A DNA stretch of 64,000 nt from contig CAIZHQ010000006.1 in the NCBI GenBank assembly GCA_903932865.1, forward strand, positions 62,001 through 126,000, given 5' to 3'. Both the position numbers and the translations under genes were made by a program. Origin of the DNA: an uncultured Burkholderiales bacterium (GTDB lineage: Bacteria > Pseudomonadota > Gammaproteobacteria > Burkholderiales > Burkholderiaceae_C). The notes under the pieces were generated by a model. It was not told the origin of the DNA. It saw only the letters and a list, made by a program, of their open reading frames with translations, and ran no database searches. This document shows, piece after piece, positions 1-64,000 of this stretch (the stretch's first letter is position 1; the number at the start of each line of letters is the position of its first letter).

Positions 1-351
1 AATGCCTTGCCGGCGAATCGCCAACATGCCTGTCACCAGCGCCAGCAAGCCAGAGCAAGCGGTGGCGAACAACACCGCCAATTCGGGGTTCCAACCCCAG
101 ACTTTGGCCGCGTGGGCGGCGGCATAACCTGCGGTGCCCAAAAACATGGCGTGGCCAAACGACAGCAGACCACCAAAACCAATGAGCAGGTTGAAGGCAC
201 ATGCAAACAAAGCAAAGCACATGACCTTCATCAGGAAGATAGGGTAGACCCAGATCGGGGCGATGACCAGCACCATCACCATGATGGCAAAGGCCACCCA
301 CTGGTGAGTGAACGACTGGGTCTTGAGTGAGGGGGTCGAGACAGTGGTCAT
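1..351 (-). CDS. livM: Branched-chain amino acid ABC transporter permease LivM (N-terminal part, cut by window edge)
   Basis: The reverse strand from the ATG at 349-351 reads 117 codons without a stop to base 1, so the gene continues outside the window. The N-terminus is hydrophobic after about 18 polar residues and carries the LivM-type stretch FNLLIGFGGLLSFGHAMFLG (about residues 54-73), then the AAHAAKVWGW loop and a further membrane segment. LivM pairs with LivH to form the inner-membrane channel of HAAT-family importers for leucine/isoleucine/valine or related amides. It starts 4 bases after the livH stop, so it is the last seen gene of the liv operon. Substrate is not determinable from the permease. 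Confidence 0.9.
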   Translation of the reverse strand, partial: MTTVSTPSLKTQSFTHQWVAFAIMVMVLVIAPIWVYPIFLMKVMCFALFACAFNLLIGFGGLLSFGHAMFLGTAGYAAAHAAKVWGWNPELAVLFATACSGLLALVTGMLAIRRQGI

Positions 352-355
352 GGTC

Positions 356-1240
356 TTACTTCTGGGTGCCGAACAGGCCTGCAGGCTTGATCAAAAGAAC
401 GATGGTCATGATGATAAAAATCACCGTGCTGGAGGCTTCCGGGTAGAACACTTTGGTCAAGCCTTCGATCAGGCCCAAGCCAAAACCGGTGAGGATCGCC
501 CCCATGATGGAGCCCATGCCGCCGATCACGACCACCGCAAACACCACGATGATGATGTCGGCGCCCATGGTCGGGTTGACCTGGTAAATGGGCGCGGCCA
601 TCACACCGGCAAAAGCCGCCAAGCCCACGCCGAAGCCATAGGTCAGTGTGATCATGCGGGGCACGTTGACGCCAAAAGCCTGCACCAGGCTGGGGTTTTC
701 AGTGGCGGCGCGCAGATAAGCGCCCAGCTTGGTGCGCTCGATCACGTACCAGGTGGACAAGCACACGACCAGCGAGGCGACAATGACCCAGGCACGGTAC
801 TTGGGCAGGAACATGAAACCGGTGTTGTAAGCACCCTTGAAGACCTCGGGCACCGGATAAGGCATGCCCGAAGAGCCGAATTCGTGTCGGAACAAACCCT
901 GAATGATCAAGGCCAGACCGAAGGTGAGCAGCAGACCATACAGGTGGTCCAGCTTGTACAGCTGTTTGAGCATGGTGCGCTCAATGAGCATGCCTGTCGC
1001 GCCCACCAGGATGGGCGTCAGGATGAGAGACACCCAGTAGTTGATGCCCAGCTTGGTCAGCGACAAATAGGCCACAAAGGCGCCCAGCATGTACTGGGCG
1101 CCGTGGGTGAAGTTGATGATGTTCAACAAGCCGAAAATCACGGCCAGGCCCAGCGAGAGCAATGCGTAAAAAGAGCCGTTGATCAGCCCGATCAGCAATT
1201 GCCCGAACAGGGCTTGCGAGGGTATGCCAAAGATTTCCAT
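356..1240 (-). CDS. livH: Branched-chain amino acid ABC transporter permease LivH
   Basis: A 294-residue, almost entirely hydrophobic protein beginning MEIFGIPSQALFGQLLIGLI, with the LivH landmark SFYALLSLGLAVIFGLLNIINF and a GGMGSIMGAILTGFGLGLIEG segment near residues 235-260, the usual place of the ATPase-contact region. Length matches LivH (about 290-310). It lies between the binding-protein gene (gap of 36 bases) and livM (gap of 4), as in a typical liv operon. ATG is at 1238-1240. The family imports branched-chain amino acids, but several relatives import urea, amides or aromatic acids, so the ligand is open. Confidence 0.93.
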   Translation of the reverse strand: MEIFGIPSQALFGQLLIGLINGSFYALLSLGLAVIFGLLNIINFTHGAQYMLGAFVAYLSLTKLGINYWVSLILTPILVGATGMLIERTMLKQLYKLDHLYGLLLTFGLALIIQGLFRHEFGSSGMPYPVPEVFKGAYNTGFMFLPKYRAWVIVASLVVCLSTWYVIERTKLGAYLRAATENPSLVQAFGVNVPRMITLTYGFGVGLAAFAGVMAAPIYQVNPTMGADIIIVVFAVVVIGGMGSIMGAILTGFGLGLIEGLTKVFYPEASSTVIFIIMTIVLLIKPAGLFGTQK

Positions 1241-1276
1241 GGTGATGTATCGACTTGCTTGAACAAAGGGTTGAAA

Positions 1277-2491
1277 TTACTTCTTGACCAGGGGGCACTC
1301 GCTCTCAGCCAGGGGGCGGAAAGCCTCGTTAGCAGGAATGGTGGCCACCAGCTTGTAGTAGTCGTATGGGCCTTTGGATTCGGCTGGCTTCTTGACCTGG
1401 AACAGGTAGGCCGGGTGGATCTTGCGACCGTCTGCGCGCACGGTGCCTTTGCCAAACAAAGGATCGTCGGTGGGCAGTTCTTTCATCTTGGCGGCGACTT
1501 TGCTGCCGTCATCGGTCTTGGCCGCATCCACAGCCTTCAGGTAATGGATCACGCTGGAGTAAACACCGGCTTGCACCATCGATGGGTATTTGCCACCCTG
1601 GATTGCGGCGAAACGCTTGCTGAAAGCGCGGGTGTTGTCGTTCAGATCCCAGTAGAAGGTTTCGGTCAGCATCAGGCCTTGCGCGATGTTCAGACCCAGC
1701 GAGTGCACGTCAGGCAGGAACACCAGCAAGCCGGCCAGATTTTGGCCGCCTTTGGTGATGCCGAACTCGGCCGCTTGCTTGATCGAGTTGGTGGTGTCAC
1801 CCCCCGCGTTGGCCAGGCCAATGATCTTGGCTTTGGAGGCTTGGGCTTGCAGCAAGAATGAAGAGAAGTCTTGTGTGGGGAAAGGTGTGCGGACTTTGCC
1901 GACCACCTTGCCGCCGTTCTTGTTCACCACGGCTTCGGTGTCGCGCTCCAGGGCGTGGCCGAAAGCGTAGTCGGCGGTCAAGAAGAACCAGGTGTCACCC
2001 CCGCTTTTCACAATGGCTTTGCCTGTGCCGTTGGCCAGCATCCAAGTGTCGTAAGCCCAGTGGATGGTGTTGGCATTGCAGGCCTTGCCCGACAGATCGG
2101 CCGTGGCCGAGCCGGAGTTGACGTGCAGTTTGCCCTTGTCGCTCGCAATTTTGGCCACGGCCAGACCGACCGAAGATGTGGGCACGTCGGCGATCATGTC
2201 GACTTTGTCGGTGTCAAACCATTGGCGAGCCACGTTGGAGCCCACATCGGGTTTGTTTTGATGGTCAGCGCCGACGATTTCGACTTTGAGCGTGCTCTTG
2301 GTCGCCTTGATGTAGTCCTCGACGGCCATGCGGGCCGCCGTCACCGAGCCGGGGCCGGTGATGTCCGAATACAAGCCCGACATGTCGTTGAGCACGCCGA
2401 TCTTGACGATGCCGTCCGAGATCTGTGCTTGGGCTGAGCCTGCAAAGGCGCAAGCGGCCACGGCGGCGAGGGAAAGAAGTTTGCGTTTCAT
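1277..2491 (-). CDS. ABC transporter substrate-binding protein, Leu/Ile/Val-binding (Peripla_BP_6) family
   Basis: 404 residues. The chosen ATG (2489-2491) starts MKRKLLSLAAVAACAFAGSA with AQAQ following: a Sec signal peptide with an AxA cleavage site, preceded by GGAG 8 bases upstream. A longer frame to 2596 has no signal peptide and is rejected. The mature part opens with ISDGIVKIGVLNDMSGLYSD, the start typical of type I periplasmic-binding proteins of the LivJ/AmiC group, and contains HWAYDTWMLANGTGKA and a C-terminal VKKPAESKGPYDYYKLVATI segment common in the group annotated as urea/short-chain amide/branched-chain amino acid binding. It presumably delivers ligand to LivHM. The gene order livG-livF-SBP-livH-livM is compact and probably one transcript. 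Confidence 0.9.
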   Translation of the reverse strand: MKRKLLSLAAVAACAFAGSAQAQISDGIVKIGVLNDMSGLYSDITGPGSVTAARMAVEDYIKATKSTLKVEIVGADHQNKPDVGSNVARQWFDTDKVDMIADVPTSSVGLAVAKIASDKGKLHVNSGSATADLSGKACNANTIHWAYDTWMLANGTGKAIVKSGGDTWFFLTADYAFGHALERDTEAVVNKNGGKVVGKVRTPFPTQDFSSFLLQAQASKAKIIGLANAGGDTTNSIKQAAEFGITKGGQNLAGLLVFLPDVHSLGLNIAQGLMLTETFYWDLNDNTRAFSKRFAAIQGGKYPSMVQAGVYSSVIHYLKAVDAAKTDDGSKVAAKMKELPTDDPLFGKGTVRADGRKIHPAYLFQVKKPAESKGPYDYYKLVATIPANEAFRPLAESECPLVKK

Positions 2492-2516
2492 CGTGTTATC
2501 TCCAGTTAGAAAAAAA

Positions 2517-3227
2517 TCACACACCCAGGTACTCATGCAGCATGCCCATTTTGGCGGACAGCTCTTGCGAGCTGAAGGTTTCCACCATCTGGCCATGCTC
2601 CATCACGTAAAACCGGTCGGCCAAGGGCGCGGCAAACCGGAAGTTCTGTTCCACCATGATGATCGTGAAGCCCTTGGCCTTGAGGGCCTTGATCATGCGG
2701 GCCAAGGCCTGAACAATGACCGGGGCCAGGCCTTCGGAAATTTCGTCGAGCAGCAAAAACCGCGCACCCGTGCGCAGGATGCGGCCCACCGCCAGCATTT
2801 GCTGTTCCCCCCCTGACAGGCGGGTGCCGGGACTGTTGCGGCGCTCCAGCAGGTTGGGAAACATGTCGTAGATTTCTTCGACCGACATGCCGTTCGGGGC
2901 AATCACGGGCGGCAGCATCAGGTTTTCTTCGCAGGTCAGGGCCGAGAAAATACCGCGTTCTTCGGGGCAATAACCCAGGCCGAGTTTGGCGATCTGGTGC
3001 GGTGCCCAATTCACGGTCTCTTGCCCATTGATGGTGATGGAGCCCGTGCGGCGTCCCACCAGACCCAAAATGGATTTGACGGTGGTGGTGCGTCCAGCCC
3101 CGTTGCGCCCCAGCAGTGTGACCACCTCGCCTTCGTTGACGGTCATGTCCACCCCATGCAGGATGTGCGACTCGCCGTACCAGGACTGCAGGTTGCTGAT
3201 GCGCAGGAATTCTTTGGAATCAGCCAT
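2517..3227 (-). CDS. livF: Branched-chain amino acid ABC transporter ATP-binding protein LivF (Walker A Lys replaced by Arg)
   Basis: 236 residues from the ATG at 3225-3227 (MADSKEFLRISNLQSWYGES); the longer upstream frame only overlaps livG. It has the ABC order: Walker A near residue 40, Q-loop region, signature LSGGEQQMLAVGR, Walker B RFLLLDEISEGLAP and an H-loop region IIMVEQNF. LivF-specific features are the short C-terminus and the SEGLAP after Walker B. The Walker A reads GRNGAGRTT, with Arg where Lys normally contacts ATP phosphates; the codon is CGC and the frame is intact. It overlaps livG by 8 bases. It probably forms a heterodimer with LivG at the membrane. Confidence 0.9.
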   Translation of the reverse strand: MADSKEFLRISNLQSWYGESHILHGVDMTVNEGEVVTLLGRNGAGRTTTVKSILGLVGRRTGSITINGQETVNWAPHQIAKLGLGYCPEERGIFSALTCEENLMLPPVIAPNGMSVEEIYDMFPNLLERRNSPGTRLSGGEQQMLAVGRILRTGARFLLLDEISEGLAPVIVQALARMIKALKAKGFTIIMVEQNFRFAAPLADRFYVMEHGQMVETFSSQELSAKMGMLHEYLGV

Positions 3228-3996
3228 GGGCACCCTCCAGTTGGTTGTCAGCGGTGCCCATGTAGGCTTCCAGCACTTGGGGATTTTTCGAAACCACTTC
3301 GTAAGGTCCTTCTGCAATCACTTGTCCACGTTGCAAGACACTGATGGTGTCGGCGATCTTGGACACCACGCTCATGTTGTGTTCCACCATGAGAATGGTG
3401 CGGTTGGCACCGACTTTTTTGATCAGCTGCGTGACGCGGTCCACGTCTTCGTGGCCCATGCCTTGAGTGGGCTCGTCCAGCAACATCAGTTCGGGGTCCA
3501 TGGCCAGCGTGGTGGCAATTTCCAGGGCGCGCTTGCGGCCGTAGGGCAATTCCACCGCCGTGAGATCGGCCATGCTGCCCAAATCGACCTGGTCGAGCAA
3601 GGCCATCGCCTTGTCGTTGAGCAGGTTCAGGCTGCGCTCGGAACGCCAGAAATGCAGCGACACACCAGTGGCACGCTGCAAACCAATGCGCACGTTTTCC
3701 ATCACCGTGAGGTTGGGGAAGGTGGCCGAAATCTGGAACGAGCGCACGATGCCCCGGCGCGCCACCTGGGAGGGTTTTTCGCCCGTGATGTCGTGGCCAT
3801 TGAACAGGATCTGCCCCTTGGTCGGAATCAGGAATTTGGTCAGCAGGTTGAAGACCGTGGTCTTGCCTGCGCCATTGGGGCCGATCAACGCGTGAATCTG
3901 GCCGCGCTGCACACTCAGGTTCACGTCATTGACGGCGACAAAGCCCTTGAACTCTTTGATGAGATTTCGGGTTTCAAGGATGGTGTTGCTGGACAT
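3220..3996 (-). CDS. livG: Branched-chain amino acid ABC transporter ATP-binding protein LivG
   Basis: 258 residues from the ATG at 3994-3996 (MSSNTILETRNLIKEFKGFV), the start that matches the family; an upstream in-frame ATG at 4048-4050 would add 18 non-family residues. It has Walker A GPNGAGKTT, the long LivG-specific insert after the Q-loop, ELPYGRKRALEIATTLA in place of a canonical LSGGQ signature (normal for LivG), Walker B ELMLLDEPTQGM and EHNM H-loop. It works with LivF to power import. It is the first gene of the liv operon; the 232 bases upstream contain no other gene and should hold the promoter, although I see no strong consensus. Confidence 0.92.
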   Translation of the reverse strand: MSSNTILETRNLIKEFKGFVAVNDVNLSVQRGQIHALIGPNGAGKTTVFNLLTKFLIPTKGQILFNGHDITGEKPSQVARRGIVRSFQISATFPNLTVMENVRIGLQRATGVSLHFWRSERSLNLLNDKAMALLDQVDLGSMADLTAVELPYGRKRALEIATTLAMDPELMLLDEPTQGMGHEDVDRVTQLIKKVGANRTILMVEHNMSVVSKIADTISVLQRGQVIAEGPYEVVSKNPQVLEAYMGTADNQLEGAHG

Positions 3997-4228
3997 CTGG
4001 AGGGCTCGGTTTCTTTCGGCGGATGTTTCAAACTCTACAAAGTGGGCCATTGTGAGACTGGAGCGTCACTTTTTGCTTCATGGTTATCCCGTGGTTTGTC
4101 TCGTTGGTGTCTACAAATCGCAAGCCTTTCCCATTTCAGCAGCCGCCATTGGGCTAAGCCAAATCAGTGCTGCTTGCAAGGTTATGGCGCCAACTGAGTA
4201 GCGGCAAAGAATTCAGACCCATACCGGC

Positions 4229-5761
4229 TCAAGTCCGACGTGATTCCAGCCCTTGCGCATCGATGGCGCGCAGTTCAGTTTTCAGCACCTTGCCGTAATT
4301 GTTCTTGGGCAAGGCTGGGACAAAGTGGTAATGCTTGGGCCGCTTGAATCGCGCCACTTGGTCCAGGCAGTGCCCGTCCAAATCGTTCGCACTCACGGGT
4401 TGGCGGCACACCACAAACGCCACCACCACCTCGCCCCACTCGGGGTCGGGGCGGCCGATCACCGAGACCTCGGCCACCTGCGGGTGCGTGAGCAAGGCTT
4501 CTTCGACTTCGCGGGGGTAAATGTTGGTGCCACCGCTGATCACCATGTCCTTCGATCGGTCCAGCAAAGTCAGGTAACCATCGGCATCCAGCCGCCCCAC
4601 ATCGCCGGTTTGCAACCAGCCGCCGCGAATGGCTTTGGCCGTGGCCTCAGGGTCGCGCCAATAGCCCGCCATGACCAGCTCGCTGCGCACGCAAATTTCA
4701 CCCACTTCGCCCACTGGCAAGCTCGTACCCGACTCGTCTCCAATCTTCAGCTCGACCATGGCCTGTGCATGCCCGACCGAAGCCAGCCGTTCCCGGTAAC
4801 GCGGGTGGGTGGTGTCCAGCACATCGCTCTTGGGCAGCACGCTGATGGTCATCGGGCATTCGCCTTGGCCATAAATCTGCGCAAAGTGCGGGCCGATGAC
4901 CTGCAAGGCCTCTTCGATGTCAGCCAGGTACATGGGGCCGCCGCCATAGACGATGGTGGCCAGTCCCTGCGGCCGCTCGGGCAAGTGGCGTGCCGCATCC
5001 ACCAGCCGCCGCACCATGGTGGGCGCTGCAAAAAACGAGGCCCGCTGCCAGTGCTCAGCCAGCAACAAGGCTTCGTGCGGGTCAAAGCCGTCCGAGCGCG
5101 GCACCACATTCAGCCCGGCGTTCAGCACATAAGGCAAGTGGTACATGCCGCCACCGTGCGACAGCGGCGCGGGGTGCAGCATGGTGTCGCCACGTTCCAC
5201 CGATTGCACCGAGCCGAAATATGCCAACGTGCAGCCGCGCAATTGGCGGGCACACAGCACCACGCCCTTGGGCCTGCCGGTGGTGCCGCTGGTGTAGAAC
5301 AACCAAGCCGGGTCGTCGTCCTCGCGGGCTTGCAGTGGCAGTTCTGGGCCTTCGACTTGCAACATGAATGAGCTGTCAGCCTTAACGGCTGTAACAACGC
5401 CCAAGTCGCGCAGTGCTTGGGTGAAAGTGTGTTCCCGTTCGCTGTCGCAAAAAGCGATGCGCGCCTCGCTGTGCTGAGCGATCCATGCCGCTTCGCGTTC
5501 GTGCAGCTTGGCATTGACGGGCACCGCCACCGCACCAGCCCACCAGATGCCCCACATGAGGGGCAAATATTCGGGCGTGTTGTACAGGAACAGCATCACG
5601 CGGTCGCCGGGCTGCACACCTTGGGCGTGCAGCCAGCTGGCCGTGCGGGCAGCGCGGTGGGCGAATTCTGCGTAATCGCACCAGACCTCGGTGCCGTGCG
5701 CGATGGCCGCTTGCTGCGGGTAACGTTCGGCGGTGCGCGCCAACCAAAGAGCAATGTTCAT
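4229..5761 (-). CDS. AMP-dependent acyl-CoA synthetase/ligase (ANL superfamily)
   Basis: 510 residues from ATG 5759-5761 (MNIALWLARTAERYPQQAAI). It activates a carboxylic acid to acyl-AMP and then acyl-CoA. Motifs: P-loop-like YTSGTTGRPKG (residues 156-166), YGQGE aromatic/ATP motif (297-301), LQTGDVGRLDADGY (383-396), the hinge DRSKDMVISGGTNIYPREVE (401-420) and the C-terminal catalytic lysine in NYGKVLK (Lys491). Length fits long- or medium-chain fatty acid or aryl-CoA ligases. Next downstream genes on the same strand are an SDR oxidoreductase upstream (6578-5796; 34-base gap) and a desaturase, suggesting a lipid or acyl-CoA context. The exact substrate cannot be told from these motifs. Confidence 0.87.
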   Translation of the reverse strand: MNIALWLARTAERYPQQAAIAHGTEVWCDYAEFAHRAARTASWLHAQGVQPGDRVMLFLYNTPEYLPLMWGIWWAGAVAVPVNAKLHEREAAWIAQHSEARIAFCDSEREHTFTQALRDLGVVTAVKADSSFMLQVEGPELPLQAREDDDPAWLFYTSGTTGRPKGVVLCARQLRGCTLAYFGSVQSVERGDTMLHPAPLSHGGGMYHLPYVLNAGLNVVPRSDGFDPHEALLLAEHWQRASFFAAPTMVRRLVDAARHLPERPQGLATIVYGGGPMYLADIEEALQVIGPHFAQIYGQGECPMTISVLPKSDVLDTTHPRYRERLASVGHAQAMVELKIGDESGTSLPVGEVGEICVRSELVMAGYWRDPEATAKAIRGGWLQTGDVGRLDADGYLTLLDRSKDMVISGGTNIYPREVEEALLTHPQVAEVSVIGRPDPEWGEVVVAFVVCRQPVSANDLDGHCLDQVARFKRPKHYHFVPALPKNNYGKVLKTELRAIDAQGLESRRT

Positions 5762-5795
5762 GTGAATAGGGCAAGTATGCGATGCGATCCGTTTA

Positions 5796-6578
5796 CTAGA
5801 CCAGGACCATGCCGCCATCGAGCAAGATGGACTGCCCTGTCATGCCGCGTGACTCGTGAGAGCCAAGGTAAACCGCCAGTGCGGCAATCTCGTCTGGGTT
5901 CAGCACACGCCCCAGCGGCACCCGCGCCAGTGCGGCCTTGACCATGTCGTCACCACTCATGCCCGAACTTTGGGCCACCTGGGCTTTCAGCGTTTCCACC
6001 ATGTCGGTCTGCACAAAGCCGGGGCAGATCGCATTCACCGTGACCGCGTGCGGGCTGGCTTCGAGCGCGACGCAGCGCGTCAAGCCCACCACCGCGTGCT
6101 TGCTGACGTTGTAGGCCGACTGGTTGCGCGAGCCCCATTTGCCAGCCGTGGAGGCGATGTTGACGATGCGTCCGTGTCGGCGCGCTTGCATGCCCGGCAG
6201 GCACGCCTGCATGAAGTGCAGCACGCCAAACAGGTTCACATCGAGCATGTCCTGAAAATCTTGCGGCGCGTAGTCGAGGAAAGGCTTGGCCCGGTACACC
6301 CCCGCGTTGTTGACCAGCACGTCGACGCGCCCAAAGCGCTTTTCGACTTGCGCGACGGCCGCAAAGCAGGCGTCACGCTCGGTCACGTTCAGGCCCAAAG
6401 TCATGATGCGCTCGTCAGGCAAGCCCAGGCTGTCCTTGACCTCCTGCAGGCGAGATGTGTCGGTGGCGATCAGGCAAAGGCTGGCCCCTTCAGCGGCATA
6501 GGCCTCGGCGATCGCGCGGCCGATGCCGCGGCTGGCGCCGGTCACGATGGCCACTTGTTGGTCGAGTCGGGGTGCCAT
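5796..6578 (-). CDS. Short-chain dehydrogenase/reductase (SDR), FabG/3-hydroxybutyrate dehydrogenase-like
   Basis: 260 residues from the second of two close ATGs (6576-6578; MAPRLDQQVAIVTGASRGIG), chosen because AGGA lies 6 bases upstream; the first ATG (6584) abuts that sequence. Classical SDR signatures are present: TGASRGIG cofactor loop (13-20), NNAG (90-93), catalytic Ser143, Tyr156 and Lys160 (YNVSK), and the C-terminal GQSILLDGGM. It probably oxidises or reduces a hydroxyacyl substrate with NAD(P). It lies 34 bases ahead of the acyl-CoA ligase gene and 22 bases after the desaturase gene, so the three are probably co-transcribed. FabG-like, 3-hydroxybutyrate or hydroxyacyl-CoA dehydrogenase activity are all possible. 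Confidence 0.88.
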   Translation of the reverse strand: MAPRLDQQVAIVTGASRGIGRAIAEAYAAEGASLCLIATDTSRLQEVKDSLGLPDERIMTLGLNVTERDACFAAVAQVEKRFGRVDVLVNNAGVYRAKPFLDYAPQDFQDMLDVNLFGVLHFMQACLPGMQARRHGRIVNIASTAGKWGSRNQSAYNVSKHAVVGLTRCVALEASPHAVTVNAICPGFVQTDMVETLKAQVAQSSGMSGDDMVKAALARVPLGRVLNPDEIAALAVYLGSHESRGMTGQSILLDGGMVLV

Positions 6579-6600
6579 TTTCATTCCTGGGTTTGAGGGG

Positions 6601-7578
6601 TCAAATAAGCGAAGCGCGTTTGCGCTGATCGCCTGGCTTGCCGTGATCGGGGTCGTCGTGCGGATTGGACACCGCTTTGCGCAGCACGGCCAGATAACCC
6701 TGGGCCAGTTCCATGCGCGGGCCAAAGCCTTGCTCAACCAGCATGCGGTGGGCGGCGGGCAACTTCCAGCAGGGCGTGAACACAAACAGGTGATGTTCCA
6801 GGTGGTAATTCACCCAGTAAGGGGCCAGCACCATGCGCATGCCCCAGTTCGTCAGCGTGGTGCGGGTGTTGCGCAAGCGGTCATCGTTGTTGCCCACCAC
6901 CGCGTGTTCGGCGATGTTGCGGATTCGGCTGATCACTTGATACCAGGTGAGCAAGGGCAGCAGCCACAAGGCAAAGAAAACCCACCACACATCCGCAGCG
7001 GCGGTGATCGCAAAGATGGCCAGGTTGGTGAGGAAGAAGTATTTTTCTGCAGCGATCAGGTTCTTCAGACGTTGCCAGCGGCTGGGGCTGTCGCCCATTT
7101 CCAGGCGGAAAGATTCAACGCGCCGTTGGTAACCCGTGATGCCCAGAATGTCGCGCCGCATCTTGCGCCAAAAGCTGCTTGGGCTGATGGGAAACGGGGC
7201 CGACAAGACCAGATCAGGGTCTTCGGCCTGTTGGGTGTGGCGGTGGTGGCTCAGGTGGTAGGGGCGGTACAGCGTGAGGCTTGCGCCCACAGGCCAACCG
7301 CACAAAAACGCGCCCAGCGTGTCATTGAGCCGGGTGCTCTTGAACAGGGCGCGGTGCGCTGCATCGTGCATCAAAATCGCCAGGCCCAGTTGCCGCCCGC
7401 CAATGATGACCACGGCAACGAGGAAGCTCAAGGGGTTGGGCCAGGCGATGAACAACGCCATAGCCAATGCGATCACGCCCCAAGCGTGCAACACCAGATA
7501 AGCACCCATCCAGTCCGAGCGTTCGCGCAAAAATGCGTCTTGCTCGGGGCTGAGGCTGGGCTGGGTGTCGGTGGTCAT
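6601..7578 (-). CDS. Fatty acid desaturase family membrane protein
   Basis: 325 residues from ATG 7576-7578; a TTG 18 bases earlier is in frame but unlikely. The three His clusters that bind the di-iron centre are visible: HDAAH (71-75), HLSHHRH (108-114) and HLEHH (259-263), with NIAEH (221-225) adding a histidine. Hydrophobic segments at about 30-68 and 182-212 fit an integral membrane desaturase/hydroxylase. The HLEHH-containing group includes acyl-lipid and carotenoid-modifying enzymes; the substrate is unknown. It is the first gene of a probable three-gene unit with the SDR and acyl-CoA ligase. Its upstream region (7579-7727) contains a palindrome listed separately. Confidence 0.88.
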   Translation of the reverse strand: MTTDTQPSLSPEQDAFLRERSDWMGAYLVLHAWGVIALAMALFIAWPNPLSFLVAVVIIGGRQLGLAILMHDAAHRALFKSTRLNDTLGAFLCGWPVGASLTLYRPYHLSHHRHTQQAEDPDLVLSAPFPISPSSFWRKMRRDILGITGYQRRVESFRLEMGDSPSRWQRLKNLIAAEKYFFLTNLAIFAITAAADVWWVFFALWLLPLLTWYQVISRIRNIAEHAVVGNNDDRLRNTRTTLTNWGMRMVLAPYWVNYHLEHHLFVFTPCWKLPAAHRMLVEQGFGPRMELAQGYLAVLRKAVSNPHDDPDHGKPGDQRKRASLI

Positions 7579-7631
7579 GGCATGGGGAGTCGGCAAAAGG
7601 ACTATCTTGTGCCTTTGGCCTCTGCCTGATA

Positions 7632-7645
7632 GTCACAGGGGTGAC
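7632..7645. promoter_or_regulatory. Palindrome GTCAC-N4-GTGAC upstream of the desaturase gene
   Basis: The sequence GTCACAGGGGTGAC is a perfect 5-base inverted repeat with a 4-base spacer, 54 bases upstream of the desaturase ATG in the only noncoding space before this operon. Such a site could be an operator for a TetR- or Fur-like regulator, but none is encoded next to it. Confidence 0.3.
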
Positions 7646-7727
7646 CTTTTCGGGACTTTCCCTGATCGCCTGCGTTTTGTGTGTGTCAAGTCGGGTGTGA
7701 CAAATTTGCGCAGGGCTTGGCTTTGGC

Positions 7728-9140
7728 TCACTTGCCGATGCAAAAACTCGAAAAGATCACGCCCAGCAAATCGTCGGCGCTGAACTCGCCCGTGATCTCG
7801 TTGAGTGCGTTTTGGCCCAAGCGCAGCTCTTCGGCCAGCAGGTCCAGGTTTTGCGCTTGCGCGGCCAAATGGGCATTGGCGATTTCAAGATGCTCGCGTA
7901 CGCGATGCAGGGCCTGCACATGGCGCTCGCGGGCGATGAACAGTCCTTCGCTGGCTTGCTGCCACCCCGCTTGCTGCAGCAATTGTTGGCGCAGGGCTTG
8001 CAAGCCTTCGCCCGTCAGTGCAGACAGGGTCAAGCCCGTGCGCTCGCCGGGCGCACGGGCAGCGTCGGCTTTGTTCCACACATCGATCACCGCCACGCTC
8101 GCGGGCAGGCGACTTTTGAGGGCACTGGCGATGTCGGCGTCGGCGCTGTCGTGATCGGCTTGACCTGCACGCGTCAGGTCGTGCAAAAACAGCACCGCAT
8201 CGGCGTTGTCGATCTGACCCCAAGCGCGGGCAATGCCAATTTGCTCCACCTCGTCCACGCCTTCGCCTTCGCGCAGGCCGGCGGTGTCGATCACATGCAG
8301 CGGCACGCCTTCGATCTGGATGGTTTGCTGCACCACATCGCGCGTGGTGCCCGCAATGGGCGTAACAATCGCCAGCTCGGCCCCGGCCAGCGCGTTGAGC
8401 AGCGAACTCTTGCCCGCATTGGGTTGGCCTGCAATCACCACCTTGATGCCTTCACGCAGCAAGGCGCCTTGGCGGGCTTTGCCCAGCACCGTCATCAAGG
8501 CCGCTTGCAGACGGTTCAGCTGGCCTTGTGCATCGGCCTTTTGCAAAAAGTCGATCTCTTCTTCCGGGAAGTCCAGCGTGGCCTCCACCAACATGCGCAG
8601 GTGGATCAGCGCATCGCGCAGTACATGGATCTCTTTGGAAAAATCACCCGCCAAAGAACGGCTGGCGCTGCGTGCCGCAGCTTCGGTGCTGGCGTCGATC
8701 AGGTCGGCAATCGCCTCGGCCTGTGCCAAGTCGATCTTGTCGTTCAGAAATGCCCGCTCAGAAAACTCGCCCGGTTGCGCCACCCGCAAACCGGCCAAAC
8801 GCGGCTGGCCAGTGGTCGGGTCGTTCTCGGCCGCCGCTTGCAGGCAGCGCGCCACCAACAGCTGCAGCACCACCGGCCCGCCATGCGCTTGCAACTCCAG
8901 CACGTCTTCGCCAGTGAACGAGTGCGGTGCCACAAAGTGCAGCGCCAAACCATGATCGATTGGGCTGCCATCGGCATCGGCAAAAGGCAGGTAAGTGGCC
9001 TCTCGGGCTTTCAGCCGTCGCCCGCACAACGCCTCAATCAGCGAAGAGAGCTGGCGGCCCGAGACCCGCACAATGCCCACCGCACCGCGACCAGGTGCGG
9101 TGGCGATGGCGACAATGGGTTCTTGTTGACGGGCGAGCAT
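7728..9140 (-). CDS. mnmE: tRNA uridine-5-carboxymethylaminomethyl modification GTPase MnmE (TrmE)
   Basis: 470 residues, normal length. With MnmG it makes the cmnm5 modification on U34 of several tRNAs. The order is N-terminal folate-binding domain (1-120), helical domain, and an inserted G domain with GQPNAGKSS (238-246), PIAGTTRD (261-268), DTAG (285-288) and WNKAD, ending in the family-defining C-terminal FCIGK whose Cys is essential. It is the last gene of the conserved rpmH-rnpA-yidD-yidC-mnmE block next to the origin; a terminator lies between yidC and mnmE, so it may have its own promoter. Confidence 0.97.
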
Positions 9141-9163
9141 GGTGGGAATGAGCGAGGTGAAGC

Positions 9164-9190
9164 AAAAAAAGGCCGCTTGCGCGGCCCTTT
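9164..9190 (-). terminator. Rho-independent terminator after yidC
   Basis: Between the yidC stop (9205) and mnmE start (9140), the minus strand reads AAAGGGCCGC, loop GCAA, GCGGCCTTTTTTT: a GC-rich stem of GGCCGC/GCGGCC followed by a run of seven T. It would stop transcription from the rpmH-yidC operon before mnmE. Confidence 0.8.
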
Positions 9191-9204
9191 GAATGGATGG
9201 GAAA

Positions 9205-10908
9205 TTACTTGAACTTGGGCAGGTTGAACTGCGGCGGCACGCCCATGCGGGTGTTGATCATCCACTGCTGGGCAATCGACAAGATGTTGTTCGTGATCCA
9301 GTACAACACCAGGCCCGACGGGAAGAAGAAGAACATCACCGAGAAAATCAGCGGCATGAACCACATCAGCTTGGCTTGCATCGGATCGGGTGGCGCGGGG
9401 TTGAGCGCGGTTTGCAGCAAAGTGGTCAAGGTCATGACCAGCGGCAAGATGAAGAACGGGTCCGGCGCTGACAAGTCATGGATCCAGCCGATCCAGGGCG
9501 CGTTGCGCATTTCAACGCTGGACAGCAGCACCCAATACAGCGCAATGAACACCGGGATCTGAACCATGATCGGGAAACAGCCGCCCATGGGGTTGACCTT
9601 TTCCTCACGGTAGATCTTCATCATCTCCTGCTGCATTTGCTGCGGATTGCTCTTGAGGCGTTCACGCATTTCCATGATTTTGGGGTTGATGGCTTTCATT
9701 TTGGCCATGCTGGAATAGGCCTTGGCATTGAGCCAGTAGAAAGCAATTTTGATCAACAGCACCAAGGCGACGATGGCCCAACCCCAGTTGTTCAGCACGC
9801 TGTACAACTGGTCCAGCAGCCAGTACAACGGCTTGGACAGCATGGCCAGCCAGCCATAGTCCTTCACCAAGTCCAGGCCGGGCGACAGGGCCTCCAGCAC
9901 TTTTTCTTCTTGAGGACCACTGTAGAGCTGGTTGCTCAACGATTTGGACTGGCCCGGTGCCAGATCGGCAAAGGGCGTGATCATCCCCACGGCATAGAGG
10001 TTGGTGTCGACCTTGCGCACAAAATTTTCACGCGCGACCCCATCAGGCAACAACCAAGCACTGGCAAAGTAATGCTGCACCATGGCCACGTAGCCATTGG
10101 TCGACGTCTTGTCAACTTCGGCCTTGTTCTTTTCGATGTCACTGAACTCAACCTTGTGGTACTTTTTGGCATCGGTGTAGATGGCAGGTCCGGTGAAAGT
10201 GAAATAGAAAGACGACTCGCCTTCAGGCTTGTTGCCGTCACGCACCAGTTGCATGTACAGCTGAGGCGACACGATGGCCTGACCGTTGTTGACCACCTCG
10301 TGCTTGACATCGATCACATAACTGCCGCGCTTGAGCGTGTAGGTCTTGACAAGCTTGACACCATTCATTTCAGCCGATTCGAAACGCAAAGTCAGTTCGT
10401 TTTGACCCGCTTTGAGGCTTCGCTCACCACTGAAGGCCATTGGGGCTTTGTGGTTTGGGAAATCACCCCCGATCAGACCGGTCTGTGCCAAATACACGCG
10501 GCTGCTGCTTTGATCCAGCAAAACCATGTTCTTCTTCGGGTCAACCAAGTCGCCGTGTTTGGTGAATTCAGAGCGCACCAGTGACCCGCCTTCTGAGTCA
10601 AAGCTGAGTTTGAGTACATCGGTTTCCACCTCAATTTTCTCGCGCGGGGCAGCTGAAGCCACAGGTGCAGAGCTGGGCACCTGACCCGGCGTCACCGTCA
10701 CTGCAGCCGAGGTGGCAGGCACGGCAGCATTGGCTTGGGCGGCCGCTGCAGGCGCAGGCGCAGGCGCAGGTGCAGCGACAGTGGTGGCCACTTCGGGCTT
10801 GGGGAAAAACGTGGCTTTTTTACCGTTATGCAACTGCCATTGGTCCCACAGCAAGACCATGGAAAAACCAAAAATCACCCAAAGGATGGTACGACGGATA
10901 TCAGTCAT
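9205..10908 (-). CDS. yidC: Membrane protein insertase YidC
   Basis: 567 residues from ATG 10906-10908 ([20 protein letters not shown]). It inserts and folds inner-membrane proteins, alone or with SecYEG. There is an N-terminal membrane anchor (8-21), a low-complexity Ala/Pro linker (45-65), the large periplasmic domain of Gram-negative YidC, then the conserved C-terminal five-helix core including [20 protein letters not shown] and [20 protein letters not shown], the latter before the [19 protein letters not shown] loop. It overlaps yidD by ATGA. The linker is encoded by four tandem copies of GCAGGC/T. Confidence 0.97.
10748..10774. repeat. Tandem hexamer GCAGGC x4 inside yidC
   Basis: Four consecutive six-base units GCAGGC, GCAGGC, GCAGGC, GCAGGT encode, on the other strand, an APAPAPA-type linker between the YidC membrane anchor and periplasmic domain. 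Copy number change would keep the frame. Confidence 0.7.
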
Positions 10909-11180
10909 GGGGTCTTCTTTGACGAAGTAGGAGGAAACAAAGCGGTGAACAAGCTCGGGGCTTGCGCTGGAACAGGATCGTGGCCGGCTTGGCACCACGG
11001 GCCACAGCGCAACAACCGGTGCACCGTGAGATAGCTGCCCTTGGCAGCGCCATGCTGCGCGAGGGCGTCAAGGGCATATACAGAACAAGTCGGCTCGAAG
11101 CGGCAAGACGAGCCCAACCAGGGGCTCAGCAGCAAACGATAACCACGCACAACACCCATGAGCAAACGCTGAACGATCAT
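10905..11180 (-). CDS. yidD: Membrane protein insertion efficiency factor YidD
   Basis: 91 residues with the conserved small-protein pattern RGYRLLLSPWLGSSCRFEPTC and then SVYALDALAQHG, plus RLLRCGPWCQAGHDPVP. YidD is an amphipathic inner-membrane-associated protein that helps YidC-dependent insertion. It overlaps rnpA by ATGA at its start (11177-11180) and yidC by ATGA at its end (10905-10908), so the three genes are translationally coupled. Confidence 0.95.
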   Translation of the reverse strand: MIVQRLLMGVVRGYRLLLSPWLGSSCRFEPTCSVYALDALAQHGAAKGSYLTVHRLLRCGPWCQAGHDPVPAQAPSLFTALFPPTSSKKTP

Positions 11181-11614
11181 GCCCGCCTCTCTTGGAGCAC
11201 AGCACGCTCGAAGAGTTGCAGCAACTCCTCACGCACAGCCAGCTTCAGGGGCTCAGAGGTGGCGCTGATGAACTGCTGGCGGTCGAAGGTTGCGCGCAGT
11301 CGCACCACATGTGCAGCCAACGGCAAGCGATCAACGAAACACTCGCTGACGTGGTAAATCTGGCGCTTGATGGCATTGCGCGTCACGGCGCGGCGCGCCC
11401 AGCGCTTGGGCACCATGGCACCCAGCCAGACATCGAACAAGCCAAAAAGGGCATGCTCCGGCAAAGGGGCAGACCCAGAAACTGAAGCAATTGCCAACGG
11501 AATGTCTTTGGGCGGAGCCAGGTTCAGGCGATGCAACGCAAAATGTGGCGTCCGCGAGACCGTCCCGCCCGCCAGGGCGGCCTGAAATTGTGGGCGTGTT
11601 TTCAAACGCTGCAC
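11177..11614 (-). CDS. rnpA: Ribonuclease P protein component RnpA
   Basis: 145 residues starting at GTG (11612-11614) with [20 protein letters not shown], the family N-terminus; a longer reading frame to 11734 adds nonconserved residues over the rpmH-rnpA spacer. The central basic signature [18 protein letters not shown] (the RNR motif that contacts the RNase P RNA) is present. The protein supports 5' maturation of tRNA with RnpB RNA (rnpB is not in this window). It lies 79 bases after rpmH and overlaps yidD. Confidence 0.93.
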
Positions 11615-11693
11615 GATAGCCAAAACCTGGCATGGACCGCCCACGGTGGCCCGAGGCCACAGCCAGACGGTCGGATGGGCATCAAGGCGCCTA

Positions 11694-11828
11694 TCAGACA
11701 GCCAAACGCTTGCGACCCTTGGCGCGGCGTGCATTGATCACGGCGCGACCGCCACGGGTCTTCATGCGAACGAGAAAACCGTGGGTACGGGCGCGACGTG
11801 TCTTGGAGGGTTGATAGGTGCGTTTCAT
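11694..11828 (-). CDS. rpmH: 50S ribosomal protein L34
   Basis: A 44-residue basic protein, [20 protein letters not shown] then [24 protein letters not shown], read from ATG 11826-11828 to TGA 11694-11696. It matches the universal L34 sequence throughout. It is the first gene of the leftward operon and its ATG faces dnaA across the 240-base candidate origin. Confidence 0.98.
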
Positions 11829-11879
11829 AATTCTTCCTTTGTGCCCAGGGGCGTTAATCAGCTTTGGGCGAAACCCAAG

Positions 11880-11908
11880 ATTATCGCAAACTTTCGCAAG
11901 CCCGGCAA
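11880..11908 (-). promoter_or_regulatory. Putative sigma-70 promoter for rpmH operon
   Basis: On the minus strand TTGCCG (-35; plus positions 11903-11908) is separated by 17 bases from GATAAT (-10; 11880-11885), about 50 bases upstream of the rpmH ATG. The -10 has five of six consensus bases and the spacing is optimal. Confidence 0.55.
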
Positions 11909-11995
11909 ATCAACTGTATTTTCACCCATCAGGGTGAGCCCGGGGTTCAATCGGATCGATGTGGTTTATGATCGCTCTCCCGACCCGAATCGGTG

Positions 11996-12004
11996 TGTGG
12001 ATAA
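11996..12004 (-). promoter_or_regulatory. Consensus DnaA box
   Basis: TGTGGATAA, exact reverse complement of TTATCCACA, 65 bases upstream of the dnaA ATG; a second imperfect box in the same orientation begins 11 bases later (12007). Confidence 0.8.
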
Positions 12005-12068
12005 GCTCTTGATAAAGCTGTCCATCTCGCCATCCCAGACTCCCACTGTCCACAATAAAAAGTACTAC

Positions 12069-13469
12069 ATGCCCGAGGGAATCACCCCAGAGTTTCAGAT
12101 GAGTTCAGGCCAATCGCTGTGGCAAGCTTGCGTCGAAGAACTTGCCCGAGAATTGCCCGAGCAGCAGTTCAACACCTGGATCAAACCGCTCAGCGCACAG
12201 GTCTCGGAAGACCAGTTGAGCGTCACTTTGTTTGTGGCCAACCGCTTCAAACTCGACTGGGTGCGCGCCCAATACGCCAGCCGCCTGGCTGCTTTGCTTG
12301 AAAATCTGCAAGGCCATCCCGTCAAGATTGAGTTAGCGATCACTCCTCGGGAAGGCGGCATCCGACCTACAAAGGCCTCTACCCCTTCGTCCATGGAAGC
12401 CGTAACCGAGGCCGCACCCGCGCCCGAAGAAGCGGTGGCCAATACCTTCCGCAACCGCCTCAACAGCGCGCTGAATTTTGACAACCTGGTCGAGGGCACC
12501 GCCAACCGCATGGCACGCGCTGCGGCCATGCACGTCTCGGGTTCGCCAGGGCAGCTTTACAACCCCTTGTTCATTTATGGCGGCGTGGGCTTGGGCAAGA
12601 CCCACCTGATGCACGCCATCGGCAACAAACTGTTGGCCGACCGGCCAGAAGCCAAGGTTTTGTACATCCATGCTGAACAGTTTGTGTCGGATGTGGTTAA
12701 AGCCTACCAACGCAAGACTTTTGACGAGTTCAAACACCACTACCACTCGCTCGATTTGCTGCTGATCGACGATGTCCAGTTCTTTGCCAACAAGGACCGC
12801 ACGCAAGAAGAGTTTTTCAACGCCTTCGAGGCCCTGCTGGCCAAAAAGTCGCACATCGTGATGACCAGCGACACCTACCCCAAAGGCCTGGCTGACATCC
12901 ACGAGCGTTTGGTCTCACGCTTTGACTCGGGCCTGACGGTGGCCATGGAGCCGCCCGAACTCGAGATGCGGGTGGCCATTTTGATCAACAAGGCCATCAG
13001 CGAGGGCAGCGAAATGCCCGAAGATGTGGCGTTTTTTGTGGCCAAAAACGTGCGCTCCAACGTGCGCGAGCTTGAAGGGGCGCTGCGCAAAATTTTGGCC
13101 TACTCCCGGTTCAACCAAAAAGACATCTCCATCCAGTTGGCCCGTGACGCCCTGCGTGATTTGCTGTCCATCCAAAACCGCCAAATCAGTGTCGAGAACA
13201 TCCAAAAAACCGTTGCCGACTACTACAAGATCAAGGTGGCGGACATGTACAGCAAGAAGCGCCCGGCCAGCATTGCCCGCCCTCGCCAAATTGCCATGTA
13301 CCTGGCCAAGGAAATGACCCAAAAAAGCCTGCCCGAGATCGGCGAGCTGTTTGGCGGGCGCGACCACACCACCGTGCTGCACGCTGTGCGCAAGATCAAT
13401 GCCGAACGCCAGCAGCTGACCGAGTTGAACCAGCAACTGCACGTGCTCGAACAGTCCCTCAAGGGCTGA
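12069..13469 (+). CDS. dnaA: Chromosomal replication initiator protein DnaA
   Basis: 466 residues. Domain I ([20 protein letters not shown], about 16-35), linker domain II, AAA+ domain III with Walker [10 protein letters not shown] (171-179), Walker [10 protein letters not shown] and the [10 protein letters not shown] sensor region, and domain IV with the DNA-binding signature [15 protein letters not shown] near the C-terminus. It opens oriC at the start of replication. Start: ATG 12069 is taken as first in-frame family-like Met, but ATG 12099 ([10 protein letters not shown]) is also possible; neither has a good Shine-Dalgarno. A longer frame to 11646 runs through rpmH and the origin and is rejected. 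Confidence 0.97.
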
Positions 13470-13622
13470 GAACACTTGCACCCCGAACAGCCGCCCTCGC
13501 TTTTAGCTGATTTGAGCCCCGTGCAGCCCGTTTTGAGTCCAAAAAACAGCGAAAATGCATGCTGTTGTGAAAAATTCGCCCAGCGCTGAGCTGCGGCGAC
13601 AAAAACCACCAAAGGTAGACCC

Positions 13623-14732
13623 ATGATCGTCCTGAAGGCCACCCAAGACAAATTGCTGTCCGTCCTGCAATCCGTGTCCGGGATTGTCGAACGCCGCCAC
13701 ACCCTGCCCGTGCTGGCCAATGTGCTGATCCGCAAAACGGGGCATGCCGTGCAGCTGACCACCATTGACCTTGAAATCCAGATCCGCACAACAGCCGAGA
13801 TGGACGGCGACCCAGGCGACTTCACCACCACGGTGGGCGCGCGCAAATTGATCGACATCCTGCGCACCATGCCTGCTGACCAGACCGTCAGCCTGGAGTC
13901 TTCACAAGCCAAACTGATTTTGAAAGGCGGCAAGTCTAAGTTCACCTTGCAGACCCTGCCGGCCGAAGACTTTCCGCTGGTGCAAGAAGCCGCCAGCTTC
14001 GGCCCCGTGTTCAGCGTGCCGCAAAAAACCCTCAAGCAACTGCTGGGTCAGGTGTCGTTTGCCATGGCCGTTCACGACATCCGCTACTACCTCAACGGCA
14101 TCTTGTTTGTGGCCGAAGGCAACCGCCTGAGCCTGGTGGCCACCGATGGCCACCGCTTGGCCTTCACCGCCGCCACGCTCGACGTCGAAGTGCCCACCAA
14201 ACAAGAAGTTATTTTGCCGCGCAAGACCGTGCTGGAGCTGCAGCGTCTGCTGTCGGACGCCGAAGGCGCGATCGACATGCAGTTCGCCAACAACCAGGCC
14301 AAGTTCAGTTTTGACGGCATGGAGTTCGTGACCAAGCTGGTTGAAGGCAAGTTCCCTGACTACAACCGCGTCATCCCCAAAGGCCACCGCAACAACTTGA
14401 CCTTGGGCCGCCAGGCGCTGCTGTCGTGTTTGCAACGCACCGCCATCCTGACCAGCGACAAGTTCAAAGGCGTTCGCCTCAACCTCGAGCCAGGCACCTT
14501 GCGTGTGGCGTCGACCAACGCTGAACAAGAAGAAGCCGTTGACGAGCTCGACATCGATTACGGCGGGGACGCCATCGAAATCGGTTTCAACGTCACCTAC
14601 ATCATCGACGTCTTGTCCAACATGGGCCAAGACATGGTGCGCATCGATTTGGCCGATGGCAACAGCTCGGCGCTGATCACGATCCCCGAGAACGACAACT
14701 TCAAATACGTGGTGATGCCCATGCGCATTTAA
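13623..14732 (+). CDS. dnaN: DNA polymerase III subunit beta (sliding clamp)
   Basis: 369 residues, MIVLKATQDKLLSVLQSVSG onward, the usual length of 366-370. Three clamp repeats are recognisable, with the HTLPVLANVLI start of domain 1, DGHRLAFTAATLDV in domain 2 and the C-terminal FKYVVMPMRI typical of the hydrophobic-pocket end. The clamp tethers DNA polymerase III to the template. It follows dnaA with a 153-base gap that holds no gene and precedes gyrB, the classical order beside the origin. Confidence 0.98.
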   Translation: MIVLKATQDKLLSVLQSVSGIVERRHTLPVLANVLIRKTGHAVQLTTIDLEIQIRTTAEMDGDPGDFTTTVGARKLIDILRTMPADQTVSLESSQAKLILKGGKSKFTLQTLPAEDFPLVQEAASFGPVFSVPQKTLKQLLGQVSFAMAVHDIRYYLNGILFVAEGNRLSLVATDGHRLAFTAATLDVEVPTKQEVILPRKTVLELQRLLSDAEGAIDMQFANNQAKFSFDGMEFVTKLVEGKFPDYNRVIPKGHRNNLTLGRQALLSCLQRTAILTSDKFKGVRLNLEPGTLRVASTNAEQEEAVDELDIDYGGDAIEIGFNVTYIIDVLSNMGQDMVRIDLADGNSSALITIPENDNFKYVVMPMRI

Positions 14733-14754
14733 GGCCCGCGCCCTACGGCCATAG

Positions 14755-17421
<2,667 letters not shown>

Positions 17422-17496
17422 ACCGGGGCCCTGATCGGGGCTTGGCTCTTGCCGTTGCGCTGCCCCGACAGCCCACTTGTGAGCACCTGATTGAAA

Positions 17497-17514
17497 GGGG
17501 CGTGTGAGCGCCCC
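17497..17514 (+). other. GC-rich stem-loop in the gyrB-queA gap
   Basis: GGGGCG, loop TGTGAG, CGCCCC lies 76 bases after the gyrB stop. It lacks a T-run, so termination of gyrB mRNA here is only a possibility. The rest of 17422-17569 contains no recognisable gene. Confidence 0.45.
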
Positions 17515-17569
17515 ACCATTCAGGGTGACGTATTTTTCAACTTTGTACGGGCCTGTCCGGCCCTGAAGC

Positions 17570-18685
17570 ATGTCCACTTCTTCATCACACACACACACGC
17601 TCGGCTGCGCTTTTTCGCTCAGCGATTTCGACTTTGAGCTGCCCCCTGAACTGATTGCCCAGCACCCCACTGCCCAGCGCAGCGGTTCGCGGTTGCTGGA
17701 CGGCTCAGCCCTCCAAGTGGTAGACCGCATCTTTCACGAACTCCCTGGCCTGCTCAACCCAGGCGACCTGTTGGTCTTCAATGACACCAAGGTGGTCAAG
17801 GCCCGCATTTTTGGCGAGAAAGCTTCGGGCGGAAAACTCGAATTGCTGATTGAACGCGTGTTGCCAGGCCACCAGGTGGTGGCGCACATGAAGGTCAGCA
17901 AAAAGCCGCTGCTGGGGGGCAAGATGTACCTCGCTGGAGGCGCCCGCCAAGGTGGTTTTGATGCGGTGTTGCTGGGTCGGTGGCCTGATGCAAACGGTCC
18001 ACTTTTTCACCTGCAGCTCAGTGATGAGCCCCATGCACTGATGGAAAAGCACGGTGTGATGCCACTCCCCCCTTACATTGAGCGCCCTGTAGGCACTGCC
18101 GATCACGCAGACACCCAAGAAGACGCCGAACGCTACCAAACCGTGTTTGCGCGGGCTCCAGGCGCTGTGGCCGCACCCACCGCAGCGCTGCATTTTGACG
18201 AAGGGGTTTTGTCAGCCCTTGCGGCACGCGGTGTGCAAACGGCCAGCGTGACGCTGCATGTCGGTGCGGGCACTTTCCAGCCGGTCAAGACCGAGAACAT
18301 TGCCGAGCACCACATGCACAGCGAGTGGTACGAGGTGCCCGAAGCCACACAGCAAGCGATTGCTGAGTGCAAAGCACGCGGCGGCCAGGTGGTGGCGGTG
18401 GGCACCACCACCGTGCGCACGCTGGAGTCGTGGGCCCAATTTGGCCAGGCCAGCGGCGATACCGAGATTTTCATCACCCCGGGCTTTGAGTTCAAAGTGA
18501 TCGACCGGCTGATCACCAACTTCCACCTGCCCAAAAGCACGCTGATGATGCTGGTCAGCGCCTTTGCGGGTTACGAGCACATCATGGGCCTGTACCGCCA
18601 CGCGATCGCGCAGAAGTACCGGTTTTTCAGCTACGGGGATTCGATGCTGCTGACGCGCACAGCGCCAGCATCTCAGGCCAACTGA
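17570..18685 (+). CDS. queA: S-adenosylmethionine:tRNA ribosyltransferase-isomerase QueA
   Basis: 371 residues, slightly longer than the usual 340-350 because of a 16-residue polar N-terminal extension before [20 protein letters not shown]. Family landmarks: [36 protein letters not shown], the [20 protein letters not shown] stretch, [19 protein letters not shown] and the C-terminal [20 protein letters not shown]. The enzyme transfers the ribosyl moiety of SAM to preQ1 in tRNA, giving epoxyqueuosine. The partner tgt is nearby (21813) but separated by an oxygenase cassette. Its end overlaps the convergent ferredoxin gene by 13 bases. Confidence 0.97.
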
Positions 18686-18990
18686 AGGAACACCCGACCA
18701 CCTTCCACCTTGACCGGCCAGGTCTTGGCGGGTTCGGTCGCCGGGCCGCAGGCCACTGAGCCGTCGCGCAGGCTGAACTGGGCCTGGTGAAAGGGGCACT
18801 CCACGTGGTCGCCTTCGACAAAGCCATCGCACAGCTTGGCGTTGCCGTGGGTACACAGGTTGTTGATGGCAAACACCTCACCGTCCACGCTGAACAAGAC
18901 AATGTCTTGGCCCTCTGGCGTCACGGCAATGCCTGCGCCTTCAAACAAATCGGCCTCGGCGGCCACGTCGGTCCAGTTTGTCATGGTCAT
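18673..18990 (-). CDS. Rieske [2Fe-2S] ferredoxin component of a ring-hydroxylating oxygenase
   Basis: 105 residues from ATG 18988-18990, which overlaps the stop of the beta-subunit gene as ATGA. The Rieske ligands are CTH (Cys46, His48) and CPFH (Cys65, His68), with the FEVD-like core [18 protein letters not shown] typical of NagAb/AndAb-type ferredoxins that carry electrons to the oxygenase. It is the third gene of the unit with alpha and beta subunits. No ferredoxin reductase gene is present in this window, so reducing power must come from a protein encoded elsewhere. Confidence 0.92.
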
Positions 18991-19466
18991 ATCGGGTAAA
19001 TGATGGCGTTGGGGATCATTTCGCTGTCGTACACACACAGGCGCTCGGCAAACTTCAGGCCATCGGGGGTGCGCACGATGGTGTCGATGTAGCGGCCCAC
19101 GTTGAACACCGTGCTGGCCTTGTCGAGCTTGGTGCGGAACACGGCGTAGTTGGCTTCAGCGTGGATGCGCTCACCCTCCACGCGGCGCACCACGGGCGCG
19201 CCCACCACATGGCGCTGGTAATACGGGTCGTGGTACAGGGTTTCCTGGATGCCATAGACCCGGTCTTTGAGCATGCCCTTGCTGGTGAACGACAGCGTGC
19301 ACAGCGGAAAACCGCGTTCATGGTTTTCACGTGGCTGCAGCTTGTACACGCACTGCTCGGTGAAGAACTCGGGCCACAAGTCCCAGTGGCCGCTGTCCAC
19401 CGCCAGGGCGTAATCGGCATACAAACGGGTCAAGGCCAAATGGGTTTCAAAGTTCACCATGGTCAT
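18987..19466 (-). CDS. Aromatic-ring-hydroxylating dioxygenase, beta (small) subunit
   Basis: 159 residues with the SnoaL-like/NTF2-fold pattern of the family: [47 protein letters not shown] and [19 protein letters not shown]. Small subunits support the alpha3beta3 structure. GGAGG lies 9 bases before ATG 19464-19466, supporting this start. It lies 4 bases after the alpha-subunit stop and overlaps the ferredoxin gene. Length and sequence resemble NagH/AndAd of salicylate 5-hydroxylase and anthranilate dioxygenase. Confidence 0.9.
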
Positions 19467-19470
19467 TGTG

Positions 19471-20736
19471 TCAAGCCTCCATCACTTTGCGCCAGTATTC
19501 GTACATGCCCCGGATCAGGGTCTCGGTCACCATGTGATCGGTCTCGCCCACATCGCGCCCACCCAGCTCCACCAGCATGCGGTGCTCAGGTTTGGTCTCG
19601 AAAGCCTGCTGCGAAAACTCAATCACCTCGCCGTCGTCCGCGCTCACAAAACCGGCCGGGCCAAACAGGTTGGACTGGCGCAGGCGCCGCTCGGTCATCT
19701 CGGGCGTGTCGTCTTCAAAGCCAAAGTGCGTCCACACAAAGTCAAACGCACCATGTCCATCGGGCTGGATGTGGCGGGTGGACACGCTGTTGACCTGCTG
19801 CTGAAAAATCACGCTGGGGAACAGCGTCATCATCACCGCGGTGGGCATTTGGTCTTCCATTTGCCACCAGCCTTCGGGCACGATGTCCAAAAAGCTGGCG
19901 TCGTGCAGCTGCATGCTTTCTTTGAAGCTGCTGACTTGTGTGACCTGCGACGCCTGACCCGTGGCCTGGCCCGCACTGCCCCGGGTCGAGATCATGGCCG
20001 CGTGGCGGTGGTGCGCGTCCATGCGCAGCTCGCTCTTGTTGTCGGCGCGCCAAAGGCCAAAGGTCACAAACCAGGTGTGCAAGAGGCCGGGGTGGTAGGG
20101 GTCTTTGATATTTTCCTGCATCAGCTTCCAGTTGCCCGGGATGCGCTGGCGGTTGTAGCCCAGCACCACCAACTTACGGCCATTGAACAGGCGGTCAAAG
20201 TAGCGCAGGATGGTCGGGCCCATGAAGTCTTCGAGCGACTGCACATCGTGATCGAACGAGGCGAACACCACGCCCCCGCGCGAGGCCACCTTGAGCGGCG
20301 TGAGGCCGTGGTCCTTGGGGTCAAAGTCGGCGGGCATGCCGCCGTTGACCTTGCCGTCTTGGCGCACACCGCGCCGAAACGGCACGCCTTGCAAATCGCC
20401 CTTGAGGGTGTAGCTCCACTGGTGATAAGGGCAGACAAACTCTTTTTTGTTGCCGTGGCGCTCGCGGCAAAATTGCATGCCCCGGTGGGCGCAAACGTTT
20501 TCCACGACATGGATCTGGCCGCCCTCGCTGCGCGTCATGATGACCGAACGCTCGCCCACCACGGTGCGCTTGAAGTCGCCCACGTTCGGGACCTCGGCCT
20601 CCAGGCCGACATAGCTCCAGTGGCTTTTGTAAAAGAAGCGTTCCAACTCCTTTTTGTGCCTGTCTTCGTCGGTGTACACGGCAAACGGGACGCGGCTGGT
20701 GCCTGCCGTTTCCCAATGAATGGGGTGTTCGGTCAT
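19471..20736 (-). CDS. Aromatic-ring-hydroxylating dioxygenase, alpha (large) subunit, salicylate 5-hydroxylase/anthranilate dioxygenase-like
   Basis: 421 residues. N-terminal Rieske domain with CAHRG (Cys82, His84) and CPYHQW (Cys102, His105); C-terminal catalytic domain with the mononuclear iron motif in [13 protein letters not shown] (Asp212, His215, His220). [11 protein letters not shown] after the Rieske cluster resembles NagG-type large subunits. The protein activates O2 to hydroxylate an aromatic acid in the cytoplasm. Substrate (salicylate, anthranilate or another aromatic carboxylate) is inferred from resemblance only. The gene is divergent from a LysR regulator over a 112-base region with a strong palindrome, indicating inducible control. 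Confidence 0.9.
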
Positions 20737-20794
20737 GGTGTCTCCTGCAAATGCTTGTGTCGCATCATGCGCAAACCACTGAATTCCGTAAATC

Positions 20795-20825
20795 GAAATT
20801 CAAAGATAATCATTATCTGAATTTC
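20795..20825. promoter_or_regulatory. Nested palindromic operator between LysR gene and oxygenase operon
   Basis: Outer arms GAAATTC (20795-20801) and GAATTTC (20819-20825) enclose a second palindrome AGATAAT-C-ATTATCT (20804-20818). It is AT-rich, contains a T-N11-A pattern, and sits 24 bases before the LysR ATG and 58 bases before the alpha-subunit ATG. That is the usual place for a LysR binding site controlling both genes. Confidence 0.7.
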
Positions 20826-20848
20826 AAATACATAGCGCACGGCTTACT

Positions 20849-22985
<2,137 letters not shown>

Positions 22986-24233
22986 TCAATCGGTCGTGAA
23001 CACCGTCAGGACCCCGGTGTAGCCGTACAGCTGATTGCGCGCAATCTCGCCAGCAGCAAAAAAGCCTACCAACGGCACATCCCCTAACGCGTGCCGAATG
23101 ATTTGCAGCTCGGCGCTGGGGCCGCCAAAGTGGGGGCCACCCCGTCCGGTGCAGCTCACGTAGACTGCGCCAGCCATGCGTTGACCTGCCTGGGGCAAGG
23201 TGGGCACAGGGTCATCGCTCAAGGCGTTGATGGCCTCGATGGACAGCATCTCGGGCTCCAACGCTTCGCGGATTTCGGCGCACACGCGCACCAGGTCGGC
23301 ACGGGCTGCTTGCACATCGCGGCGGCAAAATGTCATCAACATGCCGGGCTCCAAGTTCTCGGCAATGGCCACCCCCTGACGCAATGGGTCCAAGCCAATG
23401 ATGTGGCGCACCCGCACGTCGTTGCCCAGATTGCCCGCACGGCCCACGCCCGACTGACCGGGCGCGCTCAGGCCGACCAGGGTGGACCGGACCACCGCAA
23501 TGGCTTTTTGCGGCTCACTCAGGCTGATGGCCAAATCGGCCAGCATCACATCCAATGCAGGCTCATCCGCCAACTTCAGCACCACATGGCCTTCGGCCTC
23601 GGTGATCTCTCGCTCGGGGGCCACAGGCTGACAGCCTTGCGTGACGCGGGACAACAAGGACACCTCAGGCGCGAACGCCACGCCACTCAAACCACCTTCC
23701 AGTACGCCGCCATGCACCTCTGGCCCACCCGCGTCTTCGGCCCGCACTGCAAACTGCACGCTGCGTGTGCGGCTGGCGCTCAGGCCGCCGAACAAATAGC
23801 CCTGTTGTGTGCGCTGGGCCATCTCACCAATCAGTTCGGCCAAGTCTGGCGTGTTCGGATCGGCATGCACCAAAGCCGCATCGGCCCAACCCGCCGGCAA
23901 GGGCGACACCCCCGAGAACACCCGGTATTGCTCTGGCGTCAGATCGCACAGCATGAGCGCCATGGCGGGCTCGTCAAAGTATTCGGCGTTGTTCACCGCC
24001 ACGCCAATGCCCACCGTGCCCGCCCAGTCGGGCACATTTGGCAAAGCCTGACGCAGGTGGTCGAGCAAGGCTTGTGCTTCGGGTGCGTAATGGTCGGTGA
24101 TGTAAAGCAGCCCCAAGCGGGGCTGGCTGGCGTAGCCGGGCAGGCTCATTTGGGCCTGTAACTGGGCCAGCACCATACCTGCAGCCATGCGCCACTGGGG
24201 ATGGGTGGCGTGACCGTTAGGGAAAAGCTTCAT
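22986..24233 (-). CDS. FIST-domain sensory protein
   Basis: 415 residues, soluble, without signal peptide or membrane segment. An N-terminal FIST_N region (GLLYITDHYAPEAQALLDHL, WAGTVGIGVAVNNAEYFDEP, MALMLCDL) is followed by FIST_C features (GLDPLRQGVAIAENLEPGML, YVSCTGRGGPHFGGPSAELQ, VPLVGFFAAGEIAR). FIST domains are thought to bind small ligands such as amino acids in signalling proteins, but stand-alone FIST proteins have no settled function. The start codon overlaps the phaM stop by ATGA, so it is coupled to a PHA granule regulator; this is the only hint of its role. Confidence 0.85.
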   Translation of the reverse strand: MKLFPNGHATHPQWRMAAGMVLAQLQAQMSLPGYASQPRLGLLYITDHYAPEAQALLDHLRQALPNVPDWAGTVGIGVAVNNAEYFDEPAMALMLCDLTPEQYRVFSGVSPLPAGWADAALVHADPNTPDLAELIGEMAQRTQQGYLFGGLSASRTRSVQFAVRAEDAGGPEVHGGVLEGGLSGVAFAPEVSLLSRVTQGCQPVAPEREITEAEGHVVLKLADEPALDVMLADLAISLSEPQKAIAVVRSTLVGLSAPGQSGVGRAGNLGNDVRVRHIIGLDPLRQGVAIAENLEPGMLMTFCRRDVQAARADLVRVCAEIREALEPEMLSIEAINALSDDPVPTLPQAGQRMAGAVYVSCTGRGGPHFGGPSAELQIIRHALGDVPLVGFFAAGEIARNQLYGYTGVLTVFTTD

Positions 24234-24919
24234 GCTGTTTTGCGCTTTGAGACGGCCTTGCGGGGCGTCGATTTGGCAGTGGCTTTATTTGCCGTGGTTT
24301 TTGGGGCCGCCGGCTTTTGAACTGCAGGGAATTTACGGCCGCGTGCAGACGTGCTGGCACCCTTGGCCGTCATGCCCGTCTTCATGGCTTGGGCGGCCAC
24401 ATCTTTGACAGCGGCGGCTGCAATGTTTTGAAACTGTTGGGTCAATGCGCCCCACCACTGCATGGGGTCCACAGCGGGCTTGGACGAAGATGCATCTGAA
24501 GACGGGGGTTCTGTTTGAGCAGGTTCTGGCTCAGGTGCAGCTTTGGGCACAAAGGGATGCGGCGCAGCAGCCTGCGGTTCAGCCGATGGTGCTTTGGCGG
24601 TGAAGGCCTTGGCCAGATCGGCCATGTTCACGTTCATGCTTTGAAGCGTGGTCAAGGTCATTTTTTGCACCTCCATGGCCTGGATCGTGGCCTTGAGCGC
24701 TGTGGTGTTTTGCTCCAACCAAAACAGCACCGACTTGAGCTCTTGAATGCGCTTGTCAATGTCTTCCACACTCAAGGTAGGCGCCACCCAACTGGCCATG
24801 CCAGGAACGGTGCCAGCTTGAGCGCCCGGTCCCGCCTGCGCCGCAGCCTTGGACAGGTTTTGCAAGAAGTCAAACCCTGGTACGAATTGGCCGAAGCCGA
24901 AAGCCGATGTGTCGCTCAT
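24230..24919 (-). CDS. phaM: PHA granule-associated regulatory protein PhaM
   Basis: 229 residues. The conserved N-terminal block reads VAPTLSVEDIDKRIQELKSV, then FWLEQNTTALKATIQAMEVQ and LQSMNVNMADLAKAF (about 45-107), the recognised PhaM pattern. After an acidic/Pro-rich middle, the C-terminal about 60 residues are Lys/Ala/Thr/Pro-rich (histone-like), expected to bind DNA. In Ralstonia eutropha PhaM activates PHA synthase and tethers granules to the nucleoid; the same is inferred here, implying polyhydroxybutyrate storage although no phaC is in this window. The inverted repeat CATGAG-N4-CTCATG (24974-24989) lies 55 bases upstream. Confidence 0.88.
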   Translation of the reverse strand: MSDTSAFGFGQFVPGFDFLQNLSKAAAQAGPGAQAGTVPGMASWVAPTLSVEDIDKRIQELKSVLFWLEQNTTALKATIQAMEVQKMTLTTLQSMNVNMADLAKAFTAKAPSAEPQAAAPHPFVPKAAPEPEPAQTEPPSSDASSSKPAVDPMQWWGALTQQFQNIAAAAVKDVAAQAMKTGMTAKGASTSARGRKFPAVQKPAAPKTTANKATAKSTPRKAVSKRKTA

Positions 24920-24973
24920 GGTGTCTCCTGAAGAAGGACTTGTTCAAGCTTACCTCATGCAACTTTCAGGGTC

Positions 24974-24989
24974 CATGAGGGCTCTCATG
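24974..24989. promoter_or_regulatory. Inverted repeat upstream of phaM
   Basis: CATGAG, spacer GGCT, CTCATG: a perfect six-base inverted repeat in the 154-base gap before phaM. It may be an operator or part of a terminator for the convergent flow; no supporting evidence beyond position. Confidence 0.3.
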
Positions 24990-25073
24990 AGCACCACCAA
25001 GCATCACCGGACTTTAGCAGTCGATGGTTTCAGGTCACCCATGTCTAAAGGCCTGCTCGGCGACAGAGCGCTT

Positions 25074-26339
25074 TTAGCTGGTCTGCGCCACTCTCGCTTT
25101 GCCGAGCATCGCGTGGAGCAAAACATTGCATCCCGCAGCGATGTCAGCGGGCTGGGCATCTTCAATTTCGTTGTGGCTGATGCCGTCTTTGCAGGGGATG
25201 AAAATCATGCCACTCGGGGCCAGACGTGCGGTGTAAATGGCATCATGCCCGGCACCTGACACCACAGGCATTTGACTGTAGCCCAGTTGGGAAGTTGCGG
25301 CAGACACCGCCTCCACACACTCCGGATGGAAGGGTTGCGCCGGGAAACTCGACACCAGGGTCAGTTCTATGCGCAGACCTGTGCTGCCCTGCAAACTTTG
25401 AGCCAGGGCCTTGATCTCATCGGCCATGGCCTCCACCCCGGCGTCGGTGTTGTTGCGCAGGTCAATGCTGAACTTGACCCGCCCCGGAATGACGTTGCGG
25501 CTGTTGGGGTGTACATGCACCATGCCCACCGTGCCACGGGCATGCGGTGCATGTTCGAGGGCCGTGTTCACTACGGCCTGCATCAAGTGTGTGGCCACCT
25601 GCATGGCATCCCGGCGCAAAGGCATGGGCGTGGGGCCGGCATGGGCTTCCATGCCCGTGACGATGCAGTCAAACCAACGGATCCCCAATGAACCACTGAC
25701 CACGCCAATGGTCACGCCCGCATCTTCCAAAACCGGGCCTTGCTCGATGTGGACTTCAAAATACGCCCCGATGGGGTGCTGCCCCGGCACTTCGCTGCCC
25801 ACATACCCTATGCGTTGCAGCTCCTCCAGCACGGTTTTGCCCTCCTGGTCTTGGGCTTTGTAGGCGTGCTCCAGCGAGAACGCACCCGCAAAAACGCCCG
25901 AACCCATCATCACTGGCACAAAGCGTGAGCCTTCTTCATTGGTCCAAAAAGCCACCTCAATCGGGGCCTCGGTTTCGATGCCATGGTCGTTCAGGCAGCG
26001 CACCACCTCCAGCCCAGCCAGCACGCCGTAGTTGCCGTCGAACTTGCCACCGGTGGGCTGGGTGTCGATGTGGCTGCCGGTCATGATGGGCGGCAAATCG
26101 GGCTGCCTTCCGGCCCTGCGCATGAAGACGTTGCCGATTTGGTCGACGGTGACCGTCATGCCCGCTTCGCGCGCCCAGGACGTGACCAGGTCTCGGCCTT
26201 GTCGGTCCAATTCGGTCAAGGCCAAACGACACACGCCGCCTTTTTCTGTGCCGCCAATTTGGGCCAAGGTCATCAGCGATTGCCACAAACGGTTGGCGTC
26301 AATGCGCAAAGAGGACAAATTGTCGGGACTCACATTCAT
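25074..26339 (-). CDS. M20-family amidohydrolase (allantoate amidohydrolase / N-carbamoyl-L-amino acid hydrolase type)
   Basis: 421 residues from ATG 26337-26339, with GGAG 8 bases upstream; ATG 26363, overlapping the GntR stop, is an alternative. Binuclear-metal ligands are recognisable: GSHIDTQPTGGKFDG (His90, Asp92, Asp101), NEEGSRF (Glu135/136) and HIEQGP. The dimerisation region carries the substrate-binding FDCIVTGMEAHAGPTPMP pattern. Family members cleave allantoate, N-carbamoyl amino acids, beta-ureidopropionate or similar ureides, releasing ammonia and CO2. The neighbours ureidoglycolate lyase and a hydantoin-type racemase favour ureide catabolism; exact substrate unresolved. Confidence 0.87.
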   Translation of the reverse strand: MNVSPDNLSSLRIDANRLWQSLMTLAQIGGTEKGGVCRLALTELDRQGRDLVTSWAREAGMTVTVDQIGNVFMRRAGRQPDLPPIMTGSHIDTQPTGGKFDGNYGVLAGLEVVRCLNDHGIETEAPIEVAFWTNEEGSRFVPVMMGSGVFAGAFSLEHAYKAQDQEGKTVLEELQRIGYVGSEVPGQHPIGAYFEVHIEQGPVLEDAGVTIGVVSGSLGIRWFDCIVTGMEAHAGPTPMPLRRDAMQVATHLMQAVVNTALEHAPHARGTVGMVHVHPNSRNVIPGRVKFSIDLRNNTDAGVEAMADEIKALAQSLQGSTGLRIELTLVSSFPAQPFHPECVEAVSAATSQLGYSQMPVVSGAGHDAIYTARLAPSGMIFIPCKDGISHNEIEDAQPADIAAGCNVLLHAMLGKARVAQTS

Positions 26340-26359
26340 GCTTCGATCTCCAGAGGTGT

Positions 26360-27181
26360 TCATTCGGGGCTGTCCCGGTAAGCTTGAAAGACATCGCGCA
26401 ATTGTCTGCGAGGGGCCGTGGGTGCCGTCAAGGACTGCTCCAGTTCGTTGAGGTGCTTGCGCATTTCCGTGCCTGCCGCTGCAGGACTTTTTTGCAAGGC
26501 GGCAATCAAGTCGACATGGCGGTGCGCAACACACACTTGCCCCCCTTGGCGTTTGAAGCGCGACATGAGCAAGGACGTGGTGGGCAGCAAACCGTTGAGC
26601 CAACGGGCCATGACCGGGTTGCCATGCATGTCGGCCATGGCTTGGTGAAATTCACCCGAAAGACGAATGGCCAGGGCATGCTCGCCCATGCGATCGGCCT
26701 CGGTTTCACCGTCAGCCAAATGTTGCAAGGTCTGCAATTGCTCGGCAGACAAACGACCCGCCAGTTGTTTGGCCACTTCGCACTCGACCACCCTGCGGGC
26801 ATCAAAAACACTGCCCGCATCTTCCAGGCTGGGAATGGGGACACGAGCCCCTCGGTTGTGCAGCAGTTCAATCACCTGCTCTTGCGCCAGACGCTGCAAG
26901 GCTTGGCGCACCAAGGTGCGAGACACATTGAACTGCTCGGCCAGTTCTTGCTCGCGCAAGCGCTCTCCGGGGGACAGTCGTCGCTCCAGAACTGCCTGAT
27001 AAATCGCCTCATACACGCGATCGGCTCCTGTGACGTGCACCACTGCACCCGCCTCCTGCGGCAAGTTTGAACCGTCAGCCACAGCCTGCGCCGAAACAGG
27101 TGTTTGAACGGGCGAATCGAGGCCGACTTTGAGCGGCTGGGGCACGCCCCGGCGATGTTCATCTGTCATGATGGACCCCAT
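26360..27181 (-). CDS. GntR-family (FadR/VanR subfamily) transcriptional regulator
   Basis: 273 residues from ATG 27179-27181. The winged HTH begins near residue 55 (RVYEAIYQAVLERRLSPGER, ELAEQFNVSRTLVRQALQRL) and is followed by an all-helical FCD effector domain with the metal-binding-type His residues (EFHQAMADMHGN, AHRHVDLIAAL). The first about 50 residues are nonconserved. A GTG at 27014-27016 preceded by AGGAG (7-base spacing) gives a 217-residue protein and a 181-base divergent control region, so the true start is uncertain. It probably controls the surrounding ureide/amide locus. Confidence 0.88.
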   Translation of the reverse strand: MGSIMTDEHRRGVPQPLKVGLDSPVQTPVSAQAVADGSNLPQEAGAVVHVTGADRVYEAIYQAVLERRLSPGERLREQELAEQFNVSRTLVRQALQRLAQEQVIELLHNRGARVPIPSLEDAGSVFDARRVVECEVAKQLAGRLSAEQLQTLQHLADGETEADRMGEHALAIRLSGEFHQAMADMHGNPVMARWLNGLLPTTSLLMSRFKRQGGQVCVAHRHVDLIAALQKSPAAAGTEMRKHLNELEQSLTAPTAPRRQLRDVFQAYRDSPE

Positions 27182-27197
27182 GCACCCGAGTCATTCC

Positions 27198-27707
27198 ATG
27201 AACACTGAACACCCTTTGGGCATCCTGGCTTGTCAGCCCCTGACCGCGCACGCTTTTTCGCCTTATGGCGAGGTGTTGAATTTGTTTGCGCCCGCCCACC
27301 AGTCGATCAACCAAGGCACCAGCGGACGGCTGGATTTGCCAGCGGGCCTGGACTTGGCGGGCGACCAAGGCCAGGCGGTTTTGGCGGTGTTTCATGCGCT
27401 GGCGCAAAACCCCGAGGGCCCTTGCCACATGCTGGAGCGGCACCAACACGGCAGTCAGACCTTTGTACCCTTGACCGGGGCGCGCTGTCGCGTGCTGGTG
27501 GCCTTGGGCCAAGAACAGCCCGACCTGCGCACGCTGGTGTGCTTTGAAGTCACGGGCCAGCAAGGCTTCACGCTGCACAAAGGCACCTGGCATCACCCCT
27601 TGATGGCCTTGGACAACGGTGCTTTTTTGGTGCTGGAGCGCCGAGGCTTGAACGTAGATTGCGAGATTCATTCACTGCCTTCAAGCGTGCGCCTGAGTCC
27701 CCTTTGA
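27198..27707 (+). CDS. allA: Ureidoglycolate lyase (AllA family)
   Basis: 169 residues from ATG 27198 (MNTEHPLGILACQPLTAHAF). Family features: FSPYGEVL near the N-terminus, CHMLERHQHGSQTFVPLTGA and GTWHHPLMAL with clustered histidines of the cupin-like fold. AllA splits (S)-ureidoglycolate to glyoxylate and urea, the last step of allantoin breakdown. It is divergent from the GntR gene with only 16 bases between the annotated starts. Together with the M20 hydrolase this is the strongest pointer to ureide catabolism; no allantoinase or allantoicase gene is in this window. Confidence 0.85.
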   Translation: MNTEHPLGILACQPLTAHAFSPYGEVLNLFAPAHQSINQGTSGRLDLPAGLDLAGDQGQAVLAVFHALAQNPEGPCHMLERHQHGSQTFVPLTGARCRVLVALGQEQPDLRTLVCFEVTGQQGFTLHKGTWHHPLMALDNGAFLVLERRGLNVDCEIHSLPSSVRLSPL

Positions 27708-27737
27708 CGCGGCGCACATGGTGTGTCCCTGCGGCGT

Positions 27738-28940
27738 TCAGAACCCCGCGCGGTGGATGTGTTCTGCCAGTTTGACCAGACTGCGGTCTGAGCCTTCTGG
27801 CCCGACCAAAGAGATGCCCAAGGGTGCGCCCTGGTGACTGGCCAATGGCAAGCTCACCTGTGGCAAACCCGCCATGCCCGCCACACACAGCAAGCTGGTG
27901 GCCCGGTTGCGGTAGGTTTCCAACTCGGCATCGGTCTGACGGATCCAGGGGGCCACATCGGGCATGGTGGGCATCAAGAGCACGCCGTCCGTGCCCAAAA
28001 TGTCTTGCATGTGTGCGCGCCAGACTTCGCGAAAAGCCCGCGCATTGGCCACTTGCTCGTCCGTGACTTTGGAAGACCAGTCAAAGCGCTGAGCCACCGC
28101 AGCGCCCAGCACAGGACGAAAGCGCTGAAGAAAACCCCCATGCACGTCCCAAGCCTCGCGACCCTGAATGGCGCGGAAATGCCAATACATGGTGTCCAAG
28201 TCACCCTGCATGATGCGAACCGGTTTGGCCTTGCCCAAGCATTGCTCGACTTGCTGGCGCACAGGCTTGAGGGCTTTGAGGGCCCCCGGCGTGGCCAGCG
28301 CCCACATGTCGGTCGGGGCCAGCAATCGGATGTGATCGGGCAAGGGTTGCGCGTCGTCGCCCAACAAGACTTGGGCGACGCGGGCAAAGGTGGGCACATC
28401 ACGGGCAAACCAGCCGCAAGTGTCCAAGCTGGGCGACAAGGCCATGGTGTCTTGCAAGCTGATGCGACCCTGGCTGGGTCGCATGCCCACCAAACCGCAA
28501 TGGTTGGCGGGGGCCCTCACCGAGCCGCCTGTGTCTGAGCCCAAAGCAAAATCGCACAGGCGGTTCGACACGGCAGAGGCAGAACCCGAAGAGGAGCCGC
28601 CACTGATGCGTTCGGCCACCGCGCCGTTGATGGGCGCACCGTAATGGGCGTTTTGACCATTCATGGAGAAAGCCAATTCGTCGGTGACGGTTTTGCCGAC
28701 AAAGCGGGCACCCGCGTCGAGCAAGCTTTGCACCACCGGGGCTGTTCGGTCCTGAACACCCCACAGTGCCATCAGCATGGGTTGACCGCCACTGGTGGGG
28801 TAGCCCTTGACGTGGTAGATGTCTTTGGCCGCAAAGCTCAGACCCGACAAAGGGCCAGCAGCGGCATGGGCCACCGGGCTGGCGGGGTAAGGCATGAAGG
28901 CGTGGGCGTTGTCCCACAGGGCATCGGTGTGTCGACTCAT
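27738..28940 (-). CDS. Amidase (amidase-signature family)
   Basis: 400 residues from ATG 28938-28940, preceded by GAGG 5 bases upstream. The Ser-cisSer-Lys catalytic set is present: Lys39 in FAAKDIYHVKG, the GGSSSGS loop (114-120) and nucleophile Ser140 in GSDTGGSVR. It hydrolyses a C-N amide bond; the family includes amidases for aliphatic, aryl and ureido compounds and GatA. It is 38 bases after the ABC transporter genes on the same strand, so it is probably the last gene of the importer operon and acts on the imported compound. Confidence 0.87.
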   Translation of the reverse strand: MSRHTDALWDNAHAFMPYPASPVAHAAAGPLSGLSFAAKDIYHVKGYPTSGGQPMLMALWGVQDRTAPVVQSLLDAGARFVGKTVTDELAFSMNGQNAHYGAPINGAVAERISGGSSSGSASAVSNRLCDFALGSDTGGSVRAPANHCGLVGMRPSQGRISLQDTMALSPSLDTCGWFARDVPTFARVAQVLLGDDAQPLPDHIRLLAPTDMWALATPGALKALKPVRQQVEQCLGKAKPVRIMQGDLDTMYWHFRAIQGREAWDVHGGFLQRFRPVLGAAVAQRFDWSSKVTDEQVANARAFREVWRAHMQDILGTDGVLLMPTMPDVAPWIRQTDAELETYRNRATSLLCVAGMAGLPQVSLPLASHQGAPLGISLVGPEGSDRSLVKLAEHIHRAGF

Positions 28941-28977
28941 GTTCACCTCACGTTTGAAAAAATGATCATGCCAAAGA

Positions 28978-29976
28978 TCAGGCCACTTGCTGGGGCTGGG
29001 CCAGCAGACAGCGAACACTGTGGCCTTCGGCCAGCCAGGTGACTTCCGGGCGTGTGGCACTGCATTCAGGCACCGCCATCTTGCAACGGCTGGCAAAGGC
29101 GCAGCCCTGTGGCAAATTCGTCAAATCAGGCGGTGCGCCGGCAATGGTTTCCAGGCGCTGTCCTTTGGCCAAAGCGCCGTCGGCGCGGCTTTGCAGCAAG
29201 GCACGGGTGTAGGGATGGCGGGGCTCACGCATCAGGGTGCGGGCAGGCCCCTCCTCCACAATGCGGCCGGCATACATCACGGCAATGCGATCGGCCACCT
29301 CGACCGCAGCACCGATGTCGTGGGTCACAAAAATCACCGACAAACCCATCTCTTTTTGCAACTCGCGAAGCAGCAGCAGGATCTGGATTTGCACCGTCGC
29401 GTCCAGCGCGGTGGTGGGCTCATCGGCCAGCAGCAGCTGGGGCCGGCAGGCCAGGGCCAGGGCAATCATGGCGCGCTGGCGCATGCCGCCCGACATTTCG
29501 TGCGGATAAGCCTGCAAACGGCGCTCTGGGCTGGGGATGCGCACCCGCTCAAACAAGGCCAGGGCACGCTGTTTGGCCTCTGTCACACTCACATTTTCGT
29601 GACGGCAAATGGTCTCGATGATTTGCTGCCCCAAACTGTAAACCGGGTCGAGCGCCAGCAAAGGCTCTTGAAAAATCATGGACGCCACACGCCCACGAAA
29701 TTGGTTGAGTTGGTCCGACGACAGTTTCAACACGTCGTGATCGCCCACCCGGATTTGCCCTGCAATTTGGGTTTTCTTTTCAGTATGCAAACGCAGCAGA
29801 GTGCGCAAGGTGACGCTTTTGCCAGAGCCGGACTCGCCTATCAGGGCAACCACTTCGCCGCGTTGCACGCGCAAATCCACGCCCGAGACGGCCTGCACGG
29901 GTTTCTTGCCCCCGGTGAAGGTGACATGCAGTTGGCGGATGTCCACAAATGCGGGTGTTGATGTCTCCGGTTTCAT
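28978..29976 (-). CDS. Dipeptide/oligopeptide-type ABC transporter ATP-binding protein (DppD-like)
   Basis: 332 residues from ATG 29974-29976, overlapping the next ATPase gene by ATGA. Walker A GESGSGKS, signature MSGGMRQRAMIALALA, Walker B LLADEPTTALD and the C-terminal oligo_HPY zinc/iron-sulfur-like motif (GCAFASRCKMAVPECS) identify the DppD/OppD group. It energises the permease pair encoded by 31042-32910. Upstream in-frame sequence to 30132 is shadow coding over the partner gene. Confidence 0.92.
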   Translation of the reverse strand: MKPETSTPAFVDIRQLHVTFTGGKKPVQAVSGVDLRVQRGEVVALIGESGSGKSVTLRTLLRLHTEKKTQIAGQIRVGDHDVLKLSSDQLNQFRGRVASMIFQEPLLALDPVYSLGQQIIETICRHENVSVTEAKQRALALFERVRIPSPERRLQAYPHEMSGGMRQRAMIALALACRPQLLLADEPTTALDATVQIQILLLLRELQKEMGLSVIFVTHDIGAAVEVADRIAVMYAGRIVEEGPARTLMREPRHPYTRALLQSRADGALAKGQRLETIAGAPPDLTNLPQGCAFASRCKMAVPECSATRPEVTWLAEGHSVRCLLAQPQQVA

Positions 29977-31034
29977 GCAGCGACCTCCAAGGGTTTGACC
30001 ATGCCCTGCGCATCGGGCGCACCGGTGTGCGCTGCGCCTGCCACATGCATCCAGCAGGCCACTTGTTGGCCGTGTTGGGCTGGGGCCAACACCGGCATCT
30101 TTTCGCTGCAAATGGCTTGGGCATGCACACAACGCGTGTGAAAACGGCAGCCGCTGGGCGGGTTGATCGGGTTGGGGGGGTCACCTGCCAAAGGCGGGGT
30201 TTCGGTGCGCCGATCCGGGTCCAGGGTCGGGATGGACGACAACAAAGCTTGCGTGTAGGGGTGCGCGGCATGCTTGAACAAGGTTTCACTGTCCCCCACT
30301 TCAACCACTTGGCCCAGGTACATCACCATCACCCGGTCACTCATGTAGCGCACCACATTCAGATCGTGGCTGATGAAGATGTAGGTCAGGCCAAACGCTT
30401 CTTTCAAGTCGAGCAAGAGGTTCAGCACCTGCGCTTCCACCGACTTGTCCAAGGCAGAGACCGCCTCGTCCAGGATGATCAAACGCGACTGCAAAGCCAA
30501 AGCCCGGGCAATGTTGACGCGCTGCCTTTGCCCACCTGACAACTCATGCGGGTAACGCTCGGCAAAGCGCTGCGGCGCCAGCCCCACGCGTTCGAGCAAA
30601 TCACGCGCCCGGTCAATGGCCTCGCGCTCGGGCAGTCCGTGCACCATGGGGGCAAATGCGATCGAGTCTTCCATGGTCAGGCGTGGATTCAGAGACGCGT
30701 AACTGTCTTGAAACACCATTTGGGCCTGACGACGGTAATCCTTCAAGGGCAGCGACTTGCTGCCCACTGTCTGCCCATCGAACACCAACTCACCCTGGTC
30801 GGGGGTGATCAATTGCATGAGCAAGCGGGCCGTGGTCGACTTGCCGCAACCGGACTCGCCCACCACGCCCAAAGTCTCGCCCTTGAACACGTCAAAGCTC
30901 ACCCCATCGACAGCGCGGACCACGCCCGCGCCGCGCCCCAACAAGTCTTTCTTGAGTGGAAAGTGCTTGACCAAGCCGCGCACCGAGAGCATCGGCTGGG
31001 TCGATCCGCCCACCTCATCATTGGCCAAAGTCAT
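29973..31034 (-). CDS. Dipeptide/oligopeptide-type ABC transporter ATP-binding protein (DppF-like)
   Basis: 353 residues from ATG 31032-31034. DppF/OppF features: LVKHFPLKKDLLGRGAGVVR at the N-terminus, Walker [27 protein letters not shown], Walker B LIILDEAVSALD and the C-terminal GCRFHTRCVHAQAICS. It pairs with the DppD-like subunit. The start is 8 bases after the DppC-like stop, in a tight operon. Confidence 0.92.
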   Translation of the reverse strand: MTLANDEVGGSTQPMLSVRGLVKHFPLKKDLLGRGAGVVRAVDGVSFDVFKGETLGVVGESGCGKSTTARLLMQLITPDQGELVFDGQTVGSKSLPLKDYRRQAQMVFQDSYASLNPRLTMEDSIAFAPMVHGLPEREAIDRARDLLERVGLAPQRFAERYPHELSGGQRQRVNIARALALQSRLIILDEAVSALDKSVEAQVLNLLLDLKEAFGLTYIFISHDLNVVRYMSDRVMVMYLGQVVEVGDSETLFKHAAHPYTQALLSSIPTLDPDRRTETPPLAGDPPNPINPPSGCRFHTRCVHAQAICSEKMPVLAPAQHGQQVACWMHVAGAAHTGAPDAQGMVKPLEVAA

Positions 31035-31041
31035 GCGGACC

Positions 31042-31935
31042 TCACTGTTTGATTTCCATGGCCGAGCGCAAGCCGTCGGCCAGAAGGTTGAAAGCAATCG
31101 ATGTCATGAAAATCATCGCCCCAGGCAAGGCGGCAATCCAGGGTTGCGTGTAAATGGCGGTGCGCAAGGTGTTGAGCATCAAGCCCCACTCTGGCTCAGG
31201 GGGTTTAACCCCCAGGCCCAAAAAGCTCAGACCCGAGGCCAAGATCATCGACACCGCAATCAAACTGGTGGCGTACACAAAAATCGGCCCCAGCACATTG
31301 CCCAGCACATGCACCCGCACGATGGTGAAAGCCGATGCACCCGAGGCCCTGGCCGCTTCAACAAAATCACGCCCCCGAATCTGCGTGGTCACGCTTTCGG
31401 CCACACGGGCCAGCGGCGGAATGAACACGATCGTCAATGAAATCAGTGAATTGGTGATACCGGCGCCCAAAGCGCCCGACAAGGCGATGGCCAACAACAC
31501 CGAAGGAAAGGCGTAAAAAACGTCGATGGTGCGCATCATCACGCTGTTGACCCAGCCCCCGGTGTAACCGGCGGTGATGCCGATCAAGGAGCCGATGACA
31601 AAGGCACACACCACAGGCGTGATGCCCATGAACAAGGACAACTTGGCCCCCACCATCAAGCGGCTGAGCATGTCGCGGCCCAACTCGTCGGTGCCCAAGG
31701 GGTGCCCATCAAAGCCAATGGGTTTGAGGCGTTTGAGCATGGCGGACTGGTACGGGTCCATGGGTGCAAGCCAAGGCCCCAAAACAGCCAGCACCATCAA
31801 CAACAGCACCACCAAGGCGGCACCTACAGCCACTTTGTCGCGTAAAAACCGACGCCCCACGGTTTCCCAATAACCGGCAGAGCGCTCGTACACCAGCGGG
31901 AGCACAGGGCTGGCGGCCGCATTCAATGAAGTCAT
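31042..31935 (-). CDS. Dipeptide/oligopeptide-type ABC transporter permease (DppC-like)
   Basis: 297 residues with an N-terminal membrane segment (VAVGAALVVLLLMVLAVLGP), the conserved HPLGTDELGRDMLSRLMVGA motif of DppC/OppC proteins and the EAA loop FVEAARASGASAFTIVRVHV that docks on the ATPases, plus about five further membrane helices. It forms the channel with the DppB-like protein. It is 21 bases after that gene. Confidence 0.93.
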   Translation of the reverse strand: MTSLNAAASPVLPLVYERSAGYWETVGRRFLRDKVAVGAALVVLLLMVLAVLGPWLAPMDPYQSAMLKRLKPIGFDGHPLGTDELGRDMLSRLMVGAKLSLFMGITPVVCAFVIGSLIGITAGYTGGWVNSVMMRTIDVFYAFPSVLLAIALSGALGAGITNSLISLTIVFIPPLARVAESVTTQIRGRDFVEAARASGASAFTIVRVHVLGNVLGPIFVYATSLIAVSMILASGLSFLGLGVKPPEPEWGLMLNTLRTAIYTQPWIAALPGAMIFMTSIAFNLLADGLRSAMEIKQ

Positions 31936-31956
31936 GTCAATTCCTCGGGGTCGGGA

Positions 31957-32910
31957 TCAAGCGCGTGCAATGCGAGGGTCCAGCAAAGTCTGGATCACAT
32001 CCACAATGAGGTTGAGCACCACAAAAAACATGGCCAGCACCAAGATCGTGCCTTGCAGCAAAGGCAAGTCGCGCTGGAAGATGGCCGAGTTGAGCAAGAA
32101 GCCGGTGCCAGGCCAGGAAAAAACCGTCTCGATCAGGATGGAGCCCCCGAGCAAGTAACCCAGCTGCAAGCCCATCACCGCCAGAGCCGTGGGGGCGGCA
32201 TTTTTGACGACATGCCAAAAAATACCCAGGTTGGTCAATCCTTTGGCGCGCAAACCGACGATGAACTCTTGCGCCAGGATGTCGGCCACCAAGGCCCGCA
32301 CCGTGCGCGAAATGATGCCCATCGGGATCACGCTCATGGTGATGGCGGGCAACAGCATGTGCTTGACGTGCTCCCAATCCCACACCCACTGGCTGGAACC
32401 ACCCGGGCCAGCACCACCCGGCGGCAGCCACATCAGGATCGAAGAAAACACAATCACCAAGACCATGCCCAGCCAGTAGTGCGGGACGCTGACGCCCAGC
32501 ACGGACAGCAAAGAAGCGAATTTATCGAGCCAAGAGTTTTGGAAATAACCCGCTACGAAACCAAATAAACAGCCCAGCACAAAGCCGATCAGCGTGGCCA
32601 GCATGGCCAATCGCAAGGTGTTGCCCACAGCGGTCATGACCTCTGCAGCCACTGGACGGTTGCTGGCAATGGATGTGCCCAGATCGCCCTGCAAAGCACG
32701 CCAGACCCAGGTCACAAACTGTTCAGGGTAAGAACGGTTGAACCCATACAACTCGATCAACTGCGCTTGCAAGTCGGCCGAAGCGTCGGGCGGCAAGATC
32801 GACACCAGTGGATCGCCGGGCGCCAGGTGCACCAAGGCAAAACAAACCAGCGCCACCCCCAGCATGATGGGCAGGGAATAAATCAGACGCCGCAACAAAA
32901 AGCCGAGCAT
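31957..32910 (-). CDS. Dipeptide/oligopeptide-type ABC transporter permease (DppB-like)
   Basis: 317 residues from ATG 32908-32910 with GGAG 7 bases upstream; a TTG 21 bases earlier is in frame but has no ribosome-binding site. It begins LGFLLRRLIYSLPIMLGVAL with the APGDP loop of DppB/GsiC permeases, then the EAA-like FIVGLRAKGLTNLGIFWHVV and a C-terminal VDVIQTLLDPRIARA. It lies 101 bases after the substrate-binding-protein gene. Confidence 0.93.
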   Translation of the reverse strand: MLGFLLRRLIYSLPIMLGVALVCFALVHLAPGDPLVSILPPDASADLQAQLIELYGFNRSYPEQFVTWVWRALQGDLGTSIASNRPVAAEVMTAVGNTLRLAMLATLIGFVLGCLFGFVAGYFQNSWLDKFASLLSVLGVSVPHYWLGMVLVIVFSSILMWLPPGGAGPGGSSQWVWDWEHVKHMLLPAITMSVIPMGIISRTVRALVADILAQEFIVGLRAKGLTNLGIFWHVVKNAAPTALAVMGLQLGYLLGGSILIETVFSWPGTGFLLNSAIFQRDLPLLQGTILVLAMFFVVLNLIVDVIQTLLDPRIARA

Positions 32911-33011
32911 GCCAGCACTCCAAAACTGCAATTAGAAAAGTGTGCTGTCAGGTCATGGACACCTTGACTGCACACCCTGGGGTGTGGGCCCGAAGGCCCA
33001 CACCTGGACCA

Positions 33012-34685
33012 TCAGTCCATGGAGACTGGCGCCAAATCGACAAACCAACTGCGAGGTTGCACGAAGCCCTTGACCTTGGTGCTCATGGCACGGGGCCCCA
33101 CGTCGTGGGCAATCCAGACGAAAGGTGCTTCCTCGACAATGCGGGCATGCAACTTGGCCAAGGCCTCATCACGCCTCTTATCCTCGAACTGAGTCCGTGC
33201 ATCGGTGATCAATTTGTCAAATTCCGGATTGCCAAAGTAGCCCCAGTTGTTGGACACCGGCGGGAATGTGCCTGTGCTGGTGAAGCGCACCAGTCCAAAG
33301 AAGGGGTCCATGGCGGCATAACTCACGTTGATGGCGTCAGCACCGTTGGCAGTCGGGTCTTTGGCCCCCCGACGCCAGTTGGTGAACAAGGTGTTCCACT
33401 CAATCACGTCAAACTGGACATCAAAAAAGCACTGCTTGAGCGACTGCTGAACGAACTCATTCATGGGCAAGGGTTGCATCTGGCCTGAACCCGATGCCGA
33501 AATTTGCACCTTGACTTTGAGGGGTTTGGCTGCAGTGTGGCCCGCTTGGGTCATCAAGGCCTTGGCCGCGTTCACGTCGTACTTGATGTCAAATTTGGGG
33601 TTGCCCCACCAGGGGTGGCCTGGCGGCACCGTGCCTTTGGGCGCGGCCATCATGCCGCCCAAAAGGGTTCTCAGGCCCTCACGGTCCACGCACAAGTTGG
33701 CCGCGTGGCGCACCCGCTTGTCCAGCCAAGGCGAGCCTTCGGCGAATGACAACTGCCAAGGCCAGACATGCGGCTGGGCGTTGCTTTCAATCTTGAAACC
33801 CCGCTGGCGAATTTGCGGCATGGCATCGGGTGCAGGCGCTTCGATCCAGTCGACCTGGCCTCCAAGCAAAGCGGCGGTGCGGGCATTGGCCTCCGGCATA
33901 GGCACAAGCACCACACGGTCGACCTTGGGCATGCGCTTGGCGTCCCAATAGGTTTTGTTGGCCACCATTTCGAGGCGTTCACGCGGTACAAATCGGGCCA
34001 TCTTGAAGGGGCCTGAGCCGGAGGCATCTGCCGCAAATGCGGTCCAAGCCGCCTTGGATTTGTCTGCAGGCGTGGCGCCTGCAGCGGCCTCAAATTTCTT
34101 TTGCCAATGCGCGGGCGAGGCAATGAACAAGTTGGTCAGGTTGATCGGCAAAAATGCATCGGGCTCGCTGGTGGTCAGCTCCACCGTCAGGTCGTCGATT
34201 TTTCGGGCACTGCGCAAGGTAGGCATGCGCGAAGCCGTAACGCCCACCTGGCTGGCATCGAAATGCACCGCGTCTTTGTCCAAAACTTTGCGCACATTCC
34301 AGACCACCGCGTCAGCATTCAGAGCAGAGCCATCGTGGAACTTCACACCTGGGCGCAGCTTGAAGGTCCATTTTGTTTTATCACTGGCACCAACAGCCCA
34401 AGAAGTGGCCAAGCCAGGAATCAACACACTGGGGCCATCCGATTTGGACAAATCCCAATGGGTCAAGGCGTCGTACATCGGGATACCGGTGAATCGGTTG
34501 CCCTCAAAGCCTTGGTCAGGCTGCCCCAAGGTGCGGGGAATGTCGGCCGCCGTCATGGCAATGCGCAAGACTTTTTCTTGCGCCTGAACGGCCATAGAGA
34601 TGGCGCTGAGCCCCATCCCGACAGCCATGGTGAACGCCCAGGATGTGGGCAACAAACGGGGGGAAAAGATAGACCGCTTCATCAT
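33012..34685 (-). CDS. ABC transporter substrate-binding protein, family 5 (DppA/OppA type)
   Basis: 557 residues from the first of two adjacent ATGs (34683-34685), GGAG 5 bases upstream. There is a Sec signal (MMKRSIFSPRLLPTSWAFTM, hydrophobic core, AVQAQ), then the SBP_bac_5 pattern: LTHWDLSKSDGPSVLIPGLA, KWTFKLRPGVKFHDGSALNA and SGPFKMARFVPRERLEMVAN. Family 5 proteins bind peptides but also nickel, heme, opines, sugars and other solutes, so the importer ligand cannot be read off. Context suggests an amide or ureide. Presumed promoter-proximal gene of SBP-dppBCFD-amidase. Confidence 0.9.
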   Translation of the reverse strand: MMKRSIFSPRLLPTSWAFTMAVGMGLSAISMAVQAQEKVLRIAMTAADIPRTLGQPDQGFEGNRFTGIPMYDALTHWDLSKSDGPSVLIPGLATSWAVGASDKTKWTFKLRPGVKFHDGSALNADAVVWNVRKVLDKDAVHFDASQVGVTASRMPTLRSARKIDDLTVELTTSEPDAFLPINLTNLFIASPAHWQKKFEAAAGATPADKSKAAWTAFAADASGSGPFKMARFVPRERLEMVANKTYWDAKRMPKVDRVVLVPMPEANARTAALLGGQVDWIEAPAPDAMPQIRQRGFKIESNAQPHVWPWQLSFAEGSPWLDKRVRHAANLCVDREGLRTLLGGMMAAPKGTVPPGHPWWGNPKFDIKYDVNAAKALMTQAGHTAAKPLKVKVQISASGSGQMQPLPMNEFVQQSLKQCFFDVQFDVIEWNTLFTNWRRGAKDPTANGADAINVSYAAMDPFFGLVRFTSTGTFPPVSNNWGYFGNPEFDKLITDARTQFEDKRRDEALAKLHARIVEEAPFVWIAHDVGPRAMSTKVKGFVQPRSWFVDLAPVSMD

Positions 34686-34790
34686 CAAGACTCCAGTAAA
34701 AGTGCGTTGAAAAAATGTGCACCAGACCCAGGGAACCAACAGATCGGTCCCGTAAGCTAACATAAGCTTTAAAAGTCTGGCAAGCATTTT

Positions 34791-34800
34791 TTGTATGCAA
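34791..34800. promoter_or_regulatory. Putative GntR operator 1
   Basis: TTGTATGCAA, a near-palindrome (four of five base pairs) within TTTTTTGTATGCAATCG, 106 bases upstream of the binding-protein start. It resembles FadR/VanR-subfamily sites of the TTGTATACAA kind. Confidence 0.5.
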
Positions 34801-34891
34801 TCGCCATGCCCGCTGTGGTTCTGAAACCATTCGCCTGTCGAATGAAGTCAAAGCTGAAAGAGATCAATTTACCTTTGAAAAAAAGCACAAA

Positions 34892-34913
34892 AATGGTGTT
34901 TTCTGGCACCATT
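34892..34913. promoter_or_regulatory. Inverted repeat in the importer/racemase control region
   Basis: AATGGTG, spacer TTTTCTGG, CACCATT: perfect seven-base arms located between the two TTGTATGCAA elements. The half-site ggtgttttct recurs near 34948. It may be an operator for a second regulator. Confidence 0.35.
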
Positions 34914-34956
34914 CTGGTTTGCACCTATGGAGTCTCACCCCAATTTGGTGTTTTCT

Positions 34957-34966
34957 TTGTATGCAA
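34957..34966. promoter_or_regulatory. Putative GntR operator 2
   Basis: A second exact TTGTATGCAA, again followed by T, in the same orientation, 166 bases from the first and 207 bases before the racemase start. Confidence 0.5.
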
Positions 34967-35172
34967 TAAACCCACCATTCACCATCAGATTGCAGCACCA
35001 TGACCCTATATTCACCGGCGCAGACGCCTCTCGCACTGTGACGGCAAATCAACCCCAGGGTTTGGCAGAAGCCGCATGCACATCCCCAGCAAGGCCAGTC
35101 ATCCTGGTTGGGTTGCGCGCCAGTGCACTGGTTTGAGGACAACAGCACACCCACTGAAAAGGAGCACCCAGC

Positions 35173-35931
35173 ATGGACACCACCGCATTGCGCCGTTATT
35201 TGCTGATCAACCCCAACACCAACGCCTTGACCACGCAACGGTTGAGAGAGGTGCTGCAGCCCCAGCTGCCCCCGGGTGTGCTGCTGGATGTGCAGACCGC
35301 CCGATTTGGGGCGCCCTACATTGCTTGCGAAGCCAGTCACACGGTGGCCGCACACGCCTGCCTGGACGTGTGGACCGAACACCGGGGCACGCCAGGCAAT
35401 GCACTTGCTGGCGTGTTGATTGGCTGCTTTGGTGACCCGGGTTTGTTCGCGCTGCGCGAAGTCAGCGGCTGCCCGGTCACTGGACTGGCCGAGGCTTCGT
35501 TCATCCAGGCCGCTGCACACGGGCCATTTGCCATTGTGACGGGCGGTGAACGCTGGAAGCCCATGCTGCAGCGCCTGGCCATCAGCCTGGGTTATGGCGC
35601 GCAGCTGCGCCATATCGAGACCGTGGCCCCCACAGGCGCAGCGCTTCAGGCCGACCCCGACATGGCCATTCGCTGCCTCAGCCAAGCCTGCCAAAACGCC
35701 GCCCAAAGCGGTGTGGCCAGCATCATTTTGGGTGGCGCAGGCTTGGCCGGTTATGCCCGTTTGCTGCAAGCCCACTGCCCTGTGCCCCTGATCGACAGCG
35801 CGCAAGCGGGATGGGAGGTGCTGCATGGGCAACTGGCCCCCAAAGCGCCAACAGACCATGACGGTTTTTATGCCCCATGGGTCGGGTTACCACCCGCCTT
35901 CACACAGGTCCCCAACAAAGAGCTTCACTGA
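35173..35931 (+). CDS. Asp/Glu/hydantoin racemase-family protein lacking the second catalytic cysteine
   Basis: 252 residues. The fold signature is clear: LLINPNTNALTTQRL at the start, the first cysteine loop GVLIGCFGDPGL (Cys85), ASFIQAAAHGPFAIVTGGER and CPVPLIDSAQAG near the end. Hydantoin and allantoin racemases use two cysteines; the second normally sits in an LGCAG-type loop, but here the loop is ILGGAGLAG (Gly188). The protein may therefore act by a different mechanism or substrate, or be regulatory. It is divergent from the ABC importer and fits a ureide/hydantoin locus. GGAG precedes the ATG by about 9 bases. Confidence 0.82.
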   Translation: MDTTALRRYLLINPNTNALTTQRLREVLQPQLPPGVLLDVQTARFGAPYIACEASHTVAAHACLDVWTEHRGTPGNALAGVLIGCFGDPGLFALREVSGCPVTGLAEASFIQAAAHGPFAIVTGGERWKPMLQRLAISLGYGAQLRHIETVAPTGAALQADPDMAIRCLSQACQNAAQSGVASIILGGAGLAGYARLLQAHCPVPLIDSAQAGWEVLHGQLAPKAPTDHDGFYAPWVGLPPAFTQVPNKELH

Positions 35932-35988
35932 ACTGGCCAAACCCTTGCATTGAGCTACAAATCTGGGAAACCAATAGACGTCGGTCTT

Positions 35989-37083
35989 TCAACCATCCAC
36001 AAACACCCTCGCCTTGCGTGGCGTCAGCACCAAGGTTTCGCCTTCCTTGAAATCTTGCTGGCGGTATTGCGATGCCGACAACTGCGCTTCGATCACTGCA
36101 TCCTTGCCAAACATGCCCGCTTCCACGGGCTCCAGTTCCAGCCGTGCCACAGGCCCCACCACGATGGCACGGGTCAGCTTGGCCACGATGCCGGTGTGGG
36201 GGGTGCCCGGTGTGTAACGCGTCACATCCAGGTCGTGCGGGCGCACATAGGCAAAGGCCTTGGCGTCTTGCACCTGGCCGTGTTCAGGGCTTTCCAGGCG
36301 GATGGCATGCTGGTCGGCGCCAATCAGCATCTCGCCTTCGTGGGCGCGCCCGTGGAACAGGTTCACATCGCCCAAAAAGCCATACACAAAGGGGCTGGCC
36401 GGGTGGTCCCACACCCGTTGGGGCGAACCAATTTGTTCGATGTGGCCCTTGTTCATCAGCACCACGCGGTCGGCCACTTCCAAAGCCTCTTCTTGGTCGT
36501 GCGTGACAAAGATGCTGGTGACATGCAACTCGTCGTGCAAGCGGCGCAACCAGCGGCGCAGCTCTTTGCGCACCTTGGCGTCCAGCGCGCCAAAGGGCTC
36601 GTCCAGCAAAAGCACTTTGGGTTCGACCGCCAAGGCGCGGGCCAAGGCAATGCGCTGGCGCTGACCGCCTGACAGTTGTGAGGGATAACGGTCTGCCAGC
36701 CAATCGAGTTGCACCAAGCCCAACAACTCGTGCACTTTGCGTTGGATTTCTGATTCGCTAGGCCGCTCTTTTCGGGGCTTGACGCGCAGGCCAAAGGCCA
36801 CGTTTTCAAACACCGTCATGTGGCGAAACAGCGCGTAGTGCTGGAACACAAAACCCACCTGACGCTCGCGCACATGCACATGCGTGGTGTCTTCGCCGCT
36901 GAACGCGATGGTGCCCTGGTCGGCGGTTTCCAAGCCCGCGATGATGCGCAGCAGCGTGGTTTTGCCGCAGCCCGATGGCCCCAGCAAGGCGACGAGTTCG
37001 CCCGACTCGATGTCGAGGCTGACGTTGTTCAGCGCGGTGAAGTCACCAAACTGTTTGTGGACGTTGCGGATTTCGATGCTCAT
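35989..37083 (-). CDS. cysA: Sulfate/thiosulfate import ATP-binding protein CysA
   Basis: 364 residues. [20 protein letters not shown] start, Walker [10 protein letters not shown] (35-43), signature [16 protein letters not shown], Walker [14 protein letters not shown]-loop FVTHD and a TOBE-like C-terminal domain ([10 protein letters not shown]). It powers sulfate/thiosulfate uptake. It is the last gene of sbp-cysT-cysW-cysA, 27 bases after cysW. Confidence 0.95.
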
Positions 37084-37110
37084 GTTTCAAACCAGAATCT
37101 AAAGGTGAAG

Positions 37111-37998
37111 TCAGTGGGCTGGCTGCTCGGGCGGGGTGTTGGCCGATACTTGAATTTCTTGGGCGTGACGCCATTCAATGAAGGACTTGATGGCCAGGGT
37201 GACCAGTGCCAGCAAAGCCAGCAACGAGGCCACGGCAAAAGCAGCCACTGACTGGTATTCGTTGTAGAGAATTTCCACATGCAAAGGCATGGTGTTGGTC
37301 TGTCCCCGGATGTGGCCCGACACCACCGACACCGCACCGAACTCGCCCATGGCGCGTGCGTTGCACAAGATCACGCCGTACAGCAGGCCCCATTTGATGT
37401 TGGGCAAAGTGACCCGCCAAAAGGTTTGCCAGCCTGTGGCACCCAACACGATGGCCGCTTGTTCTTCCTCGTTGCCTTGCGCTTGCATGAGCGGAATCAA
37501 CTCGCGCGCAATGAAGGGAAAGGTGACAAACACGGTGGCCAAGATGATGCCCGGCACCGCAAACACGATCTTGATGTCGTTGGCTTGCAGCCAAGGGCCG
37601 AACCAACCATGGGCCCCAAACACCAGCACATAGACCAGGCCCGCCACCACGGGCGACACCGAAAACGGCAAGTCCACCAACGTGGTCAAAAGCGACTTGC
37701 CCTTGAACTCGTACTTGGCAATGGCCCAGGCCGCGGCCACGCCAAACACCAAATTGAGCGGCACAGCCACAGCCGCGACGATCAACGTCAGGCGAATGGC
37801 CGACCAGGCATCGGGCTCTTTCAGCGCCTCCAGATAAGCATCAAGACCTTTGCGCAGTGCTTCGGTGAACACCGCGGCCAGTGGCAAGACCAAAAACAAA
37901 AACATGAACAGCAGGGCCAAGCCAATCAGGCTGCGGCGAATCCAGCGGGCTTCGGTGGTGCTTGCCTGGACCTTGTTGGCGGTGAGGGTTTGGCTCAT
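37111..37998 (-). CDS. cysW: Sulfate ABC transporter permease CysW
   Basis: 295 residues from ATG 37996-37998, overlapping the cysT stop as ATGA; the longer frame starts inside cysT. About six membrane helices, [20 protein letters not shown] and the EAA loop [40 protein letters not shown] is the CysW signature. It forms the membrane channel with CysT. Confidence 0.95.
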
Positions 37999-38858
37999 GA
38001 CGAAGCTCCCGAACGGCGGCGTTGCCAAGTTTGCAAGCCGTTGATGACCAAGAGCAATATGAAGGAGATGACCAACATCACCAAAGCCACAGCGGTGGCA
38101 CCTGCGTAGTCGTATTGCTCCAGTTTGCCAATGATGATCAGCGGCGTGATCTCGGACACCATGGGCATGTTGCCGGCAATGAAAATGACCGAGCCGTACT
38201 CACCGATGGCCCGCGCAAACGCCATGGCAAAGCCAGTGAGCAACGCAGGCGCGATGCTCGGAAAAATCACTCTGCTGAAGGTCTGCCAGCGCGTGGCGCC
38301 CAGACATGTGGCGGCTTCTTCGAGCTCTTTTTCAGTGTCTTCGAGCACAGGCTGTACGGTTCGAACCACAAAAGGCAGGCCGATGAAGATGAGCGCGATC
38401 ACCACGCCGTTGGGGTTGAAGGCCAACACAATGCCCAGCGGCTCCAGGTACTGGCCAATCCAGCCATTGCCTGCCAGCAAAGCCGTCAGCGAAATGCCCG
38501 CTACGGCAGTGGGTAAAGCAAAAGGCAAATCGACCAAGGCATCGACGATCTTTTTGCCAAAGAAGTCATACCGCACCAGCACCCAGGCCACCAGCAAGCC
38601 AAAAAACACATTGACCAATGCGGCGATCAGCGACGCGCCAAAGGTCAAGCGGTAAGACGCCATCACGCGAGGGCTGGTCACCGCGACCCAAAACTGCTCC
38701 CAGCTCAAGGTGAAGGTTTTGAAGACCAGGGCCGACAGCGGGATCAGCACGATCAAGCACAGGTAAAACAGGGTGAAGCCCAGGGTCAGGTTGAACCCGG
38801 GCAACACCCTGGCTGGCACCCGCCGCTTGGCAGGTGCCGCAATGGGCAATGCGGTCAT
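37995..38858 (-). CDS. cysT: Sulfate ABC transporter permease CysT (CysU)
   Basis: 287 residues. It begins with a basic segment, then [20 protein letters not shown] and the family markers [20 protein letters not shown], the EAA loop [20 protein letters not shown] and [20 protein letters not shown]. It partners CysW. The start is 9 bases after the sbp stop. Confidence 0.95.
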
Positions 38859-38867
38859 GGCGATAAC

Positions 38868-39860
38868 TTATTTGACGGTGTAAATCTTGTCGAACTGACC
38901 GCCGTCGTTGAAGTGCACTTTTTGCGCTTCACCAAAGGAGCCAAACACCTCGTCCACCGTGAACAGTTGCAAAGGCTTGAAGGTTTGGGCGTGCTTTTTG
39001 AGCACCGCCTGCGAACGTGGACGCAAAGCGTGTTTGGCTGCGATCTCTTGCGCCTCTTCAGAGTACAGGTAATCCAGGTAGGCCTTGGCCACAGCGCCCG
39101 TGCCTTTCTTGGCCACGGTGCGCTCCACCACGGCCACCGGGTTTTCGGCCACGATGCTGATCGACGGGTGGATCGCATCGACCTTGCCCGCGCCAAACTC
39201 GCGGTCCACCGAGATGACTTCGGACTCGAACGTGATCAGCACATCGCCAATATTGCGTTGCAAAAAGATGGTGGTCGCATCGCGCCCGCCCTTGGCCAGC
39301 ACCGGCACGTTTTTGTAGAGCTTGCCCACGAACTCTGCGGCTTGTGCATCACTCGCGCCCTTTTTCTTGGCGTAACCCCAAGCCGCCAAATAAGCCATGC
39401 GACCGTTGCCACCGGTCTTGGGGTTGACCACGATCACCTGGATGCCGGGCTTGATCAGGTCGTCCCAGTCCTTGATGCCCTTGGGGTTGCCGTTGCGGGT
39501 GAGGAACAGCATGGTCGAAGTGGTGGGCGACGCACTGTTGGGAAAGCGCTTGTTCCAGTCCTTGGCCACCACACCGGTGCTGGCCAGAAAGTCCACGTCG
39601 GTGGTGGTGTTCATGGTCACCACATCGGCGTCCAGACCGTCATTGACGGCCCGGGCCTGGGCGCTTGAGCCGCCGTGGGCTTGGTCGATTTTGATGTCTT
39701 TGCCGGTGGTCTTTTTGTAGTGCGCCACAAAAGCGGCGTTGTAGTCCTTATAGAACTCGCGGGCCACGTCGTACGAGGCGTTGAGCAAGTTTTGAGCACT
39801 GGCGGCAAAGCCGGTCAAGGCCAAGGTGGTAGCCAATGCAATGTGCGTGAGTTTTTTCAT
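38868..39860 (-). CDS. sbp: Sulfate-binding protein, first copy
   Basis: 330 residues from ATG 39858-39860 with a signal peptide MKKLTHIALATTLALTGFAA/SAQ. Mature features of the Sbp/CysP family: LLNASYDVAREFYKDYNAAF, AHGGSSAQARAVNDGLDADV and NPKTGGNGRMAYLAAWGYA, and PRSQAVLKKHAQTF. It binds sulfate or thiosulfate in the periplasm and feeds CysTWA. Adjacent to cysT (9-base gap). It shares about half its residues by eye with the second copy at 40025-41035. Confidence 0.95.
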   Translation of the reverse strand: MKKLTHIALATTLALTGFAASAQNLLNASYDVAREFYKDYNAAFVAHYKKTTGKDIKIDQAHGGSSAQARAVNDGLDADVVTMNTTTDVDFLASTGVVAKDWNKRFPNSASPTTSTMLFLTRNGNPKGIKDWDDLIKPGIQVIVVNPKTGGNGRMAYLAAWGYAKKKGASDAQAAEFVGKLYKNVPVLAKGGRDATTIFLQRNIGDVLITFESEVISVDREFGAGKVDAIHPSISIVAENPVAVVERTVAKKGTGAVAKAYLDYLYSEEAQEIAAKHALRPRSQAVLKKHAQTFKPLQLFTVDEVFGSFGEAQKVHFNDGGQFDKIYTVK

Positions 39861-40024
39861 GGTGATTCGGTCTGGGACGGTGCAAGACATGGAAGGTCTT
39901 GATTGGCCTGGCCGACCCACTGGATCGACCGCCATCAAGTCATGGCCGCGATTGTGGAATCGGACCGTTAAATCTCAAACGAATCATTTATTGTTTGCTT
40001 ATGTCAATAAGCAGCTAAAGCTTT
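39861..40024. promoter_or_regulatory. Promoter region of sbp copy 1, with motif shared with copy 2
   Basis: This AT-rich 164-base gap contains, on the minus strand, ATAAATGATTCGTTTGAGA (reverse of 39973-39991), closely similar to ATAAACAGTCGTTTGAG upstream of the second sbp gene. Conserved core CGTTTGAG. The placement suggests a shared regulator such as CysB/Cbl. Confidence 0.45.
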
Positions 40025-41035
40025 TCACTTGCGGGTGTAAATCTGGTCAAACTTGCCGCCATCGGCAAAATGCAGCTGGCTGGCTTTGTCCCAGCCGCCA
40101 AACGCCTCATCGATGGTGAACAGGTTCAGCTTGGGCAGCTGCTTGGCGTACTTGGCCTGGGCCTTGGCCGATCGGGGTCGGTAAAAGTGTTTGCCGATCA
40201 GGTCTTGTGCTTCTTCGGTGTAGAGGTATTCCAGGTAGGCCTGGGCCACCGCCCGGGTGCCTTTTTTGTCCACGTTTTTGTCGACCAAGGCTACGGCGGG
40301 TTCGGCCAGGATGGAGATCGAGGGGTAAACAAAATCCACCTTGTTGCCAAATTCCTTTTCCAATAGATACGCTTCGTTTTCCCAGCTCAGGAACACATCG
40401 CCCTGGTTGCGCTGTGCAAACGTGATGGAAGAGCCTCGTGCACCTGTGTCCAGCACGGGGACGTTTTGGTAGAGCTTTTTCACAAACTCTTGCGCCTTGT
40501 CATCGCCGCCGTATTGGCGTTTGGCGAATTCCCAAGCGGCCAGGTAGTTCCAACGCGCACCGCCCGAGGTCTTGGGGTTGGGCGTGATGACCTTCACGTC
40601 GGGTCGCACCAGGTCGTCCCAGTCCTTGATGTTTTTGGGGTTGCCTTGCCGAACCACCAGCACGATGGTCGAGGTGTAGGGCGTGCTGTTGTGTGGCAGG
40701 CGCGCTTGCCAGTCTTTGGGGATCAGCTTGCCGTTTTTGTGCAGGGCGTCGGTGTCGCCGGCCAGGGCCAGCGTGGCCACATCGGCGTCCAGTCCATCGA
40801 TGATCGATCGTGCCTGCTTACCCGAGCCGCCGTGTGATTGCTTGATGGTCAGGTCCTGACCGGTGCGGGCTTTCCAGTGTTTGGCAAAGGCTTGGTTGAA
40901 CTCAACGTACAACTCACGGGTGGGGTCATACGACACGTTGAGGAGGCTCACGGGGGCTTGGGCTTGCACGGCCAGACCTGTCAAGGTCAAGGCCAGCAGC
41001 GCTGCGATCTTCAGAAACGGGCGTTTGGTTGTCAT
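40025..41035 (-). CDS. sbp: Sulfate-binding protein, second copy
   Basis: 336 residues from ATG 41033-41035, with GGAG 7 bases upstream and a signal peptide ([27 protein letters not shown]). It has [60 protein letters not shown] and a C-terminal [20 protein letters not shown]. It is clearly homologous to, but diverged from, the copy next to cysT, so this is an old paralogue rather than a recent duplication; one may prefer sulfate and the other thiosulfate. Confidence 0.94.
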
Positions 41036-41100
41036 GAGGTCACTCCAAAAATACACATCAAAAAACTGATGGAATCGATTTTGGAAGTGATTCTTTAAAA

Positions 41101-41117
41101 CTCAAACGACTGTTTAT
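41101..41117. promoter_or_regulatory. Motif upstream of sbp copy 2 shared with sbp copy 1
   Basis: CTCAAACGACTGTTTAT (plus strand) 66 bases upstream of the second sbp start; the equivalent CTCAAACGAATCATTTAT lies at 39974-39991 upstream of the first copy. Twelve or more positions agree in otherwise dissimilar AT-rich leaders. Confidence 0.5.
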
Positions 41118-41195
41118 CTATTTACAAATGAAGAAAACATCTATCTCTTAGCCAGCCGCTTGAGTGAGCCGCTCTCGCCCATGAGGTCTGCAGCT

Positions 41196-42065
41196 TCAGA
41201 ACGCCTGATCGGCCGTGAAGGTGATGCGGTGCAGTTTTCGATGCTGCGGATAAAAATCGGCCACAGCGTAGTGCTGAGTCGAACGGTTGTCCCACACGGC
41301 CAGCGTATCGGGCTGCCAGCGCCAGCGCGCCTGCACTTCGGGTGCGGTGATCAACGCAAACAGCTGGGCCAAAAGTGCATCACTTTGCGCGCGCGGCAGG
41401 CCATGGATGTGGGTGGTGAAGGTGGGGTTCACATACAAAATCTTTTTGCCCGTGACGGGATGCACGCGCACCACGGGGTGCGTCACGGGCGGGTATTTGG
41501 CGCGAGCGGCTTGCAGCTGCTCGCCGCTGGCGTCTTGGCGCAACAGGTATTCGGTCCAGCCGGTGACCTCCCAGGTGTGCATGGCACTCAGGGTTTCCAG
41601 ATAGGCTTTGAAGTCGGCAGGCAAGGCCTCGTAGGCGATGGTCATGCTGGCCCAAACGGTATCGCCACCACTGGCCGGAATGACTTGCGCATACAGGCTG
41701 GTGCCAATGGGCGGGTAGGCTTGCCACGTGATGTCGGAATGCCAGTTGTTGTTGGCAGCCGGGCGCTCGGCGGTGCTTTCCACAATTTCAATCTCGGGCT
41801 GGCTCTCCACTCGGGGAAAGAAGGCTTTGACTTCGTTGACTTGCCCAAAACTGCGGGTGAAGGCCACCTGCTGAGCAGGGGTGAGCACTTGATCCCGAAA
41901 AAAGATCACCTCGTACCGGGCCAAAGCGGCCTTCAGCTCGGTTTGTGCCAGATCACTCAGAGGTTGCGACAAGTCCAAACCATGGAGCGTGGCCCCGATG
42001 TTGGGGGTGTAGGGTTCGGCTACAAAGCTTTGGTACGCGGCTGAGTTTTGGATCGGAGAGGTCAT
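41196..42065 (-). CDS. TauD/TfdA-family 2-oxoglutarate-dependent dioxygenase
   Basis: 289 residues from ATG 42063-42065. The non-haem iron facial triad is visible as WHSD (His/Asp near residue 110) and the distal His in NRSTQHYAVADF; the 2-oxoglutarate-binding Arg is in RKLHRITF at the end. N-terminal PYTPNIGATLHGLDLSQPLS and FFRDQVLTPAQQVAFTRSFG match taurine dioxygenase and alkylsulfatase AtsK. It would release sulfite or sulfate from an organosulfur compound, in keeping with the sulfate uptake genes downstream. It starts only 22 bases after the thioredoxin-like gene, so read-through from that operon is possible. Confidence 0.87.
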   Translation of the reverse strand: MTSPIQNSAAYQSFVAEPYTPNIGATLHGLDLSQPLSDLAQTELKAALARYEVIFFRDQVLTPAQQVAFTRSFGQVNEVKAFFPRVESQPEIEIVESTAERPAANNNWHSDITWQAYPPIGTSLYAQVIPASGGDTVWASMTIAYEALPADFKAYLETLSAMHTWEVTGWTEYLLRQDASGEQLQAARAKYPPVTHPVVRVHPVTGKKILYVNPTFTTHIHGLPRAQSDALLAQLFALITAPEVQARWRWQPDTLAVWDNRSTQHYAVADFYPQHRKLHRITFTADQAF

Positions 42066-42087
42066 CTTTCGATCATGCCAGAGCACT

Positions 42088-42615
42088 TCAAGCAGGTGTC
42101 AACCAGCGCTTGAGCATCACGGGCGTCGGTGGCCCAATCACCCTTTGGGTCTGGCCTTTGGCGTCCACCAGGACCACATAAGGCGTGACGTTGGGCCAAG
42201 CCGGATCGACCGCCTGGCGTATGGCAGGTTCAAAACCATCAAAGGCGTACATCTGCGTCATGCCCTTGAAGTGCGAGGCATGGCGCAAGGCCTGCGGGCC
42301 CGCCACGTCCATCATGACGGCATTGAGTTCGGGTTTGTCTTTGCGCTGCTGCACGGCTTTATGCAGCACCTCAAATGCAGCCGGGCAAGTGCTGCAGTAA
42401 GAGGTGGTGAACAAATACGCCGCAGGGCGAGGGCCGTGCTGCAAAGCATGCACCCAGGTTTTTTCGTCGAATGGCAACACCGTGCGCTGGGTGGAGACCT
42501 TGGCTTCGTGGCGAGGGTGTGCGTGTTGCTGTGCTTGTGCCCAAACCGTCGAAGCACCCAGACCGAGTGCAGCGCTACAAATGGCGAGTGCCGTGAATTT
42601 AAAAACGGAGTTCAT
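42088..42615 (-). CDS. Exported thioredoxin-like protein with CxxC motif, in the copper cluster
   Basis: 175 residues from ATG 42613-42615, which lies inside the end of the propeller gene (17-base overlap). Signal peptide MNSVFKFTALAICSAALGLG then ASTVWAQAQ. The mature protein starts with a His-rich patch (QQHAHPRHE) and contains YLFTTSYCSTCPAAFEVLHK (Cys74, Cys77), a thioredoxin-fold active site, and TPYVVLVDAKGQ with the cis-Pro type position. Likely periplasmic thiol oxidoreductase or Cu chaperone. The closest known family is thioredoxin/TlpA-like; no exact match is recognised. Confidence 0.75.
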   Translation of the reverse strand: MNSVFKFTALAICSAALGLGASTVWAQAQQHAHPRHEAKVSTQRTVLPFDEKTWVHALQHGPRPAAYLFTTSYCSTCPAAFEVLHKAVQQRKDKPELNAVMMDVAGPQALRHASHFKGMTQMYAFDGFEPAIRQAVDPAWPNVTPYVVLVDAKGQTQRVIGPPTPVMLKRWLTPA

Positions 42616-43834
42616 GGACTTGCGTCTCCTGTGTGTTGCGCCACACCACCACCATGCGCGAGCCACTTTGGGCCAAGCGGGGGTGGTCGTTGTAGCCCGT
42701 GGCTTGGCCCAAGGTTTTGAGCGCGAAATTTTGCCCGCCATCGGTCGACAGCCAGGCCTTGAGAGAAGTCACAGCGCCTTCGCTGCTGCGCCAGACCACC
42801 GCCACGTTTTGGCCATCGGCCAGCACGTCGGCGTGCTCGGCCCGCGCATCGGGCAACACGCGCAGGGTCTCAGGCAAGGGCTCGCCTTGCGCATTCAAGC
42901 GGGCATAACGCACAGCAGCTTGGTCTTCGCCGTTCACTTTGCGGATGCCAAACCAGACCGTGTGGTAACCCGAAGTGCTGGCATTGAGTGCCAAACCTGG
43001 GCCGTGGTGCGGGCAAGCATTGATCTGCCAACCATCGTAAGTGCTGCGGGTGATGCGGTTGGCTGGGGCGCCCACGCTGGCAAAAGCATGGTCTCGCGTG
43101 CTGCTGTCGAACACATGCCGCCAGGTGGCTTGCAGCTGACCTTGCGGGTTGCGGGCCAGGCCAATGCGGCAGCATTCGCACGAATGATCGGCCAGCTTGG
43201 TGTCGGGGCCAAAGGTCTGACCGCCGTCCTTGGACTCGTTGCGGTAAATCGCGGCACCCGCATATTTTTGTGCCGAGCCTTTGGGTGGCTGATCGCGCTT
43301 ATCCACCCACAGCGTGTGCAGCACACCTTGCGCGTCAAAGGCCACCGAATCAAAACGGTGGGTGATTTCCTGCCGATCCTGGTGCACCGTGAAGGGCGCA
43401 CCGAATGTTTGCCCACCATCGCTGCTGCGCAGCATGCGGATGAAACCCGTGTAAGGCTTGGCCAAGGGCATGGTGTAACTGATCACCGCCCAGCCATTCG
43501 GACCAAATGCTATTTTTGGGCGGCTTTCGCCATCGGCCGCAATCGGGTCGGCCCCGGTGTTCAGAATGCGGGCTTCACTCCACTGCAAAGCAGCGCCCAA
43601 AGGCGTGCTTTGCACAAAGAGTTGCGCTTGCGCATTCAAACCCACCACCCACAAACGGCCGTCGGGTGCAATGGCTGCGCCTGTGGCCAGTTGCGGGCGC
43701 AGGTGGCGGTGCTGTGAAGTCGCAGCAGGTTTGCTGGCTTCTTTGACAGCGTCTTGCGCCCCAGCCTGCGGCACCACACACAGCCCGACCATCACCAGAC
43801 CCAACACGGCACACCAACGGTTAAAGAGGTTCAT
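42599..43834 (-). CDS. Exported Asp-box (sialidase-like) beta-propeller protein with Cys/His clusters
   Basis: 411 residues from ATG 43832-43834, with a signal peptide ending VVPQAGAQ. At least three Asp boxes (SSDGGQTFG about 137-145, SKDGGQTFG about 201-209, STDGGQNF about 363-370) mark a six-bladed BNR/sialidase fold, but no sialidase FRIP or arginine-triad context is evident. Two unusual motifs, HSCECCR (217-223) and NACPHHGP (272-279), are candidate metal ligands. It lies 89 bases after the TonB receptor gene and overlaps the thioredoxin-like gene, inside a copper-type cluster. A copper-binding periplasmic partner of the receptor is inferred; enzymatic function is unknown. Confidence 0.75.
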   Translation of the reverse strand: MNLFNRWCAVLGLVMVGLCVVPQAGAQDAVKEASKPAATSQHRHLRPQLATGAAIAPDGRLWVVGLNAQAQLFVQSTPLGAALQWSEARILNTGADPIAADGESRPKIAFGPNGWAVISYTMPLAKPYTGFIRMLRSSDGGQTFGAPFTVHQDRQEITHRFDSVAFDAQGVLHTLWVDKRDQPPKGSAQKYAGAAIYRNESKDGGQTFGPDTKLADHSCECCRIGLARNPQGQLQATWRHVFDSSTRDHAFASVGAPANRITRSTYDGWQINACPHHGPGLALNASTSGYHTVWFGIRKVNGEDQAAVRYARLNAQGEPLPETLRVLPDARAEHADVLADGQNVAVVWRSSEGAVTSLKAWLSTDGGQNFALKTLGQATGYNDHPRLAQSGSRMVVVWRNTQETQVHELRF

Positions 43835-43923
43835 GGGCTTCTGTTCCAAAAAGAGGAGATTGAATGAAAGGCTGGCGAAATCATGGTTACTTTTCAACAA
43901 ATCATCGCCAGCCAAGCTTCACG

Positions 43924-46065
43924 TCAGCGTTGACCAAACGACTTGGTCAAACCCACCATCATGCTGCGCGGCGCACCTGCGGCATAGGTGTTTTGCGTGT
44001 TGGGTGTGTAAGCGCCACTTTTGTAGCTGCTGGACGCATTGTCCGAGTACAGCTTGTCGGTCAGGTTACGCACTTGGCCCCAAACCTCCCAGCCATCTTG
44101 CAACTTGTGGCTGGCGGTCAGGTTGAGCAGGGTGTGGCCTGCATAACGCACCGTGTTGGCGTTGTTCATCCAGTAGCTGCCTTGCTTGACCAAGCCCAAA
44201 GCCACGCGCGAAGCCGGTGTGAACTTCCAGCCGACTTGGGCGGTGATGGTGTGGTTAGGGGCCTGTGGCATGTCTTTGCCCGAGTAGTCTTCGATGGCGC
44301 CCACTTTGTCGCTCACGCGGTAGCTCACAAACGTGTGCTCGGCCCACGTCGCGCCCACGCGCCAATCCCACTCCCCTCCCCATCCTCGCAACTCTTGGTT
44401 CAGGCTCAGCTCCAGGCCTCGGCTGCGGGTGTTGCCCGCGTTCTTGTTGAAGCTGTTGCCGACGTCAGAGGTGTAAGACACGATGGTGTCTTTGCCGCTC
44501 AGTTGGTAGAGCGCTGAATCGAGGCGAATGCCCGAGGCCAACAAGGCACGCCAGCCCACTTCCACGTTGTCGTAGGTAGCTGAGTTCAACTCTGGAATGG
44601 CGGTCTTGCCGTACAGCTGGCTGACTTCGGGCGGTGTGAAGCCCATGCTCAGGTTGCTGTAGAGGCTGCTGGTGGGGCTGAGAGCGAAGGTCGCGCCCAG
44701 CTTGGGGCTGAACTTGGCGAAGCTGCGCACCTCGTTGGCGGCGCCGTAGTTGGCCCCGGGTGTCAGGTTATTTTTGAAGTCGTAGCGAATGCGGTCATAA
44801 CGGCCACCTGCCACCACACGGATTTTCTCGCTCGGGCTGAACTCCAGTTGTGCAAACAGCGCATCGTTGGCAATGCCCGCGCCGTAGTTGCGCACACCAC
44901 TGGGGTTGGCCACGCTGTTCAAGGTGTAGCTGACATAACGACCGGTGGGTACATCGCGCACCACGGCCAAGTTGTCCGACGCATAGTCGTTCTGGCTGCG
45001 GTCAATGTAGACGCCTGTGACCAGGCGGGCACGCAGCCAGTCGAGCTTTTGCTCGTGCTTCACGTCCACGCCCAGCGACTCAACGTGGTTGTTGTTCAAG
45101 GTGCCCTTGCAGGTGGCACCCGAGCAACCCGTGATGGTGTAGTTGGGCAATTGGCCGTGGTCGTTGTTGCGGGCAAACAGCGTCACCGTCGTCAAGCCAC
45201 CTTGCGTGGTTTCGCCTTCCCAAGCCAGGTTGGCGCGGGTGGTTTTGTCTTTGCGCCAGGTGAAGGTGTTGATGCTTTTGCCGGGGTTGCTGCGGAAGTC
45301 GTTTTCAAACAAGCTGCCGGGGGTGTCCGAGTCCAGATTCGTGTGCACCAGCGAGGCACGCAACCATGACTTGTCGCTCAGGTTGTAGTCGCCACGCAGC
45401 GTGAAGGAATCCTTCTTGCCGCCGCTGTACTGCTGCCAGTTGTGGGTATCGCGTTGTGAGCTGTAATGCGAAAACCGCAGACCCAAATCACCCCAGGTGT
45501 TGCTCGCACCCGAATCCACACGGTTGAAGCCGTCGGTGTTGTCGTGGCGAATACCCAGATAACCAGTGGGTGTGCGTGAAGGTCGTTGCGTCAAGAAGTT
45601 GACCGCGCCACCCACCGCATTGCTGCCATACAGCGACGAGGCCGCGCCTTTGACCACCTCAACCCCACCCGAGCCGTTCATGTTGTTTTCGTTCAGGGCG
45701 TTGTGGTTGAACACGCCCAAGGGACGGATCGGGATGCCGTCCTCCAAATACTGGTAGACCGCGTTGGTGCTGATGGGCTGGCGAATGGCCATGCTGTGCT
45801 GCTCATTGCCCAGATCGTTCCAGTGCACGCCGGGAATGCGGTTGATGATCTCGCCTACCGACTTGGGCTTGTCGGCGTCCCATTGGGCGCGGCTGACGGC
45901 CCCAATGGACACGGGGGTTTCGGACAATGGCGTTTCAGAGCGTGAGCCCGACACCACGATGGTGTCCAGCGCAGGCGCGGTTTGGGCCACCGCAGCGGCA
46001 CTCAAACTGGCCAAGAGGCCGAACACGGCCACAGACAAAGGAGAAAGAGAGAGGGAATTTTTCAT
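43924..46065 (-). CDS. TonB-dependent outer-membrane receptor, probably for copper
   Basis: 713 residues with a signal peptide ending AAAVAQ. A TonB-box-like DTIVVSGSRS (34-43) is followed by the plug domain (SVGEIINRIPGVHWNDLGNE, GVEVVKGAASSLYGSNAVGG) and a 22-stranded barrel ending in TKSFGQR. It imports a ligand across the outer membrane using TonB-ExbBD. The barrel contains one Cys pair (ITGCSGATCKG). Copper as ligand is inferred from the flanking DUF2946 and PCu(A)C genes and resembles the arrangement of NosA/OprC/BfrG-type receptors; sequence alone would also allow a siderophore. Confidence 0.88.
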   Translation of the reverse strand: MKNSLSLSPLSVAVFGLLASLSAAAVAQTAPALDTIVVSGSRSETPLSETPVSIGAVSRAQWDADKPKSVGEIINRIPGVHWNDLGNEQHSMAIRQPISTNAVYQYLEDGIPIRPLGVFNHNALNENNMNGSGGVEVVKGAASSLYGSNAVGGAVNFLTQRPSRTPTGYLGIRHDNTDGFNRVDSGASNTWGDLGLRFSHYSSQRDTHNWQQYSGGKKDSFTLRGDYNLSDKSWLRASLVHTNLDSDTPGSLFENDFRSNPGKSINTFTWRKDKTTRANLAWEGETTQGGLTTVTLFARNNDHGQLPNYTITGCSGATCKGTLNNNHVESLGVDVKHEQKLDWLRARLVTGVYIDRSQNDYASDNLAVVRDVPTGRYVSYTLNSVANPSGVRNYGAGIANDALFAQLEFSPSEKIRVVAGGRYDRIRYDFKNNLTPGANYGAANEVRSFAKFSPKLGATFALSPTSSLYSNLSMGFTPPEVSQLYGKTAIPELNSATYDNVEVGWRALLASGIRLDSALYQLSGKDTIVSYTSDVGNSFNKNAGNTRSRGLELSLNQELRGWGGEWDWRVGATWAEHTFVSYRVSDKVGAIEDYSGKDMPQAPNHTITAQVGWKFTPASRVALGLVKQGSYWMNNANTVRYAGHTLLNLTASHKLQDGWEVWGQVRNLTDKLYSDNASSSYKSGAYTPNTQNTYAAGAPRSMMVGLTKSFGQR

Positions 46066-46162
46066 GACAAGTTTTCAATCGATCGGTCGCCATCGGCCGT
46101 TCAGGCCAAGGGCAACAACAGACACCAAGCACCCAGAGGTGTTCAGCGTGCGGGGGTGTGGA

Positions 46163-46537
46163 TCAATTGAAAACAGGTGGCCCGCGAGAGGGCAAAGGCG
46201 GGGCCGTGCGTGCGATCAGCACGGCCTCTGGCAGACGCTGCACGATGTGCGAGCGGGCATCGGGCACATGGGCCAGATCGGCCACCGTGGGCGGCGGCAG
46301 GGTGGGCGTCGCGTGGGCGCAAAGTGGGCAGTCCATGCTGGCGGGCAATGCGCTGTCATTGCCCTCGCCCTGCGCCACCAATTTCATGACGCCCATGCTG
46401 GAGCAGACCACTTCCACGGTTTTGGGCTGCAGGGTTGAGGCCAAAACCGACACACCCACAAACAGCACATACCAAGCCAGCACAAAGCGAGCCAGGCGGC
46501 GCAGCAGTGTCATGATGGGGGGCATATTCGTGTCCAT
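46163..46537 (-). CDS. DUF2946 protein 2 (CruR-like, directly upstream of the TonB receptor)
   Basis: 124 residues from ATG 46535-46537; ATG 46525 is an alternative. N-terminal hydrophobic helix (RFVLAWYVLFVGVSVLAS), then VVCSSMGVMKLV (Cys45) and SMDCPLCAHA (Cys70, Cys73), the pattern of DUF2946. In Bordetella a DUF2946 ORF (CruR) is reported as a copper-responsive upstream ORF controlling a PCu(A)C/TonB receptor operon; that precedent is recalled, not checked here. It begins 30 bases after the chaperone stop and ends 97 bases before the receptor ATG. Confidence 0.82.
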   Translation of the reverse strand: MDTNMPPIMTLLRRLARFVLAWYVLFVGVSVLASTLQPKTVEVVCSSMGVMKLVAQGEGNDSALPASMDCPLCAHATPTLPPPTVADLAHVPDARSHIVQRLPEAVLIARTAPPLPSRGPPVFN

Positions 46538-46567
46538 GGGCAGGTCAGTGGCTAACGCTCAGACCGA

Positions 46568-47047
46568 TCAATGCTTGTGCATCTGGCCTGCGCCATGGTT
46601 CATGGCCGGTGCTGCGGCGGTGCGGGCGGGCACTTTCAGCTCCACCAACTGTCGCTTACCGTCTTTCCCTTCCACCACCAGCGTCACGGGCACGGTATCA
46701 CCGTCTTTGACTTGGCCTTTCAGGTCCATCAGCATGACGTGGTAGCCACCGGGTTTGAGGTCCACCGCTTTGCCAGCGGGCAAGGCCAAGCTGGGCACTG
46801 CACGCATTTTCATGACACCGCCGTCCATGCTCATTTCATGCACCTCGACCACACTCGCCACTGGCGACTGGGCCGAGATCAGTTTGGCGTCTTGGGCCGA
46901 TTGCAGTTGCATGAAGGCACCGGTGGCCTTTTGCTGCGCGACGGTGGCGCGCACCCAGGCGTCTTTCACGGTGACTTGGGCCTGCGCCGTCAGGGACACG
47001 GTCATGGCCAGAAAAAAGGCAGCGACAGACAAAGCGGGACGGAACAT
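46568..47047 (-). CDS. Periplasmic copper chaperone, PCu(A)C family
   Basis: 159 residues with a signal peptide ending SLTAQAQ. The family copper motif H-X10-M-X21-H-X-M is exact: His70, Met81, His103, Met105. A Met/His-rich tail (MNHGAGQMHKH) offers a second metal site. PCu(A)C proteins bind Cu(I) in the periplasm and deliver it, for example, to cytochrome oxidase assembly. It lies between two DUF2946 genes, 141 bases after the first. This is the best-supported copper gene of the cluster. Confidence 0.93.
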   Translation of the reverse strand: MFRPALSVAAFFLAMTVSLTAQAQVTVKDAWVRATVAQQKATGAFMQLQSAQDAKLISAQSPVASVVEVHEMSMDGGVMKMRAVPSLALPAGKAVDLKPGGYHVMLMDLKGQVKDGDTVPVTLVVEGKDGKRQLVELKVPARTAAAPAMNHGAGQMHKH

Positions 47048-47188
47048 GGATCACTCCTGGTGGTTATCGAACAGATGAAGAGGCACGGATTGTGCGAAAG
47101 GCACACCCCTCGGCGCAGGGTGCACAGACACAGGTGGATGCCGAAACCGACTCAGCCCCAACGCGTCAGCGCAAACAGGGGCGGTGTT

Positions 47189-47566
47189 TCAGGCCAAAAA
47201 GATGGGGGGTGCGCGGGCTTGCCAGGGTTGCCCCAGCAAACTGGCCAGCCGTGCCGCCGGCAAGGGCTGCAAAACGTGAGACAAGTTGCCCGTTACCAGG
47301 GAAGCCCACACGTCGGCCGCAGGGGGCGCGATCAAGGGCAGGCAGGCGGGGCAGTCCAGCGCGGTGTGCAATGCGCCACCACTCCCCTCATCGCCAGCGG
47401 CATCAGATTGCACCAGCTTCACGCCACCGATGGCGGTGCAAACCAGATGCACGGCGTCAGGCTTGACCAGCGGCGAAGCCACCGCCGCCCCGACAAACAA
47501 CACCAACCACACCAACAAAAAGCGGTGGAGGTGATGGGCGTTGCGCAGGGTTTGCAGGCTGAACAT
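47189..47566 (-). CDS. DUF2946 protein 1 (CruR-like, first gene of the copper cluster)
   Basis: 125 residues from ATG 47564-47566. Same plan as the second copy: an N-terminal hydrophobic helix (RFLLVWLVLFVGAAVA), VHLVCTAIGGVKLV (Cys43) and ALDCPACLPL (Cys72, Cys75), then a Pro/Ala/Leu-rich tail. It precedes the PCu(A)C gene by 141 noncoding bases, a gap in which I see no gene and which could hold a Rho-utilisation leader. It is probably the first gene of the six-gene unit. Function as a copper-sensing uORF product is inferred. Confidence 0.82.
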   Translation of the reverse strand: MFSLQTLRNAHHLHRFLLVWLVLFVGAAVASPLVKPDAVHLVCTAIGGVKLVQSDAAGDEGSGGALHTALDCPACLPLIAPPAADVWASLVTGNLSHVLQPLPAARLASLLGQPWQARAPPIFLA

Positions 47567-47730
47567 GGCGTGAATTATGGCACCTAAGGCTCAGGCACCC
47601 CAACACAGGGGCTCCGATAGAGATGAGTTTGGGCGGGCGGTCTTGACCCCCGTCTCACAGGCATCTTGGTGACGCACGGGTGCAGCAGCTTCGGCTAATC
47701 TGTGATTTTCAAACCCAACCGGAGTTCCCC

Positions 47731-48381
47731 ATGATCACACTCTGCGGCTTTGCGGCCAGCAATTACCACAACAAAGTCAAATTGGCCTTGCTCGAAAAAG
47801 GCGTGCCCTTTGAAGAAGAGCTGGCTTGGGTGGGGGCCACCGACGCTGCCGCCAGCCCGTTGGGCAAAGTGCCTTACCTCAAGACACCCGATGGCGCCAT
47901 GTGCGAGTCGGCTGTCATGCTGGAATACATTGAGCAAAAGTACCCGCAAAACCCCTTGATCCCTGCTGACCCTTTTGCCGCTGCCAAAGTACGCGAATTG
48001 GCGCTGTTTTTGGACCTGCACCTTGAGTTGGTGGCGCGCAACCTCTACCCCGAAGCATTCTTTGGCGGCAAGGTGAGCGACTCGGTGAAAGAAAAAACCG
48101 CTGCGCAACTGGAAAAAAACGTGGCTGCGTTTGCCCAACTGGCCAAGTTCTCGCCCTTCATTGCGGGCGACAGCCTGACGCTGGCCGACTGCGCAGCCGT
48201 CACGCACCTGCCCCTGATTTCGGGTGCCACCAAGCTGGTTTACGGTAAAGACTTTTTGGCCGACCTGCCAGCCCGCGATTACCTCAAGATGATGGGTGAG
48301 CGTCCCCACATGCAAAAAGTCAACGCCGACCGCAAAGCCAACATGGAATTGATGATGTCACGCATGAAAGCCAAAAGCTGA
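47731..48381 (+). CDS. Glutathione S-transferase family protein
   Basis: 216 residues from ATG 47731, with GGAG 6 bases upstream; the longer frame to 47680 is rejected. Thioredoxin-like N-terminal domain: MITLCGFAASNYHNKVKLAL, then GKVPYLKTPDGAMCESAVML with the cis-Pro (VPYL) and ESAV glutathione-binding loop. All-helical C-terminal domain with FIAGDSLTLADCAAVTHLPL, the N-capping box. Cytosolic detoxification or thiol-transfer role; substrate unknown. It runs away from the copper cluster, 164 bases from its first gene. Confidence 0.9.
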   Translation: MITLCGFAASNYHNKVKLALLEKGVPFEEELAWVGATDAAASPLGKVPYLKTPDGAMCESAVMLEYIEQKYPQNPLIPADPFAAAKVRELALFLDLHLELVARNLYPEAFFGGKVSDSVKEKTAAQLEKNVAAFAQLAKFSPFIAGDSLTLADCAAVTHLPLISGATKLVYGKDFLADLPARDYLKMMGERPHMQKVNADRKANMELMMSRMKAKS

Positions 48382-48391
48382 GTTTGCGCGC

Positions 48392-48405
48392 TTGATGCGC
48401 ATCAA
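48392..48405. promoter_or_regulatory. FNR/CRP-family box 1 (perfect TTGAT-N4-ATCAA)
   Basis: TTGATGCGCATCAA matches the FNR/Anr consensus at all ten defined positions. It lies 11 bases after the GST stop and 97 bases before the DksA-like ATG (centre 48398.5). Confidence 0.75.
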
Positions 48406-48441
48406 CCCCTGCCCATGGCTGCAGCCATGCGGCAGCAGGAG

Positions 48442-48455
48442 TTGACCTACATCAA
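48442..48455. promoter_or_regulatory. FNR/CRP-family box 2 (TTGAC-N4-ATCAA)
   Basis: TTGACCTACATCAA has nine of ten consensus positions. Its centre (48448.5) is exactly 50 bases from box 1 and about 41 bases before the DksA-like ATG. A TAGGAT (48477-48482) could be the -10 of an FNR class II promoter. Confidence 0.7.
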
Positions 48456-48488
48456 TACCGCTACACCACAGGCGCCTAGGATGAAGCC

Positions 48489-48860
48489 ATGACTTCATCC
48501 TACACACCCTCAATCTCCGCCCACCGCGAGCGCCTCTTGCATGAGCGCTTGCAACTGCTGCTGCGCATCGCAGAGCAGCGTGGTGGTTTGGTCTCGCGCG
48601 CGGACATGGCGGCAAAGCACGATGTGCGCAGTTTTGACAACCAAGCGCAGGCCTTTTCAGAGCGTGACGACGAGTTTGCCATGAACGAACACGAAACGGC
48701 CGAGCTGGGAGACATCGAAGCCGCATTGGGACGCATGGATGCGGGCTCTTATGGCCAGTGCAACGACTGCGGCGTGACCATTGCACCCGCACGCCTGAAC
48801 GCTTACCCGACCGCCAAACGCTGCATCGATTGCCAGACCGTGGCCGAGCAGCGCCGTTGA
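48489..48860 (+). CDS. DksA/TraR-family zinc-finger protein
   Basis: 123 residues. An N-terminal coiled-coil stretch (RERLLHERLQLLLRIAEQRG) and a C-terminal C4 zinc finger CNDCGVTIAPARLNAYPTAK followed by RCIDC (Cys91, Cys94, Cys112, Cys115). It is shorter than DksA (151) and lacks the DxxDxA tip that DksA needs to act with ppGpp, so it belongs to the short TraR/YbiI-type group that can bind the RNA polymerase secondary channel. AGGA lies 7 bases before the ATG. Two FNR-type boxes upstream suggest induction at low oxygen. The next gene is 21 bases downstream. Confidence 0.85.
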   Translation: MTSSYTPSISAHRERLLHERLQLLLRIAEQRGGLVSRADMAAKHDVRSFDNQAQAFSERDDEFAMNEHETAELGDIEAALGRMDAGSYGQCNDCGVTIAPARLNAYPTAKRCIDCQTVAEQRR

Positions 48861-48881
48861 ATTTTTTAACCAAGGATGTTG

Positions 48882-49256
48882 ATGAGCACTTTTCATGCTG
48901 TGATCTGGATGGACCACCAGGAAGCCCATGTGGTCATGTTTGACCGTGAGCACATTCAAGCCCAACGCATCCAATCGCGCAGCCACCACAAACACCAAGG
49001 CAAGGCTGGTGACACGGCCGCCTTTTACGCCGAGGTGGCCACAGCCCTGAGTGGCTCGCTCGAAGTGCTGTTGACTGGACCCGGTCTGGCGCGCAATGAA
49101 TTCCGTGACTGGTGCGCAGCCCACCAGAAAAGCACCGCCGCAATCATCGTCAACAGCATCGCCAGTGACCACCCCTCCGACGGCCAGCTGGTGGCCCTGG
49201 CCAAACATTACTTCAAAAAATTTGACGCGATGGCCACAGACCCCACACAAGTCTGA
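48882..49256 (+). CDS. 'Translational machinery protein' family (eRF1/Pelota-like small domain)
   Basis: 124 residues from ATG 48882 (MSTFHAVIWMDHQEAHVVMF) with AAGG 6 bases upstream; ATG 48876 is also in frame. The pattern HAVIWMDHQEAHV, SRSHHKHQGKAG, LLTGPGLARNEF and DHPSDGQLVALAKHYFKKFD matches a small family that I recall being annotated as translational machinery protein, similar to a domain of release factor/Pelota proteins; no function is established. Same transcript as the DksA-like gene, so probably under the same FNR control, which hints at ribosome protection or hibernation under low oxygen (inference). Confidence 0.7.
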   Translation: MSTFHAVIWMDHQEAHVVMFDREHIQAQRIQSRSHHKHQGKAGDTAAFYAEVATALSGSLEVLLTGPGLARNEFRDWCAAHQKSTAAIIVNSIASDHPSDGQLVALAKHYFKKFDAMATDPTQV

Positions 49257-49390
49257 ACCTCACCTGAATACAGGCTCATGCATGCGCGGGTGTTCGGATT
49301 GTTCCCGCTGCCCCAGCGGCTGACTGACGGATATGCCGTCAACAGGCTTTGCCGATCTGGCCACGGTCTACGACAACTGAACGCCCAGCA

Positions 49391-51391
49391 TCAGGGTTTA
49401 TCGGATTGACCAGCGGGCAGAATTTTAGGATCCGTCAAAGGCACCTCGGATTTGCTGCGAGGCTTGCCTATCGGGCTGGCTGTCTGGCCTTTTTGCGTCG
49501 CCGCCATGTCTTCTTCGCTGGGGTATTGGCCCAACAGCCAATAGTCAAACACACGCCTTGCAATAGGGGCAGCCGAAGCCGCGCCAAAACCCGCGTTCTC
49601 CACCACCACCGCCACCGCAATTTGCGGCTTTTCAGCCGGTGCGTAGGCCATGTACAAAGCGTGATCGCGTTGGTATTCAGACAATTTGGTTGCGTCGTAT
49701 TTGCCTTTTTGCCCGATGGTCACCGCCTGCGCTGTGCCGGTTTTCCCAGCACTGGTGTAAGCCGCCCCGGCAAACACCCGCGCCGAGGTGCCCGAGGTGA
49801 CCACCCCCACCAAGCCTTTGTGCACCACATCCACATGCTCGGGCTTGTATCCCAAACTCAGGCCTTGTTGCGCATTCACCTCCACCTGTGCGTGCGTCAA
49901 AGCATCCTGCTTGGCCGTGACCACCCGCGGCTTGAACTGCAGGCCGCCATTGGCCAGCGTGGCTGTGGCCGAGGCCAGTTGCAACATGGTGAAGGTGTTG
50001 TAGCCCTGACCGATGCCCAGTGAGATGGTCTCGCCGCCATACCACTTTTTTTGTTCGGGCCGCTTGTAATAATTGCGCTTCCATTCCGTGCTGGGCAAGA
50101 TGCCACGCACTTCGCCGGGCAAGTCGATGCCTGTGCTCTGGCCAAAACCCAGCGGCTTCATGAAGTCGTGGATCACATCCACCCCCATGTCATTGGCCAG
50201 CGAGTAGTAATACACGTTGCTCGACAGCACAATGGATCGCACCATGTCCACCGGCCCAAGCCCGGCATCACCATGGCTGCGGAACGTGTGACCACCATAA
50301 GTCCAAGAGCCCGCGTCGTTGATGACGGTACTGGCATTGCGCTTGCCCGTCGACAATGCGGCCATGGCCATGAATGGCTTGTAGGTCGAGCCTGGCGGGT
50401 AGGTGCCGCGCAGTGCCCGGTTCAGCAGTGGTTTGTCGATCGACTCGTTGAGCATCTGCCAATTTTCGACATCGATGCCGTCCACAAACAAGTTGGGGTC
50501 AAAGGTAGGCTTGCTCACAAAGGCCAGCACCTCTCCGTTGTTGGGGTCCAGCGCCACCAAGGCACCGCGCCGGTTCCCGAACAAGTCTTCCACCAATTTC
50601 TGCAGCTGAATGTCGATGGACAACACCACGTTTTGTCCAGGGATGGCTGGACGGCTTGACAAACTGCGCGTGGCCCGCCCCCCGGCGGAGGTTTCCACCT
50701 CGTTGACGCCCGTGATGCCATGGAGCTCGCGCTCGTAGCGCTGCTCTACACCCAACTTGCCAATGTATTCGGTGCCCCGGTAATTGGCCACCGCGTCCTC
50801 ATCCTCTTCCAGCCCCTCCTTGTCACGCTGATTGATGCGTCCGATATAGCCAATCACATGGCTGGCCAACTCGCTGTACGGGTACTGACGGAACAATCGG
50901 GCCTTGATCTCCACACCGGGGAACCGGTAACTTTGCGCACTGAAGCGGGCCACCTCTTCATCGGTCAGTCGGTTGCGAATGGGCAGCGAGTCAAAGCTCT
51001 TGGATTCTTCCCTCAGGCGCTTGAAACGGCGGCGGTCCTTGATCTGGATGTCCACCAACTCGGCCAGTTCGTTGATCGTGGTCTCCAGGTCCTTCACTTT
51101 GGAAGGCGTGATCTCCAACGTGTAAGCTGAATAGTTGCTGGCCAATACCACGCCGTTGCGGTCCAAAATCGTTCCGCGCGGCGGCACCGTCGGCAAGATC
51201 GCTGTGCGGTTGTTCTCGGCTTGTGCCAAGAGATCCTCGTGGCGAACCACTTGCAGGTAGGCCAGCCGACTGGCCAGCAGCAAAAAGCAGCACAGCACCA
51301 CCCACTGCACGACCAACACACGGCCTTGAAAGCGCTGAATTTCGGCGCGTGTATCCCGCAGCTCGGCCAATGAGGGCAGGTTCAAGGACAT
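49391..51391 (-). CDS. mrdA: Penicillin-binding protein 2 (peptidoglycan transpeptidase, MrdA)
   Basis: 666 residues from ATG 51389-51391; a GTG two codons upstream overlaps the mreD stop as GTGA and is an equally possible start. Single N-terminal membrane anchor (VLVVQWVVLCCFLLLASRLA), the dimerisation/pedestal domain (PPRGTILDRNGVVLASNYSA) and transpeptidase motifs STYKP (SxxK), SSN and KTGT. It cross-links peptidoglycan during elongation with MreBCD and RodA. Last gene of mreB-mreC-mreD-mrdA; the usual rodA does not follow, as the next genes converge. Confidence 0.96.
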   Translation of the reverse strand: MSLNLPSLAELRDTRAEIQRFQGRVLVVQWVVLCCFLLLASRLAYLQVVRHEDLLAQAENNRTAILPTVPPRGTILDRNGVVLASNYSAYTLEITPSKVKDLETTINELAELVDIQIKDRRRFKRLREESKSFDSLPIRNRLTDEEVARFSAQSYRFPGVEIKARLFRQYPYSELASHVIGYIGRINQRDKEGLEEDEDAVANYRGTEYIGKLGVEQRYERELHGITGVNEVETSAGGRATRSLSSRPAIPGQNVVLSIDIQLQKLVEDLFGNRRGALVALDPNNGEVLAFVSKPTFDPNLFVDGIDVENWQMLNESIDKPLLNRALRGTYPPGSTYKPFMAMAALSTGKRNASTVINDAGSWTYGGHTFRSHGDAGLGPVDMVRSIVLSSNVYYYSLANDMGVDVIHDFMKPLGFGQSTGIDLPGEVRGILPSTEWKRNYYKRPEQKKWYGGETISLGIGQGYNTFTMLQLASATATLANGGLQFKPRVVTAKQDALTHAQVEVNAQQGLSLGYKPEHVDVVHKGLVGVVTSGTSARVFAGAAYTSAGKTGTAQAVTIGQKGKYDATKLSEYQRDHALYMAYAPAEKPQIAVAVVVENAGFGAASAAPIARRVFDYWLLGQYPSEEDMAATQKGQTASPIGKPRSKSEVPLTDPKILPAGQSDKP

Positions 51392-51393
51392 GC

Positions 51394-51915
51394 TCACAGC
51401 GGACGGATGTCGTCGCGCTCAAAAGCGCGACGTTGGGGTGCCAGCAGCAAGGCCCCCACCAAGGGCCACAAGGCTGCTTGCAGCAAAGGTCCAGGCAGCT
51501 GACTCCAGCTTGGCCAAGCGTCCTGCGCAACCAGCCGTGTGAGCCACTCCACGAGGGACGCCACCACAAAAAGCGGCAAAATTTGTAACGCCTGTTCGCG
51601 CAAGGGGAACCAGTGCATCCGCCGCTGCGCCACCGTGGCCAGTCCAGAAAGCACCACATAAGACAGCGCGTTTTGCCCCAACAAGGCGGACTCGTGAACA
51701 TCCAGCGCCAAGCCCAGCAAAAAGGCCAGCACCAAACCCACTCGGCGCGGTTGGTGCACGGTCCAAAAGACCAGCACAATGGCCAACACATCGGGCAGCC
51801 AGTACCAGCCCAAGAGACCCAACCACATGTGCAGCAACAAAGCCAACACAAAGCTCATGGCAATGAACTTGGGGTTGGCAGGCAAGAGCAGAGGACGCCC
51901 TGCGGGCATGATCAT
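51394..51915 (-). CDS. mreD: Rod shape-determining protein MreD
   Basis: 173 residues, strongly hydrophobic with about five membrane helices, starting MIMPAGRPLLLPANPKFIAM and containing LDVHESALLGQNALSYVVLS, the conserved MreD core. It links MreB/MreC to the membrane in the elongasome. The ATG overlaps the mreC stop (ATGA) and the end abuts mrdA. Confidence 0.94.
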   Translation of the reverse strand: MIMPAGRPLLLPANPKFIAMSFVLALLLHMWLGLLGWYWLPDVLAIVLVFWTVHQPRRVGLVLAFLLGLALDVHESALLGQNALSYVVLSGLATVAQRRMHWFPLREQALQILPLFVVASLVEWLTRLVAQDAWPSWSQLPGPLLQAALWPLVGALLLAPQRRAFERDDIRPL

Positions 51916-52853
51916 GGCTTGACTCCTGCGGCGGGCATGGCGGGGGCTGCGGCCTTGGCCTTGGGCGCTTTGGTCGGCTCTGGCTTTGGCGGCTCTGGCC
52001 AGTCCTTGACCGGCTGCAAAACCAGCAAATGACGCCCACGCTCAGTGGCCAAAGGCTCGGCGTGTACACGGGCAAAAGACGAATCCACTCGGCGATCAAT
52101 GCGGGAGATCCGCCCAACGTGCAAGCCTGCAGGGTACACCCCATCGATGCCACTGGTGGTCAGCAGATCGCCTTTTTGCATGTCTGCACCTGCAGGCACA
52201 AACTTCAACTCAAGCGAGCCGCCCAGGGCTTGAGGATCGCCATTGGCCACATGGCGGCTGCCAGTACGGGCGTTCATGACCGGGATGCTCTGAGCCCGAT
52301 CGGTCAGCAGCGTGACTTCGCTGACCAAGGGGTAAACGCGGGTGACCTGACCGACCACCCCGGCGGTGTCGATGACCGCCGATCCCGGGACAATGCCAGC
52401 CATCAGTCCACGGTCCACCACCACACGTTGTGTGTAGGGGTCAGAGGTGTCATAGAGCACCTGTACCGCCTTGGCCGGGCCAGCCACTTGGGAACGCAAA
52501 TCGAGCAGTTGGCGCAAATGGGCGTTTTCCTGACTGAGTTGCTCCACTTGCTGCAGACGTTGGGCCTGTGCAATGGTTCGGGTCTGAAAGCTCAAGGCCG
52601 CATCTTGCGCATCTTCCAGATTGCCAAAGTAACGCGTCAGGGCGTTGACCGCATTCACCGGCTGCAGTGACACCCACTGCAAAGGGGACAGAATCAAGGC
52701 CACGCCCGAGCGGATAGGCTGGGAAATCTGCAAACGATGGTCGGCTGCCATCAGCAACACCGCCAACAGCCCCAACAGCAAGGTCTTGGACGTGGTGGAC
52801 AACCCCTGCCGGAAGATCGGGGGGGCACTGCGTTCAAGCGTATCCAGGGCCAT
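51912..52853 (-). CDS. mreC: Rod shape-determining protein MreC
   Basis: 313 residues. One N-terminal membrane helix (TSKTLLLGLLAVLLMAADHR), a coiled coil with the heptad-rich QAQRLQQVEQLSQENAHLRQ, then the double beta-barrel domain (VLYDTSDPYTQRVVVDRGLM, AVIDTAGVVGQVTRVYPLVS) and a Pro/Lys/Ala-rich C-terminal tail (WPEPPKPEPTKAPKAKAAAP) probably exposed in the periplasm. It activates PBP2 and organises the elongasome. 69 bases separate it from mreB. Confidence 0.95.
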   Translation of the reverse strand: MALDTLERSAPPIFRQGLSTTSKTLLLGLLAVLLMAADHRLQISQPIRSGVALILSPLQWVSLQPVNAVNALTRYFGNLEDAQDAALSFQTRTIAQAQRLQQVEQLSQENAHLRQLLDLRSQVAGPAKAVQVLYDTSDPYTQRVVVDRGLMAGIVPGSAVIDTAGVVGQVTRVYPLVSEVTLLTDRAQSIPVMNARTGSRHVANGDPQALGGSLELKFVPAGADMQKGDLLTTSGIDGVYPAGLHVGRISRIDRRVDSSFARVHAEPLATERGRHLLVLQPVKDWPEPPKPEPTKAPKAKAAAPAMPAAGVKP

Positions 52854-52922
52854 GGTTCAATTGCACCGGATGGTGGTGGGTTGGAAACGTTGGGTTGCAG
52901 GCAAACTGCAACCGTCCTGTTC

Positions 52923-54062
<1,140 letters not shown>

Positions 54063-54109
54063 TCAGGGCGTTCCGAGCCCTTCAGCAAACACGGGATAAT
54101 ACCCGATCC

Positions 54110-54143
54110 CCTGACGAGACGCGCGTGTGCGCTCGCCGTCAGG
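54110..54143 (+). other. Stem-loop in the gatC leader
   Basis: CCTGACG (54110-54116) pairs with CGTCAGG (54137-54143), with an inner GCGC/GCGC stem. It lies 15-20 bases downstream of a GATAAT -10-like element and 37 bases before the gatC ATG, so would fold in the 5' untranslated leader. Confidence 0.45.
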
Positions 54144-54180
54144 CTTGGAAAAACCGACCTTTACATCCCCTTTTCAAACC

Positions 54181-54480
54181 ATGTCGCTGACCCCACAGGA
54201 TATCGCCCGCATCGCCAACTTGGCTCGGCTGGATCTTCAGCCCGAAGAAAGTGATCGCATGCTCACTCAAATCAACGGCTTTTTCAGCATCGTTGAAGCC
54301 ATGCAGGCGGTCGACACCACCGGCATTGAGCCCATGGCCCATCCGGTTGCGGCCATCCAGGACATCACGCTGCGCCTACGCCCCGACTTGGCCAGCGAAC
54401 CCAACCAACGCGATTTGAACCAGCTCAGTGCCCCCGCCGTCGAGCGCGGGCTGTTCTTGGTGCCCAAGGTGATCGAGTGA
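54181..54480 (+). CDS. gatC: Asp-tRNA(Asn)/Glu-tRNA(Gln) amidotransferase subunit GatC
   Basis: 99 residues from ATG 54181 ([20 protein letters not shown]). It is the small stabilising subunit; [20 protein letters not shown], then GIEPMAHP and [20 protein letters not shown] are family blocks that wrap around GatA. First gene of gatCAB, whose enzyme converts Glu-tRNA(Gln) or Asp-tRNA(Asn) to the amidated forms. The stop overlaps the gatA GTG start. Confidence 0.96.
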
Positions 54481-55964
54481 GCCGCACGATGAATTCATTG
54501 CATGACATGACCGTGGCCGAACTGTCCCAGGCCCTCAAAACCAAACAGGTGAGCGCCGTGGAAGTGGCCACCGGCTTTTTGGCCCGTTTGGGCGGCAACC
54601 CCCACAACGCCTTTCTGGACATCGACAGCGAAGTGACGCTGGCGCAGGCGCAAGCCTGCGATGCCCGACTGGCCGCTGGCACGGCGGGCCCGCTTGAAGG
54701 TGTGCCTGTGGGTCACAAAGACGTCTTTGTGACCCGCGACTTCGCCACCACTGCCGGCTCCAAGATCCTGGCCGGTTACCGTTCACCGTTTGACGCTACA
54801 TTGGTGCAAAAGCTCGGCACTTCCGCTCGGGACGGTGCAGGCATGGTCACCGTGGGCAAACTCAACTGCGACGAATTCGCCATGGGCTCGGCCAATGAAA
54901 ACTCGGCCTATGGCGTGGTGACCAACCCGTGGGACACGGCCCGCGTGCCCGGCGGCTCGTCGGGCGGCAGCGCGGCTGCCGTGGCCGCGCGTTTGGTGCC
55001 TGCGGCCACCGGCACCGACACCGGTGGCTCGATCCGACAGCCCGCCAGCTTTTGCGGCATCACCGGCATCAAGCCCACTTATGGTCGCGCCAGCCGTTAC
55101 GGCATGATCGCCTACGCCTCCAGCCTTGACCAAGGCGGCCCCATGGCCCGCACGGCCGAAGACTGCGCACTCTTACTCAGCGCCATGTGCGGCCCGGATC
55201 TCGACCGCGATTCCACCTCATTGGATGTGCCCGCCGAAGACTTCACCGCATCGTTGAACCACTCGATTGAAGGCCTGCGCATTGGCATTCCCAAAGAGTT
55301 TTTTGGCGAAGGCCTGCACGCCGATGTGCGCGCCGCGCTGGATGCTGCTCTGCGTGAATACGAAAAGTTGGGCGCCAAGCTGGTGCCCATCAGCCTGCCG
55401 CGCACCGAGCTGTCGATTCCGGTGTACTACATCATTGCCCCGGCCGAAGCCAGCTCCAACCTCAGCCGCTTTGATGGCGTGAAGTTCGGCCACCGCGCCA
55501 AGGACTATGTGGACCTGGTGGACATGTACAAAAAAACCCGCGCCGAAGGCTTTGGCAACGAAGTCAAGCGCCGCATCATGACCGGCGCTTATGTGCTCAG
55601 CCACGGTTACTACGACGCTTACTACCTGCAGGCGCAAAAAATCCGCCGCATGATCGCCGACGACTTCCAGAACGCCTTCAAAGAATGCGACGTGATCGCT
55701 GGTCCCGTGGCCCCGTCTGTGGCCTGGAAGTTGGGCGAGAACGCGGGCGACCCGGTGGCCGACTACCTGGCCGACATCTTCACGCTGCCAGCCTCTTTGG
55801 CAGGTTTGCCCGGCATGAGCGTGCCCGCAGGCTTTGGCGCACAAGGCATGCCCGTTGGCTTGCAGCTGATCGGCAACTACTTCAAGGAAGCCCAGTTGCT
55901 GAACGCCGCGCACCGCCTGCAACAAGCGTCCGATTTCCACCTCCAGAAACCAGCGGGGGTTTAA
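54477..55964 (+). CDS. gatA: Asp-tRNA(Asn)/Glu-tRNA(Gln) amidotransferase subunit GatA
   Basis: 495 residues from GTG 54477-54479, chosen for the GTGA overlap with gatC and AAGG 7 bases upstream; ATG 54489 is the alternative. Amidase-signature catalytic set: Lys81 in [10 protein letters not shown], the GGSSGGS loop (159-165) and nucleophile Ser185 in [11 protein letters not shown]. It releases ammonia from glutamine and passes it to Gat[21 protein letters not shown] is the helical family landmark. Confidence 0.97.
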
Positions 55965-55968
55965 GACC

Positions 55969-57420
55969 ATGAGCCAACTCGTCCAAGGCTACGAAGTCGT
56001 CATCGGCTTCGAAACTCACGCCCAACTCTCGACACAAAGCAAGATTTTCAGCCGTGCCTCGGTGGCATTTGGTGCTGAGCCCAACACACAAGCCTGCGCG
56101 GTGGACATGGCCTTGCCCGGCACGCTGCCGGTGATGAACATCGGCGCGGTGGAGCGCGCCATCGAGTTCGGTCTGGCCATCAACGCGCACATCGCCGAGC
56201 GCAGCATTTTTGCGCGTAAAAATTACTTCTACCCCGACCTGCCCAAAGGCTACCAGATCAGCCAGTTTGAAATTCCCGTGGTGCAAGGCGGTGAGGTGTC
56301 CTTCTTTGTGGAAGAGGGCAAAGAAACGGTGCGCAAAACCGTGCGCTTGGAACGCGCCCACCTCGAAGAAGACGCGGGCAAATCGCTGCACGAAGATTTC
56401 ATTGGTCAAAGTGGCATTGACCTGAACCGCGCCGGTACGCCGCTCTTGGAAATCGTCACTCAGCCCGACATGCGCAGCAGCGCCGAAGCCGTGGCCTACG
56501 CGAAAGAGTTGCACAAAATCGTCACCTGGATCGGCATCTGCGACGGCAACATGCAAGAAGGCTCGTTCCGGTGCGACGCCAACGTGTCGGTGCGCAAACC
56601 CGGCGGCGCTTTAGGCACCCGCCGCGAGATCAAGAACCTGAACAGCTTCAAGTTCATGCAGCAGGCCATTGACTACGAAGTGCGCTGGCAAATTGACCAG
56701 ATCGAAGATGGCCACGCCATCCAGCAAGCCACCGTGCTGTTCAACCCCGACACGGGCGAGACGCGTGCCATGCGCACCAAAGAAGACGCCGCCGATTACC
56801 GCTACTTCCCCGATCCGGACCTGCCGCCGCTGGTGATCGGCCGCGACTGGGTCGAGCGCGTGAAAAGCGAGATGGCCGAGTTGCCGCGCGTGATGGCCGA
56901 GCGCTTCGTCAAAGACTATGCGCTGCCCGAATACGACGCCACACAGTTGACCCAAAGCAAAGCGGTCGCCGCCTACTTTGAGGCCACGGCCCAAGCCTGC
57001 GGCCAAGCCAAACTGGCCAGCAACTGGATCATGGGCGAAGTGTCGCGCCGCCTGAACGCCAGCGAAATGACCATCGAGCAAACGCCGGTGAGCGCCGCGC
57101 AACTGGCCGCCCTGATTGGCCGCATCAGCGACAACACCATCAGCAACAACGCAGCGCGCCAGGTGTTCGAGGCACTGTGGACCGAAGGCGGCGAAGTAGA
57201 CGCCATCATTGAAGCCAAAGGCCTCAAGCAGATGAACGACACCGGCGAGCTGGAAAAAATCATCGACGACGTCTTGGCCGCCAACCCCAAGAACGTCGAA
57301 GAGTTCAAGGCGGGCAATGCCAAGGCCCTGAACGGCCTGGTCGGCCCGATCATGAAAGCCAGCAAGGGCAAGGCCAATCCAGGGCAGGTGAATGCTTTGT
57401 TGATGAAGAAGCTGGGCTAA
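55969..57420 (+). CDS. gatB: Asp-tRNA(Asn)/Glu-tRNA(Gln) amidotransferase subunit GatB
   Basis: 483 residues. It starts with [20 protein letters not shown], the GatB/GatE kinase-like domain ([39 protein letters not shown]) and ends with the YqeY-like tail domain ([20 protein letters not shown]). It phosphorylates and amidates misacylated tRNA. Four bases after gatA; followed by a strong terminator at 57439. Confidence 0.97.
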
Positions 57421-57438
57421 CCGACATCTTCACCATGG

Positions 57439-57479
57439 GCCGTTTGCGCTTCAACCATGAAGCGCAAACGGCTTTTTTT
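57439..57479 (+). terminator. Rho-independent terminator of gatCAB
   Basis: GCCGTTTGCGCTTC, loop AACCAT, GAAGCGCAAACGGC: a perfect 14-base stem followed by seven T, 18 bases after the gatB stop. The convergent gene begins its 3' end at 57506. Confidence 0.95.
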
Positions 57480-57505
57480 GCGCTTCACGCCTTTTCAAAA
57501 GCGCG

Positions 57506-58519
57506 TCACGCCTGGGTCAATGGCACGATTTCCTGCTCAATCGCGCCAAACAAACTTTCGCCGTTTGGGCCCTTCATCTCAATGCGGATGGTGTCGCCGA
57601 ACTTCATGAATTCGGTGGAGGGTTTGCCGTCCAGGATGGTTTCGATGGCGCGTTTTTCGGCGATGCAGCTGTAGCCTTTGGGCCACTCGGGTTTGCCGTT
57701 GACGTCGACACTCTTGTTGCTCACGGTGCCGCTGCCCACGATGGAGCCGGCGCGCACGTTGCGGGTTTTGCAGATGTGGGCAATCAACTGACCAAAGTGG
57801 AAAGTCATCTCGGGGCCGGCTTCGCACATGCCGACTTTGCGGCCGTTCCAAGTGGACTGCAGCGTCAGGTGCACGCGGCCGCCTTGCCAGGCGTTGCCCA
57901 GCTCGTCGGGTGTGATGGCCACGGGGCTGAAGGCGGTGGCGGGTTTGCTTTGCAAGAAGCCAAAACCTTTGCCCAGCTCGTTCGGAATCAGGTTGCGCAG
58001 GCTCACGTCGTTGGCCAGCATGAGCAGGCGCACACTCTCGATCGCATCGTCGGCGCTGGTTTGCATGGGCACATCGCCGGTGATGACGGCAACTTCGGCT
58101 TCAAAGTCGATGCCAAAAGCTTCGCTGGCGCAGACCACCGGGTCGCAAGGGCCGATGAAGTCATCGCTGCCGCCCTGGTACATCAGCGGGTCGGTGTAGA
58201 AGCTGCTGGGCACTTCGGAGTTGCGCGCCGCACGCACCAGCTCCACATGGTTGATGTAGGCTGAGCCGTCGGCCCATTGGTAGGCGCGGGGCAGCGGGGC
58301 CATGCATTGCGCCGGATCAAAGGGAAAAGCATGGCGGGCTTTACCCTGGATGAGGGTGGTGTACAGGTCTTCCAGCTGCGGGGCCAGAAAGTTCCAGTCG
58401 TCCAGAACTTGCTGCAGTTTACTGGCGATGCCGGTCGCATAATGAGCGGTGCTCAGGTCGCGCGAGACCACCACCAGTTGTCCATCGCGTGAGCCGTCTT
58501 TGTAGGTCGCCAATTTCAT
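57506..58519 (-). CDS. Fumarylacetoacetate hydrolase family protein
   Basis: 337 residues from ATG 58517-58519; a GTG 9 bases earlier is in frame. The FAH catalytic domain is recognisable: ASEAFGIDFEAEVAVITGDV with the acidic metal ligands, VSLRNLIPNELGKGFGFLQS, FGQLIAHICKTRNVRAGSIV and GSGTVSNKSVDVNG. It hydrolyses a C-C bond in acylpyruvate-type compounds; the length and the N-terminal domain (KDGSRDGQLVVVSRDLSTAH) are those of the fumarylacetoacetase-like group of tyrosine or homogentisate catabolism. Divergent IclR regulator and a palindromic site upstream suggest inducible expression. Confidence 0.87.
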   Translation of the reverse strand: MKLATYKDGSRDGQLVVVSRDLSTAHYATGIASKLQQVLDDWNFLAPQLEDLYTTLIQGKARHAFPFDPAQCMAPLPRAYQWADGSAYINHVELVRAARNSEVPSSFYTDPLMYQGGSDDFIGPCDPVVCASEAFGIDFEAEVAVITGDVPMQTSADDAIESVRLLMLANDVSLRNLIPNELGKGFGFLQSKPATAFSPVAITPDELGNAWQGGRVHLTLQSTWNGRKVGMCEAGPEMTFHFGQLIAHICKTRNVRAGSIVGSGTVSNKSVDVNGKPEWPKGYSCIAEKRAIETILDGKPSTEFMKFGDTIRIEMKGPNGESLFGAIEQEIVPLTQA

Positions 58520-58590
58520 GATTTCCACCTGTTTGTTCCGTCATTCAAAGCCATGTTCACCAAGGCTGAACACACTTTGAATTACGCATT

Positions 58591-58612
58591 GTTAAACTCG
58601 TTTAACTAAACG
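58591..58612. promoter_or_regulatory. Overlapping palindromes, probable IclR operator
   Basis: GTTAAAC-TC-GTTTAAC (58591-58606) overlaps CGTTTA-AC-TAAACG (58599-58612). Both are perfect inverted repeats in the 112-base gap between the hydrolase and IclR genes, 20 bases before the IclR ATG. Confidence 0.7.
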
Positions 58613-58631
58613 AAACCCGATTCTAGAGCAT

Positions 58632-59459
58632 ATGGCCATTGAAAGCACCTTGGACACGACCCCGGACGGGGACAAAGAACGCGCGGGCATTCAGTCGGTG
58701 GAGGTGGGTTTTGCCTTGCTGGATGTGCTGGCCCAGGCCCCTGGCCCGTTGATGCTGCGCGACCTGGCCAGTGCAGCGGGCATGAGTGCAGCCAAGGCCC
58801 ACCGCTACTTGGTGAGCTTTCAGCGCCTGAACTTGGTGGTGCAGGATGCCAACACCCGCTATGAACTCGGCCCCGCCACTTTGAGACTGGGCCTGGCCAC
58901 ATTGTCCCGGCTGGACGCCGTCAAACTGGCGCGTGAGCGCTTGCCAACTTTGATGGACCAAACCGGCCATACCTTGGCCCTGGCCGTCTGGGGCAACCGG
59001 GGGCCGACCCTGGTGCATTGGCAAGAAACCCCACTGGCCATGCCCGTCAGCCTGCGTCTGGGCGATGTGATGCCTCTCTTGTCGTCGGCCACGGGCCGGT
59101 GTTTCGCGGCCTTCATCGGCCACGGCGGTGCAGCAGACAAGGCCCAGCCCATGATCGATGCCGAGCTGGCGCTGGCCCGCAAGCTGGGCCGCAATGATTT
59201 GCCGTCCACCCCTGCGCAAGTGCAAACCATGCTGAGCGAGACCCGGGCGCAAGGGCTGGGCCGCGTGGTCAATGTGCTGTTGCCGGGCATTTCAGGCCTG
59301 TGTGCGCCCGTGTTCGATGCAGGTGGGCACCTGGCCTTGGGGGTGGTGTCTCTGGGGTCTTCGGCCACGCTGGATGCCGACTGGCATGGCCCCGTGGCGC
59401 AGCCGCTGCGTGCATTTGCCCATCAACTGTCGGCCGACCTGGGTTGGCGCGCCGCCTGA
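58632..59459 (+). CDS. IclR-family transcriptional regulator
   Basis: 275 residues. The N-terminal winged HTH starts at SVEVGFALLDVLAQAPGPLM and LRDLASAAGMSAAKAHRYLV; the C-terminal GAF-like effector domain contains SLRLGDVMPLLSSATGRCFA and a Cys in ISGLCAPVFDAGGHLALGVV. It probably controls the divergent fumarylacetoacetase-family gene through the palindromes at 58591-58612. Confidence 0.92.
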   Translation: MAIESTLDTTPDGDKERAGIQSVEVGFALLDVLAQAPGPLMLRDLASAAGMSAAKAHRYLVSFQRLNLVVQDANTRYELGPATLRLGLATLSRLDAVKLARERLPTLMDQTGHTLALAVWGNRGPTLVHWQETPLAMPVSLRLGDVMPLLSSATGRCFAAFIGHGGAADKAQPMIDAELALARKLGRNDLPSTPAQVQTMLSETRAQGLGRVVNVLLPGISGLCAPVFDAGGHLALGVVSLGSSATLDADWHGPVAQPLRAFAHQLSADLGWRAA

Positions 59460-59529
59460 GTGCGGCAACCTGCGCATTTGCATTCACGGCCCCCTCATGC
59501 CACACCTTTGACCCACGCTGTGTAAACCC

Positions 59530-61020
59530 ATGAACACGGTGCTGCCCACCCCCCCCCAGCCGCCGCTGCCTGACGCAAAGCGGCCTGATCGGCCGAGCAC
59601 GCGCAGCTTGCTGCGCTGGGGAGTGCTGGTGTTGGCGCTGCACCTGGGTGTGCTGCTGAGCCTGGCGGGCACACGGGACTGGCAGCTGAGCAGCCCCCAG
59701 ACGCTGCGCACGGGCCCCCTGCAGACCCGAAACATCCCAGCCACAGCGGGTGCAACTGCGGCCGCGGAACTCGGCCACATACCTGCAGCCCGCACGCGCT
59801 TGGCCTTGGTTGAAAAACCCAAACCTGCGCCCAATCCGAAACCAGACGCTCAGAAAACTGCGGCGGCCCCGAACACCATGCCGACTGACAAGAGCTCGGC
59901 ACCCGTTTCCCCGCCCGCGCAGGAACAGACGTTGGATCCAGACCTGGACAAAACCACCCCCCTCGACCCCGTGCCAGCGCAGCACCATGTCGCCCAAACC
60001 GATACAGACCCCAACGCGGAGAAGGCCCTTGCAGCGCCCCCTGGACCGCAGACCTCAAGCACCGCAGTGGCTGAGGCGCCACTGGCCGTGTTACCGCCCT
60101 TGCTGTCGCTACCCACAAAGGCGGCTTCGCCAAGTCAAAGCTTGTCGTTGAACGACAACGCCACCGGGCCAGTCGGGGTGTCTGCCTACAGTCCGCCTTC
60201 GCCTCAATCCTCCGCAGCGCTGAACGCCAAGGCTGAACCGCCTGAACCCATTCAAAGCGCCAACGTGAGCGTCGCCTCCAACGAAGCCGCCGAAAAGCCC
60301 GCCGCACCTCAGCCAGAGCGCATCGCGAACGCCACCATGGCCTTGCCCGAGGTGACCTTGGGCTCGCTGCCCCCCTCGGCCTTGTTGAGCTACCGCCTCA
60401 GTGGGCAGGAGAAAGGCATCCCTTACCAAGCCTCAGGCGAGCTGCGTTGGCAGCACAACGACAACGCCTACGCCATGAGCCTGACGGTCAAAGCCTTTTT
60501 GCTGGGGTCAAGGCACTGGCGCAGCGTGGGCCAAATCAACGCCACCGGCTTGGCCCCGACCCGCTTTTCTGACAGCTGGCGCAGCGAACGAGCTGTCCAC
60601 TTTGACCGTGCGAACCAGCGCATCGTGTTCAGCAGCAACGCCCCCACAGCGTCCCTGCAGCCCGGCGCGCAAGATCAGGTCAGCTTGTACGTGCAATTGG
60701 CCGCCGCCATGGCCCAGTCGGGTCCACGGATGCAGCCCGGCACACGCTTGCAAATCCAGACGGCGACCGTGCGCGACGCCTTGCCCTGGCTCTTGACACT
60801 GGAAAAATTGGAGACGCTTCAAATCAACGGCCAAAGCGTGCAAGCGGTCAAATGGGTGTGTCAGCCGCGCAACCGCTTTGACGCCCAGGTCGAGTTCTGG
60901 GTTTCGGCAGCACACGATTGGCTGCCCTCTCGCATCCGCATCTCGCAAGTCAACGGCAATTTCATCGACCTGCAGCTGACAGGACGCCAAGTCTTGAGCG
61001 CATTACCCCTTACGCCATAA
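59530..61020 (+). CDS. DUF3108-domain protein with membrane anchor and proline-rich linker
   Basis: 496 residues. A cytoplasmic Pro-rich N-terminus, one membrane helix (LLRWGVLVLALHLGVLLSLA, about 28-47), a very long Pro/Ala/Thr/Lys-rich linker (about 70-275) and a C-terminal DUF3108 domain (ALLSYRLSGQEKGIPYQASG, then SVGQINATGLAPTRFSDSWR). The topology resembles TonB-like or envelope-spanning proteins with the domain in the periplasm. Function is not established; 70 bases after the IclR gene, with no regulatory site evident. Confidence 0.8.
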   Translation: MNTVLPTPPQPPLPDAKRPDRPSTRSLLRWGVLVLALHLGVLLSLAGTRDWQLSSPQTLRTGPLQTRNIPATAGATAAAELGHIPAARTRLALVEKPKPAPNPKPDAQKTAAAPNTMPTDKSSAPVSPPAQEQTLDPDLDKTTPLDPVPAQHHVAQTDTDPNAEKALAAPPGPQTSSTAVAEAPLAVLPPLLSLPTKAASPSQSLSLNDNATGPVGVSAYSPPSPQSSAALNAKAEPPEPIQSANVSVASNEAAEKPAAPQPERIANATMALPEVTLGSLPPSALLSYRLSGQEKGIPYQASGELRWQHNDNAYAMSLTVKAFLLGSRHWRSVGQINATGLAPTRFSDSWRSERAVHFDRANQRIVFSSNAPTASLQPGAQDQVSLYVQLAAAMAQSGPRMQPGTRLQIQTATVRDALPWLLTLEKLETLQINGQSVQAVKWVCQPRNRFDAQVEFWVSAAHDWLPSRIRISQVNGNFIDLQLTGRQVLSALPLTP

Positions 61021-61120
61021 GCCACCCCCATGTCGCCCAGAGCGCAACAAAAACCACACCCACTTGAAGTTGTTACATATGCTCCCACTTGCAAGTCACA
61101 AGTTGAGGGAGAATGAACGC

Positions 61121-61402
61121 ATGAACCTGTTGTACGAATCCGAAACCTTTGCCGTGATGCACATGCTGGCGAATGCGCCGGTCGAAACATCCGCCCCCAG
61201 CAGCCAACCCCAGTTGGAGCGGCATGGTTTTGAAATCGTGGACAAACGCTCGGGCAAAGAGGTGTACTTGGACGGCTCCTGGGCCGAGATGTTCCAGCAG
61301 CAAATTCAGGCCTGGCAACAGCAGACTCCCACTCAGGAAGAAGTCGAAGACACGCTTGAAGGCTACACGGGCTTGGCCCAGCAGCCCGTCTTGGTGCACT
61401 GA
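61121..61402 (+). CDS. DUF3567 family protein
   Basis: 93 residues from ATG 61121 (MNLLYESETFAVMHMLANAP), with GGAG upstream. The HGFEIVDKRSGKEVYLDGSW and EVEDTLEGYTGLAQQPVLVH blocks match the small DUF3567 family of Burkholderiales. Soluble; no known function. A symmetric ACTTGCAAGT lies 34 bases upstream. An in-frame start at 61064 would add 19 nonconserved residues. Confidence 0.82.
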   Translation: MNLLYESETFAVMHMLANAPVETSAPSSQPQLERHGFEIVDKRSGKEVYLDGSWAEMFQQQIQAWQQQTPTQEEVEDTLEGYTGLAQQPVLVH

Positions 61403-61409
61403 GCAACGC

Positions 61410-62486
61410 TCAGGCCTTGGCCAGCCGGCGTGTCAGCCAGGCAAACAACGGCCCCACCACCAGCAACACAGCCACCAAACGGCACACCTGAAAAGCCGTG
61501 ACCACCGGCACACCCAATTGCAAAACCTTGGCTGTGATGGCCATTTCGGTGATGCCTCCGGGCGCTGTTCCCAAGACCAGCATGGCTGGATGCAAGCCCG
61601 TGCCCCATGCCAGGGCCATGCCAAAGAGCACGGAAGCGGCCATCATCCAGACCGAACCCCAAGCCACCGAGGCCAGCCAGCGGGGTGCCGTTTTGACAAA
61701 TTCGCGCCGAAACCGGATGCCCAAGCTCACGCCGATGACAAGCTGTGCAGCATTGGACAGTGCATTGGGTACAGCCGACCACTCCCAACCCCCCAGGGTC
61801 ACCGCCATCGAAGCCAGCAGCGAACCCATGAACCACGGGTTGGTTCGACCCAGCTTCAACATCACCCAGCCCCCGGCCGCCGTCACCAAGCCCAACCCGA
61901 GCAATCCCGGCCATTGGGCCAGACGCGGACCGGGCAACAAAGAGGCATCCACCGTCAAACCCCACTGGTGTTGTGCCCACTGCATGCCAAAAGGCACGGC
62001 AAGGACGACCATCACCAGGCGCAGGCTGTGCGCTGCCGCCACGAGGTCGGTGCGAGCCCCATAGCGTTCGGCCAGCAGCGTCATCTCGGACGCACCGCCA
62101 ATTGAGCCGGAAAAATACGTGGTGGCAAACAGGGCGCGGGGCGATAAGTGGGCCAGCTCAGCGCCGTGCTGGCGTCGCAACCACAGGCCAAAAGAGGCCC
62201 CCAGCGCCAGCGCCCACAGCACGGCCAGTGCAATGGCCCACCATTGAGCCAACACCAAGGCGCTGACCTGGGGGGTGAAATACAGGCCCAGCGCGGCCCC
62301 GATGACCCATTGACCGCTGTTGCGCAAAAGGTTCGAGCTGTGTGTGGGGGCACCCGCCATGGAAGCCAGGGCAGTGATCAGCAAGGGCCCCAGCATCCAG
62401 GGAATGGGCGTGCCCAGCCAGACGCACAATTCAGCCGCAAGCCATGCGGCAACCAAAGTGCCCAGGGTTCGCTGCCAGAACTTCAA
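61410..62486 (-). CDS. AbrB-family (AidB regulator-type) membrane protein
   Basis: 358 residues if started at TTG 62484-62486, which overlaps the aminotransferase stop as TTGA; no ATG earlier than residue 27 fits. About ten membrane helices in two repeats, each with the family pattern: WMLGPLLITALASMAGAP and WFMGSLLASMAVTLGGWEWS, and SGSIGGASEMTLLAERYGAR / GTAPGGITEMAITAKVLQLG. These are the duplicated AbrB/Gate motifs. Possibly a transporter; E. coli AbrB was named for an effect on aidB, with no established substrate. Confidence 0.82.
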   Translation of the reverse strand: MKFWQRTLGTLVAAWLAAELCVWLGTPIPWMLGPLLITALASMAGAPTHSSNLLRNSGQWVIGAALGLYFTPQVSALVLAQWWAIALAVLWALALGASFGLWLRRQHGAELAHLSPRALFATTYFSGSIGGASEMTLLAERYGARTDLVAAAHSLRLVMVVLAVPFGMQWAQHQWGLTVDASLLPGPRLAQWPGLLGLGLVTAAGGWVMLKLGRTNPWFMGSLLASMAVTLGGWEWSAVPNALSNAAQLVIGVSLGIRFRREFVKTAPRWLASVAWGSVWMMAASVLFGMALAWGTGLHPAMLVLGTAPGGITEMAITAKVLQLGVPVVTAFQVCRLVAVLLVVGPLFAWLTRRLAKA

Positions 62487-63817
62487 GCGTGACGGCGGAT
62501 GCTGTCGGCGACCGTCTGCACGATCTGGTCGATGTGCGCGTCTTCCACGATGTAGGGCGGGCAAATGACGATGTTCTCGCCTGCCGGACGCACCCACACA
62601 CCGTGGTGGAAGCAGTCCATGAAGATGTTGTAAGCCCGTTTGCCAGGCGAGCCCGCGATGCTGGCCAACTCGACTGCTCCGGCCAAGCCCAAGGTGCGGA
62701 TGCCGATCACATTGGGCAAGCCCTTCATGGCGCTGTGCATGGCGTCCCCCAGCACCCGGCCCTGTTGACCGGCGCGGGCAAACAGGTTTTCTTCCTTCAT
62801 CAAGTCGAGCGTGGCAATGGCCGCCGCACAGGCCACGGGGTGGCCGGAATAGGTGTACCCGTGGAAAAACTCGATGGCGTGGTCTGGCGCATTGGCGTTC
62901 ATCATCGCGTCGTAGATGAAATCGCGGCAGATCACGCCGCCCAGCGGAATGACGCCGTTGGTCACCGCCTTGGCGAAGTTCAGCATGTCCGGCACCACGC
63001 CGTAGTAGTCGGCGCCAAAGTTCACGCCCAAGCGGCCAAAGCCGGTGATGACCTCGTCAAAAATCAGCAAGATGCCATGCTTGTCGCAAATTTCGCGCAG
63101 GCGCTTCACATAGCCTTTGGGCGGGATATACCAGCCTGCGCTGCCCGCAATCGGCTCCACAATCACAGCCGCCACGTTGCTCGGGTCGTGCAGCACCAGA
63201 ATGCGGTTTTCCAGCTCCAACAGCGGGTCTTCGGCCCACACGGGTTCTTCATGGTGGATGTAGGCGTGGTTCACCGGGTCGTGAATGAAGCGCATGTGGT
63301 CCACACGCGGCAACAGCTGCGCGCCGTACACCTTGCGGTTGGCGGGCAGACCGCCCACACTCATGCCGCCAAAGTTCACGCCGTGGTACCCCTTTTCGCG
63401 GCCAATGAACACGTTGCGGTGGCCTTCGCCCCGGGCGCGGTGGTAGGCCATCGCCACTTTTAGGGCGGTGTCTGCCGCTTCAGAACCTGAGTTGCAAAAC
63501 AGAACCTTGTTCAAGTCGCCCGGCGCCATCTCGGCAATCATTTGCGCTGCTTGGAAGGCCTTGTCGTTGCTGGCCTGAAAAGCTGTCGCGTAGTCCAGTG
63601 TGTCGAGCTGCTTCTTGATGGCTTCGTTGATGGGCTTGCGGTTGTGCCCTGCGCCTACGCACCAGAGGCTGGAGATGCCGTCGATGATTTTTTTGCCATC
63701 GTGCGTGGTGAAGTGCATGCCCTGCGCACCCACGAACACACGCGGGTCTTGTTTAAAAGTGCGGTTGGGCGTAAAGGGCAACCACTGGTTGTCCATGTTC
63801 AGGTCGGTGTGGGCCAA
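62483..63817 (-). CDS. Class III omega-aminotransferase (omega-amino acid:pyruvate type)
   Basis: 444 residues from TTG 63815-63817, chosen because AGGAG lies 8 bases upstream and the N-terminus MAHTDLNMDNQWLPFTPNRT is family-like; ATG 63796 would drop seven residues and the ribosome-binding site. PLP enzyme: CNSGSEAADTALKVA, YHGVNFGGMSVGG, LLIFDEVITGFGR (Asp binding the PLP nitrogen), NFAKAVTNGVIPLGGV (Schiff-base Lys in FAKAVTNG) and FHGYTYSGHPVACAAA. It moves an amino group from an omega-amino acid such as beta-alanine to pyruvate. Probably an operon with the AbrB-like gene. Confidence 0.92.
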   Translation of the reverse strand: MAHTDLNMDNQWLPFTPNRTFKQDPRVFVGAQGMHFTTHDGKKIIDGISSLWCVGAGHNRKPINEAIKKQLDTLDYATAFQASNDKAFQAAQMIAEMAPGDLNKVLFCNSGSEAADTALKVAMAYHRARGEGHRNVFIGREKGYHGVNFGGMSVGGLPANRKVYGAQLLPRVDHMRFIHDPVNHAYIHHEEPVWAEDPLLELENRILVLHDPSNVAAVIVEPIAGSAGWYIPPKGYVKRLREICDKHGILLIFDEVITGFGRLGVNFGADYYGVVPDMLNFAKAVTNGVIPLGGVICRDFIYDAMMNANAPDHAIEFFHGYTYSGHPVACAAAIATLDLMKEENLFARAGQQGRVLGDAMHSAMKGLPNVIGIRTLGLAGAVELASIAGSPGKRAYNIFMDCFHHGVWVRPAGENIVICPPYIVEDAHIDQIVQTVADSIRRHA

Positions 63818-64000
63818 GGCAAATGCTCCTGATGTATTGCAACAAACAAGGGAGACAGTTTACGCCTGCCAAAGCCACAGCGATAGAGCCCGTCGCGAGA
63901 GGACTGTCCAGCGCCGGACAGCGGCATCCCCCCGGCCCCTTCCAAGGCGATCTCTACAATAGCTACCTTTCAAGCCGCTCGCCTGAAGCGCTCGATTTTC
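63818..64000. other. Intergenic end of window
   Basis: No gene seen. A symmetric CTGTCC-AGCGCC-GGACAG lies at 63904-63921, and a TACAAT at 63955-63960 on the plus strand may be the -10 of a gene beginning beyond the window. Confidence 0.5.

Follow-up and report, generated by a model that had tools for sequence, protein, structure and literature searches.

The analysed window, a stretch of 64,000 nucleotides, carries on its minus strand what is, in our judgment, quite probably a copper-starvation uptake operon, transcribed from one promoter before cruA and governed by CruA and CruB, a serial pair of CruR-type leader peptides, through the mechanism proposed below. Directly observed are the gene order, the motifs and their conservation, the lack of a cruA-like promoter element before cruB, and a hairpin with covariation at the receptor start. 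The host of the operon is a freshwater bacterium of the genus Limnohabitans.

Operon layout

Six ORFs follow one another in the order DUF2946 - PCu(A)C - DUF2946 - TonB receptor - Asp-box propeller - thioredoxin-like protein, exactly as the first-pass annotation of this DNA had listed them. Its spacings were likewise exact, with 141 nt between cruA and pcuC (47188-47048) and 97 nt between cruB and the receptor (46162-46066), as was the H-X10-M-X21-H-X-M site that it read in the translated chaperone, and the one Cys plus DCPxC that it assigned to each DUF2946 ORF is present in both. What it overlooked were the C-terminal RAPP and RGPP sequences, the missing promoter element before cruB, the hairpin, and a 17-nt overlap between the propeller and thioredoxin ORFs (42615-42599). 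The features are as follows.

47574..47582, minus strand: putative extended -10 element TG-C-CATAAT, 7 nt before the cruA start codon
47189..47566, minus strand: cruA, CruR-like DUF2946 leader ORF, 125 aa (CPAC, 42 residues, RAPP, IFLA, stop)
47048..47188, minus strand: intergenic region 1, 141 nt, no significant fold
46568..47047, minus strand: pcuC, periplasmic copper chaperone PCu(A)C (H-X10-M-X21-H-X-M)
46163..46537, minus strand: cruB, second CruR-like DUF2946 leader ORF, 124 aa (CPLC, 44 residues, RGPP, VFN, stop)
46161..46174, minus strand: hairpin 5' arm, the codons right behind RGPP plus the cruB stop codon
46071..46084, minus strand: hairpin 3' arm, ending 5 nt before the receptor ATG
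43924..46065, minus strand: TonB-dependent outer-membrane receptor, 713 aa (Pfam Plug and barrel)
42599..43834, minus strand: Asp-box beta-propeller, by its model (invariant CxCC and CP-x-x-G motifs)
42088..42615, minus strand: thioredoxin-like protein (CSTC, conserved TPY)

CruA and CruB as probable leader peptides

Both DUF2946 ORFs resemble CruR, the copper-sensing leader peptide, in carrying a CXXC pair and a C-terminal RAPP or RGPP sequence, and CXXC and RAPP are described as necessary for CruR function (PMC9426467). PMC12992588 reports that RAPP is needed for CruR arrest in vitro and that RGPP arrests too; RGPP has been reported as the most stable arrest among RAPP-like sequences. The CPxC pair lies 42 residues from RAPP in CruA, three below the 45 of Bordetella, and 44 residues from RGPP in CruB. 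Against Pfam DUF2946 (cut-off 23.7 bits), cruB scores 30.6 bits and cruA 22.9 bits, just under the cut-off (E 1.6e-4), and the two are the only matches at E <= 0.001 in the 3.77-Mb genome, which, like the recurrence of the gene order in many relatives, speaks against a chance occurrence. That copper is the ligand of CruA and CruB, together with the sign of their response and the role of Rho, is something we infer.

The two leaders appear to be of separate ancestry. In a tree built on a short alignment, cruA falls within a clade of 13 PCuAC-facing rows (100/99) and cruB within one of 15 rows facing TonB-dependent receptors (100/100), and these separate clades rule out a recent duplication of one CruR inside the operon as far as so short an alignment permits. 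Each of the 64 CruR matches in 25 Limnohabitans loci retains CXXC together with RAPP or RGPP, some of them having been found by that very motif. A general rule by which RAPP marks the chaperone and RGPP the receptor fits the Limnohabitans loci but breaks down over a wider set of 177 CruR, where receptor-facing leaders divide into 62 RGPP and 15 RAPP, and PCuAC-facing leaders into 48 RAPP and 23 RGPP. CruR was previously described as a switch at the operon head, a position held by cruA and not by the internal cruB; this head position is an observed trend rather than a mechanistic requirement. An indirect signal bearing on Rho-dependent termination is the excess of C over G across the cruR 3' end and the following intergenic region, which averages 0.215 (64 cruR) as opposed to 0.104 in 37 pcuC controls; Pro codons may explain part of it.

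A hairpin at the receptor start

New here is that the codons adjacent to RGPP double as the partner strand of the stretch just upstream of the receptor start, with which they pair over 14 bp. The cruB-receptor junction folds at z -5.1, as opposed to z +0.52 at the cruA-pcuC junction (-0.96 for a longer stretch), and a stem-loop that would cover the next gene's start is found at the former junction and not at the latter. Pairing of the arms reaches p<=0.01 at 22 of 30 Limnohabitans receptor junctions as compared with none of 12 chaperone junctions. Over 23 distinct sequences 96.9% of cells are paired, a value as high in 0 of 500 shuffles, and two of five covariation measures in this set lie within the shuffles (double-change pairs, 474/500; further pair types, 397/500). 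Leaders near cruB that stand before other receptors have different arms, which still pair (97.0% over 6 sequences); in this smaller set only the cells paired and the covariation score exceed the shuffles (15/500 each), double-changed cells giving 87/500.

When 3' arms were swapped between loci, with the first in-frame ATG taken as start codon, none of 20,000 permutations matched the real pairing, either for 32 non-redundant receptor loci or for the 26 of them from outside Limnohabitans, and 13 chaperone loci showed no excess (7,760/20,000). An earlier swap test, biased because the start codon was chosen by pairing, also gave 226/20,000 for pcuC. Taken singly, 13 of 38 receptor junctions outside Limnohabitans reach p<=0.05, and those of loci L123, L125 and L127 are not significant (32 to 47 of 200 shuffles); chaperone junctions fold at z<-2 in 7 of 50 cases, among them the single-CruR relatives L102, L103 and L106.

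The long hairpin was considered as an intrinsic terminator and rejected, there being no T-run behind its 3' arm. Terminator-like sites number 7, as against 7.8 in shuffles, and one of these, a weak stem of 5 bp, falls on the RGPP codons (46185-46173). An Rfam search returned no known element, its single chance match (E 0.36) lying elsewhere.

Chaperone, receptor, propeller and thioredoxin

No second PCuAC match was found in the genome besides PcuC, which scores 132 bits against that Pfam family and retains the full copper site. The receptor matches Pfam Plug and TonB barrel, and its nearest solved relatives are YncD/PqqU, which score higher than CrtA of Bordetella (PDB 9RVQ; a partial 53-bit match only). 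It falls outside the CrtA sequence cluster and is not close to CrtA; its assignment as a CrtA or OprC orthologue was rejected. For the last two proteins the Pfam matches (BNR and thioredoxin, respectively) are under cut-offs. The propeller model (pLDDT 83.9, pTM 0.83) matches propeller folds, by which the protein, with its four invariant Cys, is classed as an Asp-box beta-propeller of the sialidase-like group; the model of the last protein (pLDDT 83.9, pTM 0.73) matches ResA/CcmG/TlpA folds and, with its CXXC and conserved TP, classes it as TlpA/ResA-like.

Conservation in relatives

The first-pass annotation had suggested that two DUF2946 genes in one operon, each gating a different gene, would be a new arrangement, and saw no place for the last two genes in the known model. 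Two CruR-type leaders before chaperone and receptor, in separate clades and with different junction RNA, do hold up; this layout is shared with other genomes, for the search of homologous loci that the annotation proposed finds the DUF2946-pcuC-DUF2946-TonB order in many relatives, across Limnohabitans, other Burkholderiales and genomes of another order. Of the Limnohabitans propeller loci, 24 have their upstream contig complete, and 18 of these hold two to four CruRs: the full cruR-pcuC-cruR-receptor-propeller-thioredoxin order is present in 12 (window included), three or four CruRs in 6, and a single CruR in the other 6. The identical six-gene order recurs in seven loci not labelled Limnohabitans (L177, L179, L190, L194, L207, L213, L215), and cruR-pcuC-cruR-receptor also in L039, L123, L124, L125 and L127. 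The last two genes in fact form a conserved block, the thioredoxin-like gene and the propeller gene being neighbours in 79 of the 80 named loci.

Promoter and alternative readings

An xATAAT sequence (5/6 match) stands near the start codon of 24 of 25 leading cruR in Limnohabitans loci, and the element 7 nt before cruA predicts a leaderless or nearly leaderless transcript. Only in Limnohabitans is the extended -10 element clear: in the wider set of 177 CruR, 93 have nothing labelled upstream, and 62 of these are without it. Both CruRs probably lie in series on one transcript, because cruA has a -10 element and cruB, starting 30 nt behind pcuC, has none. Were cruB instead to have a promoter inside pcuC, each CruR would head its own independent transcription unit. 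A 5-of-6 match does precede 4 of 39 internal cruR (that of L032 and the last cruR of L083, L085 and L093), to which a wider scan adds one in L038; this reading is nonetheless unlikely, as the cruB frame opens 10-28 nt past the pcuC frame in 12 loci where cruB directly trails pcuC, the 80 nt leading up to the cruB of the window hold no -10-like match better than 3/6, and 41900-47760 contains no sigma-70-like site in a scan that also misses the element before cruA.

More improbable still is that CruB works with the opposite sign, as a CutF-type sensor in which copper would prolong the stall and switch the receptor on. The receptor-start hairpin resembles the Shine-Dalgarno-shielding stem-loop of cutF-cutO (PMC9973294), but CruB has CruR-like RGPP and CXXC where CutF has CxxxC, its neighbours are acquisition genes, and Bordetella CruR before a TonB receptor switches that receptor off with copper (PMC9426467). 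We would give just as little weight to one DUF2946 ORF being a relic devoid of regulatory role: a single CruR does suffice before pcuC-receptor-propeller-thioredoxin in the same-genus loci L102, L103, L106 and L107, yet the arrest and cysteine motifs persist throughout the 64 partly motif-found Limnohabitans CruR, and cruA and cruB occupy separate, well-supported clades. There is similarly only a slight chance that the operon just looks copper-like and is devoted to a different metal or to an iron-siderophore, as the YncD/PqqU-like receptor might suggest and as PMC9973294, by which not all DUF2946 proteins are thought copper-specific, would allow; against this stand the full copper site of PCu(A)C, the MbnP/MbnH-like and second PCu(A)C modules of related arrays, and the lack in the window of any Fur-like site within 3 mismatches of the 19-base consensus (the best match upstream of the operon is 10/19), by which iron control of the operon was rejected. 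Fur boxes at loci lacking DUF2946 were among the findings that the first-pass annotation held would overturn its copper reading; besides the missing Fur-like sites, 55 of the 64 named propeller loci that leave room upstream have a CruR within 3.6 kb there.

Proposed mechanism

By analogy with the characterized systems, it is most likely that CruA attenuates the operon as in Bordetella and that CruB provides, at the receptor, a further translational gate in the style of CutF. At low copper, RAPP in CruA and RGPP in CruB would each arrest a ribosome; the one on cruA would keep operon transcription running, with Rho held off, and the one on cruB would occupy the 5' arm of the 14-bp stem, so that the receptor start stays free. 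Copper on the CPxC pair would relieve both stalls, whereupon the transcript would be cut short at CruA, and at CruB the hairpin would close over the receptor start and the RNA be exposed to Rho. With the gates in series, the chaperone would thus pass one, and the receptor, propeller and thioredoxin two. The receptor would import a copper chelate, its presumed substrate, the propeller and the TlpA/ResA-like thioredoxin may receive or reduce copper in the periplasm, and PCu(A)C would then deliver it to cytochrome oxidase.

Comparison with known systems

We know of no system in which two arrest peptides of the copper type are coupled to separate outputs. SecM, MifM and TnaC exemplify leader-ORF or nascent-peptide attenuation with other ligands. 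PMC9973294 names all three. Tandem attenuation in another system, again with other ligands, is represented by mgtCBR (PMC3641672). The CruR-BfrG/CrtA-CrpH system of Bordetella pertussis, as given in the available portions of PMC9426467, PMC12914433 and PMC13038864, shares with the window a DUF2946 leader with CXXC and RAPP and a long intergenic region followed by a TonB receptor. It has a single CruR at the operon head where the window has two CruR-type leaders, a receptor of another type, and a PepSY_TM protein in place of propeller and thioredoxin; those portions show Rho-dependent attenuation and describe no start-blocking hairpin, in contrast to the predicted receptor-start hairpin here.

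CutF-CutO of Rhodobacter capsulatus (PMC9973294) also combines a DUF2946 leader with a stem-loop blocking the start of the next gene, but it has one leader, with CxxxC rather than the CXXC of CruA and CruB, and copper turns on its target, the multicopper oxidase CutO. The Pseudomonas OprC cluster (PMC8610252, PMC9431628) was counted among the closest systems together with L123-L127, whose membership in that kind of cluster is a guess. L123, L124, L125 and L127 have cruR - PCu(A)C - cruR - TonB receptor, like the window, whereas the first CruR of L123-L127 ends in NPRASP (5/5) instead of RAPP, and the receptor-start hairpin is not significant in the loci examined. By reading of its sequence, L123 seems to have a PepSY-like ORF behind the receptor.

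Implications

Bacterial copper uptake is poorly understood. We suggest, tentatively and with rather less confidence than for the operon itself, both that the CruRs form a graded copper ruler on one message and that they belong to a wider class of receptor-facing CruR leaders. If so, CruA (RAPP, no hairpin) would set transcription of the whole operon and CruB (RGPP and hairpin) would gate the receptor block a second time with a different tuning, so that import would cease at copper levels that still permit synthesis of the chaperone; across Proteobacteria, the codons behind RxPP would serve as a 5' arm blocking TonB receptor starts. The propeller, with its CxCC and CP motifs, is a candidate new copper-handling protein, retained next to TonB receptors both in Burkholderiales and in a second proteobacterial class. 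Serial CruRs, as many as four within a single co-directional cluster, are a natural setting for testing the tuning and combination of nascent-peptide sensors, and the receptor hairpin predicts which bases to mutate and links two apparently conflicting published DUF2946 models, that of CruR acting through Rho and that of CutF acting through a stem-loop.

Gene organization and arrest motifs

The first-pass annotation described six minus-strand genes of the window in the order DUF2946, PCu(A)C, DUF2946, TonB receptor, propeller and thioredoxin-like, and this order is borne out by reading of the ORFs and by Pfam. The two CruR-type leader ORFs are here called cruA and cruB, and the chaperone gene pcuC.

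Features of the probable copper operon (Pfam scores)
47566-47189, minus: cruA, DUF2946 at 22.9 bits, just under the cut-off of 23.7
141 nt, minus: cruA-pcuC intergenic region
47047-46568, minus: pcuC, PCuAC at 132 bits
30 nt, minus: pcuC-cruB gap
46537-46163, minus: cruB, DUF2946 at 30.6 bits (cut-off 23.7)
97 nt, minus: cruB-receptor intergenic region
46065-43924, minus: TonB receptor, Plug and TonB barrel
43834-42599, minus: propeller, BNR matches sub-threshold only
42615-42088, minus: thioredoxin-like gene, overlapping the propeller ORF, thioredoxin matches sub-threshold

Neither a DUF2946 beyond cruA and cruB nor a second PCuAC match was found in the window's genome. A TauD-family dioxygenase gene (41196-42086, same strand) starts at most ~22 nt from the thioredoxin stop; one also lies near the operon in the homologous loci L032, L084, L093, L095 and L097 (L-numbers denote loci in other genomes), and none was found in many other relatives. 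On the window's plus strand, a 19-base Fur consensus is matched at 15/19 at best.

In Bordetella CruR, as the main text reports, copper is sensed by CXXC, while RAPP arrests the ribosome, which holds off Rho until copper relieves the arrest (PMC9426467). The arrest has been reproduced in vitro with two Pro codons in the P and A sites, RGPP giving the most stable arrest among the RAPP-like sequences tested (PMC12992588). The C-terminal part of CruA runs CPAC, 42 residues, RAPP and a final IFLA, and that of CruB CPLC, 44 residues, RGPP and a final VFN; RAPP and RGPP were overlooked at first pass. Among 64 CruRs from 25 loci of Limnohabitans, the window's genus, all 37 that precede pcuC end in RAPP and all 26 that precede a receptor end in RGPP; the 27th RGPP CruR, in L093, has an unlabelled next gene. 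The split is not general in the wider CruR set beyond Limnohabitans, and some CruR-profile matches elsewhere lack RxPP (e.g., the AAPP ends in L078 and L079). In L123-L127, NPRASP replaces RAPP at the end of the first CruR of a chaperone-receptor operon; arrest there may be weaker or depend on another motif.

A hairpin at the receptor start

In the window, the stretch of RNA that begins at the RGPP codons and reaches the receptor start has a fold z of -5.1; the cruA-pcuC junction there has no significant fold (z +0.5). The predicted hairpin has two arms:

46174-46161, minus: 5' arm, from the first base after the second Pro codon, including the cruB stop codon
46084-46071, minus: 3' arm, 5 nt before the receptor ATG

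Most of the 5' arm would lie within the footprint of a ribosome arrested with the Pro codons in its P and A sites.

Across all loci, the 81 receptor junctions (CruR end to receptor start) have a mean fold z of -2.5, with 50 below -2, and the 50 chaperone junctions (CruR end to pcuC start) a mean of -0.9, with seven below -2; these include L102, L103 and L106, each with pcuC next after a single CruR. An arm-pairing test against dinucleotide shuffles kept 95/194 junctions, the others being without a usable labelled start in the stretch. Within Limnohabitans, 22/30 receptor junctions show arm pairing at p<=0.01 (26/30 at 0.05), as do 0/12 chaperone junctions (1/12 at 0.05). Outside the genus, the receptor figures are 4/38 and 13/38, and 0/14 chaperone junctions pair at p<=0.01. 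By both the fold and arm-pairing tests, the receptor-junction hairpin is not significant in L123, L125 and L127.

In 23 distinct sequences, 96.9% of cells are paired, against 93.8 after shuffling (0/500 as high) and 55.6 for the best slid version. The covariation score is 0.137 versus 0.081 shuffled (0/500 as high), and two hairpin pairs show UA/CG/UG and CG/GU/UG exchanges; double-change pairs and further pair types show no excess over shuffles in these sequences. Arms were also swapped between loci, with start codons picked independently of pairing and near-copies removed. At 32 receptor loci, own arms give -16.3 versus -11.4 kcal/mol for swapped (0/20,000 permutations as low), and at the 26 outside Limnohabitans -16.2 versus -12.1 (0/20,000); the values at 13 chaperone loci are -10.9 and -10.6 kcal/mol (7,760/20,000 as low).

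L034, L035, L037 and L038 carry, ahead of divergent receptors, CruRs that share 76-81% identity with the window's cruB. These receptors share only ~20-24% identity with the window's over aligned parts, and the leader therefore seems, on these sequences, exchangeable between receptors. Across six sequences, drawn from four such loci and, in L083 and L085, from the third CruR, the arms differ and still pair (97.0%).

In the main-text passages of the CruR/DUF2946 literature covered here (PMC9426467, PMC12992588, PMC9973294, PMC12914433, PMC13038864, PMC8610252, PMC9431628, PMC4176598 and PMC10502375), no operon is described with two CruRs, and no CruR with a start-blocking hairpin; loci of this kind may be among those in Fig. 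7b of PMC9426467. In their main text, Roy et al. place cruR systematically in first position and predict stable stem-loops inside the cruR message, and the words "hairpin" and "Shine" are absent. A start-blocking stem-loop like that at the cruB-receptor junction is reported for CutF-CutO in PMC9973294, whose main text treats CruR as different from CutF.

Recurrence and ancestry of the arrangement

The propeller occurs in 35/90 same-genus genomes, the window's included. Profiles built locally served to annotate 32 of the 35, the other three holding only fragments. The order count leaves out seven loci truncated at the edge of a contig (L084, L090, L092, L094, L098, L104, L108) and L091, where propeller and receptor lie apart. 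Of the 24 remaining, 12 have the window's order, six (L032, L083, L085, L089, L093, L100) contain three or four CruRs, between which lie a second chaperone and MbnP/MbnH-like genes, and six (L101, L102, L103, L105, L106, L107) have a single CruR. L083, L085 and L093 carry four CruR-type ORFs in one co-directional ~13-kb cluster, with modules chaperone, chaperone 2-MbnP-MbnH, receptor 2 (unlabelled in L093) and receptor-propeller-thioredoxin. A Limnohabitans-type operon on a contig labelled Akkermansia muciniphila (L162) is probably from a misnamed bin.

Seven named loci not labelled Limnohabitans (L177, L179, L190, L194, L207, L213, L215) have the identical six-gene order, their propellers 54-66% identical to the window's. 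The order cruR-pcuC-cruR-TonB receptor appears in L109 and L113 (same family), L039 (different family, same order) and L123, L124, L125 and L127 (another order of the class; at a guess, Pseudomonas-like), L126 showing only cruR-pcuC-cruR; other copper genes follow the second CruR in L110, L111, L112, L115, L116 and L118. DUF2946 is present in 114/398 genomes of a phylum sample, and at least nine of the 114, the window's included, have two co-directional matches with starts <3 kb apart, counted by eye among the matches listed. L071, L072, L074 and L076, whose class within the phylum differs from the window's and is probably Alphaproteobacteria, combine cruR-receptor-propeller with PCu(A)C; there, TCCTGA around the cruR stop pairs with a Shine-Dalgarno-like TCAGGA of the receptor.

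In a tree of 89 CruRs over 130 columns, few for that number of rows, the serial arrays contribute three clades: leading CruRs that face a chaperone (13; 100/99), CruRs that face a receptor (15; 100/100) and CruRs before a second chaperone (six; 100/100). The CruRs of serial arrays look like inherited modules rather than fresh copies. At L042:4220-8891, two nearly identical CruRs stand each before one of the tandem receptors, likely a recent leader duplication.

The propeller and thioredoxin-like protein

The first-pass annotation set the last two genes outside the known model; their pairing is conserved, the thioredoxin-like gene following the propeller in 79/80 named propeller loci, Limnohabitans included. 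A CruR lies within 3.6 kb upstream in 55/64 of the named loci with room upstream, and two or three co-directional CruRs are found within the stretch counted in 29/80. In the phylum sample, the propeller occurs in 16/398 genomes, the window's own included, and adjoins a labelled TonB receptor in 14/16 of the matching loci (exceptions L077 and L081). C-x-C-C and C-P-x-x-G are kept in 50/50 aligned family members. The modelled propeller (pLDDT 83.9) has its structural matches among propellers of lectins, lyases and sialidases, with no sequence match among PDB chains; the model of the last protein is a ResA/CcmG/TlpA-like thioredoxin. TlpA and PCu(A)C act in oxidase assembly, and by this analogy the two proteins likely serve periplasmic copper handling.

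A proposed single promoter with serial switches

An xATAAT element, always inside TGNNATAAT, lies upstream of 24/25 leading cruR genes of the Limnohabitans loci (the start of the 25th, L087, was assigned wrongly by script), mostly stopping 6 to 8 nt short of the ATG, so near that a leaderless start is predicted. It stands at the equivalent place in 4/39 internal cruR genes (the third of L032 and the last of L083, L085 and L093), an extended-motif scan adding L038. Excess of C over G, a mark of Rho sites, averages 0.215 in the 3' ends and intergenic regions of 64 cruR genes versus 0.104 in 37 pcuC controls; Pro-rich coding may contribute. Because the window's cruB has at best a 3-of-6 match to a -10-like element and starts 30 nt after pcuC, we infer that the operon would run from one promoter through two CruR switches in series.
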